A DNA stretch of 64,000 bases, taken from the NCBI GenBank assembly GCA_038087015.1, contig JASBNA010000011.1, forward strand, positions 868,001 through 932,000, in the 5' to 3' direction. Made by a program: the position numbers and the translations under genes. Below are positions 1 to 64,000 of this stretch, in pieces; position 1 is the first letter of the stretch; the number at the start of each line of letters is the position of its first letter. Origin of the DNA: Cerrena zonata. Lineage: Eukaryota; Basidiomycota; Agaricomycetes; Polyporales; Cerrenaceae. The notes below the pieces were generated by a model that saw nothing but the letters and a program-made list of their open reading frames with translations, was not told the origin of the DNA and did no database searches.

Positions 1-611
1 GCGTAATTCTCTTCGTCGCCAGGGATCGGTAGGGTCTTGTTTGGTAAGAGACGGGCTTGCGATTTGGGAATCTTCGACAAACCAAATTCTGAATGTATGT
101 TCCGTCAGTACTTAGGACAAAGACATGCTCTGTTGTTATATTTTTTACCGTTGAACATATCAAGCCATGCTTTATCGACTTCTGGAGAGGGGTCGCCTTC
201 ATAGATAGTCTTGTGACGTCCGAAACCCATGGTAAAGGTCTTTGGCTGGTATTCTAAAGCATCTTGAGCAGGAGCTAGAGATGTCAAGTTATGAGGTATC
301 ATCGATGAGGAAGTGGAGGAGGACATACAGTATAGCACCTGGGGAAATACTGGGTTGATAGGGCAATCGGGTCGCTCCCTGTTCCATAAAACCATTGCAA
401 GACCCACGAGAAGTATCGTTTGAACAAAAATGATGATAAAGTGGACGGAGCGACCCGCTGAGCCAGCTACGGCTCCGACGTGTAATTTCTGTATCTCAGA
501 GCGATCCTCGACATCGTTGCGCTTCTCCAACCCCTCCTCGTTCTCGTCAGCGAGTAGAGGTCGATATTGACTCTCTAGTATGCTGGAGATTCGTTTGGGG
601 AGGATAAGCAT
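1..611 (-). CDS. UstYa-family (DUF3328) oxidase-like protein, partial at the window edge
   Basis: Start ATG is at 611. Exon 1 is 149-611, a 60-nt intron is 89-148, and exon 2 is 88 down to 1, continuing past the left edge. The protein has a cytosolic N-terminus and one membrane segment at about residues 56-76 (HFIIIFVQTILLVGLAMVLW). A lumenal part follows with the family signatures GDPSPEVDKAW and, after the splice, FGLSKIPKSQARLLPNKT and IPGDEENY. UstYa proteins are membrane-anchored enzymes that oxidise or cyclise ribosomal peptides, and sometimes other metabolites, in fungal clusters. Their HxxHC copper/iron-binding motifs lie C-terminal, beyond this window, so catalytic integrity cannot be judged. 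The gene is divergent from the kexin-repeat precursor at 1770, which is the expected partner of such an enzyme. Family assignment is firm; substrate is inferred from context. Confidence 0.88.
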
Positions 612-1403
612 GTTACGACTCGGTACAATGAGCGACAGTTCGTGAAACAGAGGATAGAGTGGTCTGTTAAGAATCTCAACCTGAACCTCCGTGGACAGTT
701 ATCCTCAATCCTGAACATCGTCCAAGAGAGCACGGAATTTCATGCCCGTCTGCACAATTTGCCAAGAAAAGGGGAGAAACCACATCGAACACAATAACAT
801 AGAAAGAGAACGAGAGGAAGGAGTTGAGTATGATATCGATAATTCAATGGATGTAAGGGGGATCATCCGAGGGTACCTACATGAAACTGAATTAGGAACC
901 CAGAGAAACGTCGATCTTTCCAAATGTGATAAAACGTACTTTCATGCCATCAATTGATCACCGGATGTCATCCGGTCAGAATAGGTGCTTCGTTATCTGT
1001 GCAGATTTCTGCAAACATACAGGAAGAGAGACCCATTCCAGACGTCTTGGCATCTGTCAGTATACGGGAACGTTCCTGATTGTAGTACGAACCATGGTGA
1101 GATTGAGGTTAGAATTACACTTGCAAACACGGCAGGGTATCTCCTTGTTCGGTGATTTTCACCGTATTTGGATATGTTGGAATTTCGTGTTTGTACTTCA
1201 AAGAATATTTCACGACGATTGCTATTATGCTTACAGGTGACAATGAGAGAGGAATTCTGTAATTGAGAAAAGTAGTGACAGATGTAACTCACAAAAAAAA
1301 CACAACATTCCAATATTGAAAACGTTGAGCCCATCATTGTCCGTGGCTAAGTCCAATAGATTGCACCATTATACATCATTGTACGAAACTGCCAACTTGA
1401 AAC

Positions 1404-1419
1404 GACCGACCTGTCGGTC
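1404..1419. promoter_or_regulatory. Perfect 7-bp inverted repeat with 2-bp spacer, candidate regulator site
   Basis: GACCGAC CT GTCGGTC contains the everted triplets CCG-N6-CGG, a geometry recognised by some Zn2Cys6 fungal regulators. It sits between the two divergent genes, about 370 bp upstream of the precursor ATG. One 16-bp site could arise by chance; no second copy was seen in this interval. Confidence 0.3.
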
Positions 1420-1683
1420 AAATCCGTGTACAATTGAATATAATGTAATTGAGAGAACATGAGGCCGAATCGCCCTGAAAGTTGACAGTTGCGCATTGAT
1501 GTTGGGAAGGAGCAAGGTATGTTCGCCAAGGGTGAACGGTCATGAATCACCTCGTCTCTCTTTGAGGTCTTGTGAAGACAAAGAAAACATGGCGACGTAG
1601 GCTTAACCGACGCATTGGCAAGGCACAACCGTGAAACTGGACGAGCAAAGTTTCCTTGAAGGAGGAGAAGGGCGAGGTTGAGG

Positions 1684-1691
1684 TATAAAAG
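1684..1691 (+). promoter_or_regulatory. TATA box of the kexin-repeat precursor gene
   Basis: TATAAAAG lies 79 bp upstream of the ATG at 1770, at a suitable distance for a core promoter with a short leader. Confidence 0.55.
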
Positions 1692-1769
1692 ATGGCCAGA
1701 GTAGACGAGTTGTCCTCCAGACTCGCTGTGTTCTGCTGTAAACTTGCGATCTTATCTATCTCCAGCAAT

Positions 1770-2460
1770 ATGAAGTCTATCGTCGCAGCCTTCGCTGTTC
1801 TTGCTTTGTACATCAGCATCGCAGTCACGACGCCTGTCCCAGAGGTGTGTCATCTGTTCATAGTCCAAGAGTGGAATAGCTCAGCTGAGAACGAACATAG
1901 GTCGATGAAGTGAGTGGTTTAAATCACTCGCCTTTGAGTTTCACCTATACGCCACACAGAAGCGAGCCGTAGCTATCAACAGCACTTTCGTCGGGAGCGA
2001 GTATCGATTCAGCTCTTACTCCCGAGGTGACGCAGAGAAGGTAGGCATAGTTGGAGTTAGATCAAAACCAATTGCTTATGCTCTGTATTCAAGCGAGATG
2101 CCAATCTTGTCAACAGTACCTTTGTGAACAGCAGCTATTCCGGCAGCTCGTATTCCAGGGAGGCTGCTGAGAAGGTAATCAACGGTATTATGAACGGGGG
2201 GTAAATATACTCACCCAATTGTATCTGTTATAGCGTGCAGCCCCTGCTGTCGATGGACAATTTGTTAACAGCAGCTACAGTGGGAGCTCCTACACTAGGT
2301 CCGAGGAGAAGGTGAGTTGCCTGACGATATCTTTACTGTACCATTCGGATTAACGATTGCTTAGCGGGATGAAGGGAACTTTATTCGTGATGTCAAGCTC
2401 GATGTGAGTGAGGAGTCCTAGTAGTTTGATGGAGTTCCGTACTAATTCCAGGTTACCTAG
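1770..2460 (+). CDS. Secreted kexin-processed repeat peptide precursor (candidate RiPP precursor, UstA-like)
   Basis: Six exons are deduced: 1770-1844, 1960-2040, 2094-2174, 2234-2311, 2365-2403 and 2452-2460, giving 120 residues. Exon 1 encodes a signal peptide (MKSIVAAFAVLALYISIAV, then TTPVPE). Exons 2, 3 and 4 each encode one repeat of 26-27 residues. Each repeat starts after a Lys-Arg pair and carries a conserved 16-residue block: NSTFVGSEYRFSSYSR, NSTFVNSSYSGSSYSR and DGQFVNSSYSGSSYTR. Four KR sites in all delimit the three peptides and a short acidic tail. All introns are phase 0; three of them fall exactly between the K and R codons. Signal peptide, repeated cores, KR spacing and a neighbouring UstYa gene match dikaritin-type RiPP precursors. 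Alternatives are a peptide pheromone-like or structural kexin-processed peptide. The repeat structure is seen directly; the product is inferred. Confidence 0.82.
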
Positions 2461-2883
2461 TAAACTCCGACGGATTTCAAGACAAGATGAGTAAGAATAA
2501 TGATTTGGGCTATTTGTACAGTTATAAGAGGTTCAGTCGGGCGTACTAGTTCATATATATGAGAAATTGGGTATAGTTGGCACGAAGCATCTCTGCGTGT
2601 AATATTTTGCACGAATGGACATTGTTTTGTTAGCTGGACTAGGAAGTCTGAGTGCAAGAGCTAAAGCGGTGTAACGAACCTTTTATGGGCAGGGTTCGCA
2701 CCACGCCGATGTGTAAGTCCTCCTTGGTGGAGTCGCAACAAGATCTTATCCTGTCTTTTTGTAATCCAAGCAACGGTACAGCATCGGGAGAAACGTATTT
2801 ATACCGAAAGAAACACCCTTGTCAACATCTCTCATTTAACGACTCACAACCGTCACAACCTTGCATTGAATGCCCCATAGAAC
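2461..2883. other. Intergenic, precursor 3' end / OSBP promoter
   Basis: No supportable gene. It contains the 3' flank of the repeat precursor and the upstream region of the oxysterol-binding protein gene. Confidence 0.4.
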
Positions 2884-5800
2884 ATGAGCTCTATCGCTTC
2901 CTCTTCTCATAGTATGTTTAGTTCCACGTTCTATGTCGGTCTCGACATAGTATTAACTTGGACCGACTAGGTGGAGGAGATTCTCTGTTCCAAGTCAAAT
3001 TCCTAGCTGTACTGCGCAGCGGTTCGTCCCATGTATCACCATTCTGGGCTACCCTCTGAACTGTGACTGTTCCAGGCGACCCGGCAAACCTACATCCTTT
3101 CCTAACAGAGTTGAGCAAGGGATCGAGGACCTCAATCGACAACAGCGAGAATGACCTTGCAACTACAGCTCTCCATCTCGCCGTTCGGTGTGGACCATGT
3201 ACGTTCTGTACCGCAGCCTGAGTGACATCACCCATACTCATGATTACCAGGTGACATGATAGTACCCCTATTATCCCATAGATCAGTTTCTCCCAACTCC
3301 GTCTATCCGCCTGGTTCTGGAACTACTCCCTTGCATTTAGCTGCATCGCTTGGTCGAGAGGACGTGGTCAATTTGCTATTAGAACAGCCGGGAATAGATG
3401 ATACCCTCCGAGATAGTCATGGAAGGACATGTTTAGAAGTAGCGAAAGGAAAAGGAACGGTGAAGGCAATCAAAGGTGTGTACTTCCACCATTCTCTGTG
3501 TTACTGATAACTCATCTTCCCGCAGACTCCCGTGCATTCCTAACAGCTTCTTTTCGCTCGCTGCTGAGAACCTACATCATGTCTCCATCTAACGAACGTA
3601 TACCGGATGCTCTTGTCAGTCTTCTATCTTCCCCACGAATACGTCTTGTCGATCTCTCCTACCTGGATGATGCTTCTGGGACGACTTTACTACATGAAGT
3701 TGCAAAGCGCAAGGACCTTCGCGGCATCGAGATTGCAATACGGGCTGGTGCAGATGTGTTCGTCCGTGATCGTCGAGGACGCAATGTGATTGAGAGCGTC
3801 GGCAAAGACGATCGCGTGAAGGTGTTCCTTCGACAATGTACGTCATCGACACTCATACTCTCCACATTCATTCGATAGTAATTTGAATATCGCTCTAGTC
3901 GCCAATCAAGACTCGACGTTGATTGAACCCCCATCCACAGAACCCCCAGAACATAAGGGATATCTTAATAAATACACTAATGTTGCCAAGGGCTACAATA
4001 CTCGATGGTTTGTCCTTCGGAATGGCGTGCTGTCATGTAAGTCGCCCCATTTAGCCCCATTTAGCCCTGCTAACACAATGCAGACTTCCGTCATCAAGAG
4101 GATGAGAACGTTGCCTCCCGGGGCTCAATAGCAATGAAGACCGCTGTTTTGAAAAACACCCCTGGGAGCGGTGGTTTGCGTTTTGAGGTTCACTCCACCC
4201 CAACCAGGGGAACTTCCGGTGCTCAAAAATGGTACATTAAAGCCAACCATCCTGTTGAGGCATCCCGCTGGATTCAAGCATTAACGAAGAGTATTGAATG
4301 GGCTCAGAGGGAAGCTGAGAAGGAACGGATGAGCATGGAGAGCGACCTGTCGAGTCTCAAACCGCCGTCGACCAAAGGTGCTCCCTCACACTCTTCCAGA
4401 ACTACATCGAGGAAGAGTGATGTCAGTGGATTAGTCAGTGGGGCGAGCTCGCTTGCCGAAGACGATGCAGACCACCACAATGATGGAGAGGAGCACCGAG
4501 AGAAAGACAGTGAAGAATCGTCCGTCGCGGAGTCACAACGATCACCCCCTCACAACGACTCGTTTGAACTTCATGGTTATTCGGCCGTCGCTCAGGTCGA
4601 TCTAACGTCACAATTGTTGACCAGTCTCTTCAGCACACCTACCCCTCCTACCGAGGAGATGAAAAAAGCTGTCCTAGATGCCTTCGGTGCTGCCCATAGC
4701 ATGCTTTCGGAATACGTCGGCATGGTCAAAGAGCGGGAAGATTGGTGGAAGGACGAGCTGAAGAAGGAACATGATCGCCAGAACATTTGGGAGGAGAGCT
4801 TGAAGGTCGTTGTGAAAGAGGGCCAAGTACTCGAAGATGAGCTGCGCAACCGCTCGAGGAGACGAAGCCGGATGGTGGACCCAAGCTATTTTACCGCTGC
4901 ATCGGTTTCGGAAATGGGGACGCTGAGAAATAGACCATCGCATTTAGCCATTTCTCCACCCGGAACAGCTACACTCAAGGGCAAGGAGAAAGCGGAAGCT
5001 GAGATGGCGGTACAAGACTCAACTGCGGAGATTATATCGAGTATGGTTCCGGAGACTGCTGAGAGACAGATTCCTATTACACTTCCTCGACCTCCCATGA
5101 TCTCGCCAACTAACACCATCGTCCCTACTCGGCCTCTTTCGATCGCCATCACAACACCGCCGGGAGGTGATCGAGAGTCTATTATTGATACTGACGAAGA
5201 AGACGAATTCTTCGACGCTATCGAATCAAACACTCTGCCACTACTTGTGTCGGAATCACTTGCAAATCCAACGCATCCTGGAACCCCAATAAATGCCAAT
5301 ATCAGCAATACAGAACAATACTCCGGATACGCTCAGCTTCGGGATAGACTGGCCATTACTACTGATGATCGACCACCTATGAGCCTCTGGGCGGTGCTGA
5401 AGAATAGTATTGGAAAGGATTTGACAAAGATTTCGTTCCCTGTGTTCTTCAACGAACCCACGAGTATGTTGCAACGTATGGTAAGTTACTTTCATCAGCC
5501 TGCATGACGTTTTATTCACAGCATGTCATTTCTCACAGGCGGAAGATATGGAATTTTCTGAATGCTGTGAGTTTGCGTTGATGACTGGCTTGAACTTGCG
5601 GCTAACAGTAGCCCCCATTTTCAGTGGATGCTGCTGCTTCTGAACGAGATCCCCATCGCCGGATAGCCTTCGTCGCGGCATTTGCAATGTCCAACTATTC
5701 TTCAACTATTGGCCGTATAGCGAAGCCCTTCAACCCGATGCTTGTCCGTATCCTCTTGATATTTCTTGGCGTCACGGCTGCATACTGACTGTGTTTTCCT

Positions 5801-6938
5801 AGAGCGAGACGTTCGAATATGTGCGAATGGACAAAGAGTACCGCTATGTGTCCTGAACAAGTCAGTCATCATCCGCCTATGTCTGCCTGCTGGGCCGAGT
5901 CACCGAGATGGCACTACTACGGAGAGGTAATTTCTAGCGTTCTTCATGCCAATCACTCCACTCAACATTTCTCTATGCAGGTTGACGCTCAGAATAAGTT
6001 CATGGGTAAATCATTCGAGATTCGCCCGACAGGTGTTGCACATGCAGACCTCCTCTTACCGGAAGAGTGGGCACCTTCTTATCCAAAGTACAAGAGCAAC
6101 TTCGTCAAGGAGAAGGTCGTGGAACATTATAGCTGGAAGAAGGTTACTACAAACATTTCGGGCTTCATTTTAGGTTCACCGACTATCGATCATTATGGTG
6201 ACATGGTGGTACGTATTGACGTTGTCACACGACACGATTGTAAAATCTTGACTGACATTTGTCTAGATTACAAACCATAGAACTAAAGACCAGTGTATCC
6301 TAACATTCAAGCCGCGAGGCTGGCGAGGACGGGACGCGTACGAAATCTCCGGTTATGTGATTGATGCTAATGGCACTGTCACTTACGAGATTGCTGGACG
6401 ATGGAACAGCCAGCTAGTCGCCCGTCAAGTTGGCACTGGTGTCGGTCATCTCCATCCTGATGTCTCTGTCCACGGACCCAGTTCTCCAACATCCACGCCG
6501 GAGTTCATTCTTCTCTGGAGAAACTCCGAGAAACCCACCGCCCCTTTCAACCTCACACCTTTCGCTATCACGTTGAACGATTGTCCTACTACGTTGCGAC
6601 CATACATCGCACCTACAGATTGTCGTCTTCGTCCCGACCAACGTGCCTTCGAACTGGGTAAATACGAACGTGCGAACGATTTGAAGAACCAGCAGGAGGA
6701 ATTCCAGCGTGCGACACGGAAGGCCAGGGAAGAAGGCCGTGCACCACCTCATAAACCTAGATGGTTCACTGCGGAGACAGAACCTGATACTGGCGAACGT
6801 GTTTGGACGCCTTTGAGGGTTGCCGAAGACAAATTAGAGTACTGGGCCGAGCGCGAGAAAATATGGGCAGCGACGAAAGCCGGGCAAGAAGTAGACTGGA
6901 AGGATGTGGATCAGATATTTATAGAAGAGGAACCATGA
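2884..6938 (+). CDS. Oxysterol-binding protein with ankyrin repeats and PH domain (Osh1/Swh1 type), one apparent frameshift
   Basis: Twelve exons: 2884-2911, 2971-3021, 3076-3198, 3251-3475, 3526-3837, 3899-4036, 4084-5480, 5539-5566, 5625-5743, 5803-5926, 5981-6208, 6267-6938. Order of domains: ankyrin repeats (for example TTPLHLAASLGREDVVNLLL and GTTLLHEVAKRKD), a PH domain (GYLNKYTNVAKGYNTRWFVL), a long Ser/Pro-rich linker with a coiled stretch, then the sterol/PI4P-binding ORD including the signature EQVSHHPPMSACWAES. Family members exchange sterol and PI4P at membrane contact sites; Osh1 acts at nucleus-vacuole and trans-Golgi contacts. The exon sum is 3445 nt, one more than a multiple of three. 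The frame is open up to RYVS and then hits TGA at 5854-5856, while EQVSHHPP continues one base out of register, so a +1 base lies at about 5851-5854. The intron at 5744 uses a weak GTCCGT donor. The rest of the roughly 1147 residues looks intact. Confidence 0.9.
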
Positions 6939-7113
6939 ACTTTTTAAGTAGGAAGGAAGGAAGTCTATTGAAGTGTATCGTCTAGTGTTCTTGTACGAAC
7001 TACATACATACAGCTGTTTGTCTATATCTCGGAAGTCTAGGATGGCTGTGTTATTGTTATATATCATCTTGAGATACAGCTGGCGTAAGGTCATAAAAAC
7101 GTGAAGGAGGTAA

Positions 7114-9014
7114 TTAGAAAATACTGTTGATGGAGTACGCGGTTAGTACGATCATTGAGACAAACATGAGGGCGTATTGAGGGATGAGGAATGCAGAGAT
7201 GTGCTCTGCACTTCCAGTACCAGAGTAGACCTGCGTGAGGTAAACTTGCGTCGTTGCGGTTGGTAAACACGAGAAGAAGCTAGATGGCTGTGAGAATTCG
7301 TCAAGAACATGGAAGGATCACGGCTTACATGCAAACGAATCGTAACACCTTGTCTGAAGGGTCAATCACTCCGGCGCGTGTCAGACCTTCACAGATCAAC
7401 ACCCCTAGCACGGGTGTGATAATCAACTTGGCCACAGCCAGCGAGAAAATGGCCCCTAGAGGAAGCGTTCGCCAACGGTTCATGGGAACATTCAGTCTGG
7501 CCAGCGCAGAACCCAAGCAAATCAAGCCAAGGGGAACAGCCGCGGCACCGATGAAAGTTGCTGCGTCTTGGACAAACGCTAATGGAGGCTGACCATCCGG
7601 AGCATTCGGAATAGGCGAGTTCGCGATAGGGACGAAGAGAGCCTTCAGAGGTGTAACAAGTGCCACGGGGAAGGAAATGATGATAGCAAGTGAAGGCGGG
7701 CTGACGAGGGAGGAGAGGAAAGAGCGGATACGTTTGGTCCTCTTCCCCCTGGATGAGGCGGATGACTTGGGACGTTTAGACTCGGGACCATTCGCTATCT
7801 TGATTGAAGGTGCCGGAGTGACGTTGTCCACATGTGTCATGGTATCTGCATGTGTGAGGGTTGGTGCGGGAGAAGCGACACGAGAGATGTTGACTTCCGT
7901 AATGGAGGGGGACCCTATGTGCACATCAGGGTCATGGAAGGCGACGTGCCTCGTGGCTGAGGGGATAGGTTGTCTAATGACGGGTACAGCAGAAGGGGGG
8001 TCATCGATTTCTGTAGGTGTACCCTTTTCTGAAATGGATATCGGGGTTGCGCATCCACTAGATGAGCCGACCTTTTCAAGGTCTTCGACCTGGTCCTTGG
8101 GACTAGGGACACGGCGGCGGCGCAACAGGGAAGGGAATCGTTTCCACGACTGCAATAAGGCATGCCTCCTTATTTTGGCCAGCTCACGGACTTCCTCGTC
8201 TTCCACTTCCGGGCCAACGAAATCCTTCGCAATCAAAGCGTGGCCACCCATAGGGAAGAGTGTCACCTATTGAAATGTCATTAATAATGTGAATGCGTAA
8301 AAAAACAAGAGGACGTACATAGAAGACGAGGATGAAGACCGAGATGTAGGCAATAGACAGATTCTGATCTGCAACCCCTTTGAACGGTGCTGACCCAGCG
8401 ATACTCATTACCACCGAAGTAGCTAAAACAACACGTTTGAATCATAGTGTATCACGTATGTGGTCCATCTGACTTACGAATATCACCATAGTTTCCCCAG
8501 CCTCCAGCGACGTAGATGCCATGCCGGAAACGATGAGGAAGCCAGCAGAATTTCTTGATAACGAATGCAAATAAGAGACCTAGAATTTGGTATATGGCCG
8601 CAACAAGAACCAAAGGTCCTGCATCGAGATAAGCATGAGATGGTGCGATAATAATGCTAGATGATGGTCGCTCATGGGCCAGTTAGGGGCGAACCTAGAG
8701 AGCCAATGTTGTCGGAATTGAAGGCAGGTACGATTTTCGAAAACATTAGACACGGAGAAGCGACGTTCTGGAATGACATCAGTGAGTACCAGTATTTGCG
8801 AAGGCAAAAAAGCAACGTACCAGTAGTAGTTGACCAGCACCCCTGGCAGCAATGACAGGGAAAATATCAGCCCTCGTTAGAATAAAGCCACACCCGACAC
8901 AAATAACCCTGGAAGATATTCAGCATGACTCGAGAACCTTACTTGAGTGTACTTCGCTCACAATCGCAAGAGCGGTCGGAAGGACACCCATATTAACGTG
9001 CCTATTCCGAGCAT
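7114..9014 (-). CDS. Auxin-efflux-carrier (AEC/PIN-like) family membrane transporter
   Basis: Seven exons on the minus strand: 8962-9014, 8821-8908, 8695-8767, 8478-8618, 8319-8422, 7329-8266, 7114-7279, encoding 520 residues. The N-terminal half has hydrophobic helices with AEC features such as GCGFILTRADIFP, NVASPCLMFSKIVPAF and GGWGNYGDIPTSVVMS. A cytosolic loop of roughly 170 residues rich in Ser/Pro/basic residues follows. The C-terminal helices include AATFIGAAAVPLGLICLGSA and end with AEHISAFLIPQYALMFVSM. Fungal members resemble yeast Ecm3-like proteins and are predicted bile/arsenite/riboflavin-transporter-fold carriers in endomembranes; fungal substrates are largely unknown. The ATG at 9014 is chosen because MLGIGTLIWVSFRPLLRL begins the family alignment. 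No defect was seen. Confidence 0.87.
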
Positions 9015-10729
9015 CTTGAGAGCTCTAGTTTGTCTACCAAGGACGGTAGTTTTTGGGGGGAGGGTTTGGGAAAGAATTACCTAGCCTTTATGCCAATGGA
9101 GATACGGCTTTTATACGTATTGTTGGAATACTATACGGATAACCGGACCTCCGCACCGCTGATTCTAGACACAGTTATGATTGAAAACCCGATCATAGTC
9201 CCTGGCTCGGAGCCTGGAGGTCGACTACTCCTCGGAGCTTGACATGCAGATAGTAACACCACATCATTGGCGACGGTTACGTAGTATAAACACAACTTGT
9301 GCATGGTGATGATCATAGTGTCTTGCAAGGTTGAAATATCTCGACCTACTAACGACCTAAGGCTGAAGCTTGAAGATCTTGACAGTGAGCATGTCGGACA
9401 TGTCCTCCGATCATATAAGGGCTCGGAACTTGCCGGTTCAACACTTTTCGACGTGGTATTGGTACCGATGAGACTTATGAGTCAAAGGTTTGAGGTCTAT
9501 CATTCGAAGATTCCCATGTTTTTCGTATTGGATCAACTAACTACTTACTCAGGACAACTGACATGAGGCTTGCACATTCCTATATCATGACGGTTCCATT
9601 ACATAGATCATACGTACACATGTCGCTACACCCTGACTCAGAATGTATTGTGCCATTGGACATTTCCATGACGGGCCCGGGATGGGCTTCGCAGATAGTT
9701 TGAACTACTCTTATTATACGGTATGAACCAATTTAATGTACGTACTTACTCACAGTCGTGTCTGCCTATAGGTCTCATTGGCAGCAGGAAGACGCGCCGC
9801 TCCCAGCAGGTATACTGCTTCTACAAGGCCGCAAACCTAACTCGCCTTTTTGTCTATTTGTCTGATGGGGTTCCTGGCGAAAGGATCGCATTCTTATTCG
9901 AGGCCTTGGTCCAATTCAACCGGCGGCATTCAAGCTTATTACCCTCAGACCAAATACGTGTTTGATGATCCCCCTATTGCGGAGGTGGTAAGGAGGTGGT
10001 TCCTAATACGAAGGTGATAGCTCTTGCTGCGTTGTAGCATTCTTGGAAAGCTTGAATGGATTGCGATTGGACTACAACCTTTGTATGAGATCGGCTCGAA
10101 TGGTGTGTGCTTGATGTCCATCCGCCAGGGTGGAACGGAATCAAATTGCCTCCCGTAATATATCCCCTTTTACTCAATCATTGTTCCCAATAGTGCGTCT
10201 GAAGCTGATACGGGTGTACACGGCTTTGGAAGCTCAGAACATGTATGCTAGACGAAATGCACTATACAGATGGTATGGGTAGGGTTCTTAGTCTATATCT
10301 TGTGCCCTACCTACCCTTGTATCTCCTTTTCGTTGTAGGATATTATGGTGAATTAGTACAAGTAAGTTACATCCTTCCCTTTCACCAAGAACATCTCGCT
10401 GACGCCTGTCTCCACAGTCCCTATTTTACGCAGAAGTACTCTGAGCATCTTACTATGTCACTCGTCTCAAGATATTACGATAGGGCACCTTCAAGACTCT
10501 TGTCACTGTCCTCCCCATAATACACTAACGACATTTATGCGATTATTTATTTCCGCTCATAACTACAAGCGGGTGTGGACGGGTATCATATACTGAAGAA
10601 ATATGGTTCTATCGCTCTAGGAAGCCTTTTACGTCACGAAACTAGGTACCTGTCTGTTGGCAGAATTGGCCTTATAAGCCGTACCGTCGCAATATTCAAC
10701 ACGATCCCCTGTCGTTACAGACTGCAACC
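9015..10729. other. Gene-free stretch of 1.7 kb
   Basis: Small ORFs occur on both strands but none shows splice-consistent extension, signal peptide plus mature domain, or family motifs. I see no RNA gene or transposon end. The final part is the promoter of the secreted protein at 10730. Confidence 0.4.
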
Positions 10730-11521
10730 ATGCCCATATCCCACGCTCTTTTGCTCTTGATACTCACTGCTGTCAAGCAAATTACTGCACAGAACTATGT
10801 CACGGTCGGCTCCCTCGCCAACCCGTTCTCGATCAGGCCTCCATACGTAGATGTAGACTTGAACTCATCGACTGGAATTGCAGTGACTTTGTGAGTTCGG
10901 CATAGTGTTTATCCCTGGATCCGATTGTCTAAGGCTATTATAAATACCAGCGAATCTGTATCCTCTGTGATCCAACAATCAACGTTCGAGAACCCTTGTA
11001 CGTGGGGAGGAGAAGGATACTTCAGCTACAATTACACGTGAGTGGTTTTAAAATAACACACCTTTCAGGCTAAATTCGTAATGCCCTTTTCATAGTGCTA
11101 CAGTATCCACCCCATCTGTGACGATAAAATTCTCTGATTTGCCTGGTCAGCCCCCCTATTGGTTCTTCGATGCCGCAAGCGATCATTGCAAAAGAGGTGC
11201 ATTTGAACCTTTTGATATATAAATAACCGCTGAGCATGAGATACAGGCATGGTATTTGCAGTTAATCCGGAATCAGAGAGCCAATTCAACGATTTTAGAA
11301 CGAGGGCTCTCAGTGGTGGAGTAGCACCTACCGCGACCGTACAGTCTGGTCTCACCAATTCTAGTGCAACTTCTGCTACTGGATCCGCATCCGAGGCAGC
11401 CCAGACCACTGATGGATCCAATTCTGAAGGTGGAAATGATGATGGAGCGATGTCTCTTTCTGCAAGTATGTTTTTTGTTTCGATGCTTGCAGCTATCACG
11501 TCTGGGTGGGCAGTGCTCTAA
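10730..11521 (+). CDS. Secreted, GPI-type cupredoxin-like serine-rich protein, paralogue 1
   Basis: Four exons: 10730-10890, 10951-11037, 11096-11196, 11247-11521; 207 residues. A signal peptide (MPISHALLLLILTAVKQITA) precedes a domain of about 100 residues with FENPCTWGGEGYFSYNYT, PPYWFFDAASDHCKRGMVFA and NPESESQFNDF. A Ser/Thr/Gly-rich linker and a hydrophobic C-terminus (SMFFVSMLAAITSGWAVL) follow, as for GPI attachment. The TFENPC...HC..GMVFAVNP pattern resembles the fungal extracellular serine-rich cupredoxin family. The position of the first copper-ligand His is not His here (SSVIQQSTF), and the Cys usually found after the Trp-Phe/Tyr is replaced (WFFDA), so copper binding is doubtful. 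A close paralogue with the same intron positions lies at 14548-15387. Family call is moderate; the surface-protein call is firmer. Confidence 0.72.
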
Positions 11522-12085
11522 CGGTAGAGGCGGAGGGTCGACTTCTGGTTCTTTATATTATTTTAGTCGATAGGCTAATAAGTTTGGTTAATCGGACGAT
11601 GAGCATAATTTTTCAGTCATATTGTTAATAGCCCGCCATGATTGATAGTACTGTTACTTCAAAATTCGACAGGTATCTCAGGATTAGTGTCTGCTTCGAG
11701 CAATATTCGGGAGTGCATGTGGCACCGCCACCGAGACCATGAGCGCTCCCCTCCTTGCCAGCTCCTGTCATGAGGCTTGTGGAACAACATGTACTCGGGA
11801 ATTCGCATGTCCATACTGGAGCCTTCAGTTGCAAACCTCTAATTAACGTGGTAGCAATTCGTGCACGCACGAGCTGAAAATTCCATATTGAACACCAGCT
11901 TTGGTCATGGCTCCGCTGTGGAGGCAAATCCGAGGGTACTTAGTACGCTTACATCTGACGTCATCCATATCCTATGTGGATGTGGGGATACTAAATGTAA
12001 TATAAATACCCCCTCCGTTGGTACACTTAGGAATGAGTCTTGAACACATTGATTTGGGAGACCACCACTGGCCGACGTCGAGAAT
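11522..12085. other. Intergenic between cupredoxin-like and histidine phosphatase genes
   Basis: No gene recognised on either strand; probably a 3' flank followed by the promoter of the phosphatase gene. Confidence 0.4.
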
Positions 12086-13883
12086 ATGAGCCGATACCCA
12101 CTTGCTTCGCTTGCCTTTCTGCTTTCTGGTGCATACTGCGCACATGCAGGCCGATCTATCCTGAATATTAGAGCTGTGGATGGTGTAGAAGTTCCTCATG
12201 GTATGTCTTCTTTACTTTATAGACTATAGCTGGACATTCATGAATCTTTCTAGTCAGACCTCAAATACTAGAAAGCAATACCTCGGGCGAATTCAATGTC
12301 CTCGAACGTTAGCATATCCAGCTTTAATGCACTTTTAGTAAACTGACATCAAACCTCGTTTGTAGACCTTGCTGGAATATCACCTTACTTCGACAGCCCA
12401 GGTGTTTCTCTACCGAAGGACCCTCCGTCATCATGTCATGTTGAAAGGGCAGCGTACATCATCCGACACTCCAATATCTACGCAAATGACTTTGATTATG
12501 AACAATACATTCAACCGTTCACCCAGAAAGTCTTCGATTTTGGCTCACAACGCTCAAATTTCTCTGCTATCCCTCAACTCGCTTTCCTGGCAAACTGGTC
12601 CACACCTATAACCAATGCTTCAGAACAAGTCGAACAATTGACGCCATCTGGAGCAAGTTCGGCTCAGGCATTGGGAAAGGTGCTTTCGGGGCAATACTCG
12701 GATTTGATTCAAAATCTCTCGAACACGTCGGCGTTCAATGTATGGACAGCAAGTGCTGCACGAGATATTGATTCTGCCGGGCCTTTTGTAGAAGGTTTGT
12801 TTGGAAAAACGGCTACGTTGGTCAATGGTACAACCAATGTCACTGGGCCCAACCTTGTCCGAACCTCAGAAAATGAAACACTGAGTGCGAATACATTGGT
12901 GCCTCACGTACGTGAACGTCCAACCACTCTTAGCAGGATGTCTGACGAAGGATGCTTATAGGAAACGTGCAATAATTTCGACTCTGCTGCTGGCTCAAAT
13001 CAATCTATGGCTTGGATCGATACATACACGGCACCAATCATTCAAAGGTTCAATACTGCTCTCCCGTCTTTTAATTTCACTGCTCTTGATGTATATGCTA
13101 TGCAACAACTTTGCGGTAAGTTCTGCATGCAGTGTCGTGAGGCGAAGTATACTTATACTCATTTTCGTGCTATAACAGGCTATGAAACTGTCATAACAAA
13201 TTCAAGCAACTTTTGTAGCGCATTCGAACCTAACGATTGGTTAGGTTTCGAATACGCTAATGATTTGATGTATTGGTACTCACTGGGGTATGTCCACCAT
13301 TAATATCGTCACTCGCCTCTGTATTCATACTGTACATAGCTACGGCCAACCTCTCGCTCCCACTCTAGGCATGCCTTGGCTAAACGCGACCGCCGAACTT
13401 CTCTCCTCACCTACACCTTCTCAATCGCTTTGGTTCTCATTCACACATCGTGAAGAACCTCCATTCATCCTTACCGCGCTCAACCTCTTCAACAACTCCG
13501 CGTATACACAGTCGTCGAACGTAAACGATACCATGCCCACATCAGAGATCAACTTCTCTCGAGCCTGGAAGACATCCGATATACTGCCTTTCCTAGGCCA
13601 TATCGCGCTCGAGAGACTCGAATGCGAACCGCCAATCCCGAGTTTTACTACCAACTCGTATATCAGGGTGTTGGTCAATAGTGCCCCCATTCCGATTCCC
13701 GGATGCCAAAGTGGTCCAGGTGCAAGTTGTCCATTGAGCGATTTCACGGATTATGTGCAAGAGCGGAATGCGATTTATGGTGATTTCGTTGGAAGATGTG
13801 GCATTGACAATCAGAATGGGAATGCAACGAATACGTTGGGGATTTACGAAGGTGAGGTGCCACAGGTACCGGATTCGAGTTAA
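12086..13883 (+). CDS. Secreted histidine phosphatase superfamily protein (acid phosphatase/phytase-like)
   Basis: Six exons: 12086-12200, 12254-12307, 12366-12907, 12962-13115, 13179-13287, 13340-13883; 505 residues. A signal peptide (MSRYPLASLAFLLSGAYCAHA) is followed by HLAGISPYFDSPGVSLPKDP, the catalytic-region motif VERAAYIIRHSNIYANDFDY, many N-glycosylation sequons, paired cysteines (ETCNNF, LCGYE, FCSAFEPNDW) and FTHREEPPFILTALNLFNNS. Clade-2 histidine phosphatases release phosphate through a phospho-His intermediate using RHGxRxP and a downstream His-Asp/Glu. Here RH is kept but the next residue is Ser, and the proton-donor region reads THREE. It may therefore be a family variant or a poorly active member. 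It sits between two cupredoxin-like paralogues, all on the plus strand, suggesting a local duplication around it. Confidence 0.83.
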
Positions 13884-14547
13884 CGGGTGGATAGGGTATA
13901 CTACGATGTATAGGACATAATACACACGTTGCCCAAGAGTGTGTTGCTGCGTACGAGCCTATTGGGGATATCTTGGTTAAAGGTATGAATTTCATCGTCA
14001 CCGGGTGCATTTTATTGTAACCATGTAATTTGAAGTGCACTGATCGACACCCGACTGGAAGGTGCACATCGGCTACAAGTTGAAAACTACCGTCATAACT
14101 TCGACGTCTTCTCGAAGTAAGGTTTTGTCGATGAGATAACCGATTGTTTCTAAGGGGCATGTATGCTGATACTTGTGCTTCTCTAGACCAGCAACTCTTA
14201 AGTCTTCCGTCATGAAAGAGTTTAAATTGCCATCGTCTCGCTTGTTACAATATCATAGATATTCTAAGCCTCGCTAGAACCACTTTTACGGTGCATCCTA
14301 ACTCGTTACTTACTCCACACGCAGCCCAACACGGATGTGCACGGGCATCATATATACCGCTCAAATCTCGCCGCAACTCCAACGAGACATCCATCACGCC
14401 TTGACATTGTGGATTGGCTTTTGCGAGGGGGGCATTCAAGCTACCAAATTTCTGGTTCGGGAATCGCGGCATGCACATACCTGAGAGTACTTATAGGACT
14501 ACCGTACACAAGGTCAATGCATCGCCCTATTGCAACCCTCTCTAGTC
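13884..14547. other. Intergenic, no gene seen
   Basis: No coding or RNA feature recognised. It contains the phosphatase 3' flank and the promoter of the second cupredoxin-like gene. Confidence 0.4.
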
Positions 14548-15387
14548 ATGTTCAGACTCGCAACATTCGCTCCTTTTATTCTCCTTCTCAATGCGGTTGC
14601 GCCAGTTGCTGCGCAGTTCTCTTTCGAGATAGGAACGCCGGAGAATGCGACAGAGATTAGACCTTCGCTTTTTAATTTGGATTTGAAGAAGGAGGTTGAA
14701 GTCATGCTCATTTTGTGAGTTCTTGTAATTATTTGCTCTCGTGTTGGATTCAATCATTGAATGACCTCATTCTATACCAGAGGTGGTGGTAATCAATCTA
14801 GCTCGATTCAACAAACCACTTTCGAGAATCCATGCACATCGGGAGGACAGGGATATTTCACCTATAATTATACGTGAGTGATCATACCCGATAGTGACTA
14901 CTTTACCTTCGTAATGCTTCCCTAACGATTACTGGTATACAGCTTCAGTGAAGACGCGGATGCGTTTATAACGGTCGAATTCTCCAAACTACAAGGCCAG
15001 CCGCCGTATTGGTTCTCTGACGGATTTGAAGACCACTGTAAGAAAGGTACGTTTGTTGGTCCCTCAGAAATGCAGAATGACCATGCCGAAGCTAAACTCG
15101 ATGGAATAGGGATGGTCTTTGCTATCAATCCGGAGTCAGATGATCAATTCAACGATTTCAAGTCGAGGGCTACCAGCGGCGCAGCACCTCTCTCGGCCAC
15201 CAGTAGCCAAGCTTCGTCCGCCAGTGCTACCGGCTCTGGTTCTGCAACAGGGACCGAGACGCCCAAGAGTACCGACGAGTCGAAGCCTAAGGATGATAAT
15301 GACGATGGGGCGATGTCTCTTTCTGCTGGAAGTATGTTATTGGTTTCAGTAGCGGTGGCTGTCACGGCTGGTTGGGCAGTGCTTTAG
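14548..15387 (+). CDS. Secreted, GPI-type cupredoxin-like serine-rich protein, paralogue 2
   Basis: Four exons: 14548-14714, 14781-14873, 14943-15046, 15110-15387; 213 residues. The signal peptide is MFRLATFAPFILLLNAVAPVAA. The domain contains IQQTTFENPCTSGGQGYFTY, QPPYWFSDGFEDHCKKGM and FAINPESDDQFNDF. A Ser/Ala/Thr-rich linker with the acidic patch KPKDDNDDGAMSLSAG and a hydrophobic tail ending TAGWAVL follow. All three intron positions and phases match paralogue 1 at 10730, showing a gene duplication. As there, the usual first copper-ligand His and the Cys ligand are missing, while the DHC His and the GM Met remain. It is likely wall- or plasma-membrane-attached on the outside. Start 14548 is chosen because it begins the signal peptide; upstream in-frame codons are not ATG. 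Confidence 0.74.
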
Positions 15388-15612
15388 ATGGTATTTACTA
15401 TTATATTAGACGATAAGTTAGCAAATGAAGATGTTTCTGTTTACGCAGACACCTTGTTTGCCTTCATCTAGTCCCCAGTTGTATTCACCTCATTCGAAGC
15501 GTAGGTTGAGTAATACGATCAAAGGCATCGCTGCGGCCAGTTTTGTGCACAAAACACAATGGTATAGGTTCTATATCTAGAGTTACACGGGAACCCAAGT
15601 GGATATTCAAAC

Positions 15613-17671
15613 CTACTGAGCAGGAACAGTAGCCGTAGCCTTTTCGCCAGCACCGTTCTTACCAACCTCCCATGCAGTCACCTCGAGCCCACCATCCGCG
15701 CCGAGAAGGAACTGAATCTCAAGAGTTGTCCTCCACCTTCCGTTTGATTGTCGGGCCTGCTTAGCCTCCAACACCAAGGCAGTGAGCAAAGTTTCTTTTT
15801 CGAGAGTTTTCTCCTTGACCTCGATATCTTCCTCTTCCTCCTCTTCCTCCTCTTCACCTTCCTCGTACTCCAAAGGTGGCGGCTTGACCTTTTCGGTCTT
15901 GACACCCTCCTTAACTTCCCAGACCTCAAAGCCGGCTTTCTTCTCACCCTCGCCTTCGCCGAGATCGACATCGAGCTTGAACTTCCGTCGTGCGGGAAGA
16001 GCGGTCTCACGAATGACGGCAGGGATCCATTGACCTCCCAAGGAACTGTCAGCATCCTCAGGGAAGAGCATGCCGATGGTCTTGGTGGTGAACTTGGCAG
16101 CGGACCACTGGCTTCCGCTAGCGAAAGCCTTCTTGACGTCCTTCTCCTCGTCGGTGTTCTCGGGGAGAGAAACGAGGAGTTTGGCCTGGAGGGCGCATCC
16201 ACGAGAGAGAAGCGTAGTCGGGTCGCCGACACCACCGCCGACAACTGTGCCAGCAGTGAAGGGAGTGACAACATCCTCTGACAAGCCCTGTGTAAGGACA
16301 CTGTCGAGACCGGGAAGACTAGCCGAGCCACCAACATATACGATCTCGTCGATGTCATAGAGATCAAGGCCGGCAGCCTCTACAAGCTCCTGGACCTTCT
16401 TGAAGACGTGGTCGTAGATGGAGCGCATCTCCATGTCGAATCGAAGGCGGTTAATATTAGCAGTAAAATCAAGACCATCCTTCAAAGACTCGACGGAGCA
16501 TGTAGCTGCACCTGTTGAAGCGGAAAGAGTACGTTTGGTGTGCTCGACGGCAAGTCTGAGCTTGGCTTCGGCACGCTTGTCTTGAGTTTCGGTAGCAGGA
16601 GCGACGGTGAGAGGAGTCTTGGTCTTCTTTGTGAACTCTTTAGCGAAGAATTTGATGAGTTTGTCATCGATGTAATCACCACCAACGGTATGGTCTGAAA
16701 GTGTCGCGAGGGAGTGGGCAAGCCCGTGACGAAGAGAAAGCAAGGCCAACTCAACGCCAGAAGAGCCTAGATCAACGACGAGTTGAGTACGGTCAGCAGG
16801 AAGGTTCTCAGATTGAGGACCGCTGGTCGTGGCGACGATAGTTGCGCCAGCTTCCTCAAGAAGTTGGAGAACAACGATACCAGCGTCAGAGGCAGCTTTC
16901 TCCAAAGCAGCCCTTTGGGCGTCGCCGAACCAGGCAGGAATGCTGATCACGGCACCCTGAACCTTCTTGCCAAGGAAGTCCTCTGCGGATTGGACGAGAG
17001 ATTTGAGGAAGATCGAGGTGACTTCCAAAGGAGTGAGAATACGTTCAGCGGGAGTGGGCTCAGAACGGGGAGTAGGTGCAGATGAAGCTGCTGGGGTATT
17101 GGTGCGAGTGACGGGAAGAGGGGTAGGTGCGGCTTGGAGGATCTGCACCTTGTATGCAGGCTCGTCTGCAATATCTGGGTGCTGGATGACTGGTGCAGAC
17201 ACGACGGGCTTGTCAGTCTTAATCTCGGAGAATCTGGAGCGATATGAACATATAAATTCAAAGTTCTTCAAGATGATATTGCATACTTTTTGCCAAGGAG
17301 GTTTCGGAAACCAATGATGGTGTTTTGGGAGTTCTTAACTAGTTGTTGCTTGGCTTGGCTGCCGATATACTAGGAAGCGTTATCATTCAGCAATAGTTCA
17401 ATTTATATGTATCAAATACGCACAATCTCCTCGCCGTGGAAAGAAATCGCACAAGCAATTTGACGTTCACCATCTTCATTAGCAATGCAGTCTGCATTTC
17501 CTTCCTAGAACAGATCGTTTAGTTCAATAAGTTAGTTACATCTTGTCAATCTTGTCTCACCTTTGTGAGCACCGTGATTGAGGCATAAGAGTTTCCGAAG
17601 TTGATACCAACAACGGTTGGGATACTGGACACCTCAATAGGAGCCTCTTTTGTGCCGTTTTGTTCAGACAT
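15613..17671 (-). CDS. SSZ1: Ssz1-type Hsp70 of the ribosome-associated complex
   Basis: Four exons on the minus strand: 17561-17671, 17424-17504, 17287-17369, 15613-17233; 631 residues. The N-terminal ATPase lobe is recognisable: VVGINFGNSYASITVLT, GSQAKQQLVKNSQNTI, GAVISIPAWFGDAQRAALEK, VLQLLEEAGATIVATTSG, VVDLGSSGVELALLS, HTVGGDYIDDKLIKFF, VYVGGSASLPGLDSVL. The GINFGNSY start in place of GIDLGTT, and a short C-terminal region lacking a full peptide-binding domain, fit Ssz1/Pdr13 rather than Ssa/Ssb. With zuotin, Ssz1 forms the RAC that helps Ssb fold nascent chains at the ribosome exit. Distinctive features are a Pro/Thr-rich insert after KVQILQAAPTPLPVTRT and a run of about nine glutamates near the C-terminus. 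It is divergent from the gene at 18263. Confidence 0.9.
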
Positions 17672-18262
17672 AGTGGTAGGTTTTTGGAAGTAGATGGTTA
17701 AAGATACACAGTTGTTAGACGCGATGTAACTTTTTTAAGTTTGAGATCGAAGAGATGATCGAGGATCAATTCGATCCAACCGATCCGGCGTATACCGACC
17801 AATCTCAGCGACTAGCCCGGTGACAACAGATTCAAGTGTAACATGGTAAGTCCTTTCATAATGTCACCAACTTTTTGCGAATACTGACTATGCATTGTTA
17901 TACCCAAATTTCTCCCCGCAGAAATCACAAAGTTGCAGTAGCATACAGTGGAAATTACAGTTTCACTGTTCACACCATCACGATAACATTCCAGATCTAA
18001 CCCTCAGAACGATTCACTATCTGGACAATGAGGCCAGCTTGAAAGCTGAAAGAGACAATCGATTCAGATCTTTGGCCTCATGTGACGCTCGGAGTCAAGC
18101 GAATGGGGATGAGAATAAATAGTGGTGGAACGCGCTTTCGCCAGTCTTAGCGACTCTGGCCACCCGCTACGCGAAAGGTACATATCGACCCCTACGCGCC
18201 TCCTTTCGTGTTTGTGCCCTCCTTTCTTCTTCACCACGGTTTTCATTCTACCTACCCGGCTC
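17672..18262. other. Divergent promoter region between SSZ1-type gene and unknown gene
   Basis: No supportable coding sequence; it lies between two divergently transcribed starts (17671 minus, 18263 plus). Confidence 0.45.
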
Positions 18263-20146
18263 ATGGCTCGCATCCGAGATACGAATGCCAAGAGTGCCTC
18301 TTTGAAAGGCAAGATTCGCGACTTCTTTGGTCCAAAACCAAAACCGCAGGAACAGTCAACTGTTCCTACACCAGCTCCAGTTATATCTAGGCCCACGCGT
18401 ATCGCACCCAAGAAGGAGAGAAAGTCCCGCAAGCTATCTAACGATGAGAACGCCTCTCCATTTTCAAAGGATTCTAGCGTTACAATTCATCCGAATCCAT
18501 CTGAGGCAACCATCTGTCCACGCGGGATAAAGAGGCAGGGAAGTAACGACACAATCAAGGCTTCCCCGTCTAAGAGGACATCTCTTGCACCTAAAACCGG
18601 CATTCTGACTACGCGCAATAAGCCTTCCTCTCTTGTGTCTAGTGTCACTAGTGGCGAGACAATCTCAACCAAGAAGGTCACCTTTGATAACACGGCATCA
18701 GATGAAAGCTCTCGTCCTCCTACTCGGCGACAATCTCGTGGAATCAAACCCCTTACTGCTGTATCTTGCGCACCTCCCTCCATCACCACCGATTTCTGGG
18801 ACGATGATGACTTTGACCACACCAAGGTGACGGTTCTAGGTACTTTAATAACTAAATAATAGATTCATATCATCGCTCACCGTTTCTAATCACTTTAGAA
18901 GTTACTTCTCATAACGAAAGTCTTGTTACGCCTCCCTCGTCGGTAGCTGGTCGCGCCCCAGGCGTGAAGTCTCATAAACGCTCCAACGCTATCTCTTTCT
19001 CTTTCACAAAACTTAATAAGCTGAATGAAGGCGACGAAACCCTTTCTGCACCTATGGCCCAAGTCCTTGGCACAGATTCGAGAGGGACTGCCGACTTGCA
19101 GTCCAGGTTGTCCAGATATGTTTCTCTTGAAACGTCACCTACAGCTGGGAGACGATCGCTGAAAAGGACAGGCTCGTTCATCATGGCTTCTCCAACAAAA
19201 GATCCTCTGAATGACGAGTTTGATGCTCAATTCCCTGATGTTAAGTTGGCTACTATCGGTGTGTGTCATCATCGTTCACCTATCGCCTTCTCACTGACAA
19301 GTATTAGACTCCACTGATGCTCGATCAGACACTGACAATGGAGAGCTAGGTGCGTTGATCCGAGTCTCCCACATGCCTCCTCCATCAAGGGGATTATCTG
19401 CGCGAAACTCGTTAAGGAACTCTACTCATGGTGCCGGAAAATTGCTGAGTCGCTTCAGTGTGACGATTATGCCATGCCAAAAGGAAATAACCCTATGGGA
19501 TCATTCGCCAGAGTATGTTGCTATCACTTTTCTGTCTTCGAAAAGTGTCTGAAGCCTTATCTCTAGCGATGTCTTCATCTGGTCCGGCATCCTATGCATC
19601 ACAGACGCAGAATACAAGGCTACTGGATTCGAGCTTCGCGTCCCGGTAAAGAATATTGACATCGAGTTCAGGAGCGTCGATGATAACGCCAAGGTACAAC
19701 ACGTCAATGGACTACCTTGCCACGCCGAAGACCCTGCCGGTCGACCTCCAGCTGAATTTTCTGTCTTTTATAATGGTCACAGCGCCCCCCACAACCGTGT
19801 CAAGAATGAACTTTCCGAACACAGAGGTATCTGTATCGAAGGTGCCTGGCGCACCGGACCCTTCTCCTCACTCTCCAGTGTCCTTGAGGTCCAACCTCCC
19901 GCGGGCACGTCTTATGCTTTGAGGTTCTACGTCCCTATCCCAGCGAGACTGTTCACGACGGGGCGCGAAAGTAGATACTTCAACGTCAAGGCTAAAGTAA
20001 CTATGGGCGACTACAATCTGCAGCCGGTACCCGCTTGTTCTGGTATTCAAAAGGTTTTGATCGAGCATCTGAGGAGGGAGAAACATATGGATGGGAAGAG
20101 GGGATTGCCAGTTGCTCGGTCTCACGCGAAGGCTGCGTCCTGGTGA
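18263..20146 (+). CDS. Unrecognised protein with disordered N-terminus and globular C-terminal domain
   Basis: Four exons: 18263-18839, 18899-19258, 19308-19512, 19567-20146; the sum is 1722 nt, 573 residues. The start MARIRDTNAKSASLKGKIRD is the first ATG of the open frame. The N-terminal two thirds is Ser/Thr/Lys/Arg-rich and looks disordered, with FFGPKPKPQ and the acidic-aromatic patch TDFWDDDDFDHTKV, a possible short linear motif. The last 200 or so residues look folded and beta-rich: EITLWDHSP, DVFIWSGILCITDAEYKATG, FELRVPVKNIDIEF, ALRFYVPIPARLFTTGRESR, YFNVKAKVTMGDYNL. I do not recognise the family and assign no function. It is likely nuclear or cytosolic, as there is no signal peptide or membrane segment. 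Splice consistency over four exons supports a real gene. Confidence 0.72.
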
Positions 20147-20570
20147 CAAATGACTTGGTTGTTTCTTTTATTTTCTTTGTATTTTTGTCTCTAGCTGGTT
20201 TCAGATTCTATATATTCCCTTTCGGTCCATTCATTATTAAAACACCGATGCCTTCTGGCTGTCGAGGGTACTGCGTTGGTATGGATGTGCGGATTGGCAA
20301 AACCCGAAAAAAGTTGTAATCTCCCTCGGCAAATACATCTTGCTCAAACTCGGAGGTGAAAAAACTCTCGTTTCCTTACCATGAGTGATCTTATTTCGTA
20401 CGTCTTCTATGTCTTAACAGTAGGAACCACGTATATCTCTTCGCTTGACTAAGGGCGACCAACGGTCTGCTTTAAAATTAGTCACATCTACATAATATTC
20501 ATCCCTACTCAGTACTCAGTGAGTAGGTCAGCTGTGGAAAACCGAATTTTGACTTCGCAAAAAAGAAACG
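20147..20570. other. Intergenic 3' flank
   Basis: AT-rich 3' flank of the preceding gene; nothing else recognised before the tRNA. Confidence 0.4.
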
Positions 20571-20658
20571 CTCCGATACGGGGAGTCGAACCCCGAGCTA
20601 CCGCGGCCAACCTCAGAGTCCTGAAAGGCGGTAATGTTAGCCGTTACACCATATCGGA
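20571..20658 (-). tRNA. tRNA-Glu(UUC) with a 16-nt intron
   Basis: Read on the minus strand, TCCGATA pairs with TATCGGA (acceptor) followed by discriminator G, and the T arm is CGGGG-TTCGACT-CCCCG. The anticodon stem CCGC/GCGG encloses loop CTTTCA..C, giving anticodon TTC. A 16-nt insert (GGACTCTGAGGTTGGC) follows position 37, the standard place for nuclear tRNA introns. Total 88 nt = 72 + 16. Confidence 0.88.
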
Positions 20659-21367
20659 TTATCACTTCTGATTTTTACGCTTTCAGCAGCCATTCGCACA
20701 GTGTACGTGGTTTGAGGCAAGTGCATTACTGAAGTCACTGAAGTGCGATGTACATGTGCTTTTTGAAAATACATTTTATTGTTGGTTACCTCAGTCATAC
20801 TATCTTGGTTTTCTTGAATTGACGCATGTCAGGCTTTCATTAGACATACCATTAGTCACAGTAATCATGATTATCTGTGGACATTTTGGGGATATGAACG
20901 TACAAGACACACGCACTTCTAACGTCTAATACACTCCGAAAACATCGCGTTTAAAGCAATTCATCATTATGAAATGCAAATAACCAACTAAATAAGAGTA
21001 CAACCGTGGCGGTCAAATACAATAAAAAAATAAAAATACGTTGAATGACAAATTCTTTTGGCTCCGTTACCTCTTCCTAGGATGGAAAGTATGGAGTGCC
21101 CGAGGTATGGATTGAGTAATCCTGTCAGGGCAAGATGGTCTTGTTGTCAGTGTTTCGACGGCCTTCGCTTCGGTGGTATGGATCAATGTCCATCCCAAAT
21201 TCGAGACCGGAGTGCGTTCCCGTTGCTTGCAATGGCGTCCAGAGGGACCTTGAATTGCTGGATTACGAAGTCTGAATACTTCATTGTAACCTTCCAAGAA
21301 TCGTGGTTACCACTGGCGGGTCGAATTCTTCTTTAATGTTGACATGACAGTATCAATCCAAGAAATA
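20659..21367. other. Intergenic, left border of the FunK1 array
   Basis: AT-rich; the part near 21060-21330 is the 3' flank of the first FunK1 copy. No gene recognised. Confidence 0.4.
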
Positions 21368-23785
21368 TTACTTCCGAATCCGAGGGCGTAAAACACGATC
21401 ACAAGGAGGAGCTGGTACTTGCCGCCGCTGAGCTGGACGAACATCTTGCTTTCTATCGCCTTCGTCGTTGACATGAGCAGTACGTTTGCGTCGGTGGCCG
21501 TCGTCATCTTCAGGTTCAAGGTCGTCTCGGGTCCGCTTCTTGCCACGCTTGCCTTTTTTCGCTGGTGGGGCCTTGATCCGGGGTTTTGGCTGCAGCTTGG
21601 GTTCAGGTACGTTTACTTCCTCGTCAAGGTTACTGTCTTGATTAAGCTGTCCTTGGGGCGAGATCTCTTCAGCTTGAGCACCGTGTACCTCCTGCCCACT
21701 CCAGTCGGTATCCCCACTCCAGTCGGTATCGGGATTGTTGAGGATATTATCAAAATGTGAAACGATGCTATAGATGTCCTTTTGAATCTCTGCTTGGTAG
21801 TCTTCCCAGATCTTCATCTTCTCCTCGCTATCCTTAGAAGCAGCAACCTTCCAAACGTGGTCTCGATGAAAACGACGGAATGAATCGAAGAAATCCTGCA
21901 GCGGTTTACATTCAAAAAGGGTTTGCGGTGTTCGGACCCATCCATATTTCAAACTACCGCCGATCATAATCTTGCCCCTGGATGTATCGAAGACCTCCTC
22001 GACTTCTTCGAAGACTCGCATAGAGAAACGTCCGCTATATTTGAAGTAGTGAATAGCGAAGAAAAGAAGAACCCATAAAAGGGATTCGAGGTCATCGAAG
22101 ATGTCGTGCTTCTTCGGCATGCTGTCCAGCAGATAGATGGAGAGGAATTGCCAAGTTCCCTATAAACCAGTCAGTAAGTGTTATATATCAGCACAAAAAT
22201 CCGTCATACGAATCGGTTAGTCCCCTCCGCGTCGACCCTCCCGGCTCGATCCCAGTCATTGAGAACTCCCCAAGGTCCCTCGCCACTCCCTCGCCTCTCC
22301 GTCATCATGACATTCCCCTTGCTGACATCACGATGGAAGATATTAGCTTTATGGAATGCACCGGCTATCGCTACGAAGGAAACAGTAAGCACTATATCAG
22401 CAGTCAAACACCTGGAATCGTACCGTACAAGACATCCCTCCCAACGAGCAATAGTTCCCTCGCGTTCTCGACATAGTCGAACGGAATTAGGAGCCCCGCG
22501 ACGATCCGTACATGGATCATATGGTGGATAGTCCCGGTGGGCTGTCTCCAACATTCTGTGCTGGGGTCGGAAAGAAGAGTGTCATTCGCTGTCTCCTGGG
22601 TGCGCGAGTCGACTAGGATGTCGCCTGCACATCTAACATCCGGAAGATTGGGTACTCCCTTGGCCTTGAGCTCGTAGTATATACTTGCCTCAGATTCACT
22701 CGAGTCTGGTCGCCAGCTATCCTTGAGCCAGAAAAGCTTCCCCTTATCGGTATCTTCAGTATCGATACATCTATCCGATGGGACGGGTACCGCAATATAA
22801 CCACGAGTAAATCGACCACAGGGTAGACTGTTGACAGGGATAGTGCTGCATTTGCACGCCAGATACCAGTGTACTCCACCACTGATATCGTTCACTTGTA
22901 TCTTCAGAATTGGGCCATCGAGACTTGCTACGCCGGGATGCGTGCGAAGATCGTTGTTCTGTACCCGTTCAAAGTACTCTGTGATGCAAGTCTGGAAGCG
23001 CGCCCGTTCCACATCGTCCGCAAGGGTCACAGTTGGATCATAACCTCGTTCAGCACGAGATAAAGAAGAGTAGCGTGCAAAGAATTCGTCCAGAGGTCTA
23101 GGATCCTTTCGAAAGCAGATGACATCCGAGACAACGATACAAGAGGGATCGAAGCGATAAAGGCGAGCACAGTCTCCATAGATATCCACAGCGAAGACAA
23201 AGAGGCGGTGTTGAGATTCCATCAGGCGAGCAGCATAGGAGAACATCCGACCACGGAATTCTTTGGCCTTAGTAGATTCATCCTCGAAAGCCCGGTCATC
23301 ATCAGGAGTGTCGCTATAGCCGTCAAGATATTGGTCTGGCCTCCACTCGACGAAGAAGTCCATAAGACCCCAATCACAGGGAGACGTCCTCTTGACACCA
23401 GACGGATAGACTGCGGTGTCAGGGCAGAGTTTGGGACCAAGCATGGGGTCGTTCTCTGTACAAGCTGAGAGAGAAACAAATTCGAAGCCAGGGCACATGT
23501 CCCCCATCGTCTTGGTCTATCACGGGGATACGTTAAGGATCACTAATTATATAAATGACTTAGACTTACGAATGGTTTGTATCTGCGTCGGGTCGGTATA
23601 CGGTGTAAGATGCTTTTCTTGCTCCTGTGATTAGAATACCGAGCTTTTGGTTTGGGTAGAAACTTGTCTAGAAAGTCCTGAGCAGGCATGGGGCCGATAG
23701 TACAATGCTGGGTATGCAACGCAATATGGCGATAAGCCTTTCTAGCATCAGAGTCAAATTCTGGCGCGGAATAAAGAGAGGACAT
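21368..23785 (-). CDS. FunK1-type fungal protein kinase, copy 1 (intact)
   Basis: Four exons on the minus strand: 23570-23785, 22424-23516, 22210-22370, 21368-22159; 753 residues. The N-terminal segment has IGPMPAQDFLDKFLPK. The middle region has CDWGLMDFFVEWRPD, QHRLFVFAVDIYGDCARLYR and ERGYDPTVT. The kinase core has FTRGYIAVP, LFWLKDSWRP, the catalytic loop FHRDVSKGNVMMTERR and the metal-binding position as LNDWDRA (Asp of NDWD in place of DFG). The C-terminus has HDIFDDLESLLWVLLFF and a basic tail ending DRVLRPRIRK. FunK1 is an expanded Agaricomycete kinase-like family (PF17667 type) whose substrates are mostly unknown; HRD..N and NDWD suggest catalysis is possible. It is the first of six head-to-tail copies. 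A short duplicated DTDWSG motif occurs near residue 650. Confidence 0.88.
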
Positions 23786-24151
23786 GACGAAGAAGTAAGC
23801 AGTGGATAGAAGAGAGGGAATATCGTTTGTGTCGCTTGCTAATAACCCTCTTAATCTCTGTCACGTTCAACTGATTTGATGATGCTACTCACAAGGGTTA
23901 CGCTGACGCTAGAGTTCGATTTCAACCAAGCTCGCGTAAAGGTGGTCTCCTCAAGAATGAAGCCAGTCGTTATTAGTGCAAAGGTAACGGTATACACAAG
24001 GGGAGGCGCGATCATACGCATCAATCCAAAGTTACCTTGGTGTCACAGTCGCGTCGCGTCACATGTGTGATGAACTCCAAAATTGTGTCTAGCGACTACT
24101 TGCAGAACCATAAATACGATCAGCCGAATCGTACACTCTCAGACCCTTTCA

Positions 24152-24383
24152 TTGCTATCTCATTGTCTTTTCCTGTGGTTGTGGACTCCCCGGGCTCGTG
24201 CTGGGTCGTAGTCGCTGACAGAAGGGCGTATGCTGGCATGCCTTTTGGAGCCCCCCTTACTCAAGCAACCGGACCTCAGTTTTGATGCTATTGCTATTCC
24301 CTGTTGTTGTGGACTCCCCGGGCTCATGCAGGGTTGTAGTCGCAGACAGAAGGCCTTACATTGGCATACCTTTTCGAAGCCCC
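24152..24383. repeat. Two diverged tandem copies of a ~100-bp unit
   Basis: Copies at about 24152-24254 and 24287-24383 share GTGGACTCCCCGGGCTC, GTAGTCGC.GACAGAAGG and GGCAT.CCTTTT.G.AGCCCC at a spacing of about 127 bp. Further, weaker resemblance continues to about 24900. Confidence 0.6.
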
Positions 24384-25918
24384 GAAAACACAAGAAGATG
24401 TACTACAGTGTCAACACCTGTCGCCAAAGCCTCTAGGCCTCACAACGGTCTCCCTTACTGTGCTGGAACCCTAGACAGGTGTTGTTGTACCAAAGTCGCG
24501 AACGAACGGGGATGGATGCGCTCACTGTCATCTTGGATGTAACAAAGATAGGGGCTACTAGAAGAAAGACAGGCTGCTATCGAGTAACTCTCTTTCCTGG
24601 ACTCCGTGCTTTCTGTCGACCCCCCTGACCCATTGTTAACGATGTCTTCTCAGACGGCATGGGTGGATGCCAGCCATGCACTGTGGATGTACTTGAAATA
24701 GGGGCTATCACTATTTTTACATAGGCACTCCCTTGAACCCTTCCGAAGACGTTATGTGTTGAGCACTACCATCCCCGCTACGATAATATATTTCTCTATG
24801 TGAAATAGGCCTTGCAGAGTCCAAGTGCTTGAGGATAGATGGCTTCGCAATTGCCATATATATTCAAATAGGGGCTTGCACCGTTGTGTAGTTGCCGTAA
24901 CTTGTTTATCCTCAGATGCTACATATATCGACTTCAAGGCATTGACACCATTGGAATGCTGATGTGCCCAGATCTCATTCCACTACCTCCTCTACTCACC
25001 AGAGCTTGAAAGCGAATATATGCTCTCAGGCTCGAGCTGGGAAAGAGATGTACCGGCATGCACCAATTGGCCTATGATGTCAACAGGTGAAGTTTCAACA
25101 TGGTACACTTTCCGCTACTACAGCTCCACATCCATCATGCGGAGAGGAGGGGTTTTTATTTATTTTTGTCCTGCACCACAAATAGTATCTGACCAATGTC
25201 ACACCCTCACACCGCCAGACCCTCGCACGTCTTACCATAGGAAGCATATTTCAAAAGCAAGACGAGTAACTGCCCGGTGAAGAATTGGGGTTGTCAGAAG
25301 GCTACTATCATCCATACCCTAGCATGCACAAAACAAACTTCCTTACAGTTACTCAGCAGGGTATTCATGTTATTGGATGAGGAGCTGGTACGAACTACTA
25401 TGGAATCTCAAGCAGTCTGATGAATTCAAGGCCTATTGGCTTAGTTATGGATTCATGCGGTATGTTACAGGACGGTATACAGTTCTAATCTGTACAACTT
25501 ATACACCACCATGCTAGTCCTAGGACGATGCACTACATATCGACGACAATTCTGGAGGTATATTCTCGTAGGCAAATCTAGAGTAATATTCTCATATAGA
25601 GATATGCTTTTCTCTGCCCATAGGTTTTTCCCACAGGGTTTTCCTTAGGCTAGAGTTTTTAATGCATCTCATCAAGATATATGGGAGGGGTTCTGGGATG
25701 ATTCGTGCCAACAGTGATATTTTTCCCATTGGGTTTTGCTGGCGGTCGAGTTGTTGCATGATCTCACCAATGAAAGAATAGTTTCAGTTATGTAGGATGG
25801 GTAGAGATGTACGGTGGACTGGATGTACCTATCTAAGTAGCTAGCACAGTTGTGTATGTACTTGTAGACCTAGGCACAAGGTATCTGCGGGCGCATATAT
25901 GGCTGAAACAATACAAAC

Positions 25919-25936
25919 CTCTCTCTCTCTCTCTCT
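25919..25936. repeat. (CT)9 microsatellite
   Basis: Nine uninterrupted CT dinucleotides, seen directly. Confidence 0.85.
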
Positions 25937-26258
25937 AAGTACTTACCGCTCATACAAAGTCATACTAGCTCTACGAGCCAATAAGCCGTGCATATGATTG
26001 TGAGGAGTACATATAGGTATATATTTATGTGTGCGACAGTACAGTTACATGGACAATGTACATATGATTCAGATGTCGGCGTAATGTCACAGTATCAGAC
26101 ACTTATGTAGGGATGCGTGAAATAGAGGAATTAACATATTATGTCTTCAAGTCATAATTATTACCAGATTGTTACAGGAAACTAATCATAAGCACTGGGT
26201 AGTAAATGGCACAAGCTATTTCGTAGTCCTTGGGCGTAAATTGTATGTACTCTGGACT

Positions 26259-28806
26259 TTAACGCCGAGAGGCACCGATATCTTGAGTCTTTTTATCACT
26301 CGTTCCATCGGCTTCCTCCATAATTGCAGCAAGTTTGGTATCAGCATCGACATCCTTTGATCCTACAATATCTAGATGGCGATCACCCTTTTTAGCTTGG
26401 TTATCTTTTTTAGTAAGACTACTCTTGGTTTGGGAAGTCCCGGAGTTCAGCACTGGTCGCGTAGTCGTCTCGCTGTCTGACTTCTTGGCGCGATACTGGC
26501 CACCACCTAGCCAATTACCTCGTTGTATTACCCTAGCCTGGACTTTGTCAATGTGCCTTTGCTTCTTGTTGAGCCTCTCTTGAGAAACTTGGTTTTTGTG
26601 TGACTCTTGATCACTCCAATCGACAGCAAGATCATCCAGAATGTCATCGAAGTAGGAAGTCAAGCGACAGATATTGTTTAGGATATCTTTTTGATATCGT
26701 TCAAATTTCTGCCTTCCTGCTTCACTTTCCAGCACGAGGGCCAAACACGCTTGATATTCCTTATGAAAGGCTCGGTATTTCTGGAAGAAGCTGGCCAGAG
26801 GTTTGCATTTGAACGACATTCGTGAACTTGAAAGCCATTTGGTTTTGCTATTGCCACCGTAATCTACTCTTCCTAAGGTCTCATCAGCCTGTTCGGAGAT
26901 TTCGTCGAAGATTTGATCTGAAGTTGATCCCGTATGCTCGAAGCGTTCAAGTGCAACACATAAGAGCACCCACAGAAGTGACTCAAGATCGTCACATACG
27001 TCGTGTGGCTTGGTAGGGTTAGCGAGTAGTGCGATGGAGGTAAATTGCCAGCTCGTCTAGGTGAAAATGAAAACTGTCAAAAGGAGACACTAGAATCCCG
27101 AAGACAAAAAGGATCCACATACGGTATAGACGTTATACTCGAGTGTGGTTCTGCCTATTATTTTGGAACAGTCCCAGTCGCTGAGGATGCCCCATGGGCC
27201 AACACTGTCGGAATCAGATCGTGCTTCAGTCATCATGATGTTGGTCTTGCAAAGATCACGATGGCAGACATTTGTAATCTTGAACGCTATGGCAATTGCG
27301 ATGAAAATAAGACAGAAATTAGCATTGTGTTATCAACGAAACTTAAATCAATAGACTTACTTTCCATAACATCTCGCCCAACGAGCAAGAGATCCTTCGC
27401 GTTCTCGACTTCTTCAAGGGGGATAAGGAGTTCTAAAATGATGCGAAGATGAATCAGGTGTCGGGTGATATTGGTCGGTCGCCTCCAAGATTCGGCGGTC
27501 TTCTCGGAGAGGAGGGTATCGTTGGTTGTCTCCTGGAAGCATGTTCCGTCCTTGACATCTCCAGCATGTCGAATATGTGGAAGGTTGGGAACCCTATTGT
27601 TCTTAAGAAGATGATACATGGCTAGTTCAGAGACACATGATGCCGATCGCCAATAGTCCTTGAGCCAGAACAACTTCCCCTTATCGCCGTCGGATTGTTC
27701 CATGCCATCCTCTTCTTTATTGGAATCCAGCGCCACAGAAGTTTTTTCAGCTGGAGTAGCAATAAATCCGCGAGTCAACTTTCCGCACGGAGAGAGATTA
27801 GCGGGTGCGGATGTGGGTTTAGTGACAAGATAGTAGTGAATTTTCCCGTCCATATCATTGACTTGTACCTTGAAGATCTCGCCATGATCGTGGACCCCAG
27901 GATGTTTGCGCAACTTCTTGTTTCGAACCCTTACATCGTATGCCTTGACACGAGCACGAAAAAGCCTTTGTTCCGCCTTATTCGCAGGAGTGACAGTTGT
28001 ATCATAGCCCCGCTGAGCTGGTGATAGACCACAGTACCATTTGATGAAGTCCACTAGTGGCGTAGGGTCCTCACGATAGTTGAAGACATCGGTGACAACG
28101 ATAGAAGAAGGATCAAAGCGAAAGAAACGAGCGCAGTCTCCGTAGACAGCAATAGCAAACACAAAGAGTCGGAATTGGTTGTCCATTATCTGAGCGGCAT
28201 AAGAGTACATCTGGCCGCGACTTTTCATAGCCGCATTAGAGTTGAGATCCAGAATGTCGTTCTTGTCAGATCCGCGATCATATCCATCAGAGGTTAAGTC
28301 GACCTTCCACTCGATGAAGAATTCAACGAGTGCCCAGAGTAGAAGAGCATCCCTTTTAGCCTGATCCGAGTATGTAACAAGGTCTGGAAATAAGCTATGT
28401 TTGGCCTTTGGATCCTTACTATTGCTCGTAATGGCAAATTCCAAACCCGGGAATTCACCTGACTTGGTCACGATATCCACCTGATTCAAGTGTCAGAATT
28501 TCTAGAGATAGTTACATTGGCGTGTACTGGACTCACGAAGGGCTGATATCTTTCTTTCTCATTCCCGTCAGTCGGAATAGATTCGAAAAAGTCGGGCGCA
28601 ACCTTCAGCTCGGATTTCCGAGTGGTGGGCATAAACCTATCTAGGAAGTCCTGAACGGGCATTGGGCCAATTGAGCAGCCGAAGTTATCCTTGGCCACAC
28701 CGCGATGGATTTCCATGGAACTTGGCTGGATACGCGAATTTGCATAGTAGCTCGAGGTAGTTTTTTTGATTGCAGAGATCAGTTTATTGGATTTCTGGGT
28801 CGTCAT
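26259..28806 (-). CDS. FunK1-type fungal protein kinase, copy 2 (divergent)
   Basis: Four exons on the minus strand: 28537-28806, 27361-28480, 27123-27286, 26259-27056; 783 residues. The order of motifs is as in the other copies: IGPMPVQDFLDRFMP, LLLWALVEFFIEWKVD, RGYDTTVTPA, LTRGFIATPA, LFWLKDYWRS, catalytic loop CHRDLCKTNIMMTEA and SDWDCS. It is the most diverged copy: longer N-terminus, acidic insert DSNKEEDGMEQSDGDKG, and a C-terminal tail without the DRVLRPR ending of its neighbours (it ends DIGASRR). The acceptor for exon 3 is 12 nt further in than in the other copies, because the old acceptor AG now reads CG; the shift keeps frame but drops four residues. Start 28806 (MTTQKSNK) is preferred over an in-frame ATG at 28923 because a TATA-like stretch lies just upstream. 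Confidence 0.82.
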
Positions 28807-30161
28807 AACGAGGTGGTGGGAGAGAGAAAGAGGGAGGAACTGTGGCAATGGGTCTATAGAAATATATAAAGAAATTCTAAGCGAGGACATATGAGTCGGC
28901 GCCATTTTCCAACCATTGGCCAAGGTTTGTCTTGATGTATAGACAAAGGCTACTTCCCGCCTGCATCAATGAGTCCTGCTATTGTTCATAAAATGAATTC
29001 ATTCCAGCTCACCAGATAGATAAATCAGAGGGCTTTTTGACACTGATGCCCGCGGATTTATACGGTCATTGGGTTGGGAAGGGGTTCAGGAAGGGTAATG
29101 TGATAAACATAAATAGATACGTGCCAGATCAGCAAATACACGCCATAACGATGAGAACACGGATCACTCACTCTGTGTCACTACCTGCGCTGATTTCGTA
29201 TGGAAACTTATACCTATATGGGCCTTATCCTAGAGGTGCCCTGCATGATTGGTATCGTCCGTATCATACCGTGGGATCGAAGTTGATACTGTGGTCGGTG
29301 GTTATGAGTGTTACGAATTATAACATTCGCCTTCTTGATTAACTTGTTCCCCACTCACCAATTTTGTATTTCTAATTCATAAATCGTCATCTTGGGCACT
29401 CACCTCTCTCGTCACTTTCTACACATGAAAATGCGCTATATCGTTCGACGACGAACATATAGATATCCAAAGCAGAGTATAGCCTAGGTTGACGGGCTAC
29501 ATCCATTTTTTGTGGTAACAGACAGAGACGCAGACTCGAAGCATATACAGCTGACACGTGTCGTTTGTGATCGATGATCTTTGATCAAGGTAAGTAGAAG
29601 ACATGTCAAGACGCATGCGAGCAACTGCAGTATTCGAGTCATGACTCGGAGCTTGAAGAGGTTAGTATCTAAACTCGGTCGGGGTAAGATAGAAATGACT
29701 TTAGCGTTGGCGCAAGTGACCTGGCAGAAGTCAAGGAGGTCGTCGGCGAGAACGAGAGCAAGCTTTATATAGCAATGAAAGTGGCATCGTGAGGAAAGGC
29801 CTGCTCCGTTGTTGGTCTTGAGCTAGTCTCGACGGGATCCAGTGGGATGAGTGAGTACTGGCAGAAACCTCAAGCTTCAAACCTAAGCTCGATACGGAAA
29901 ATGATCGTCGAATATCATGTGGCGGTGCTTCTCAACGGGCACAAACCTGCACAAACCTGATCACTTGAAATATTGTATAGGGGACTGTCGTCTGCCTCCT
30001 TCAATTATCTAGGTTGTGTTCATTGTGCAGGCAGTACACATACATCATCATCCTAGTCAAATCGATAGGATTTTTGTCAAATTTCCAACTAAAACGTCGC
30101 TAATATAATGGTACTTTTGTCTAATTCTACACATAGATAATAATAAATTAGCGGTAAGACT
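28807..30161. other. Spacer between FunK1 copies 2 and 3
   Basis: Contains the promoter of copy 2 (TATA-like TTTATATATTTC on the minus strand near 28858-28870) and the 3' flank of copy 3. No gene or transposon end recognised. Confidence 0.4.
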
Positions 30162-31738
30162 CTACTTCCTAGTCCTTGGACGCAAGACACGGTCGCAAGG
30201 CGGAGCTGAGAAATGGCGGCGACGAGGTGCCCGGACAGCAGTAGTCCGCTCCTTTGCCTCAATAGCAAGGCGTTTGGGCTGACGACTTCCATCGTCACCA
30301 TTATCTTCTGGATGGCCTCGTTTCCGCTTCTGGCCACCTTTTCCTTTCGGCAACTTGAGCAGCCGGTCGTGCTTCCTCTTCGTCACCCGGATCGCCCATC
30401 TCGTCGTCACGTCTATCATCTTGACCCTGCTGTACTGGAGGTGGTGCCTCTGTAGAGCGGTAGTCGTGAGCCTCTTGACCACTCCAGTCGGTATCAGGAT
30501 TGTTGAGAACGTTGTTGAAATGAGAAACGAGGCTGTAAACATCTTTTTGGATTTCTGCCTCATAATCCTCCAAAGCCTGCTTTTCCTCCTGATCTTTTCT
30601 AGAGAGCGCAATCTTCCAAAGATGGTCCTGGTGAAAATTACGGTACGAATCGAAGAAGTCTTGCAGCGGTTTGCAATCGAAGACGATCACAGGTTCATCG
30701 AGCCACCATAACTTCCGATAGCCACCTTGTACTATTCGGCCGTGGTTTTCACCCATGACATCACAGACTTCATCGAATAGTTGCTTATCGAAGTCACCTG
30801 TATATTTGAAGTTATGGATAGCGAAGAAGAGTAGAACCCATAGAAGAGATTCGAGGTCGTCGAAGATATCGTGTAACTTTGCAGCGTTCCTCAATAGTGA
30901 ACAAGATATAAATTGCCACGTTCCCTGTAAAAGTATGTCATTACCGGCCCGTTAGTGTAGGAAGAAAATGCGTACAGTACGACCAGCTAAGTCGGCATCC
31001 GTCCGTGTGGCGCGATCCCAATCGTTGAGGACTCCCCATGGACCTTCGTCGTCGCCTCGTCTCTCGGTCATCATGAGGTTTCCCTTGCTAAGGTCGCGAT
31101 GATACATGCTCCCCTTGTGAAATGCACCCGCAAGCGCTGTCACACCGGAAGAAGTAAGTGTCGTATCGACAAAACGGTACCAAAGAGCTTACCATGCAAT
31201 ACGTCTCGCCCAACCAGTAATAGCTCCTTCGCGTTCTCAGCATAGTCGAGAGGAATAAGAATAAGGAGTCCTGACACAATCCTGTGATGAATCATGTGGT
31301 GAATGGTATCAGTTGACCGTCTCCAGGACTCGGTGCTGGAATCAGAGAGTAGGGTGTCGTTTACGGTCTCTTGGATGGTGGATCCAACCAGGACATCTCC
31401 CGCACATAGAATATCCGGAAGGTTCTGAACACCTTTGTCTTTGAGCTCATAGTATATGCTAGCCTCTGACTCGGATGAGCTCTGTCGCCAAGAGTCTTTG
31501 AGCCAAGTCAGTCCTTTCTTGAAAGTGTGTTGTCTAGATTCATGAGATGTGTTACACTGAACACGAGGCGAAGGAGAAGTCGACTGAGCAGAGGTTGCAA
31601 TGAAGCCACGAGTAAACCGACCACAAGGTAACGTATTAGTCGTTATCGTGTTACATTTACACGCCAGATACCAGTCTGGGTGTCCGTTTATGTCATGGAC
31701 CTTTATCTTCACCACATCGCCCTTGAGTGTTTGCACGT

Positions 31739-32478
31739 TGTCCTGCGCGAAACAAGTTTCACCCAGAATCATGAAGAAAACAGACAATTATGCACTATTT
31801 CTTACCTTTTACTTTCATTTTATATATCTTACTTTGATACGTTTACTTACGATAAGAATCTTTTCTATGCTACAGAACTATAAATAAATAAATAACTAAG
31901 TAGAACCTACCGGAACCTTCTACCAAAGTGATAGAACTTTGCGGAACCTTCCATTTCCTTCTCACTCTTTCTATTCATTTCCGTTTCTTTCTATCGTTTT
32001 CCAAGACATTCTTTTGACTGCTTAGTAATAGACATTCTCACACTTTCCGCCACTTTCTGGAGACTTCCGAGGCTCCTGATTGGCTGCTCAAAAGTGGGCA
32101 TTTTAGTATATATAGAGGTCCGAATCCTGCATGTACTTTAGCTACTTTGCTCCCCTTGAACAGTTCAAGTGGTATTCAAGACAAGTTTTCCCCACAAGTT
32201 ATAAGTTTAGGACCTAAGTTGGTCCCTCTTCAAGTTATATTCAGTATTATTGGACTTTCGACAAGTTCATCATCAGAGCATAGCTGCTCATCGTCATCAG
32301 TACCCCTATCTCGTCGAAGACATTACAATCGAACTCGAGTGTACTTCAAACCCCTCAAATCAAACGAACAACAGGGATAGTCGACGTAACGTCTCGTCCA
32401 CAATTCTCTGTAGGAAGGACTGTTCTATTCTAAGGTTTACATCTTAAACTTTTAGAGTATTCATCTTTTCCCACGACA
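31739..32478 (+). repeat. 5' LTR, 740 bp
   Basis: Begins TGTCCTGCGCG, ends CACGACA, and matches the 3' LTR throughout by eye. A TATA box (TATATATAG, 32107-32115) lies in its middle and probably sets the U3/R border downstream. Confidence 0.95.
32107..32115 (+). promoter_or_regulatory. LTR TATA box
   Basis: TATATATAG inside the 5' LTR; the same motif occurs at the matching place of the 3' LTR near 44714. Confidence 0.6.
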
Positions 32479-32482
32479 TCAT

Positions 32483-32500
32483 TGGAGCCCACCGCGAGGG
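32483..32500 (+). other. Candidate primer-binding site
   Basis: TGGAGCCCACCGCGAGGG starts 4 nt after the 5' LTR and begins with TGG, the complement of tRNA CCA. A primer tRNA would have 3' acceptor GGTGGGC-T-CCA; I cannot name it. It is not the initiator-Met type. Confidence 0.5.
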
Positions 32501-32526
32501 GTGATTAGTTCACTCCGTTCCTTTGT

Positions 32527-35334
32527 ATGTCAATCGAAGAAGACACTGGCACTATCATTTCTAGTCCCAGTTCTAGTCAGATTTCCATTGTTACCACACT
32601 TCCATCATCACCATCGAATTCTCCATCTGGCTCTTTAGTCAGTCTCCCATCCAATTCCACCAATCACATCATCCAATCCAATCAACTCAATCAATCACCT
32701 ACAAGCACCAACATGCCGGCACTCACCGGCGTTGTGAATCTTCCAATTCCTGGGACCAAAGGGGCTCCTAAGAAATTCAAAGGGAAGTATTCAGAAATCC
32801 AGAAGTTTATTTCTCATTATGAGAAAGTTTGCACTCAGCGGAGTGTCACCGATCCTAAGGAAAAGGTAGAAAACATAACTCAGTATTGTTCAAGGAACGT
32901 ACGAGAGTTTATGGAAGGCCTACCTAGCTATTCAAGTGGAGAATGGCTCAAGTTTACTCAAGATCTGCTTGAATACTTTGATGCAGAACGTGACGATAAG
33001 AGATATCGTTGCAATGATTTAGAAGCATTCTGTCTCAAAGCTCGCAAAGACAAAACCCGTATGCGAATGTCTCGATGGAAGGATTATAGTCGAGAGTTTA
33101 TCCGTATAGCCGGTTGGTTAGTCACCCACAAGAAGATATCAGCAAACGAGCAGGCTCTTTACTTTTGGAAAGGAATCCCAAAATCCTTTAGAGCTCAACT
33201 TGAGTCTCGTCTGTTGGCTATAGACCCATCTCATGATCTTGAAACTCCATTTGAGATCAATGATATCCACAAGTTAGCCAAATCTATGCTTCAACGTAAT
33301 CGTTTTGATCACGATCGACTTCCCTCAGACGGGGAAGATTCCAGTACATCAAGTGATGAAGCCTCCGAATCCGATTCCAACTCGGAATCTTCTGAATCAG
33401 AAGAAGAAACCACTACTCGCAAATCCAAGGATAAGAAGAAGAAGTCCAAGAAGCGCAAGACTGCTATTCGAAAGAAGGATCCGGTCCCAGTTAATGAAAC
33501 CGAAGTCAAGAGGACCTCATACAAGTTGAATCAAGATGAGGAAATGGAGAACCTTATTGCTCAGATGGGTAGAATGTCATTGACAGATCCATCTTATGCC
33601 ATTCTTTACTATCGGGCTTTCCGTCTCAATCCCGTTGTGGCCGATATTATGACCCGACCAGTGGATAGACCAAGAGGAAATCGTCCAGGAATGTCCAATG
33701 ACTTTATTGCTAATAGACCAAACAACAACCCACCAGCAAGACCCCCTCCACCAGGCGGAAATGCCTTTCGAACCTTTCAACAAGAAGAAAGAAAGTGTTA
33801 TGGTTGTGGAGGCAGTGGACATGGAATGTTTTCATGCCCAGAAATGAATGATCTACTTCGTAGTGGTTCAGTCATCAGAGACCAAGCAGGAAGATACACC
33901 TTACCTGATGGTGCAATTATTCGCCGACAATCACCTGAAGAGACTCTAGCAGCAGCGGCTAGGCGTTTGAAGCCAGCTCAAGCTAATTATGTCTCCGTAC
34001 ATCAAGCTGTCATCAAGGAAAAATTCTTAGATAATGGTGAAGAAGATTATGAGGATTTTTATGACGATGACTTTACCTATTTAGCAACCAGGAATTCTAA
34101 GCAAACTCAAGAAGCTCGCAGGGGATTTCAAGGTGTATTTCCCCCAGCCCGTACCAAGCATGCAGATGAGCATCCTCGAAGACATATTGTCAAACAAGAC
34201 ACTCACGTAGAATTGCCTCCCACAGGCAAAGTTACTAAGAACCCAGTTCCAGTAGATGTCAACCCGCCCGCCTTCGATCCTGAAGATGTGAACATGTTTG
34301 TTGATGATCCCCCTAAGGCAGCAGCAGTCAATAAGCCAGATATCATTTCTAAGTCCCCAGCTGATATTCAAGCAATTCTCAAGAAAATTCCCCGTCAATC
34401 AGAAATTCAAGCACAAGTTGACCGAATGAATGTCTTAGGACGAATTTTGAGTCAACCCGTCACTCTTGCAGTAGGAGAAATATTTGGTATTTCTAAAGAA
34501 ATGACCCATCACCTACAAGATGTCTTGAAACCAAAGCCTACAGTCAAAGCTAATCTAGCTACAGAGCTACTAAAACCTGTCGAAATACCTCCTATGGTTG
34601 CTACGTCTTTTACGTCAAAAACCCGAGGAACATTAATCAAGCTACGAATGGAGTGCGATGGAAATCCCGTATCAGCCATAATTGATACTGGATCACAATT
34701 GAATATTGCTCACAAACGAATTTGGAAGTCCACACTGTCACGACCCGTCGATATGCACCACTCAGTAAACATGAGTGATGCTAGCGGGGGAGAAAGTGTC
34801 CTCAAAGGACTTGTATCAAATGTTCCCTTGACATGCGGAAGTGTTACCACACACGCCAACCTATATGTTGGAGATCGAGTTCCCTTCGACTTATTACTGG
34901 GACGTCCCTGGCAACGAGGGAATTTTGTATCGATCGACGAACGCAGTGATGGGACTTATTTGTTATTCAAAGATCAAAACTTAGATGTGAGACATGAATT
35001 GTTGGTCACTCCTGAAGAGAATCCGCCGAGTAATGAAGAATCTGAATTTATTGACCGAACCCGGAATGCACGACCTTTCGTAAACGTCATCACCGCAGCA
35101 AGTCAACGAGCACAACGACTAGAACATAAGAAAGGGAAAGTCAGCATCCGCAAGAAAACAATGTTGAGGACCAAGTTTACCGAGAAAGTCACTCACCGAC
35201 ATGTCAAAGATGAAAAGAAGTCAGAATGTGATCATTGTCCCCGAGAAGGACACGATCCCTCAAGATGTAGGTCGCAGCATCAACGAAAGGGACATGAAGA
35301 TGTCAAAATCACAGATCGAAGCAGCCGACGTTGA
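32527..35334 (+). CDS. Gag-protease polyprotein of the Gypsy element
   Basis: Residues 1-80 are Ser/Asn-rich. About 80-260 is a capsid-like helical region (KKFKGKYSEIQKFISHYEKV, WLKFTQDLLEYFDAERDDKR, LYFWKGIPKSFRAQLESRLL). About 265-320 is acidic then Lys-rich. A zinc knuckle CYGCGGSGHGMFSC (CX2CX4HX4C) starts at residue 424. An aspartic protease has its active site at about residue 720 (AIIDTGSQLNIAH) and a flap/core LLLGRPWQRGNFVSID. A second CX2CX4HX4C knuckle, CDHCPREGHDPSRC, starts at about residue 901, close to the C-terminus. It ends at TGA 35332-35334, after which the same frame stays open for 1173 codons. Gag packages the RNA and the protease matures the particle. ATG 32527 is the first in frame, 49 nt after the LTR. 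Confidence 0.93.
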   Translation: MSIEEDTGTIISSPSSSQISIVTTLPSSPSNSPSGSLVSLPSNSTNHIIQSNQLNQSPTSTNMPALTGVVNLPIPGTKGAPKKFKGKYSEIQKFISHYEKVCTQRSVTDPKEKVENITQYCSRNVREFMEGLPSYSSGEWLKFTQDLLEYFDAERDDKRYRCNDLEAFCLKARKDKTRMRMSRWKDYSREFIRIAGWLVTHKKISANEQALYFWKGIPKSFRAQLESRLLAIDPSHDLETPFEINDIHKLAKSMLQRNRFDHDRLPSDGEDSSTSSDEASESDSNSESSESEEETTTRKSKDKKKKSKKRKTAIRKKDPVPVNETEVKRTSYKLNQDEEMENLIAQMGRMSLTDPSYAILYYRAFRLNPVVADIMTRPVDRPRGNRPGMSNDFIANRPNNNPPARPPPPGGNAFRTFQQEERKCYGCGGSGHGMFSCPEMNDLLRSGSVIRDQAGRYTLPDGAIIRRQSPEETLAAAARRLKPAQANYVSVHQAVIKEKFLDNGEEDYEDFYDDDFTYLATRNSKQTQEARRGFQGVFPPARTKHADEHPRRHIVKQDTHVELPPTGKVTKNPVPVDVNPPAFDPEDVNMFVDDPPKAAAVNKPDIISKSPADIQAILKKIPRQSEIQAQVDRMNVLGRILSQPVTLAVGEIFGISKEMTHHLQDVLKPKPTVKANLATELLKPVEIPPMVATSFTSKTRGTLIKLRMECDGNPVSAIIDTGSQLNIAHKRIWKSTLSRPVDMHHSVNMSDASGGESVLKGLVSNVPLTCGSVTTHANLYVGDRVPFDLLLGRPWQRGNFVSIDERSDGTYLLFKDQNLDVRHELLVTPEENPPSNEESEFIDRTRNARPFVNVITAASQRAQRLEHKKGKVSIRKKTMLRTKFTEKVTHRHVKDEKKSECDHCPREGHDPSRCRSQHQRKGHEDVKITDRSSRR

Positions 35335-38300
35335 GAAGTTAGCATCGAAACAGCCCAACAGAAAGAAGGGAAGGGCTCGCCAAAACAATCTCTCCTTGAA
35401 CGACTCACACAACCATGTACAACCTGCGGTCAGCTTCAACCACCCTCTCACTCTCCTCCCATCGAATCCGACGAGCTCGATCCGGCAGCATCAACCACAT
35501 CAAGCGATGAAGAAGCCGTCAGCAAACAGATAACTCTGACCTCCGAGGATGAGAACGTACCCACAAGCCACCAAGAAACCAAGCCCCAGCCGGCCACTCG
35601 AATTCGAGGTGGCTGCAGCGGAAGTGACGACGGCGGGAACTGGGAGCTCTGCGAAAAGTTCGAAAGGGAGCTAGAACGAGATAGATTAGCAAAAGAAAGA
35701 GAGAGGGATTTGCGCCGGGATGCCCGAGTACGGTACCAAGCTATACGAGCGGCTCGAAAGAGGTGGATGGAAGCGAAGAAGAGGGGGGGGAAAGAGGAAG
35801 AGGTTCCCCAGCCCTCGGAGACCCTGAGTGTTATAGGGGCAAATGAGCCGTCAGGAGAACAAACAGACGAAGATAACGACTTACCGAACACAGTATGGGA
35901 GGAAGAGCCAATCACAGGCAACCTCAACCAACTCCAAGTCCAGAACCGCCGGCGATCAGATCTACCTCGAGCAACTAAAACCCAAATAAGCTTTATAGGT
36001 GGGAATAAAAATGAAAACCACGCGATCATTGACAGGCAACGTGCGTCGGTCATTAACGTTCCCGAACATACTTCCTCCGTGCGGAGCCCCACCAATTCCA
36101 AATCGGGATGCGGAGAATCCCAATTTGGAACAGGTACGATGGCGTTGAATAAAGTGCCATTAGAAATACCAGGAGATTCAGAAAATAGTTTTCCGAGTCG
36201 AGATAACGACTCATGTGCCTCTTGCATAGTCATCCTAAATAAGAATGAGCACGAGGACCGACGAACGGAAAATATAGTCATTCCTATCACCCACAATCCC
36301 CCTAGTTCCAAAAGGGGACGAATAACGACAGAGTTGACCAATGAAAACTCCCAGATAATCAAGAAGGCCAAGACAGAGTCTTCAGCCGGTAGAGATAGGC
36401 AGGATGTTAGGCCGCACAGAGTGAAAGTAAGAGAAGGAATCGCCGCGCTCTTCGATGCTCGGCGAACGTACGTGCCCACTAGCCTAGGATTCACACTCGA
36501 AGATAAGCCCCTAACAGATACAGTCAAGACTTATAATTTAAGAGTAAAGGACTCACCAACGTTAGAATTCCCCAGTTCCGACAGAGGAAATCTGACCCAT
36601 CCCCACTCGGCATCGTCTCTTACCAACGTGGCTATGGACGACTCCCTTTCAGTATCTTCACGACAACAGCTTACCTTCGAGGACACCGAGTTCTATGCTA
36701 ACTTCTCGGCCGACTATGACCACCTAGTCGAATGCATCGGCAAGAGTGTTCCCTTGGGCCCTGGAGGTCTCGAAAGTCTTCGCTCTTTCATTCAAACACT
36801 TAGCGTCGAACCTTCAACTACATACAGCGTGAGCGGTCGTGCTCACCTACTTCAACCTCCCGACGACGCCCAGCATCTGGTAGCTATGATCGCCCCCGAC
36901 TCCACTATGGTCCGTCGACATGAGGGAAGTAATGAGGAGGTAAACGTGTCCCGTGGTCTGGCCCTCATCACGTTCATTCGAGACTCCTTTATCGAGAAAT
37001 GGGATGGCGTTCGAATCTCAGAGCAAGCAAACACGAAGAACAGCCCAGAGTCCTCCGAACAAGCCAATACCGAAATTCGAGATCGGGAGCGGACTGTGAG
37101 CTCATCCTTTCTTCTACAGTTGCCAAATCGGGATGCTGAGCATGCCGGCGGTGATCAACAGGCAGTTGAAGTATTATTGGCGCTTGCTCACGCACAGGTT
37201 AACTCTACTATCGACCGACCCTCTCGTTCCCCTTCTCTCGCTTCGGCAAGAGAAGGGGAACCTGCAACCGCTCCCTTATCTTCTCCCCGGCTACCTTTAC
37301 TTGCGCCAAGACCCTTTTTACCTAGTCAGTCCTCTGCTCTTCGTCATGCGGCCACACTTGAAGATATCCGCAAAGACCACAACAGCTCCACGGTTAGAGC
37401 TAGTCCTGTGGTTCGAGTCGCTTCACCCTGCGGTCCTGGGCCTTATGAAAAGCTCATCTGGGTAACGCATGATGGCGAGGTATCAGTAACCCAGACCCCG
37501 TCACCTCCCCCTACGGCCTCTAGCCCGATCGCCTCGGTCTCCACTTCGGCCCATGTCTACCACATAGCTGAAGCACCACCCAACCTGGAAACCACCATAG
37601 ACCCTCGTCAGCTTCATCCTGGATTTCAAACCTTCAAGAAACAAGCAATATCGCCTTCTACACGACGTCCGACACCGTATCCAACATCAACGCAACGTCG
37701 GGAACATGCTCTGGGAGGGAATGGGACCAGCCTGCGGGCTATGGAGGTTCAGGGTATGCACGATTTAGCACATCTCTTTACTACCCGACTGAAGCTTGTA
37801 ACCTCAGCGTACTCTCCCGCCTCCCCTACTCAGACATCATACTCTCTCGGATCACTCGACACACTCATATCTGAAGATACCGAACGAGAGGAAAGTGAGT
37901 TCAGCGAGGACTCCTTTGCTCCCATTCTCGGCGCATTTCCACCCGTTCCCAGCAACTCTCCTACTGAGGTATGGCTATCCCCCAACCCGGTGTATCAGTT
38001 CACCCTAGCTGACATGCTTCGGTTTCAGCAGGATGCTCAAACCGGCATCATGCCTCCACGGTTCAACGACGAGGACTCTCGCCTTCGCGCCTCCACTCTA
38101 GCGAACGCTTCAGAAGCCTTGCCTCAGGCCTATATGGACAATTTAGGAGATAGCCTCTTGCTAGGGTATCCCTCAACATCATCGATTCCGCCAACTCCAC
38201 CTTCCTTGCCTATGGGAACTTTCCATCGACATGATACGTCGCCGGTCCCATCCACGATTAGCTCGTGGATGGATGACATCGATCCATACGACGAACCGAT

Positions 38301-38856
38301 GCGGATCGATAATTCCTATGCTGCCCAGTTCAACCCTATGATAATCCATCGACGTTTCAAAGACCACATAGCCTATGACCCCGAAGTTGATAAGGATCCC
38401 CTCCTCAACTGTCGACAGATCGCAGCAAAGTCTCTCAAGACGGCCGAAGACCATGTCCGGCTGTATCAGAGACGCGACTGGGTCCAACGAGAAGTACTCA
38501 ACCGTCCTCTTGTCTCTGATCCTCATGGGATGAACGCGTATATTGATGCTTTCGTCGTCCCTAACAACGACGACCCAAATGGCAACCCCTTCCTGTGGGG
38601 AGTCGAACGGTGCCACGCTCACCAATGTGTGCGTTGGCTTAATGGTCTCCCGACTCCTTCGCCTTACGACCTCATCATTCGGGACGACCTCATTTCCCTC
38701 CTCACTTATCGACTCGACGACCCTGGTGCAATCGAGTACGTCAACGCTCGACGCAATCGCGGCGACTTCGGACCTCCAGGAGGCTGGGCCCCCTTGCAGA
38801 CTCGAATCGACCTCGAACTCGCCGACTACCACGGCGGATTCCTCCGTCTACGATAG
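35335..38856 (+). CDS. Extra ORF of the Gypsy element, in frame with gag after one UGA; function unknown
   Basis: The 1173 codons run open from the codon after the gag TGA to the stop at 38854-38856, in the same frame. The first ATG of this frame is at 35767, so the initial 144 codons are open without a start; this favours stop-codon read-through over independent initiation. The beginning has CTTCGQLQPPSH, an acidic Ser-rich stretch and a strongly helical charged segment (CEKFERELERDRLAKERER, then RVRYQAIRAARKRWMEAKKR). The middle is Ser/Pro-rich and low in order. The last 200 residues look folded (AYDPEVDKDPLLNCRQIAAK, HAHQCVRWLNGLPTPSPYDL, GDFGPPGGWAPLQTRIDLEL). I recognise no domain; it resembles neither envelope nor known pol parts and shows no membrane segment. 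Confidence 0.8.
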   Translation, partial: EVSIETAQQKEGKGSPKQSLLERLTQPCTTCGQLQPPSHSPPIESDELDPAASTTSSDEEAVSKQITLTSEDENVPTSHQETKPQPATRIRGGCSGSDDGGNWELCEKFERELERDRLAKERERDLRRDARVRYQAIRAARKRWMEAKKRGGKEEEVPQPSETLSVIGANEPSGEQTDEDNDLPNTVWEEEPITGNLNQLQVQNRRRSDLPRATKTQISFIGGNKNENHAIIDRQRASVINVPEHTSSVRSPTNSKSGCGESQFGTGTMALNKVPLEIPGDSENSFPSRDNDSCASCIVILNKNEHEDRRTENIVIPITHNPPSSKRGRITTELTNENSQIIKKAKTESSAGRDRQDVRPHRVKVREGIAALFDARRTYVPTSLGFTLEDKPLTDTVKTYNLRVKDSPTLEFPSSDRGNLTHPHSASSLTNVAMDDSLSVSSRQQLTFEDTEFYANFSADYDHLVECIGKSVPLGPGGLESLRSFIQTLSVEPSTTYSVSGRAHLLQPPDDAQHLVAMIAPDSTMVRRHEGSNEEVNVSRGLALITFIRDSFIEKWDGVRISEQANTKNSPESSEQANTEIRDRERTVSSSFLLQLPNRDAEHAGGDQQAVEVLLALAHAQVNSTIDRPSRSPSLASAREGEPATAPLSSPRLPLLAPRPFLPSQSSALRHAATLEDIRKDHNSSTVRASPVVRVASPCGPGPYEKLIWVTHDGEVSVTQTPSPPPTASSPIASVSTSAHVYHIAEAPPNLETTIDPRQLHPGFQTFKKQAISPSTRRPTPYPTSTQRREHALGGNGTSLRAMEVQGMHDLAHLFTTRLKLVTSAYSPASPTQTSYSLGSLDTLISEDTEREESEFSEDSFAPILGAFPPVPSNSPTEVWLSPNPVYQFTLADMLRFQQDAQTGIMPPRFNDEDSRLRASTLANASEALPQAYMDNLGDSLLLGYPSTSSIPPTPPSLPMGTFHRHDTSPVPSTISSWMDDIDPYDEPMRIDNSYAAQFNPMIIHRRFKDHIAYDPEVDKDPLLNCRQIAAKSLKTAEDHVRLYQRRDWVQREVLNRPLVSDPHGMNAYIDAFVVPNNDDPNGNPFLWGVERCHAHQCVRWLNGLPTPSPYDLIIRDDLISLLTYRLDDPGAIEYVNARRNRGDFGPPGGWAPLQTRIDLELADYHGGFLRLR

Positions 38857-39921
38857 AGGCGACTTCTACAAGAGAAGTCCCCTCTCGAAGTCAGAACGCA
38901 GCGCGTTCCTTCTTCCGGTTCCGTTTCATTTTTCTATTTTCTTCTTTTTCTTTTCGATTTCGATTTCTATTCCCATTTCTCAATGTTTCCCTTCCTACCC
39001 CCGGACGTTCCACTCCTCGGACATTATCTGCTAGCGGACGAGTGACACGGGAGGCTTCGGTAGCATCGTGTTGCACCGAGCTTGTACGATCACACTTTTA
39101 TTTTACGAAAACTTATATTACGGCTTGATTTTCTTTTCTTTTAACTTTTCTTATCCTCGTTTCGACTCGCGACTCACTTTAACTTACAAAACCCATGCAT
39201 AGTACTCTATGGACCGACTCTATTGCTATTTTCCTATCTTACTCGCCTCTAAACTGCTACCCTATCGATCTTTTCTAACTCTATCTTACAAAACCCCAAA
39301 TATATTGTCTTTTCTTACTCTCCATATACCTCTAAGACGGCGCGAGCCTATGAGATTATAAGTTGAGACTTAGAAAGACAAAACAAAAACATAACATAAC
39401 CCAAAACATACGAATTTCCTTATCGGGTGTCGCGGCCTTAGATAATATTTTCGATTATTTTCCTCTTTCCTTTTATGGTTTTACGATGTTTCGACTTTGA
39501 CTCGATGTTCCGTTTTGACCTTGACTTGGTTTCTTTTGTTGTTTCAACATCTTTTATGTTTCGACTTATGTTCTTTTCTTTCCTCCATATGTTCCAAGCT
39601 CCCTTTCCACTCTCACCTCTTACCTTTTCCCAGTTCTCTTCTAGGTACATGAGGTTTCGTCTTTTCGTACCTACGATTGTACTTAGTACAGACTCGGAAT
39701 ACATGGGCGAATCGGAATGCCCCCGTTTACCTTAGGGTCCCCTGTGTGTGACCTACCTTTTCAACTCAACAAAACTCAACACACTTCGGACATTCAGCGG
39801 CGTGTCCACGTTCAAGCCTAGCCGCTACCTTTACGAACTTTTACGACCTCACGACTTCTTACCAGAAGTCAACGACATCTTACGACAACTTACGACCTTT
39901 AACAAACTCTCACAAACTCTT

Positions 39922-40050
39922 ACGACCTTTGACGATCCCTTACGACTTTAACGACCTTAACGACCTTTGACGATCCCTTACGACTTTAACGACCTTAACG
40001 ACCTTTGACGATCCCTTACGACTTTAACGACCTTAACGACCTTTGACGAT
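39922..40050 (+). repeat. 38-bp tandem repeat, about 3.4 copies
   Basis: Unit starts ACGACCTTTGACGATCCCTT and recurs exactly at 39922, 39960, 39998 and (partial) 40036. Seen directly. Confidence 0.92.
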
Positions 40051-40141
40051 TACCTATCCTGACTTACGATTAGTTGGACTTCAGTACACCTCTTGAGTAA
40101 GGTGTACCCCGTCCTTTCAACTCAGCCTTGCTGAAACTTGT

Positions 40142-40452
40142 GGAACCTGGATTAAAAGCCACAAGCGACTCCCACCACACTTGCGGAAACTGGATTAAAA
40201 GCCTCAAGTGATTCTCATAACTTTCGTGGAAACTGGATTACAAGCCCCGATTGTTCTTTACGATATTACAACATTCTATTGCGACTGTGATTCCCATAGT
40301 TGGATCCTTTCACGCACACCCCATACGATTATTCTCGACGACTTGGATCAGAGCTCCCAAGGACGGTCATTTACGATTACACAGATTCCAAGAAGGAATA
40401 CTGATATTACGATTACTTTTGGACCCTGCTTGAGGAACCTGGATTACAAGCC
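40142..40452 (+). repeat. Four dispersed copies of a 19-bp motif
   Basis: GGAA(C/A)CTGGATTA(A/C)AAGCC at 40142-40160, 40185-40203, 40228-40246 and 40434-40452; spacing 43, 43 and 206 bp. Confidence 0.85.
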
Positions 40453-40606
40453 CCAAGTACTTCCCACATTTTGAGCTGTCAAAGGACACCTCCATCAAGA
40501 ATTTATTTTGCTCCAAGAGAGAGCCACGAAGATTACGAATTGCCATACAAGCCAGTCGGTATTGACGAATACTTAGGAAGTCCTTCTGGAAAGGACAGTC
40601 GCTATC

Positions 40607-40622
40607 TCAAGTGACCCCCAGA
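40607..40622 (+). repeat. Internal copy of the 16-nt sequence next to the 3' LTR
   Basis: TCAAGTGACCCCCAGA here equals 44330-44345, which directly precedes the 3' LTR where the plus-strand primer site is expected. Confidence 0.85.
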
Positions 40623-40782
40623 CGTATATCACTCGGATATATAGCGCTGTATTGGCCCATCAAGTTTATTTTAGTACCACTCGGGTACCTACGACTTATC
40701 AACAAGTCTCAAGATCTGTTACGATTTACCAAGTTTTACTCACAATCACTTACAATTTGCACCTTACAAGAAGAGTGCCACT

Positions 40783-43700
40783 ATGAGTTTACGTCCTGCT
40801 GCTACAACTTTCATTCGGAAAGTTTCTAAGTGGAAGACTAAAGCCACAAGCTGGGTTCGAACCCATAAGCTGTCTGCTTTAGTATCAGAGGAGCCTTACA
40901 AGAAGCTTCCTGATCCCCCGGATATCCCACAACTTATTGAGGAAGATCCTAGTGATCCCTTAAGTTGCATTTATGCTCAGTTAGAACAAGACGATGAGTT
41001 TGTTTATGAAATGAGTGGAGAGGTATTCACTGCCTACAAACGTGTAGACCAGAAAGTAAAGCCTATCCCTGGAGTATTTCCTGAAGCAGCTCGAGTCATA
41101 CGACAATTCCCTGAAGACCCATTGGCTTCATTGCCAATGCTATCACCTCAACCTCCTGTTTTCCAACCGAATGGACGACTCACTACCGAACGATTAGATG
41201 AAATGAACATCAACCCCAAAGGATTCTTACTCCCAGAAGAGGAGAAGCTATTCAAGCACATCCTACAGCTCAATCAACACACACTTGTGTTTGAAGAAGA
41301 ACACCGAGGTTCTTTACGAGATGACTATTTCACTCCTTATATCATTCCCACAGTTCCACACATACCTTGGGCTTTCTCTAACATTCCTATACCACCTGGT
41401 ATCAAGTCACAAGTTGTTGAGATCCTCAAAAGCAAGGTAGACGTAGGCGTCTATGAGCCTAGTCAATCATCTTACCGTTCAAGATGGTTTTGTGTTTTGA
41501 AGAAGAACGGAAAGCTACGATTAGTCCATGATTTGCAACCACTGAATGGAGTCACCATTCGTGATGCTGGACTACCCCCCATCCTCGACTCCTTTGTAGA
41601 ACCATTTGCAGGACGTCAGTGTTATACTGCCTTTGATTTACATTGGGGATTTGATGCACGCAAGATCCACACCTCAAGCAGGGACATGACCGCATTCATG
41701 ACTCCCTTAGGTTTATTACGACTCACATCCCTTCCTATGGGATTCACTAATTCCCCTGCCGAATTCCAAGCATGTATGGCCTTTATCCTGAAAGATGAAA
41801 TGCCACACATTGCAGATATCTTTATCGACGACTTACCTATCAAAGGACCTCTCACTTGCTACCCTGATGAAAATGGAAACCCTGAAGTACTCAGAGATAA
41901 CCCAGGCATCCGCCGGTTTATCTGGGAACATGCCTTAGATGTTCATCGTATTATGCACCGCATAGGACATGCAGGTGGAACTTTCTCTCCCTCAAAAGCA
42001 CAGATTGCTAAGAGAGAAGTCATTATACTTGGACATAAATGTACACCTGAAGGCCGAATCCCTGACCCACTCACCATTGACAAAGTCAAGAACTGGCCTG
42101 CCCTAAAGACTCCTAAGAATGTTCGTGAATTTCTTGGACTCTGCGGTACAGCTCGTATTTGGATCAAGGACTATTCATCCAGAGCAAGACCCCTTACTGA
42201 ACTCATCCGTCAAGGTGCAACCTTTGATTGGGATGAGAGAAGACAAGCCGCCTTTGAAGATTTGAAGGAAGCTATCACCACTGCCCCTGTTTTATTACCT
42301 ATCGACTATGCCTCTGAAAGACCTATTGTCCTATCTGTTGATTCAAGTTACATCGCAGTTGGTTTCATCTTATCACAAAAAGATGAACAAGGACGAAAGA
42401 GACCTGCTCGATATGGTTCCATTCCCATGAATGAGAGAGAAGCTCGTTACTCTCAACCCAAGTTAGAACTCTATGGTCTTTTCCGAGCCCTTCGAGCTTT
42501 CCGATTATATCTTGTTGGTGTTAAGAAACTTGAAGTAGAAGTTGATGCCAAGTATATTCGTGGAATGCTCAAAGAACCTGACCTACAACCCAATGCCTCT
42601 ATCAATCGCTGGATTCAAGGAATCCTATTGTTTGACTTTGAATTGATACACGTACCCGCTGAACGACACCAAGGACCTGATGCACTATCCAGACGAGAGC
42701 TAGGAGAAGGAGAAGTCATAGAAGAAGAAGATGACTCCTGGCTCGATGAGATAGTTTTGTTCACAAGTGAACCCCACGAAGCGCTCGATGACTCACACAT
42801 TCCTTACAACCCTTTACAACTCATTCCTGTTTACCTGGCTTCCGAATCCCCTCAAGATGCAATTCTCCAAGCCATTAACCGATTCTTACTCACTGGACGA
42901 CTCCCTGCCCATCTCGATGCTCAAACTAGACGGCGATTCCTAGTACGATCCAACCGATTCTTTCTCAAAGATGGAAAGATGTTCCGAACCAACGGAATCA
43001 AACCCCCACTCAAGGCAATTCTCTCAAACACCACTCGACTCAGTATTCTGAAAGGTGCCCATGAACAGTTAGGACACCGAGGAGAACAAGCTGTTATGCA
43101 CACACTCAAAGAAAGATTCTATTGGCCTAATATGTGGAACGATGTCCACCACCACGTACGATCATGTCATGAATGTCAAGTCCGCAGCACTCGAAAGGTT
43201 GAAGTCCCTCTCACACCATCATTCCCAGCAACTATCTTTGTCAAATGCTATGTCGATATTATGTTCATGGACAAAGGCATGGGATTCAAGTACATTGTTG
43301 CAGCCAGAGATGACTTATCTCGGGCAGCTGAAGGACGAGCCCTACGAAACACCAAAGCTAAGACTCTTGCACAATTCTTTTGGGAAGAAATCATCTGCCG
43401 TTATGGTGCTGTTGGTGAAATTGTCACTGACAATGGCACTGAAGTACTGGAAGCTTTTGAAGAACTCGTACGCCGCTATGGAATCCCTCACATCAAGATC
43501 TCACCTTACAACTCGAAAGCCAATGGAGTTGTAGAACGAGGACATTTCACTATCCGAGAGAGCATTATGAAAGCTTGCAGAGAAAACCCTACCAAATGGC
43601 CTGAATATGTCCACTATGCATTCTTTGCTGACAAAGTTACTATCAGCCGATCTACTGGATTCTCCCCTTACTTCTTGTTATATGGTGTTGAACCAGCATT

Positions 43701-44196
43701 ACCTCTCGACTTAGCTGAAGCAACTTTCCTTGTTGAAGGATTTCACTCAGGAATGTCTACATCCGATCTACTCGCTCTTCGCATTCGTCAACTCCAAAAG
43801 AAACAAGAAGACATCGATAAAGCAGCTCACACTCTTGCTCAGACTCGTGTTCGATCCAAAGAACAGTTTGAAAAGAGATTCAAGCACCGAATGTTTACCA
43901 ATTCTCACAAAGAAGGTGATCTAGTGTTAGTCCGTAACACCACCATTGAGAAGTCTCTCAACCGCAAATGCAAGCCTCGATACTTAGGACCCTATGAAGT
44001 TGTTAAACGCACTCAAGGAGGTGCATACATCTTAAAAGAACTAGATGGAGCTGTCTGGAGACAGAAGGTTGCAGCCTTTCGAATCCTTCCCTATGTCAGC
44101 CGAAGTGACACAAGATTTCAAGAATTATTCCCCTCAACCTCAGGAAGCAACATTCAAGAGATTGGACCTGACGATGAAGATTATGGATCTGATTGA
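40783..44196 (+). CDS. Pol: reverse transcriptase, RNase H, integrase of the Gypsy element
   Basis: 1137 residues. RT: VYEPSQSSYRSRWFCVLKKN, KLRLVHDLQPLNGVT, FDLHWGFDARKIH, LPMGFTNSPAEFQ and the catalytic FIDDLPIKGP at about residues 347-350 (FIDD in place of YxDD, as in several fungal lineages). RNase H: LSVDSSYIAVGFIL at about 520 and HVPAERHQGPDALSR. Integrase zinc finger: HEQLGH at about 760 with CHEC at about 795. Catalytic D,D,E: YVDIMFMD, VTDNGTE (about 883) and NGVVERGHF (about 916). C-terminal GPY-like: YLGPYEVVKRTQGGAYIL. No chromodomain is seen. No protease is present in this ORF because it is in gag. The ATG at 40783 is in the same frame as gag, but 1.9 kb of non-coding sequence separates them, so separate initiation, splicing or an internal promoter is needed. 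Confidence 0.94.
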   Translation: MSLRPAATTFIRKVSKWKTKATSWVRTHKLSALVSEEPYKKLPDPPDIPQLIEEDPSDPLSCIYAQLEQDDEFVYEMSGEVFTAYKRVDQKVKPIPGVFPEAARVIRQFPEDPLASLPMLSPQPPVFQPNGRLTTERLDEMNINPKGFLLPEEEKLFKHILQLNQHTLVFEEEHRGSLRDDYFTPYIIPTVPHIPWAFSNIPIPPGIKSQVVEILKSKVDVGVYEPSQSSYRSRWFCVLKKNGKLRLVHDLQPLNGVTIRDAGLPPILDSFVEPFAGRQCYTAFDLHWGFDARKIHTSSRDMTAFMTPLGLLRLTSLPMGFTNSPAEFQACMAFILKDEMPHIADIFIDDLPIKGPLTCYPDENGNPEVLRDNPGIRRFIWEHALDVHRIMHRIGHAGGTFSPSKAQIAKREVIILGHKCTPEGRIPDPLTIDKVKNWPALKTPKNVREFLGLCGTARIWIKDYSSRARPLTELIRQGATFDWDERRQAAFEDLKEAITTAPVLLPIDYASERPIVLSVDSSYIAVGFILSQKDEQGRKRPARYGSIPMNEREARYSQPKLELYGLFRALRAFRLYLVGVKKLEVEVDAKYIRGMLKEPDLQPNASINRWIQGILLFDFELIHVPAERHQGPDALSRRELGEGEVIEEEDDSWLDEIVLFTSEPHEALDDSHIPYNPLQLIPVYLASESPQDAILQAINRFLLTGRLPAHLDAQTRRRFLVRSNRFFLKDGKMFRTNGIKPPLKAILSNTTRLSILKGAHEQLGHRGEQAVMHTLKERFYWPNMWNDVHHHVRSCHECQVRSTRKVEVPLTPSFPATIFVKCYVDIMFMDKGMGFKYIVAARDDLSRAAEGRALRNTKAKTLAQFFWEEIICRYGAVGEIVTDNGTEVLEAFEELVRRYGIPHIKISPYNSKANGVVERGHFTIRESIMKACRENPTKWPEYVHYAFFADKVTISRSTGFSPYFLLYGVEPALPLDLAEATFLVEGFHSGMSTSDLLALRIRQLQKKQEDIDKAAHTLAQTRVRSKEQFEKRFKHRMFTNSHKEGDLVLVRNTTIEKSLNRKCKPRYLGPYEVVKRTQGGAYILKELDGAVWRQKVAAFRILPYVSRSDTRFQELFPSTSGSNIQEIGPDDEDYGSD

Positions 44197-44329
44197 GATC
44201 CTTGTCAACCACATTCAACCTTGAATATGTATCATCTCACAATCGGTATTCTCACAACTCGGACAACTCTTTCTTTTCTCTGTCTAAGGTTCCAAGACCC
44301 TTAGAGCACAACTGAGGGCAGTTGTATTT

Positions 44330-44345
44330 TCAAGTGACCCCCAGA
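44330..44345 (+). other. Sequence at the plus-strand primer position, upstream of the 3' LTR
   Basis: TCAAGTGACCCCCAGA abuts the 3' LTR. It is not purine-rich on the plus strand, so it is not a canonical polypurine tract; it is repeated exactly at 40607-40622. Confidence 0.5.
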
Positions 44346-45085
44346 TGTCCTGCGCGAAACAAGTTTCACCCAGAATCATGAAGAAAACAGACAATTATGC
44401 ACTATTTCTTACCTTTTACTTTCATTTTATATATCTTACTTTGATACGTTTACTTACGATAAGAATCTTTTCTATGCTACAGAACTATAAATAAATAAAT
44501 AACTAAGTAGAACCTACCGGAACCTTCTACCAAAGTGATAGAACTTTGCGGAACCTTCCATTTCCTTCTCACTCTTTCTATTCATTTCCGTTTCTTTCTA
44601 TCGTTTTCCAAGACATTCTTTTGACTGCTTAGTAATAGACATTCTCACACTTTCCGCCACTTTCTGGAGACTTCCGAGGCTCCTGATTGGCTGCTCAAAA
44701 GTGGGCATTTTAGTATATATAGAGGTCCGAATCCTGCATGTACTTTAGCTACTTTGCTCCCCTTGAACAGTTCAAGTGGTATTCAAGACAAGTTTTCCCC
44801 ACAAGTTATAAGTTTAGGACCTAAGTTGGTCCCTCTTCAAGTTATATTCAGTATTATTGGACTTTCGACAAGTTCATCATCAGAGCATAGCTGCTCATCG
44901 TCATCAGTACCCCTATCTCGTCGAAGACATTACAATCGAACTCGAGTGTACTTCAAACCCCTCAAATCAAACGAACAACAGGGATAGTCGACGTAACGTC
45001 TCGTCCACAATTCTCTGTAGGAAGGACTGTTCTATTCTAAGGTTTACATCTTAAACTTTTAGAGTATTCATCTTTTCCCACGACA
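44346..45085 (+). repeat. 3' LTR, 740 bp
   Basis: Same length and, as far as can be read, the same sequence as 31739-32478; ends CACGACA followed by the ACGT target duplication. Confidence 0.95.
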
Positions 45086-45724
45086 ACGTCGGGATGAGTG
45101 CGAAGATTTTCTTTTTTTGCCCGCTCTAGATATTCTTTCACGTGAGCCCAGAATAGAACCTTCTCCGCATTGGTGGCAGGCGTTACAGTAGGATCATAAC
45201 CTCGTTGAACACGAGATAAGGCAGAATACCGTGCAAAGAATTGGTCCAGAAGTTGAGGGTCTCTTTGATATTCAATGAGATCCGACACGACAATGCACGA
45301 GGGGTCAAAGCGATAGAGACGAGCATAGGAGCCAAACATGTCGACAGCAAAGACAAAGAGCCGGTGTTGACAGTCCATCAGTTGAGCAGCGTACGTGAAC
45401 ATTCGACCACGCATCTGAAAAGCCTGTTCGCAGGAGTCGTCAAGAATTCGGTCGTTAACGGAGGCCTCGTAGTAGCAGTCGAAATCTTCATCTGGTCGCC
45501 ACTCGATGAAGAAATCCATGAGAGGCCAATCGCATACCGAATTCCGCCTAGCACTCTGTGCGTAGACCGTGATACCAGGTTGTAGCTTATATCCAGAGCT
45601 CGTGTTGTTCTTGGCTTCGGTAGACAGAGGGATGAGTTCAAAGCTGGGACAAAGATTCCGATCGCCCATGGATTTTGACTATCCATGCACCTTTCTCAGT
45701 ATCTAATTTACAATATATACCTAC

Positions 45725-45785
45725 AACACCTCGAAAGCGTATTGCAAATCCCCGTACAACTTGCACGGGCTGTTTTGCAAATCAC
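45725..45785 (+). repeat. Left inner terminal inverted repeat of the KDZ element
   Basis: Contains CAACACCTCGAAAGCGTATT and TTGCACGGGCTGTTTTGCAA; its reverse complement is at about 55611-55671. The weaker outer 37 bp extend to 45688. Confidence 0.9.
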
Positions 45786-46166
45786 ATTGGGCGGCTGGTG
45801 GTCCGGTTCTCTACAGATCCAGCTCTCGGCAATAGCACTCGGTCAGTTCGGTTTGCTCTCTAACGCTCCGCCCGCTCCTCCCAATTCAGTACTCGCTTCA
45901 ATATGTGTCACTTCTCACTCGGTGGTTGGTATCCTGCTCAATTATGGTAATATCCTCAGATGACATGAGCGGCATCCTTTATAAGGCAATAGCTTCGACG
46001 TTGTGGGTGCACTCAGGGCGTCTCATTTGAAATACTTGTACCTTGTGGATCCATATTGAATCCCTGATTCTGGTATTGAAACTCAGCAAAGTGACGTGTC
46101 AACCGTAAATCATCATAGCATTACACAAAAGCAGTTATTCAGAAAGTAGAAAATGACGCAGTGGAG

Positions 46167-48645
46167 CTATTTCCTCTTTTTCGGAGGATGTGTAGAGACA
46201 GAATCGTTCTCGCGAGCCCGTTTCTTCCCCTTGTGCTGCGCAGAACCCATTTGGGACATTACCCATGCTACGTCGTTGGTGGCCCTGCACCATGACTCGT
46301 CTTCAGCAGGATCTGGTAAGGTACCCGCCCACCAGCCAAGTGACAAAAGCACCATGAGCATGCCATTCTTTCCGGGGCGAGCAAGAACGTCCCACTCGCC
46401 GAGAGGTTGACGTTTGAGTGTCCGCCTTCCGTGGTTGCGCCATGAAGGTTGGATAGCAGACCACCACGTCCACCACTTGTTCCCGTAGCTCTTGACATCG
46501 TCGATGGTGGGTGTCTTCGAAAATTCGCGCCGAAGGTGTTGAATCCAATAGCCTATCTGCGTCGGTCGTAGAGAAGCCGGTAATCCACGAGACGAAGTCT
46601 CGAAGGAATATCCACGTTCGACGGTAGTCCACCACTGGACCGCCGCTTTAAAGTCACCGTCGAGCCCGAGGCCGATCAAGTAATCAAAAGCAATCTTGAT
46701 CCATTGCGGCCAGCTATTCTTGTTGACTTGTGGAGGCTGCGGAACTGAAATATATGGAGGCATGGCTGGTGGAGATGGTGAGGTGGAGGAATTGGTCTTC
46801 GGGATGGGTTGGTGGTTAGCAGTAGGTAGGTTCTTCTTCCTTTGCGACCTGGTGACCTTTACAGTCGGTTCCTCTTCTTCTTCTTCGTCTTCGTCGTCAT
46901 CGCTGTCTTCGTCGTCTTCATCTTGCTCGTCCTGATCATCGTCTTCGCCGTCGTGGTCCTCATCTTCATCATCATGGTCCTTGTCTTCATCTTCATCGTC
47001 CTCCTCAATCCTTGCCTTTCCTCGACGAGTGACCCTGACTGGCTTCCCCTTCCCCTTCTTCCTGCTACTACCAGAGCTACCTGCACCCCACAAGCTTGAC
47101 AAAAGCGATCTTCTCAGCCCGGCCTGAGTCATGAGAACCCTATTCCGAGCCTTGTTACTCTCTCGCTCAAGATCCGTAGGCTGTAACCGTGCAAGACTGG
47201 CAACCTCGCGCTCCAAATCCTCAGGGTCTAACGCGCGAAGCTCTTCACCGATGTTTAGAGTTTCCAAAGTAATTTTTGTGGGAGGTGGCAGGCGAGATGT
47301 AGTCGGCGATGCGGGGACGCCCAGAGACGGAGTATCAGACGGCGTGAGAGGTGTGGGAGATGGAGTACGAGATGGCGCAGGTGACGCCCCTGGAGTTGGA
47401 CTGGGTGAGGGCACATAATCGTCGCCGGGTGGAGAGGGACTCCGGCGAGGATCTTCGTCATTACATCCCGGCTCGTCAGACTCCGGTGAATGATTGGCAG
47501 AGCGATCACCAGACCCCGAAGAACCAGCATTGGACAGTTCAGTCTCAGTGGAGACATGAGAAGTAGGGAGGTTGGCGTTTACAATAAAGGACGAGAATTT
47601 TGCTGTGGCTTGACGGAATCCAGCTTCGTCGTAATCGGACCATATTAGGTTGTCTGGACCCGCCGTGCCACAATGAATGCCTCGTAAGAAAAACTTTCGT
47701 GTATCGCCTTCGGGAGGACGGCCAATAAAGACACTGATACAGGTCCCAGTTTGCTCAGCAATGAGCTCGATTAGCGGTAAGACAACCTCTGCAATGTTAT
47801 CCCTTGCACTGGAGGATGTAAATACAATATAAGTTGCACGGATAGGACTAGTACTCACGCTTGCTGCGACTCTACGGTCGGTACCTCATGATGCTGGGCT
47901 AGTTCCCATGCCTCTGTCTCCTCCTTGTGTACCCGCTTGGCTTCAACAGCGCATTCAGTTCGAACAGGGGTTTTTTCTTTTTCGAACCAATCGCGAGCAA
48001 GTTTCATCCTTTTATGGAAGTTTTCACGGCTGTTGTCATCAGGGTTCTCGCGGGCAATGAATTTGTTGATAGCTTCTTTCTGCCTCTTGAAATAAACCTG
48101 CCAGGCAGGTAGCAGCTTGGGGGCGCTGCCAGTGATGCGGTGGCTGTGTTTGAGAAGGATTTCCGTCCACGCATTCTTGTAGGAACATTTCTTGCTGTAG
48201 GTACGGTAACGGAACCAGCGTTTTATTTTCTAGCAGAGTTTATTTAAGTACAAGAATTCGGACGAGGTAGATCATGAAAAAACATACATCTTCTGTCGAT
48301 TGTATTATCACTGCACGTTGAGCTAGCTCATCCGAGGACAGGCCTTCAATCGTGTCCTGTGCTAAGTCATCGACTGGGGGCTCCTGGTCGAGAGGAATTG
48401 TCCAAGGAAAACGTAGCCAGTAGCCGGCGAGTGCCTCGGCCCAAAAGTCGGTGAATGAAACTTTGTCTCCAGCCAATTCATAAGCAGGGAGTAGTGAGGT
48501 GAGGTATGTGAGTCAGGAACCTTGAAAGCCGCCCTTGTTGCCACGCTTTTTGGGAGGAGCCTTATTCCTTGCAGCGGAGTAACTGGTGCTGGAGGATGCT
48601 TTGGATTTTCGTGCAGACTTCGCCTTTGCTATGATGGGGGCGTGG
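46167..48645 (-). pseudogene. KDZ-element accessory gene (Trp-rich domain and acidic linker), interrupted by a nonsense codon
   Basis: Exon 1 runs from an unclear start (about 48645, frame open to 48887) to 48286; exon 2 is 47859-48229; exon 3 is 46167-47808. Exon 1 encodes a Lys/Ala-rich stretch (AKAKSARKSKASSS), then GFQGS, a TGA at 48513-48515, then in the same frame LTYLTSLLPAYELAGDKVSF and FWAEALAGYWLRFPWTIPLD. Exon 2 has WFRYRTYSKKCSYKNAWTEI. Exon 3 has a Ser/Pro linker, a roughly 60-residue Asp/Glu run and a Trp-rich C-terminal domain (AAVQWWTTVERGYSFETSSR, YGNKWWTWWSAIQPSWRNHG), ending in a basic KKRARENDS/PPKKRK signal. The TGA is best explained as CGA (Arg) to TGA. No ATG is found near the expected N-terminus. 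I do not know the function; proteins of this look seem to recur in mushroom genomes (from memory). Confidence 0.75.
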
Positions 48646-48812
48646 GGTAAGCACACGGACAGATTGGTCAGAACACCTTGGGAGGACGGGCTAAGCGTTA
48701 ATTGTGTTTTGTTTGGATCGGGCTGGAGTGGGGCACTTCGATTACGTCCATGGCGAGGGCAACAGTATATAAACCCCCTCAGGTCGTCGCTCTCTCCTTC
48801 ATTCCAACCACC
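48646..48812. promoter_or_regulatory. Bidirectional promoter inside the KDZ element
   Basis: About 170 bp between the divergent accessory genes. TATATAAA at 48770-48777 serves the plus-strand gene starting at 48813. Confidence 0.55.
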
Positions 48813-49873
48813 ATGAACACTCGCAACCAGCCTCCTGATGATAACCCTCCTCCTGGGCGTACGCCCAACTTCTATGACCCCACTCATGCTGAGGAGGTCC
48901 GTGGCCTAACTCTTGACGACTTACCCGCGGGAGCCGATCGCTTCCTGGAGCCCCATGATGCGCCTCTCGGTGGCAGCGAGGGTAACGTCTACGTCGTTTG
49001 GAGGGGCCGTGCTCCAGGCCTCTATTACCGATGGTGAGTGTCCGATTTCAGAGGTAGTATTCATCTGTAACCTTGTTAATATAGGGAGAATACTGCCCCT
49101 CAAGTGCTGGGCTATTCCAATGCTCACCATCGACGCTTTTCCAACATTACTAACGCTCGTATCGCGTACTATCTCCTCCATCCCGAACGCTTGCGTGGCC
49201 AAGCGAATCCTCGTCAAGCTCGGCAGGATACTGCCCGTGACGTCAACGAAGGTAACCATGAGCGTGCTAGCATCGGCAGAGGTAGTGAGTCACGGAGTAC
49301 GACAGTTTCTCGAGATGCTTCCCCTCACTCATCAGACGAATACTGGGCAGCCTCTGATGATGTTACATCAGAAGATTTCGTTGAAGTAGATCGTCGTCTA
49401 GCCAGTCTCCGCATTAGTACTGGTCCTGTACCTACATCTACCGCTGTATCGTCTCCCTCCTCAGTGACCTTGAGTAGCCCGCCCGAGCGTCGTCGGGGAA
49501 CCCCTTCCGGTTCTCGTCCGTCCAATAATGCCGAAGCTGGTCCATCCAGTCACCGACAGGCACCGGAACGTCGGGTTTGGTACTTTGAGGGAGATGAGCA
49601 GGAATGCCCTACCGATCGCGACTGGTATGAGGATAAGTGGTTTGTCGTTATTGTCGGCCTGGTCCCTGGTGTTTATCGACACATGTACGTATTCAGATGT
49701 GATAGGTGCAGTTGGTTCGGAACTAATCCTGTTGATCTAGCAATACTGCACGCATTGCGTCGGGCTTATTGCCTGACACCGTCATCTGCACTGCCTCCTG
49801 CGAGGAGGAAGCTAATTCCATGTTTGTGTCAGAATACATGAGGCAGCGCGTCCGCCGTCTTCGCGAGGAGTAG
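48813..49873 (+). CDS. KDZ-element accessory protein with viroplasmin/RNase H1-N-like repeats
   Basis: Three exons: 48813-49033, 49085-49684, 49741-49873; 317 residues. Two copies of a small alpha/beta repeat resembling the caulimovirus viroplasmin / RNase H1 N-terminal domain are visible: VYVVWRGRAPGLYYRWENTA with QVLGYSNAHHRRFSN (about residues 57-95), and KWFVVIVGLVPGVYRHIN (about 255-275). The repeats are separated by a Ser/Thr/Arg-rich linker. In RNase H1 this fold binds RNA-DNA hybrids or dsRNA. Here it lies in a transposon next to the transposase, so a nucleic-acid-binding helper role is plausible but unproven. A TATA box is about 40 bp upstream. Frame and splice sites are consistent. 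Confidence 0.78.
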
Positions 49874-51130
49874 TTAGTTGTATGTCATGTAGTGTTCCAA
49901 TGAATGATATTACCTTGTCTTCGATTTCGTAATACGTGGGCAGTGTGTTAGCTATCACGCGGACGTTTGGGCTAGTGCATGAAAGTGATAGACTGTCGCA
50001 GTCTCCTAAGAATGTTTGAGTTGGTTATTGCACTATTGTAGAATGTAGTGTAAGACACGGAAATTGTATGTAGAATGAGAAAGGCTTCACGTTGAGGAAA
50101 TTATTGTGTATACAGAACAGATAACATTCTGGATGTCTTAAAACTGAGAGAGAACACAGAGAGATGCGAGAACAACTCAGGATCGATTGAGGTGCAAAGT
50201 GCCGAAAAGTGTGGGTGAGCGAGTGAGAGAGTTTGTGAAAACGTGCATCAAGAGTCACCCACAGTTCCCATCACGATGTTCAACTCTTTATCTTTATCTT
50301 CTCATCGTAGCTTTTCGAGGGAAACATCCCCCCACTACTCGACGGCTGAAGACATGTTCTACAGCCACCACTGTTTCCTCAAATCACCGTTAGCATCAAG
50401 CTCAAGGATTCTCGTTCGTTATGGCCTATCCCACTAAGTAACTAGGGTACGTATTTCCTTATTGTTTCCCTGAACCATACAAACGTGCTCAGAGTGAGTA
50501 ACAGTCAAGTCTCAAACTGTGGAACTGCATGTTGTGCTCGTGAGCTAGGGTTTTCTAACGACAGGCATGGGTTGAGACGGATTCAATGTATCGAGTGCAG
50601 TGGCGTGTTGTTTTATGTTATGTACGTCGACCTCGTACATTCACTCTTTCATTCTTATTCCCTCCACTGACCTTAGCAAATAGCAACTTATTCTGTTCAA
50701 ATCTGCATGGTAGACATACAGTGAACCGTTACGCTGTGTATAGGCCAATCGTTCATAATCGCAACCGCGCGCCACAAGCAATGATCGCCTGAACCACTTT
50801 TCAGATTCCTTCACCTCTACATCTACCATATGCATCCACTACACTCTCCCTTATACGAAAACCTCACAGCTCAGTTAGTTCATCTCCTCTATTTGCAATG
50901 TCGTCTTTGATTATTGCTACTAACATTGGATCTTGTTCACTAGGCAAATCTCCCTTCCCTCACGATACAGATACATCACACTTTCTGAATGTGCTCCACG
51001 AATAGCCATTCAAATAGCTTCCCAAAGCTTGATTCGCAGAGTAAACCAATATCTGCATTTTCTTGATTTCGAAAATATGCCAAATTAGGTATGTTTCCGA
51101 AATTTCCGAATTTGGTATATTCTGTCAGCA
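49874..51130. other. 1.26-kb spacer within the KDZ element
   Basis: AT-rich, no supportable gene; includes the promoter of the transposase. A cytosine run (CCCCCCCCCC) directly follows the transposase ATG. Confidence 0.45.
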
Positions 51131-54100
51131 ATGTCCCCCCCCCCTCGCCGCTCCTCTTGGTCGCTTCCGTACCCCTCTTCCCACTCATACAGCATGAAGA
51201 GAAAGGCCACTGCTCAGGAAATCGAATTTTCTCTCTCGGACCTCGAAGATAACCCGTCAGCGGCAACCTCTGTCGTTGTGGAGAAGTTTTCTGCAGATCG
51301 TCGTCGTATTCTTCAAGACCAGCAAGACGAAATCCGTGTCACGTCGAGATCGACTTCAGAGGTCTGCCCCGACGTTGTCTACCATGACCTGTCGCACTTG
51401 GAGCCTGGTTTAATCGGAAACTCGACTCGCCCATGCAACAAACAACGCGCACGAAGAGTGCTCCTTTCTGTACGTGACTCTATCTCTTCTCCCCGACGTG
51501 TCTTAATCTTTTTTTGCATCAGGACGAGCCTATGAAGGACTGGCTGCCACATCAGCAGGAGTATCTTGATGATCTCTTCTGGCATGAAGGCAGGGCGGGC
51601 GCGTCGTCATCGTGTCCAACTTGTGCGACTCAAGAATCATCGAAGCCAGCGAAGTACAGTTGCAAGGACTGCTCAACGCCGCGGATGTTTTGTCATACGT
51701 GTGTTGTGCATAAACACGTAGAGAATCCTTTTCATCGCATTCGAGTATGTATTTTCATGTCGAGCATTGCTGTGGCTAATATTTTGTAAGGAATGGGATG
51801 GTACATGCTGGGTCCCTATTACACTTCAAGCTCTTGGGTTGCGTATTCAGCTTGGACACCCGACCTTTGAGACGTGCTCACGCCCCTTACGAGGCCACTC
51901 CCAAATGGCTATCGTCCACACAACTGGAATCCATGCCATCAACATCGACTACTGTGGTTGCAAGCACAATGTGGGCTCTCGACGTCAACAACTACTACGT
52001 GCAAAACTCTATCCTGCCACCGTACGAAAGCCTAAGACATGCATAACGTTTGTCGCCCTAGAGACCGTCCATATCCAGAACGTGCAGTCGAAGTGTGGTA
52101 TCTATGACCTATACACCAGCCTCGAACGTCTCTCAGATAATACAGGGCTTTTACCCGTTCGCGTGAGTTACTTTCCTATAGTGTAGTATCTTTCACTCCT
52201 GCTAATAATCCTCATAACACCTAGCGATGTTATAGGGCCTTTTTCCGGTGCTTGTGCCAGTGGAAATACCTCAAGATGCTCAAACGTGCCGGGAGAGGTC
52301 ATGACCCTGATGGTATTAGTGCAACGAAGCAGGGTGAACTCGCCGTTGATTGCCCCGCGTGTCCTCATCCCGGTATAAATATACCGGAGGATTTGAGCTC
52401 CGTGCCCCAGGAAGATCGGTTAGTACTAATCGATGTCTGTATGTGACATATCTAATAACTGTTACAGATGGTTACACACTCTATACACCTCGATTGACGC
52501 ATGTTTTCGAGTCAAACGATACGACGTCTCTAATGAAGAGAAGGATCCCATCTTGGACGATGGGTTATCTTACTTCGTAAAGAACGAGCCCTATCAAAAC
52601 GAGCTAGCAAAGCATGGTGCACAGAATGAGGTAAGTTAAAGCAATATCAAGTCATTGTGTAACTCACCGATGTGCTCTGTAGATATGTAGTTGTACTGGC
52701 CTCGCGGCTCTTGATCACGCCAACACGAAGTTCTCGAAGGGTTATGCATCGACGGGGATTGGAGCATGTGTGTGCTCCCGTCATGAATTTCTGTTGAAGA
52801 ATGGAGTCGGGCATCTTCAGAAGGGGGAAAAGTAAGTCGGCAACTACGATCAGAGATGTCTTGTGCTGACAGCCATTCTAGATATGTTAATATGGACCTC
52901 ATATTCTGCTCTGCCATGCATCATCATCCGGATGTCGAGAAACTTAATTCGTATGATATCACTTGTCAGTGGATCATCTATCTTATCGACCGGATCGCGA
53001 GCTATCCGGAAGAATATCAAGTCAATCTACCGGAAACGTCTCTACTGCGTTGGGCTATCGGGAAACTCCATTGGTATTCACACAAACAAGAGGGCCACTC
53101 GCGTTTTTCCCTGAACTGGATACCTGGCGTCGGCCGTTCCGATGGCGAAGGCATCGAGCGTCGTTGGTGGGACATTCAGCCTATTGCAAGTAGTGTGAAG
53201 ATGATGGGGCCCGGAGCTCATCAGGGGTTCCTGAATGACCACTGGGGGTATGCTAACTGGCGTAAATTGGTGTTACTGAGTAATTCACACCGTATATCTA
53301 TCTTTCCCCATGCTGACTTTGAATTTAGTATGCTCCCTCTGTCGCAAGTACATTCGTGCTACCAAATCTGTGGCTGATCAAGAAACCAATTTCCTTTCTC
53401 TCTCGCAGGGTATTAGTTGCGCTACCCAGGATGAATGGACTCATCAGGTCGAGGAGTGGGAGAAGGACCTCACCTTGCCAGATCCGTATTACGTGAAACG
53501 GCAAGGTACGATATAGTATTGTCAATATTTACACTCGAGAGCTAATTCTTTTGTATTGTCAGGTCTTACAGAAGTCGAAATACGACATCAGCTCACCCAA
53601 GAGGAGGAACAGTCGGTTAAGGAAGGGAAAACGGCCATGGTCCATGATGTTTCGGCCGTCTCGATGCTGATGATTGGTCTGGATCTGGAGGAACAACAGT
53701 GAGTGCATCTGTGCGGCGTATTGTTTGTCGAACAGGAATTGAATGATGTCCAGGACTCGATTACAACGCAATGCACGAGGTACCGCGGAACAAACGAAGA
53801 TATTCGAGCAACGCACCGCTCTACATCGACGTATCACAAAGTTCCGCGATATACAAGTGCTCTACATGCCTATTGTGAGCCGGAAAATTGCATCCGATCC
53901 CGCTTCAACGCGCGCCCCTCAACACATTGACACAACCCCTCTTTATCTTCCGTCCTCGTTATCTCTCTCGGACCGCGATATTGGGTGCAAGATAGGACTT
54001 GCAGATGCCGAACTTCGATTACGTCGAGCGCAGTGTCAAGACTCCCTGGAGGAACTTCGCACTATGATTCATGTCCGTATGCGGATGTATCAATACAAAC

Positions 54101-55025
54101 GCTACGAGGTTCGCCACGTCGGTGCCAATACACGCTGTAATGAGCTCATCAAGAGGCATGAGGCTCGTCTTCATCAAATGGCAAACAAGTACCGACGAGC
54201 ACGAAAGGCTATTGTCTCACTTGTGGGACATGGTGATTGGGAACTGGAGCTACGGGATCTGAAAGCGGAAGATCTTCGTGGTCTCGAAGACGATGATCCC
54301 GAGACAGTAGCAAGGAAGCAGGAGCAGAGGCGGAAGAGGCGGAAGAAGAACAATCAGCCTACGCCGGCGGAGGGTAACCGTCTACAGTCGTGGATCTGGC
54401 AGGGGGTGAGCGAGGGGGACACACAGTATAACAGTAGTAAGTATATTGTTTGTACTCAGCTATCGAATGACTACTAACATCATCCCTAGGCCTTCGAGTA
54501 GAATGGATTAAAGCACGTGCTAGGAAGCTTCGGTGGGAAGAGGAATTAAAACTCCTTCCTGAAGAAATCCGACGTACACTTCAGTTCTACGAATTCAGGG
54601 CAACGGAATGGGAACAGCGAAGTCATCGCCGCCAGGACTCAGTGTCTCCGGAAATCCTTGAGGGACTTGTAGGATATGCTCACCGACAGGCACGAGTAAT
54701 GCGTGGTTTGGCTAGATCGGGGGCCGCTTTGTGGGAAAAGACCACTAACGCGTTGTCGAAACGCACACCTGGTACTACCGGACGAGATTCTTCCAGCGGT
54801 TCCAGTAAACGTGGCAAAGAACAAAGGTCCAATGCTCAATCTCCTGACGACAACGAGAACGCGGACGATGATGGAGATGACGATGATAATGACGACGACG
54901 ATGACGATGACGACGATGACGACAACGATGAGGACACCATTGCCGGTGTTGGGAAAGAGGGGCGCAGCAATCTGGAAGATGCCTATGCGGCGTGGATTGA
55001 GACAGGATTTATAGAAGTAGAATAA
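51131..55025 (+). CDS. KDZ transposase with CxC2-like zinc cluster
   Basis: Eleven exons: 51131-51469, 51523-51744, 51791-52162, 52225-52418, 52468-52630, 52683-52831, 52882-53279, 53329-53505, 53563-53698, 53754-54436, 54490-55025; 1122 residues. A basic/Ser N-terminus is followed by the CxC2 cluster (SCPTCATQ, YSCKDCSTPRMFCHTCVVHK, HVENPFHRIR), then EWDGTCWVPITLQALGLRIQ, GIHAINIDYCGC and DNTGLLPVRRCYRAFFRCLC. The KDZ core has ASIDACFRV-type first Asp (here SIDACFRVKRYDVSNEEKDP), ACVCSRHEFLLKNGVGHLQK, the second Asp in YVNMDLIFCSAMHHH, SYDITCQWIIYLID, and the Glu in GRSDGEGIERRWWDI. The C-terminal half is helical (LRVEWIKARARKLRWEEELK) and ends with an Asp-rich run of about 25 residues. The frame is complete with no stop. 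It catalyses excision and insertion of the element. Confidence 0.93.
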
Positions 55026-55611
55026 GAGATCTTATAACTCTAATGTAATACAGCGTAGGTTAATACTGTAGTAATCCCTAAGTCCACTACACAGCCACAA
55101 ACGAAGAAAGCATGATGATATTCTAAGTTGAAAGCACAGCCACGGAGCGTTCAGTACGGTATGTTCTAAGTTCGCAGCACAGCCACAAACGTTGAGTTGG
55201 CTACACAGCCACATGTTGAAGGTGGAAAAAGCAAAGCATGATTGGGAATCCGCAAGGTGAGTTTTGAGCCTACTAACTGTAAGGTAGATGTGGTGTATGT
55301 ATTGTTAAGTCCTCACTACATAAACAAGGCTCTGGAAAGCCGCAAGCAACGCCAGCAAGCAATGCCAGCAATACATGTTGAGGTTGAATATATTACTATA
55401 TATGGGTGGGCTACCAATGCCGCAATGCTGAGGCTATTGCCCTATTTGGACGAGCAGCTGGCGCAGACTACGCACGTTGTGGTCGAATCCACTACCATAG
55501 TAGGATACTGAACTGAACTGACTGGCAAAGCACGTGCTCCAGCAAGCAAACTGCTGCCGTAGCCCGGCAGGAGCTGATCCAGCGGAAGACCGGGCCTTTA
55601 AGCACTCAACG
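55026..55611. other. Right subterminal region of the KDZ element
   Basis: No gene. Four direct copies of CACAGCCAC occur at 55090-55098, 55135-55143, 55179-55187 and 55205-55213, candidate transposase-binding repeats. Confidence 0.6.
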
Positions 55612-55671
55612 CGATTTGCAAAACAGCCCGTGCAAGTTGTACGGGGATTTGCAATACGCTTTCGAGGTGTT
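55611..55671 (-). repeat. Right inner terminal inverted repeat of the KDZ element
   Basis: Reverse complement of 45725-45785. It continues outward as a degenerate repeat to 55708 (outer end CAGCCTTGTC on the complementary strand). Confidence 0.9.
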
Positions 55672-55815
55672 GCAGACTTGTTTTGTAAATACTTCACAGA
55701 CAAGGCTGATCCATGAGATGAAGGTCAGAGACTGGCATGCGAAGTAACGAGCTCGACTCACAAATGATTTGTACAGTTTCTTATTCGAAATTCGATCGTA
55801 GACGTGTTTCCGAGT

Positions 55816-56431
55816 CACTGGGTATAACCCAGTACTTTTACTCAGAAAAAAATGTGGGTAAATTTATGTAAAGATGTTTAAACTGTCACACACTTTATGT
55901 AATTAAAAAATGAAATAAGATTCAAACATTGTACTCAATCTTCTGAGCACCAAGACTGTTGAAAAACTCAAACATCATTTATGTCTTTTTCCCAACATCA
56001 TAACCTGAATTAGAATCCCATTTTGTAATTTACAAAAGTGTATAAAAAACACATATTTCATTTTTGATTTATTTTTTGTCGCCTTAAAATTCTAGACAAA
56101 ATTCAAACTCTTGTTTTATAATTTAGACAGTAAGATTTCTTCTAAAAAGTCAGAGTTTTCTTAGCACTTGTCAGGTCTAAAGATTCTAGACAATGTTTAA
56201 AACTTTGTGCAGTTTTTCATCACACAAAATTTTGATTCTTTAGCCCATTTTTTTGGAGTAAAATATGTCCCTAATTGCAGACTTTTTACAGAGATATTTG
56301 ATTAAATCCATATAATATTTGTTCCTCAAAAGATTTCTACAAAAAGACAGCATTTGGTCACACAATTTCTGCAAGATTTTGCTTTGCAACTATTTTTGAG
56401 TTTTGTCTAACAAAAAATCCTTGACTGACTG
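55816..56431 (+). repeat. Left arm of the giant inverted repeat
   Basis: Matches the reverse complement of 56461-57075 with at most a single-base length difference. It ends TTGACTGACTG. Confidence 0.9.
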
Positions 56432-56460
56432 ACCAGCTGACCAACTGACTGATAGACTGA

Positions 56461-57075
56461 CAGTCAGTCAAGGATTTTTTGTTAGACAAAACTCAAAAAT
56501 AGTTGCAAAGCAAAATCTTGCAGAAATTGTGTGACCAAATGCTGTCTTTTTGTAGAAATCTTTTGAGGAACAAATATTATATGGATTTAATCAAATATCT
56601 CTGTAAAAAGTCTGCAATTAGGGACATATTTTACTCCAAAAAAATGGGCTAAAGAATCAAAATTTTGTGTGATGAAAAACTGCACAAAGTTTTAAACATT
56701 GTCTAGAATCTTTAGACCTGACAAGTGCTAAGAAAACTCTGACTTTTTAGAAGAAATCTTACTGTCTAAATTATAAAACAAGAGTTTGAATTTTGTCTAG
56801 AATTTTAAGGCGACAAAAAATAAATCAAAAATGAAATATGTGTTTTTTATACACTTTTGTAAATTACAAAATGGGATTCTAATTCAGGTTATGATGTTGG
56901 GAAAAAGACATAAATGATGTTTGAGTTTTTCAACAGTCTTGGTGCTCAGAAGATTGAGTACAATGTTTAATCTTATTTCATTTTTTAATTACATAAAGTG
57001 TGTGACAGTTTAAACATCTTTACATAAATTTACCCACATTTTTTTCTGAGTAAAAGTACTGGGTTATACCCAGTG
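56461..57075 (-). repeat. Right arm of the giant inverted repeat
   Basis: Begins CAGTCAGTCAA and ends GGGTTATACCCAGTG; reverse complement of the left arm. Confidence 0.9.
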
Positions 57076-57222
57076 AGTTCTCGTGTTGTGATTGTGAACC
57101 TTTGGCAGGAACTTGTCGAGAAAGTGCTGGACTGGCATGGGGCCAATAGTAGAGCCGTGTGTTTGTCGCGCAACATCGCGAAGAGCAGTAGTGGTTGGTG
57201 AGCCAGAGGTAGAAGCGGGCAT

Positions 57223-57792
57223 TGTAAACAAGGAGGATATGGAGAAGGAAAGCTAGCCTGAGTGTGCTTCGGATAGTATCAACAACGACTCGGTGAGTAG
57301 TGTTGCAATATGTGGTCACTTGGGCAATGGGAGATGTGCATGCGACTGTAGTTATTGTCAGATTAAGGTGAACTTTTATCGATACGAGTGGCCATTCTAT
57401 ATGACGAGTGCGGCAGCGACGAGTTAGGTTAACTTCAAGTTACTATGTAGCTGCATCCACACTGGCCCCAGTAGCCTAGATGTTTGTTCTCACGGCCAGG
57501 AATATATCCGCCCACAACCAACAACACTTACCGTAAGTATTTGGGTTTTCCGAACTTTTAAGTTTGCCTGATTACAATACTCCCATCTCGTCTTACTTCG
57601 GTCTAGAGAAGGCCACGAGCAAGGAACCATCATCTATAGTTCAGAGCTTGGGTTGGAGTTCGAACCAAGGGCCTAATGCGACAACGGGAAACGAATACTC
57701 AATTAATGAGGTACTATAGATACTTTTCTCTAATTCTACGCGTAAATAGTAATAATAATAATGATGACAATAGCAACAATGAGGCTCAGAGT
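57223..57792. other. Spacer between FunK1 copies 3 and 4
   Basis: Promoter of copy 3 and 3' flank of copy 4; nothing else seen. Confidence 0.4.
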
Positions 57793-60193
57793 TCATTTCC
57801 TAGTCCTTGGGCGTAATACACGATCGCAAGGGGGAGCCGGGACTTGGCGACGACGAGGTGCATGAACGACAGCACGCCGCTCCTTTGCCTCGATAGCAGG
57901 GCGTTTGAGCTGACGACCTCCATCTTCAGCATCATCTTCTGGCTCTGGGTTACCTCGTTTCCGTTTTTTACCAAGCCTCCCTTTCTCAGCTTGAGTGACT
58001 GAGTATGGGTCCTCTTCCGGATCACCCATATCTTCATCAGGTCTATCGACGTGATTCCGCAGCACCTGAGGAGCCGTCGTTTCCGGTCGGATGTCATGGA
58101 CCTCTTGTCCAGTCCAGTCGATATCGGGGTCATTGAGGACATTGTCGAAATGGGAAGCTAGCGCGTAGATGTCGCTGCAAATTTTCGCTTCGAAATCTTG
58201 GAGAATTTTCTTGTTCTTCTCGTTTCCCCGAGCCAGCGAAGTCTTCCAATGACGATCCCAATGAAACTCGAGGTACGAATCGAAGAATTTTTGCAGCGGC
58301 TTGCATTCGAACTTGAACTCGGGCATTTGAAGGCAGCAGATCTTCCAATCACCTCCAATCGCCATATAATCCCCATCCTGGTCTGGTACTTGGCGGGCTT
58401 CGTCGAATACCTGCATACTAAATTTCCCTGTATACTTGAAGCGGTGGACGGCGAAGAAGAGCAGAGTCCACAGAAGAGATTCAAGGTCGTCGAAGATAGT
58501 ATGATGTTTGGTCAAATCTCTTAATAAGAAGATAGACATGAATTGCCACGTCCCCTGTCGAAGTATAATATGTTATTTACTAAAACGTGTCTGAGAACAT
58601 AGTTGACATACCGTTCGGCCACTCACGTCGGCATCCGTCCGCTTGGCGCAGTCCCAATCGTTGAGAACTCCCCATGGACCTTCACTATCACCGCGCCTCT
58701 CGGTCATCATAACGTTTCCCCTACTGATATCGCGATGGTACATGTTTCCTTTGTGAAATGCACCTGCGATTGCTGTCAGGTAGAGGAATTAGTGTCACGT
58801 ACACCAAACCATGGAAAGAACCTCACCATTTAAGGCATCTCGTCCTACCAGCAACAGCTCCTTCGCATTCTCCACGTAGTCGAGAGGAATAAGGAGATTC
58901 GACACAATCCTATGGTGAATCATATGGTGAATCGTGTTAGTCAACCGTCTCCAGGACTTGCTGCTAGGGTCGGAGAGAAGGGTATCGTTCACCGTCTCTT
59001 GAACGGTGGACCCAACCAAGACATCTCCCGCACATCGAATGTCGGGAAGGTTCGGAACTCCCTTGTCTTTAAGATCATAGTAGATACTTGTCTCTGGCTC
59101 GTATGAACTTTGCCGCCAAGAGTCCTTAAGCCAGAATAGGTTCCCCTTCCTGTGGTCGGGTTGTTCAGATCTGAGGGTTATACCACGCCGAGCGTGAGGT
59201 GCTGTTAAGGCAGGTGTGACAATGAAACCACGAGTAAACCGGCCGCAAGGTAAAGCATTGGTTGGTATCGTGCTACATTTGCATGCTAGATACCAATCTG
59301 AATGGCCTTCCTGATCAGAGACCTTCATCTTTACTATATCGCCCTTAAGTGTATGGACGTCAGGATGAGTCCGAAGGTTCTCTCTTTTTGCGCGCTCTAG
59401 ATATTCTTTCACACGAGATTGGAATAGAACCTTCTCCGCGTTAGTGGCAGGGACCACAGTGGGGTCATAACCTCGTTGAATGCGAGACAAAACAGAGTAG
59501 CGCGCAAAGAATTGGTCTAGCAGCCAAGGGTCCTTTCGATATTCGATGAGATCAGAGACGACGATGCACGAGGGGTCAAAGCGATAGAGACGAGCGAAGG
59601 AGCCAAACATGTCGATAGCAAAGACAAAGAGTCGGTGTTGGCAGTCCATCAGTTGAGCAGCGTATGTGAACATCCGGCCACGCATCTCAAAAGCCTGGTC
59701 GCAGGAGTCATCAAGGATTTCGTCATTGTCATAGTCCTCGTAGTAACAATCGAAGTGCTCGTTTTGTCGCCACTCGATGAAGAAATCCATAAGGGGCCAA
59801 TCGCATACCGAGTTACGTGGAGCTCCCCGAGAGTAGACCGCGATTCCAGGACGTAGGTTATGTTCAGAGCTCGTGCAGTTGTTCGCCTCAGTAGGCAGAA
59901 GAGCGAGTTCAAAGCCCGGACAAAGATTCTGATCACCCATGGTCTTGGACTATCCGGGGGATGAAGGTCAGAGACCGGCGTGCGATTCAACGAACTCGAC
60001 TCACAAACGACTTGTATAGTTTCTTATTCGGAATGCGGTCGTAGACGTGCTTCCGAGTTCTCGTATTGTGACTATGAACCTTTGGCAAGAACTTGTCGAG
60101 AAAGTGCTGGACTGGCATAGGGCCAATGGTGTAGCCGTGGGTTTGTCGTGCAATGTCGCGAAGAGTGGATAAGTTGTATGTTTTTGTAGACAT
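57793..60193 (-). CDS. FunK1-type fungal protein kinase, copy 4 (intact)
   Basis: Four exons on the minus strand: 60005-60193, 58827-59949, 58612-58772, 57793-58554; 744 residues. Landmarks: TLRDIARQTHGYTIGPMPVQ, CDWPLMDFFIEWRQNEHFD, CQHRLFVFAIDMFGSFARLY, RGYDPTVVPATNAEK, CGRFTRGFIVTPA, LFWLKDSWRQ, ENAKELLLVGRDALNG, the catalytic loop YHRDISRGNVMMTERRGD, LNDWDCAKRTD, HTIFDDLESLLWTLLFF, and a basic tail ending CDRVLRPRTRK. It serves as the intact reference for the broken copies 3 and 5. The start at 60193 matches the starts of copies 3 and 5; an in-frame ATG at 60391 would add an unrelated hydrophobic stretch. Regulation is unknown. Confidence 0.89.
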
Positions 60194-60943
60194 CGTGAAG
60201 AAGTGGATTGGATAACGAATGAAAGGGAGGACCAGGGAGTGAGGAGTGACTGATAAACCTTTCTTCTTGGTCAATTCGTGTCCAGGCTGAATTGACAAGG
60301 TTCGAGCACCTCGAAGAAGAAGCAGAACAAGGACGTATACTATGAGTAACTTAAGGTTGCCGTAACAGGGAGTCGCTAGGCGCTCACCCAAGTCTAATTA
60401 TAAGTCGTTCGTCTCAGTTAGGCGTAATCATATCATGCATGGCACGCAGGACGCTGTCTGACCGGGGGACAGACGGAGTACCGATTTGATCAAAGAGTGG
60501 GGATTTTCACCCTGCTCTGTTGGTCTGCCAGAAGTAATAATAAATTTACAATATGTTACATAACCAGACTTCAGGTCTGTATATTGATAAGATTTGATTC
60601 CATATTTTCAATTAGTAATTCAATTTTCCTATCATTGTAAGTTACAGACTCAAAGAACCGCTTCCCAAGACAGATTACACAATTGAATGGGAAACCAACA
60701 ATCTGTCCGCTGCAAAGATTGGGAATTTGCAAGGAACTTTATAGTTATCTAAGTGCCTGCGATACTTGGTACGAGTGCTTGGGCACATGTAGGGAAGAGA
60801 ATGGTTTAATCTCAGTTGTCGATTATGATGTGAGATCAGACGATATGTGAGCAGGAAGGACACGGATTGTCCATTTCCCATAAATACTTGGTTATCTAGT
60901 TCTACGTGTAAATACTGAATAATAATAAAACAATGTTAAGACT
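60194..60943. other. Spacer between FunK1 copies 4 and 5
   Basis: No gene; promoter of copy 4 and 3' flank of copy 5. Confidence 0.4.
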
Positions 60944-63347
60944 TTACTTCCTCGTCCTTGGGCGCAAGACACGATCACAAGGCGGAACAGGGACTTGACG
61001 GCGACGAGGTGCCCGGACAATAGTCCTCTGCTCCTTTGCCTCGATAGCAAGGCGTTTGGGCTGACGATCTCCATCATCACCATTATCTTCTGGTTCTAGA
61101 TTACCTCGTTTCCGCTTCTGACCACGCTCGTCTTTCGCAACTTGAGCAGCTGGTTGTGGCTCCTTCTCGCCGTCCGGATCCCCCATCTCTTCATCAGGTC
61201 TGCTGTCTTGATTCTGCTGTACTTGAAGAGGTATCTCTGTGGAACGGTAAGCGTGCGCCTCTTGACCACTCCAGTCGGTATTAGGATCGTTGAGAATGTT
61301 GTCAAAATGAGAAACCAGCTGAGAGATGTCTTTCAGGATCGCCGCTTCGAAGTCATCAAGAATTTTCTTCTTCTCTGCGTTTCCTCTAGCGAATGAAATT
61401 TTTAGATAGTGTTCCATATGAAAGGAGGCATAGGAATCGAAGAAAGCTTGCAGTGGCTTGCATTCAAACCCCATATGATAGGCTTCCCGTAGAATCCATG
61501 TCAACTTCCGGTTGCCGCCGACCACAATCCGCCCGTGTTCCGTATGAAAGGCTTCGGTGGCTTCATCAAATACTTGCATGCTGAACGTCCCCGTATACTT
61601 GAAGTTCTGGACGGCGAAGAAGAGTAAAACCCAAAGAAGTGATTCAATGTCGTCGAAGACATCATGCAGTTTGACTGTATCTCTTAATAACGCGATCGAC
61701 ATGAATTGCCACGTTCCCTGTGTATATTTGTTATTTGTTATCCAATATCTTATAGGACAAAAGATACGTATGGTGCGACAAGGAAATTCAAGATCCGCTC
61801 TTGTGCTCGTGGCACGATCCCAATCGTTGAGGACACCCCATGGACCCTCATCATTACCTTGCCTCTCGGTTATCATAAGGTTTCCCTTACTGACATCGCG
61901 ATGAAACATATTCCCCTTGTGAAATGCATCCGCAAGCGCTTTGAGGCGGAAAATATCAGCGTTGTATGGACTAGATAGCTCAGAAGACCTCACCATTCAA
62001 TACGTCTCGCCCGACTAGTAATAGTTCTTTAGCGTTCTCGACATATTCGAGAGGAATAAGGAGACCCGATACAATTCTGTGATGAATCATATGATGAATC
62101 GTATCAGTCGACCGTCTCCAAGACTTGGTACTGGGATCAGTGAGCAGTGTGTCGTTCATGGTATCTTGAACGTTGAGCCGGCCCGAACATCACCCGTACG
62201 CCTGATATCCGGAAGGTTTGGAACACCTTTGCCCCTGAGGTTATAGTAGATACTGGCCTCCGAGTCGTCCTCGCTTGACCGCCAAGAGTCCTTAAGCCAG
62301 AATAGACCCCCCTTCTTCACAGCGTCTTGTCCTGATTTACGAGTCGCGTTGCGCTGAGGTGATGACAAGGCAGGTGTAGCAATGAAACCACGCGTAAACC
62401 GGCCACAAGGTAAAGGATTTGTAGGTATTGTGCTGCATTTGCACGCTAGATACCAGGCCGTGCGTCCGCTCATATCATGTACCTTCATCTTCACTATATT
62501 GTCGTTCAGTGTATGGACGTCGGGATGGGTCCGAAGGTTTTCCATCTTTGCCCGCTCTAGATATTCATTCACACGAGCCCGGAATAGAACCTTCTCCGCG
62601 TTAGTGGCAGGGACCACAGTGGGGTCATAGCCTCGTTGAATGCGAGACAATGCAGAATACCGTGCAAAGAACTGGTCCAGAAGTCGAGGATCCTTTCGAT
62701 ATTCGATGAGATCAGACACAACGATGCACGAGGGGTCAAAGCGATAGAGACGAGCATAGGAGTCGAACATGTCGATAGCAAAGACAAAGAGTCGGTGTTG
62801 GCAGTCCATCAGTTGAGCAGCGTATGTGAACATTCGACCACGCATTTCAAAAGCCTCGTCACAAGAATCATCAAGGATTTGGTCGTTAACATAGTCCTCG
62901 TAATAGCAGTCGAAATCCTCGTCTGGTCGCCACTCGATGAAGAAATCCATGAGGGGCCAGTCGCATACAGAGATCGGCCTAGCATCTTGTGGGTAGACGG
63001 CGATTCCAGGAAGCAGCTTATGTCCAGAGCGCGTGCTGTTCTTCGTTTCGGTAGGCAGAGAAACGAGTCGAAAGCCAGGACAAAGATTTAGATCACCCAT
63101 AGTCTTCGACTATCCGAGAGATCGAGGTCAGAGACTGACATGCACATTAGCGAGCTCGACTTACGAATGCCCTGTACAATTTCTTATTCGGAGTGCGGTT
63201 GTAGGCTTGTTTCCTTGTCCTTGTATTGTGAACGTTGGGCAGGAACTTATCGAGAAAGTCCTGGACCGGCATAGGGCCAATGGTATGGCCATGTGTTTGT
63301 CGTGCAATGTCGCGAAGAGTGGATGGGTCAGGAGTTTGTGTAGACAT
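60944..63347 (-). pseudogene. FunK1-type kinase copy 5, frameshift and lost splice donor
   Basis: Exons: 63165-63347, 61994-63109, and 60944-61938, the last being former exons 3 and 4 read through. Exon 2 is 1116 nt where the frame needs 3n+1; one base is missing at about 62168-62175. There the frame changes from RAGSTFKIP-stop to the conserved QDTMNDTLLTDP reading. The donor of intron 3, GT in copies 3 and 4, reads AT here (CGCACC-ATACGTATC near 61770). The 54-nt intron is in frame and lacks a stop, so retention would add 18 residues (IRIFCPIRYWITNNKYTQ). Other motifs survive: FHRDVSKGNLMITERQGN, LNDWDRATST, HDVFDDIESLLWVLLFF, CDRVLRPRTRK. It is probably a young pseudogene; a sequencing error could explain the frameshift but not the donor change. 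Confidence 0.83.
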
Positions 63348-63896
63348 TACGAAGAGGCACAGACAGTGTCGAGTAAGTACTCAGGTTGCAGATAGCGTTT
63401 TTTAGTAGTGACGTTATCGGGAAATAACACTACCAAAGTAAAATTACTATTATTCGTAAAAGTGAGCTCTATTGGATATATGCTGACCTTCAAAGCTCCA
63501 TATGCATGTTGGTATCTAACTTCAAGCTTCAGACTTCAAAGCTTCAAGTACGATGGGTGCCTGGTGACCTTGTCAGGGTCATGAGTGTGACTCTAGTTTA
63601 CTTGACGTCACATGTCACGTGTACCGTTACTTGACGCGTCTGCCGCGAGGAGTGCTATGTAGGTGCTAGACATTTCAGGGATGAATATAATAGTGCGGAC
63701 AGAAGCAGCCATCACAGTATCGAGGTCCCTATCCTCTGTACCCGCTGCATGGTAGGACGGACAGTGATTTTCTGCCGCCTCTGAGTTTAAGGTTAAATAA
63801 TTAAGTCAGGTAGAAGTACTCTCGCACTGCAACGAGTCCTAATATGTATATGATTTTGTACGTATAAATAATAATACTGTCATGACGATGCAAAGT
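63348..63896. other. Spacer between FunK1 copies 5 and 6
   Basis: No gene recognised; promoter of copy 5 and 3' flank of copy 6. Confidence 0.4.
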
Positions 63897-64000
63897 TCAA
63901 TTCCGAGTCCTAGGCCGTAAAACACGATCAAAAGGAACAATAGGTATAGTTATAGTTCGACGCCGAGGTACACGGGGAGCGGATTTGTCAACAGAGCCAT
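63897..64000 (-). CDS. FunK1-type kinase copy 6, C-terminal end only (cut by the window)
   Basis: On the minus strand the last codons read VPRRRTITIPIVPFDRVLRP then RTRN and TGA at 63897-63899, aligning with the tails of copies 3-5 (PRRRQVP.PPCDRVLRPRTRK). This shows that the array continues to the right. Nothing can be said about the kinase domain. Confidence 0.75.
   Translation of the reverse strand, partial: GSVDKSAPRVPRRRTITIPIVPFDRVLRPRTRN

Follow-up and report, generated by a model that had tools for sequence, protein, structure and literature searches.

Does the left end of this window, the whole 64,000-nucleotide stretch analysed here (C11:868,001-932,000 of the polypore Cerrena zonata, genome 55.5 Mb), encode a kexin-processed repeat peptide together with an oxidase that would modify it? 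The closest known systems are the dikaritins ustiloxin, phomopsin and asperipin-2a, for which two sources describe kexin-type processing and DUF3328 proteins leading to cyclised peptides (PMC7329392, PMC9233826). The genes of the window share with them a signal peptide, dibasic-flanked repeated aromatic cores and an adjacent UstYa/DUF3328 gene. With a probability of about 0.7, we read the pair as a two-gene module, in which a secreted repeat precursor would be cut by kexin and the UstYa protein is the candidate for oxidation of the aromatic core.

Structure of the precursor and UstYa genes

The two genes lie on opposite strands in divergent order and consist of the following parts, given in window positions.

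1..611, minus strand: 5′ part of the UstYa gene, with exons 611-329 and 274-149 and the beginning of a third exon; the gene runs on to C11:867,531
612..1769, no strand: divergent intergenic region, with TATAAAA at 1684-1690, some 80 bp ahead of where the precursor begins
1770..1844, plus strand: precursor exon 1, signal peptide MKSIVAAFAVLALYISIAVTTPVPE, a hydrophobic leader pattern
1901..1909, plus strand: exon 2, 9 nt, encoding VDE; GTCGATGAA preceded by AG and followed by GTGAGT; present in P0121
1960..2040, plus strand: exon 3, KR, repeat 1 (AVAINSTFVGSEYRFSSYSRGDAE) and K
2041..2093, plus strand: phase-0 intron of 53 nt inside the kexin site, separating Lys from Arg, GTAGGC...TTCAAG
2094..2174, plus strand: exon 4, R, repeat 2 (DANLVNSTFVNSSYSGSSYSREAAE) and K
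2175..2233, plus strand: phase-0 intron of 59 nt splitting Lys and Arg, GTAATC...TTATAG
2234..2311, plus strand: exon 5, R, repeat 3 (AAPAVDGQFVNSSYSGSSYTRSEE) and K
2312..2364, plus strand: phase-0 intron of 53 nt splitting Lys and Arg, GTGAGT...GCTTAG
2365..2421, plus strand: exon 6, R, C-terminal tail DEGNFIRDVKLDVSEES and stop; agrees with P0121

Splicing of the six precursor exons (1770-2421, plus strand) gave a protein of 126 aa with three FV.S.Y..SSY repeats, ordered as signal peptide, VDE, KR, repeat 1, K/R, repeat 2, K/R, repeat 3, K/R and tail, where the slash marks an intron. The exon model was identical letter for letter to the public protein P0121 (QCA50_008733, Cerrena zonata), and the public annotation splices the same exons together. 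The first-pass annotation had described a precursor of 120 residues with three KR-delimited, Tyr/Ser-rich repeats that share an invariant Phe and two invariant Tyr. The repeats were confirmed, and the length had to be corrected; the 9-nt VDE exon had been missed, and the protein ends in VSEES, not in VT. The repeat cores read FVGSEYRFSSY, FVNSSYSGSSY and FVNSSYSGSSY, with F, V, S, Y, S, S and Y invariant, and each repeat is flanked by KR on both sides. None of the three K/R introns (53, 59 and 53 nt) is a multiple of three. The secretion signal was judged by its hydrophobic leader pattern. The precursor matched no Pfam family at E values up to 0.1, and the pheromone-type domain of ascomycete alpha-pheromone precursors was absent.

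The left window edge falls inside an intact UstYa gene on the minus strand, which extends leftwards from its start codon at 611 to C11:867,531. Its spliced model of 285 aa matched the Pfam family UstYa (PF11807) with E 3.3e-52 over profile positions 15-220 of 220, and contains a hydrophobic stretch, YSPA, HQLHC and HVSHC. Two HxxHC-type motifs are the hallmark of UstYa proteins, and both were present in the model (HQLHC and HVSHC). The candidate precursor/UstYa locus proposed by the first-pass annotation is well supported. The start codons lie about 1.16 kb apart, in agreement with the 1.2 kb estimated before, and the genes carry the consecutive locus numbers QCA50_008733 and QCA50_008732.

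The public UstYa protein P0001 (QCA50_008732) was 97% identical to our model over 83%. The last intron of the gene (C11:867,531-868,611) has an apparent GC donor, CAG/GCAAGT; the public model has only 240 aa and lacks the C-terminal part of the domain because this intron was apparently read through. The closest relatives outside C. zonata had 60-66% identity (Somion occarium, Panus rudis, Steccherinum ochraceum and Cristinia sonorae). Among solved structures, none resembled the Somion relative P0002 by sequence, the best hits (E 0.58) being unrelated proteins. A bacterial promoter scan of the window was set aside, the host being a fungus.

Surroundings of the pair

The pair is bordered on the right by an oxysterol-binding protein gene and on the left by an ORF with a zf-4CXXC_R1 (zinc-finger) domain, and a flavin monooxygenase-like gene lies about 27 kb to the left of the UstYa gene. 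The further biosynthetic genes expected leftwards by the first-pass annotation did not appear: no second UstYa gene was found in the 40 kb left of the window, and Pfam detected no tyrosinase, methyltransferase or transporter in the 24 ORFs scanned out of 66 listed (at least 110 aa) in this region. The nearest tyrosinase match (C11:814,878-815,703) is about 52 kb to the left, outside the candidate cluster. As this partial scan of the neighbourhood gave no tailoring gene, the locus looks like a two-gene module. Elsewhere in the window, a perfect 38-bp tandem repeat of 3.4 copies (39922-40050) is followed by a 43-bp repeat of 2.6 copies with 80% identity (40136-40246).

Pairing of precursor and UstYa genes in the C. 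zonata genome

The UstYa profile search of the genome gave at least 45 exon-level matches (50 candidates scored), and a search with a sister UstYa protein gave 46, in which nine classical multi-exon genes were separate from other types. The best exon match per classical gene ranged from 1.2e-52 to 1.2e-8, and the other types gave single matches of 8.6e-7 or weaker. A tblastn analysis of 21 loci agreed with this split among the matches listed. All nine classical UstYa genes had a divergent kexin-type precursor upstream, with eleven precursors in total; the pairing, which the first-pass annotation had asked for in related genomes, was thus conserved within C. zonata. The dikaritin trait of a UstYa-adjacent precursor is thus shared by the window and eight further UstYa genes, listed below with their precursors; three of these cassettes stand in tandem on contig C7.

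C46 (L014), minus strand: leader MFSSTFFKLF..., 17 copies of [TV]D.[SI]F[GK]IY[DN]
C5 (L018): precursor with DTDLFFAQKY twice
C1 at 1,886 kb (L017): precursor with SVDMVFN.NYFPPP twice
C1 at 1,965 kb (L016): three consecutive precursor genes
C7 first cassette (C7-1), L020 at 6523: precursor with RATVDDLQKNYG
C7 middle cassette (C7-2), L020 at 9715 into L021: degenerate precursor; UstYa copy with apparent frame break
C7 third cassette, L021 at 3931: precursor with six copies of SVDDYNYG and a divergent one at the end
C12 (L022): precursor with RGTTVDECNLYK six times

In the middle C7 cassette, the apparent frame break of the UstYa copy (L020:8645-7946, C7:about 217 kb) lies in the HVSHC exon, and the precursor is degenerate as well.

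The precursors were discovered in several ways. Three came from a strict K/R scan and two from a looser one; inspection of translations by eye revealed those of L016, L017 and L018; and the middle C7 precursor was found by a leader pattern, itself devised after most leaders were known, which recovers ten of the eleven precursors (all except that of L017). When the leader pattern was combined with a TATA motif, the window gene was the single match in 104 kb (the window with the adjoining 40 kb on the left), where three other leaders lacked the TATA motif, and the eight classical loci gave ten matches, one of which was the window gene again. Eight short-type UstYa loci gave four small genes, in which no kexin repeats were recognised.

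These scans bear on the possibility that the precursor and the UstYa gene are neighbours by coincidence. A coincidence would suit a unit of only two genes between oxysterol-binding protein and zinc-finger genes, as well as the four small genes matched at the short-type loci. We consider it extremely improbable, since the divergent order is identical at all nine classical UstYa genes and the leader-plus-TATA pattern, drawn up with most leaders already known, matched once in 104 kb against ten times in the eight classical loci.

The similarity of UstYa proteins did not significantly follow that of the leaders (Mantel r 0.34, with 3199 of 40320 permutations as high; eight loci, with C7-2 omitted and only the first precursor of the C1 triple used). 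A DNA similarity search with the L021 gene returned only itself and part of L022, and a protein search of the C. zonata genome with the window precursor returned only its own exons.

At the short-type loci, a small secreted gene (MFHKLFLVVCVAFALAGAAP; L027:about 3593-2913, C11:about 427.9 kb, minus strand) is divergent from the short-type UstYa gene L027:4885-5133. It contains four similar exon-like blocks, LFLEAKANVV, LFKEAKADVV, ILAEAKTNVV and LFSEANTDVL, with no dibasic sites inside, and may represent a second class of exon-repeat precursor. Upstream of other short-type UstYa genes, and divergent from them, lie further small genes that have a hydrophobic leader (L015:6533, L019:6934 and L024:7278, plus strand), without recognised repeats. 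UstYa matches at C124:45-48 kb, on a 55-kb contig, and at C11:472-475 kb form three pairs whose members score identically, and these duplicates are probably an unmerged haplotype copy.

Introns between repeats and within cleavage sites

The repeats occupy separate exons in six of the eleven precursors (the window, C46, the three of C7, and C12), although two C46 exons hold two repeats each, and mostly share one exon in the other five (three in L016, and those of L017 and L018). Phase-0 introns exactly between the Lys and Arg of cleavage sites were found in the window gene and two others: beyond the second exon, the junctions were K/R in seven of seven cases in L021 and in six of seven in L022, whose last junction leads to a stop. 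In C7-1, five of six repeats end in Gly instead of Lys and thus have no dibasic site, the lengths of the five introns that separate these six repeats are divisible by three, and the final exon encodes RDD and a stop. In L014, 7 of 15 exon junctions were dibasic, and the other eight had Arg followed by a non-basic residue. Because of the Gly ends and the non-dibasic junctions, kexin cleavage of every unit is doubtful in these two precursors. Judging from the intron phase, gain, loss or skipping of an exon-intron unit with phase-0 introns in Lys-Arg would change the number of peptides by one without disturbing the reading frame.

Constraint on the repeats

Between the three aligned 16-residue cores of the window, pN was 0.28 and pS 1.01, a saturated value that is only rough. 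The pN/pS ratio was 0.00-0.28 in all seven arrays compared, which exclude the L016 genes and C7-2: 0.28 in the window, 0.07 in L021, 0.00 in L022, 0.00 in L020, 0.12 in L014, 0.02 in L017 and 0.10 in L018, with pS above 1 (saturated) in the window, L014 and L017, and two copies each in L017 and L018. With few amino-acid and many silent changes, the repeats are, as read from the sequences, constrained at the protein level. The whole-exon nucleotide identity among the window repeats (0.52) was below that of the introns (0.59), so the support for the repeats comes from amino acids, not from DNA. The introns were no more alike than shuffled ones (0.60), which suggests that the units are old.

Tandem phase-0 exons bounded by K/R gave 12 links in 251,130 real bases (five in L021, five in L022 and two in the window) and none in 5,022,600 bases generated by a first-order Markov model. 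As the UstYa loci are part of the real sequence, the contrast is with chance and not with other genome regions.

A decayed or non-spliced locus, with chance repeats in place of coding exons, would fit the finding that exon DNA is no more alike than intron DNA and the degenerate look of the sister copies C7-1 and C7-2. It is very improbable, as the public protein model is identical letter for letter, the changes between repeats are few at the amino-acid level and many at silent sites, and 5.0 Mb of random sequence held no such array.

Recurrence in other sequences and visibility in databases

The search with the window precursor, which covered 5.8 billion proteins, had two hits, the precursor itself and P0122, and thus no precursor was seen beside the related UstYa genes of other species. 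P0122, from a 936-base contig, reads ...RAVPSVDGNFVNSSYSGSSYSREAEEK, an intron-like stretch, and RAANLVDSDFVNSSYSGSSYSRENNEK; as read from this unspliced protein, the window core and the K/R split recur in it, and it has VDxxF ahead of the Tyr/Ser block. The signature [VTI]-[DEN]-x-x-F was present in 8 of 12 hand-picked core sets, namely those of P0122 and of seven precursors out of the eleven; relaxed to a very permissive form, it matched all 12. This count is a description and not a test; the cores were chosen and aligned by eye, and the selection passed over the degenerate C7-2 repeats, the last, divergent copy in L021 and several stretches of the L016 and L018 precursors that did not fit.

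When four sister precursors were aligned and the alignment was used to search the protein database, the one hit was P0123, a partial protein from the C7-2 gene of C. zonata, which has an apparently retained intron. Scoring covered the 7994 candidates with the most shared words, and L014, whose full length lies outside the length limits, entered the alignment in truncated form. The search thus gave no pairing by locus numbers in another species. The sister precursors C7-1, L021 and L022 were not returned, and their absence, together with the retained intron of P0123, fits a loss of such genes in annotation.

Discussion

In the proposed mechanism, the precursor would enter the secretory pathway, and kexin would cut after each Lys-Arg to release three peptides of 24-25 residues, whose ends a Kex1-like carboxypeptidase may trim. 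The linear monoisotopic masses predicted for the three peptides after both steps are 2612.214, 2654.173 and 2508.104; each cross-link would lower them by about 2.016, Ste13-type trimming would reduce them further, and N-glycans would raise them. The C. zonata genome has kexin-type P-domain matches at C24:550,677 and, as a partial one, on C3. The UstYa protein, encoded across the shared divergent promoter region, would then oxidise the core, where the unchanging Tyr/Phe residues in FVNSSYSGSSY are the likeliest sites, and the outcome would be a modified, probably cross-linked, secreted peptide. For the oxidative cyclisation, we infer the reaction from the enzyme family. A single DUF3328 gene may be enough, as asperipin-2a has only one (PMC7329392).

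Alternatively, the products could be linear, unmodified kexin-processed (KEP) peptides, such as signals, surface peptides or antimicrobials, with UstYa acting on something else. The peptides detected by mass spectrometry in the Agaricomycete Coprinopsis cinerea were linear and minimally modified (Vogt 2022, PMC9769878); its precursors share the kexin repeats, and the available text names neither UstYa nor DUF3328. Repeats 2 and 3 of the window begin with X-A/X-P dipeptides (DA; AA and PA) that Ste13-type trimming could remove, and N-glycosylation sequons were read in all three repeats (one, two and one in repeats 1, 2 and 3), so that a linear glycopeptide is a possible product. Considering the UstYa pairing at nine of nine classical loci and the invariant aromatic residues of the core, we regard linear products as unlikely and favour the two-gene module with UstYa-dependent oxidation.

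The pair differs from the dikaritins in its basidiomycete host, its two-gene module and its introns splitting Lys-Arg sites. Its cores are also unlike the asperipin core. They likewise differ from YAIG and YVIP, and the tyrosinase described for the ustiloxin and phomopsin clusters was not seen near the window pair (PMC7329392).

The first-pass annotation had suggested an undescribed peptide family. This does not hold for the kind of pathway, since dikaritin-like KEP/UstYa pathways are already known and catalogued in Basidiomycota: DUF3328 genes were near 103 of 1680 basidiomycete KEPs (6.1%) versus 1647 of 5372 in ascomycetes (30.1% as printed), and the former are gene pairs of the same kind as that of the window (Umemura 2020, PMC7329392). 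The new part is the intron-split architecture together with the consistency of the pairing. Among the titles and abstracts listed by the literature searches, none described the intron-split layout. The survey of Umemura 2020 used annotated proteins, and its main text, as available, does not mention intron, splice, Cerrena or Panus (PMC7329392). The text of Le Marquer 2019 at hand contains neither "intron" nor "exon" (PMC6339444), and that of Vogt 2022 mentions introns once, for the cDNA cloning of intron-less KEP sequences (PMC9769878).

For basidiomycetes, it was suggested that the factor might differ or that cyclisation might hardly occur (Umemura 2020, PMC7329392). Tentatively, and at somewhat below even odds, we propose that polypores have a large family of UstYa-modified secreted peptides with one exon per peptide and phase-0 introns inside the kexin site, in which splicing and exon duplication would set, in frame, the number and mix of peptides. 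Gene finders would miss such genes, and the scarcity of basidiomycete UstYa-KEP pairs in that survey may in part be an annotation artefact. This argument has a precedent in the remark that amatoxin genes are hard to identify owing to the high intron density of basidiomycetes (Ford 2022, PMC9233826). In Pleurotus ostreatus, 16 UstYa-like genes have been reported, six of them developmentally expressed (Merenyi 2022, PMC8893723).

With nine UstYa genes and their eleven neighbouring precursor genes, this single mushroom offers a concrete, testable set. The precursors also provide a search rule for hidden basidiomycete genes, namely short exons in phase 0 that stand in tandem, have K and R at their borders and are divergent from a UstYa gene. 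Both bear on the question of whether mushrooms are truly poor in cyclised kexin peptides or whether annotation is hiding them.
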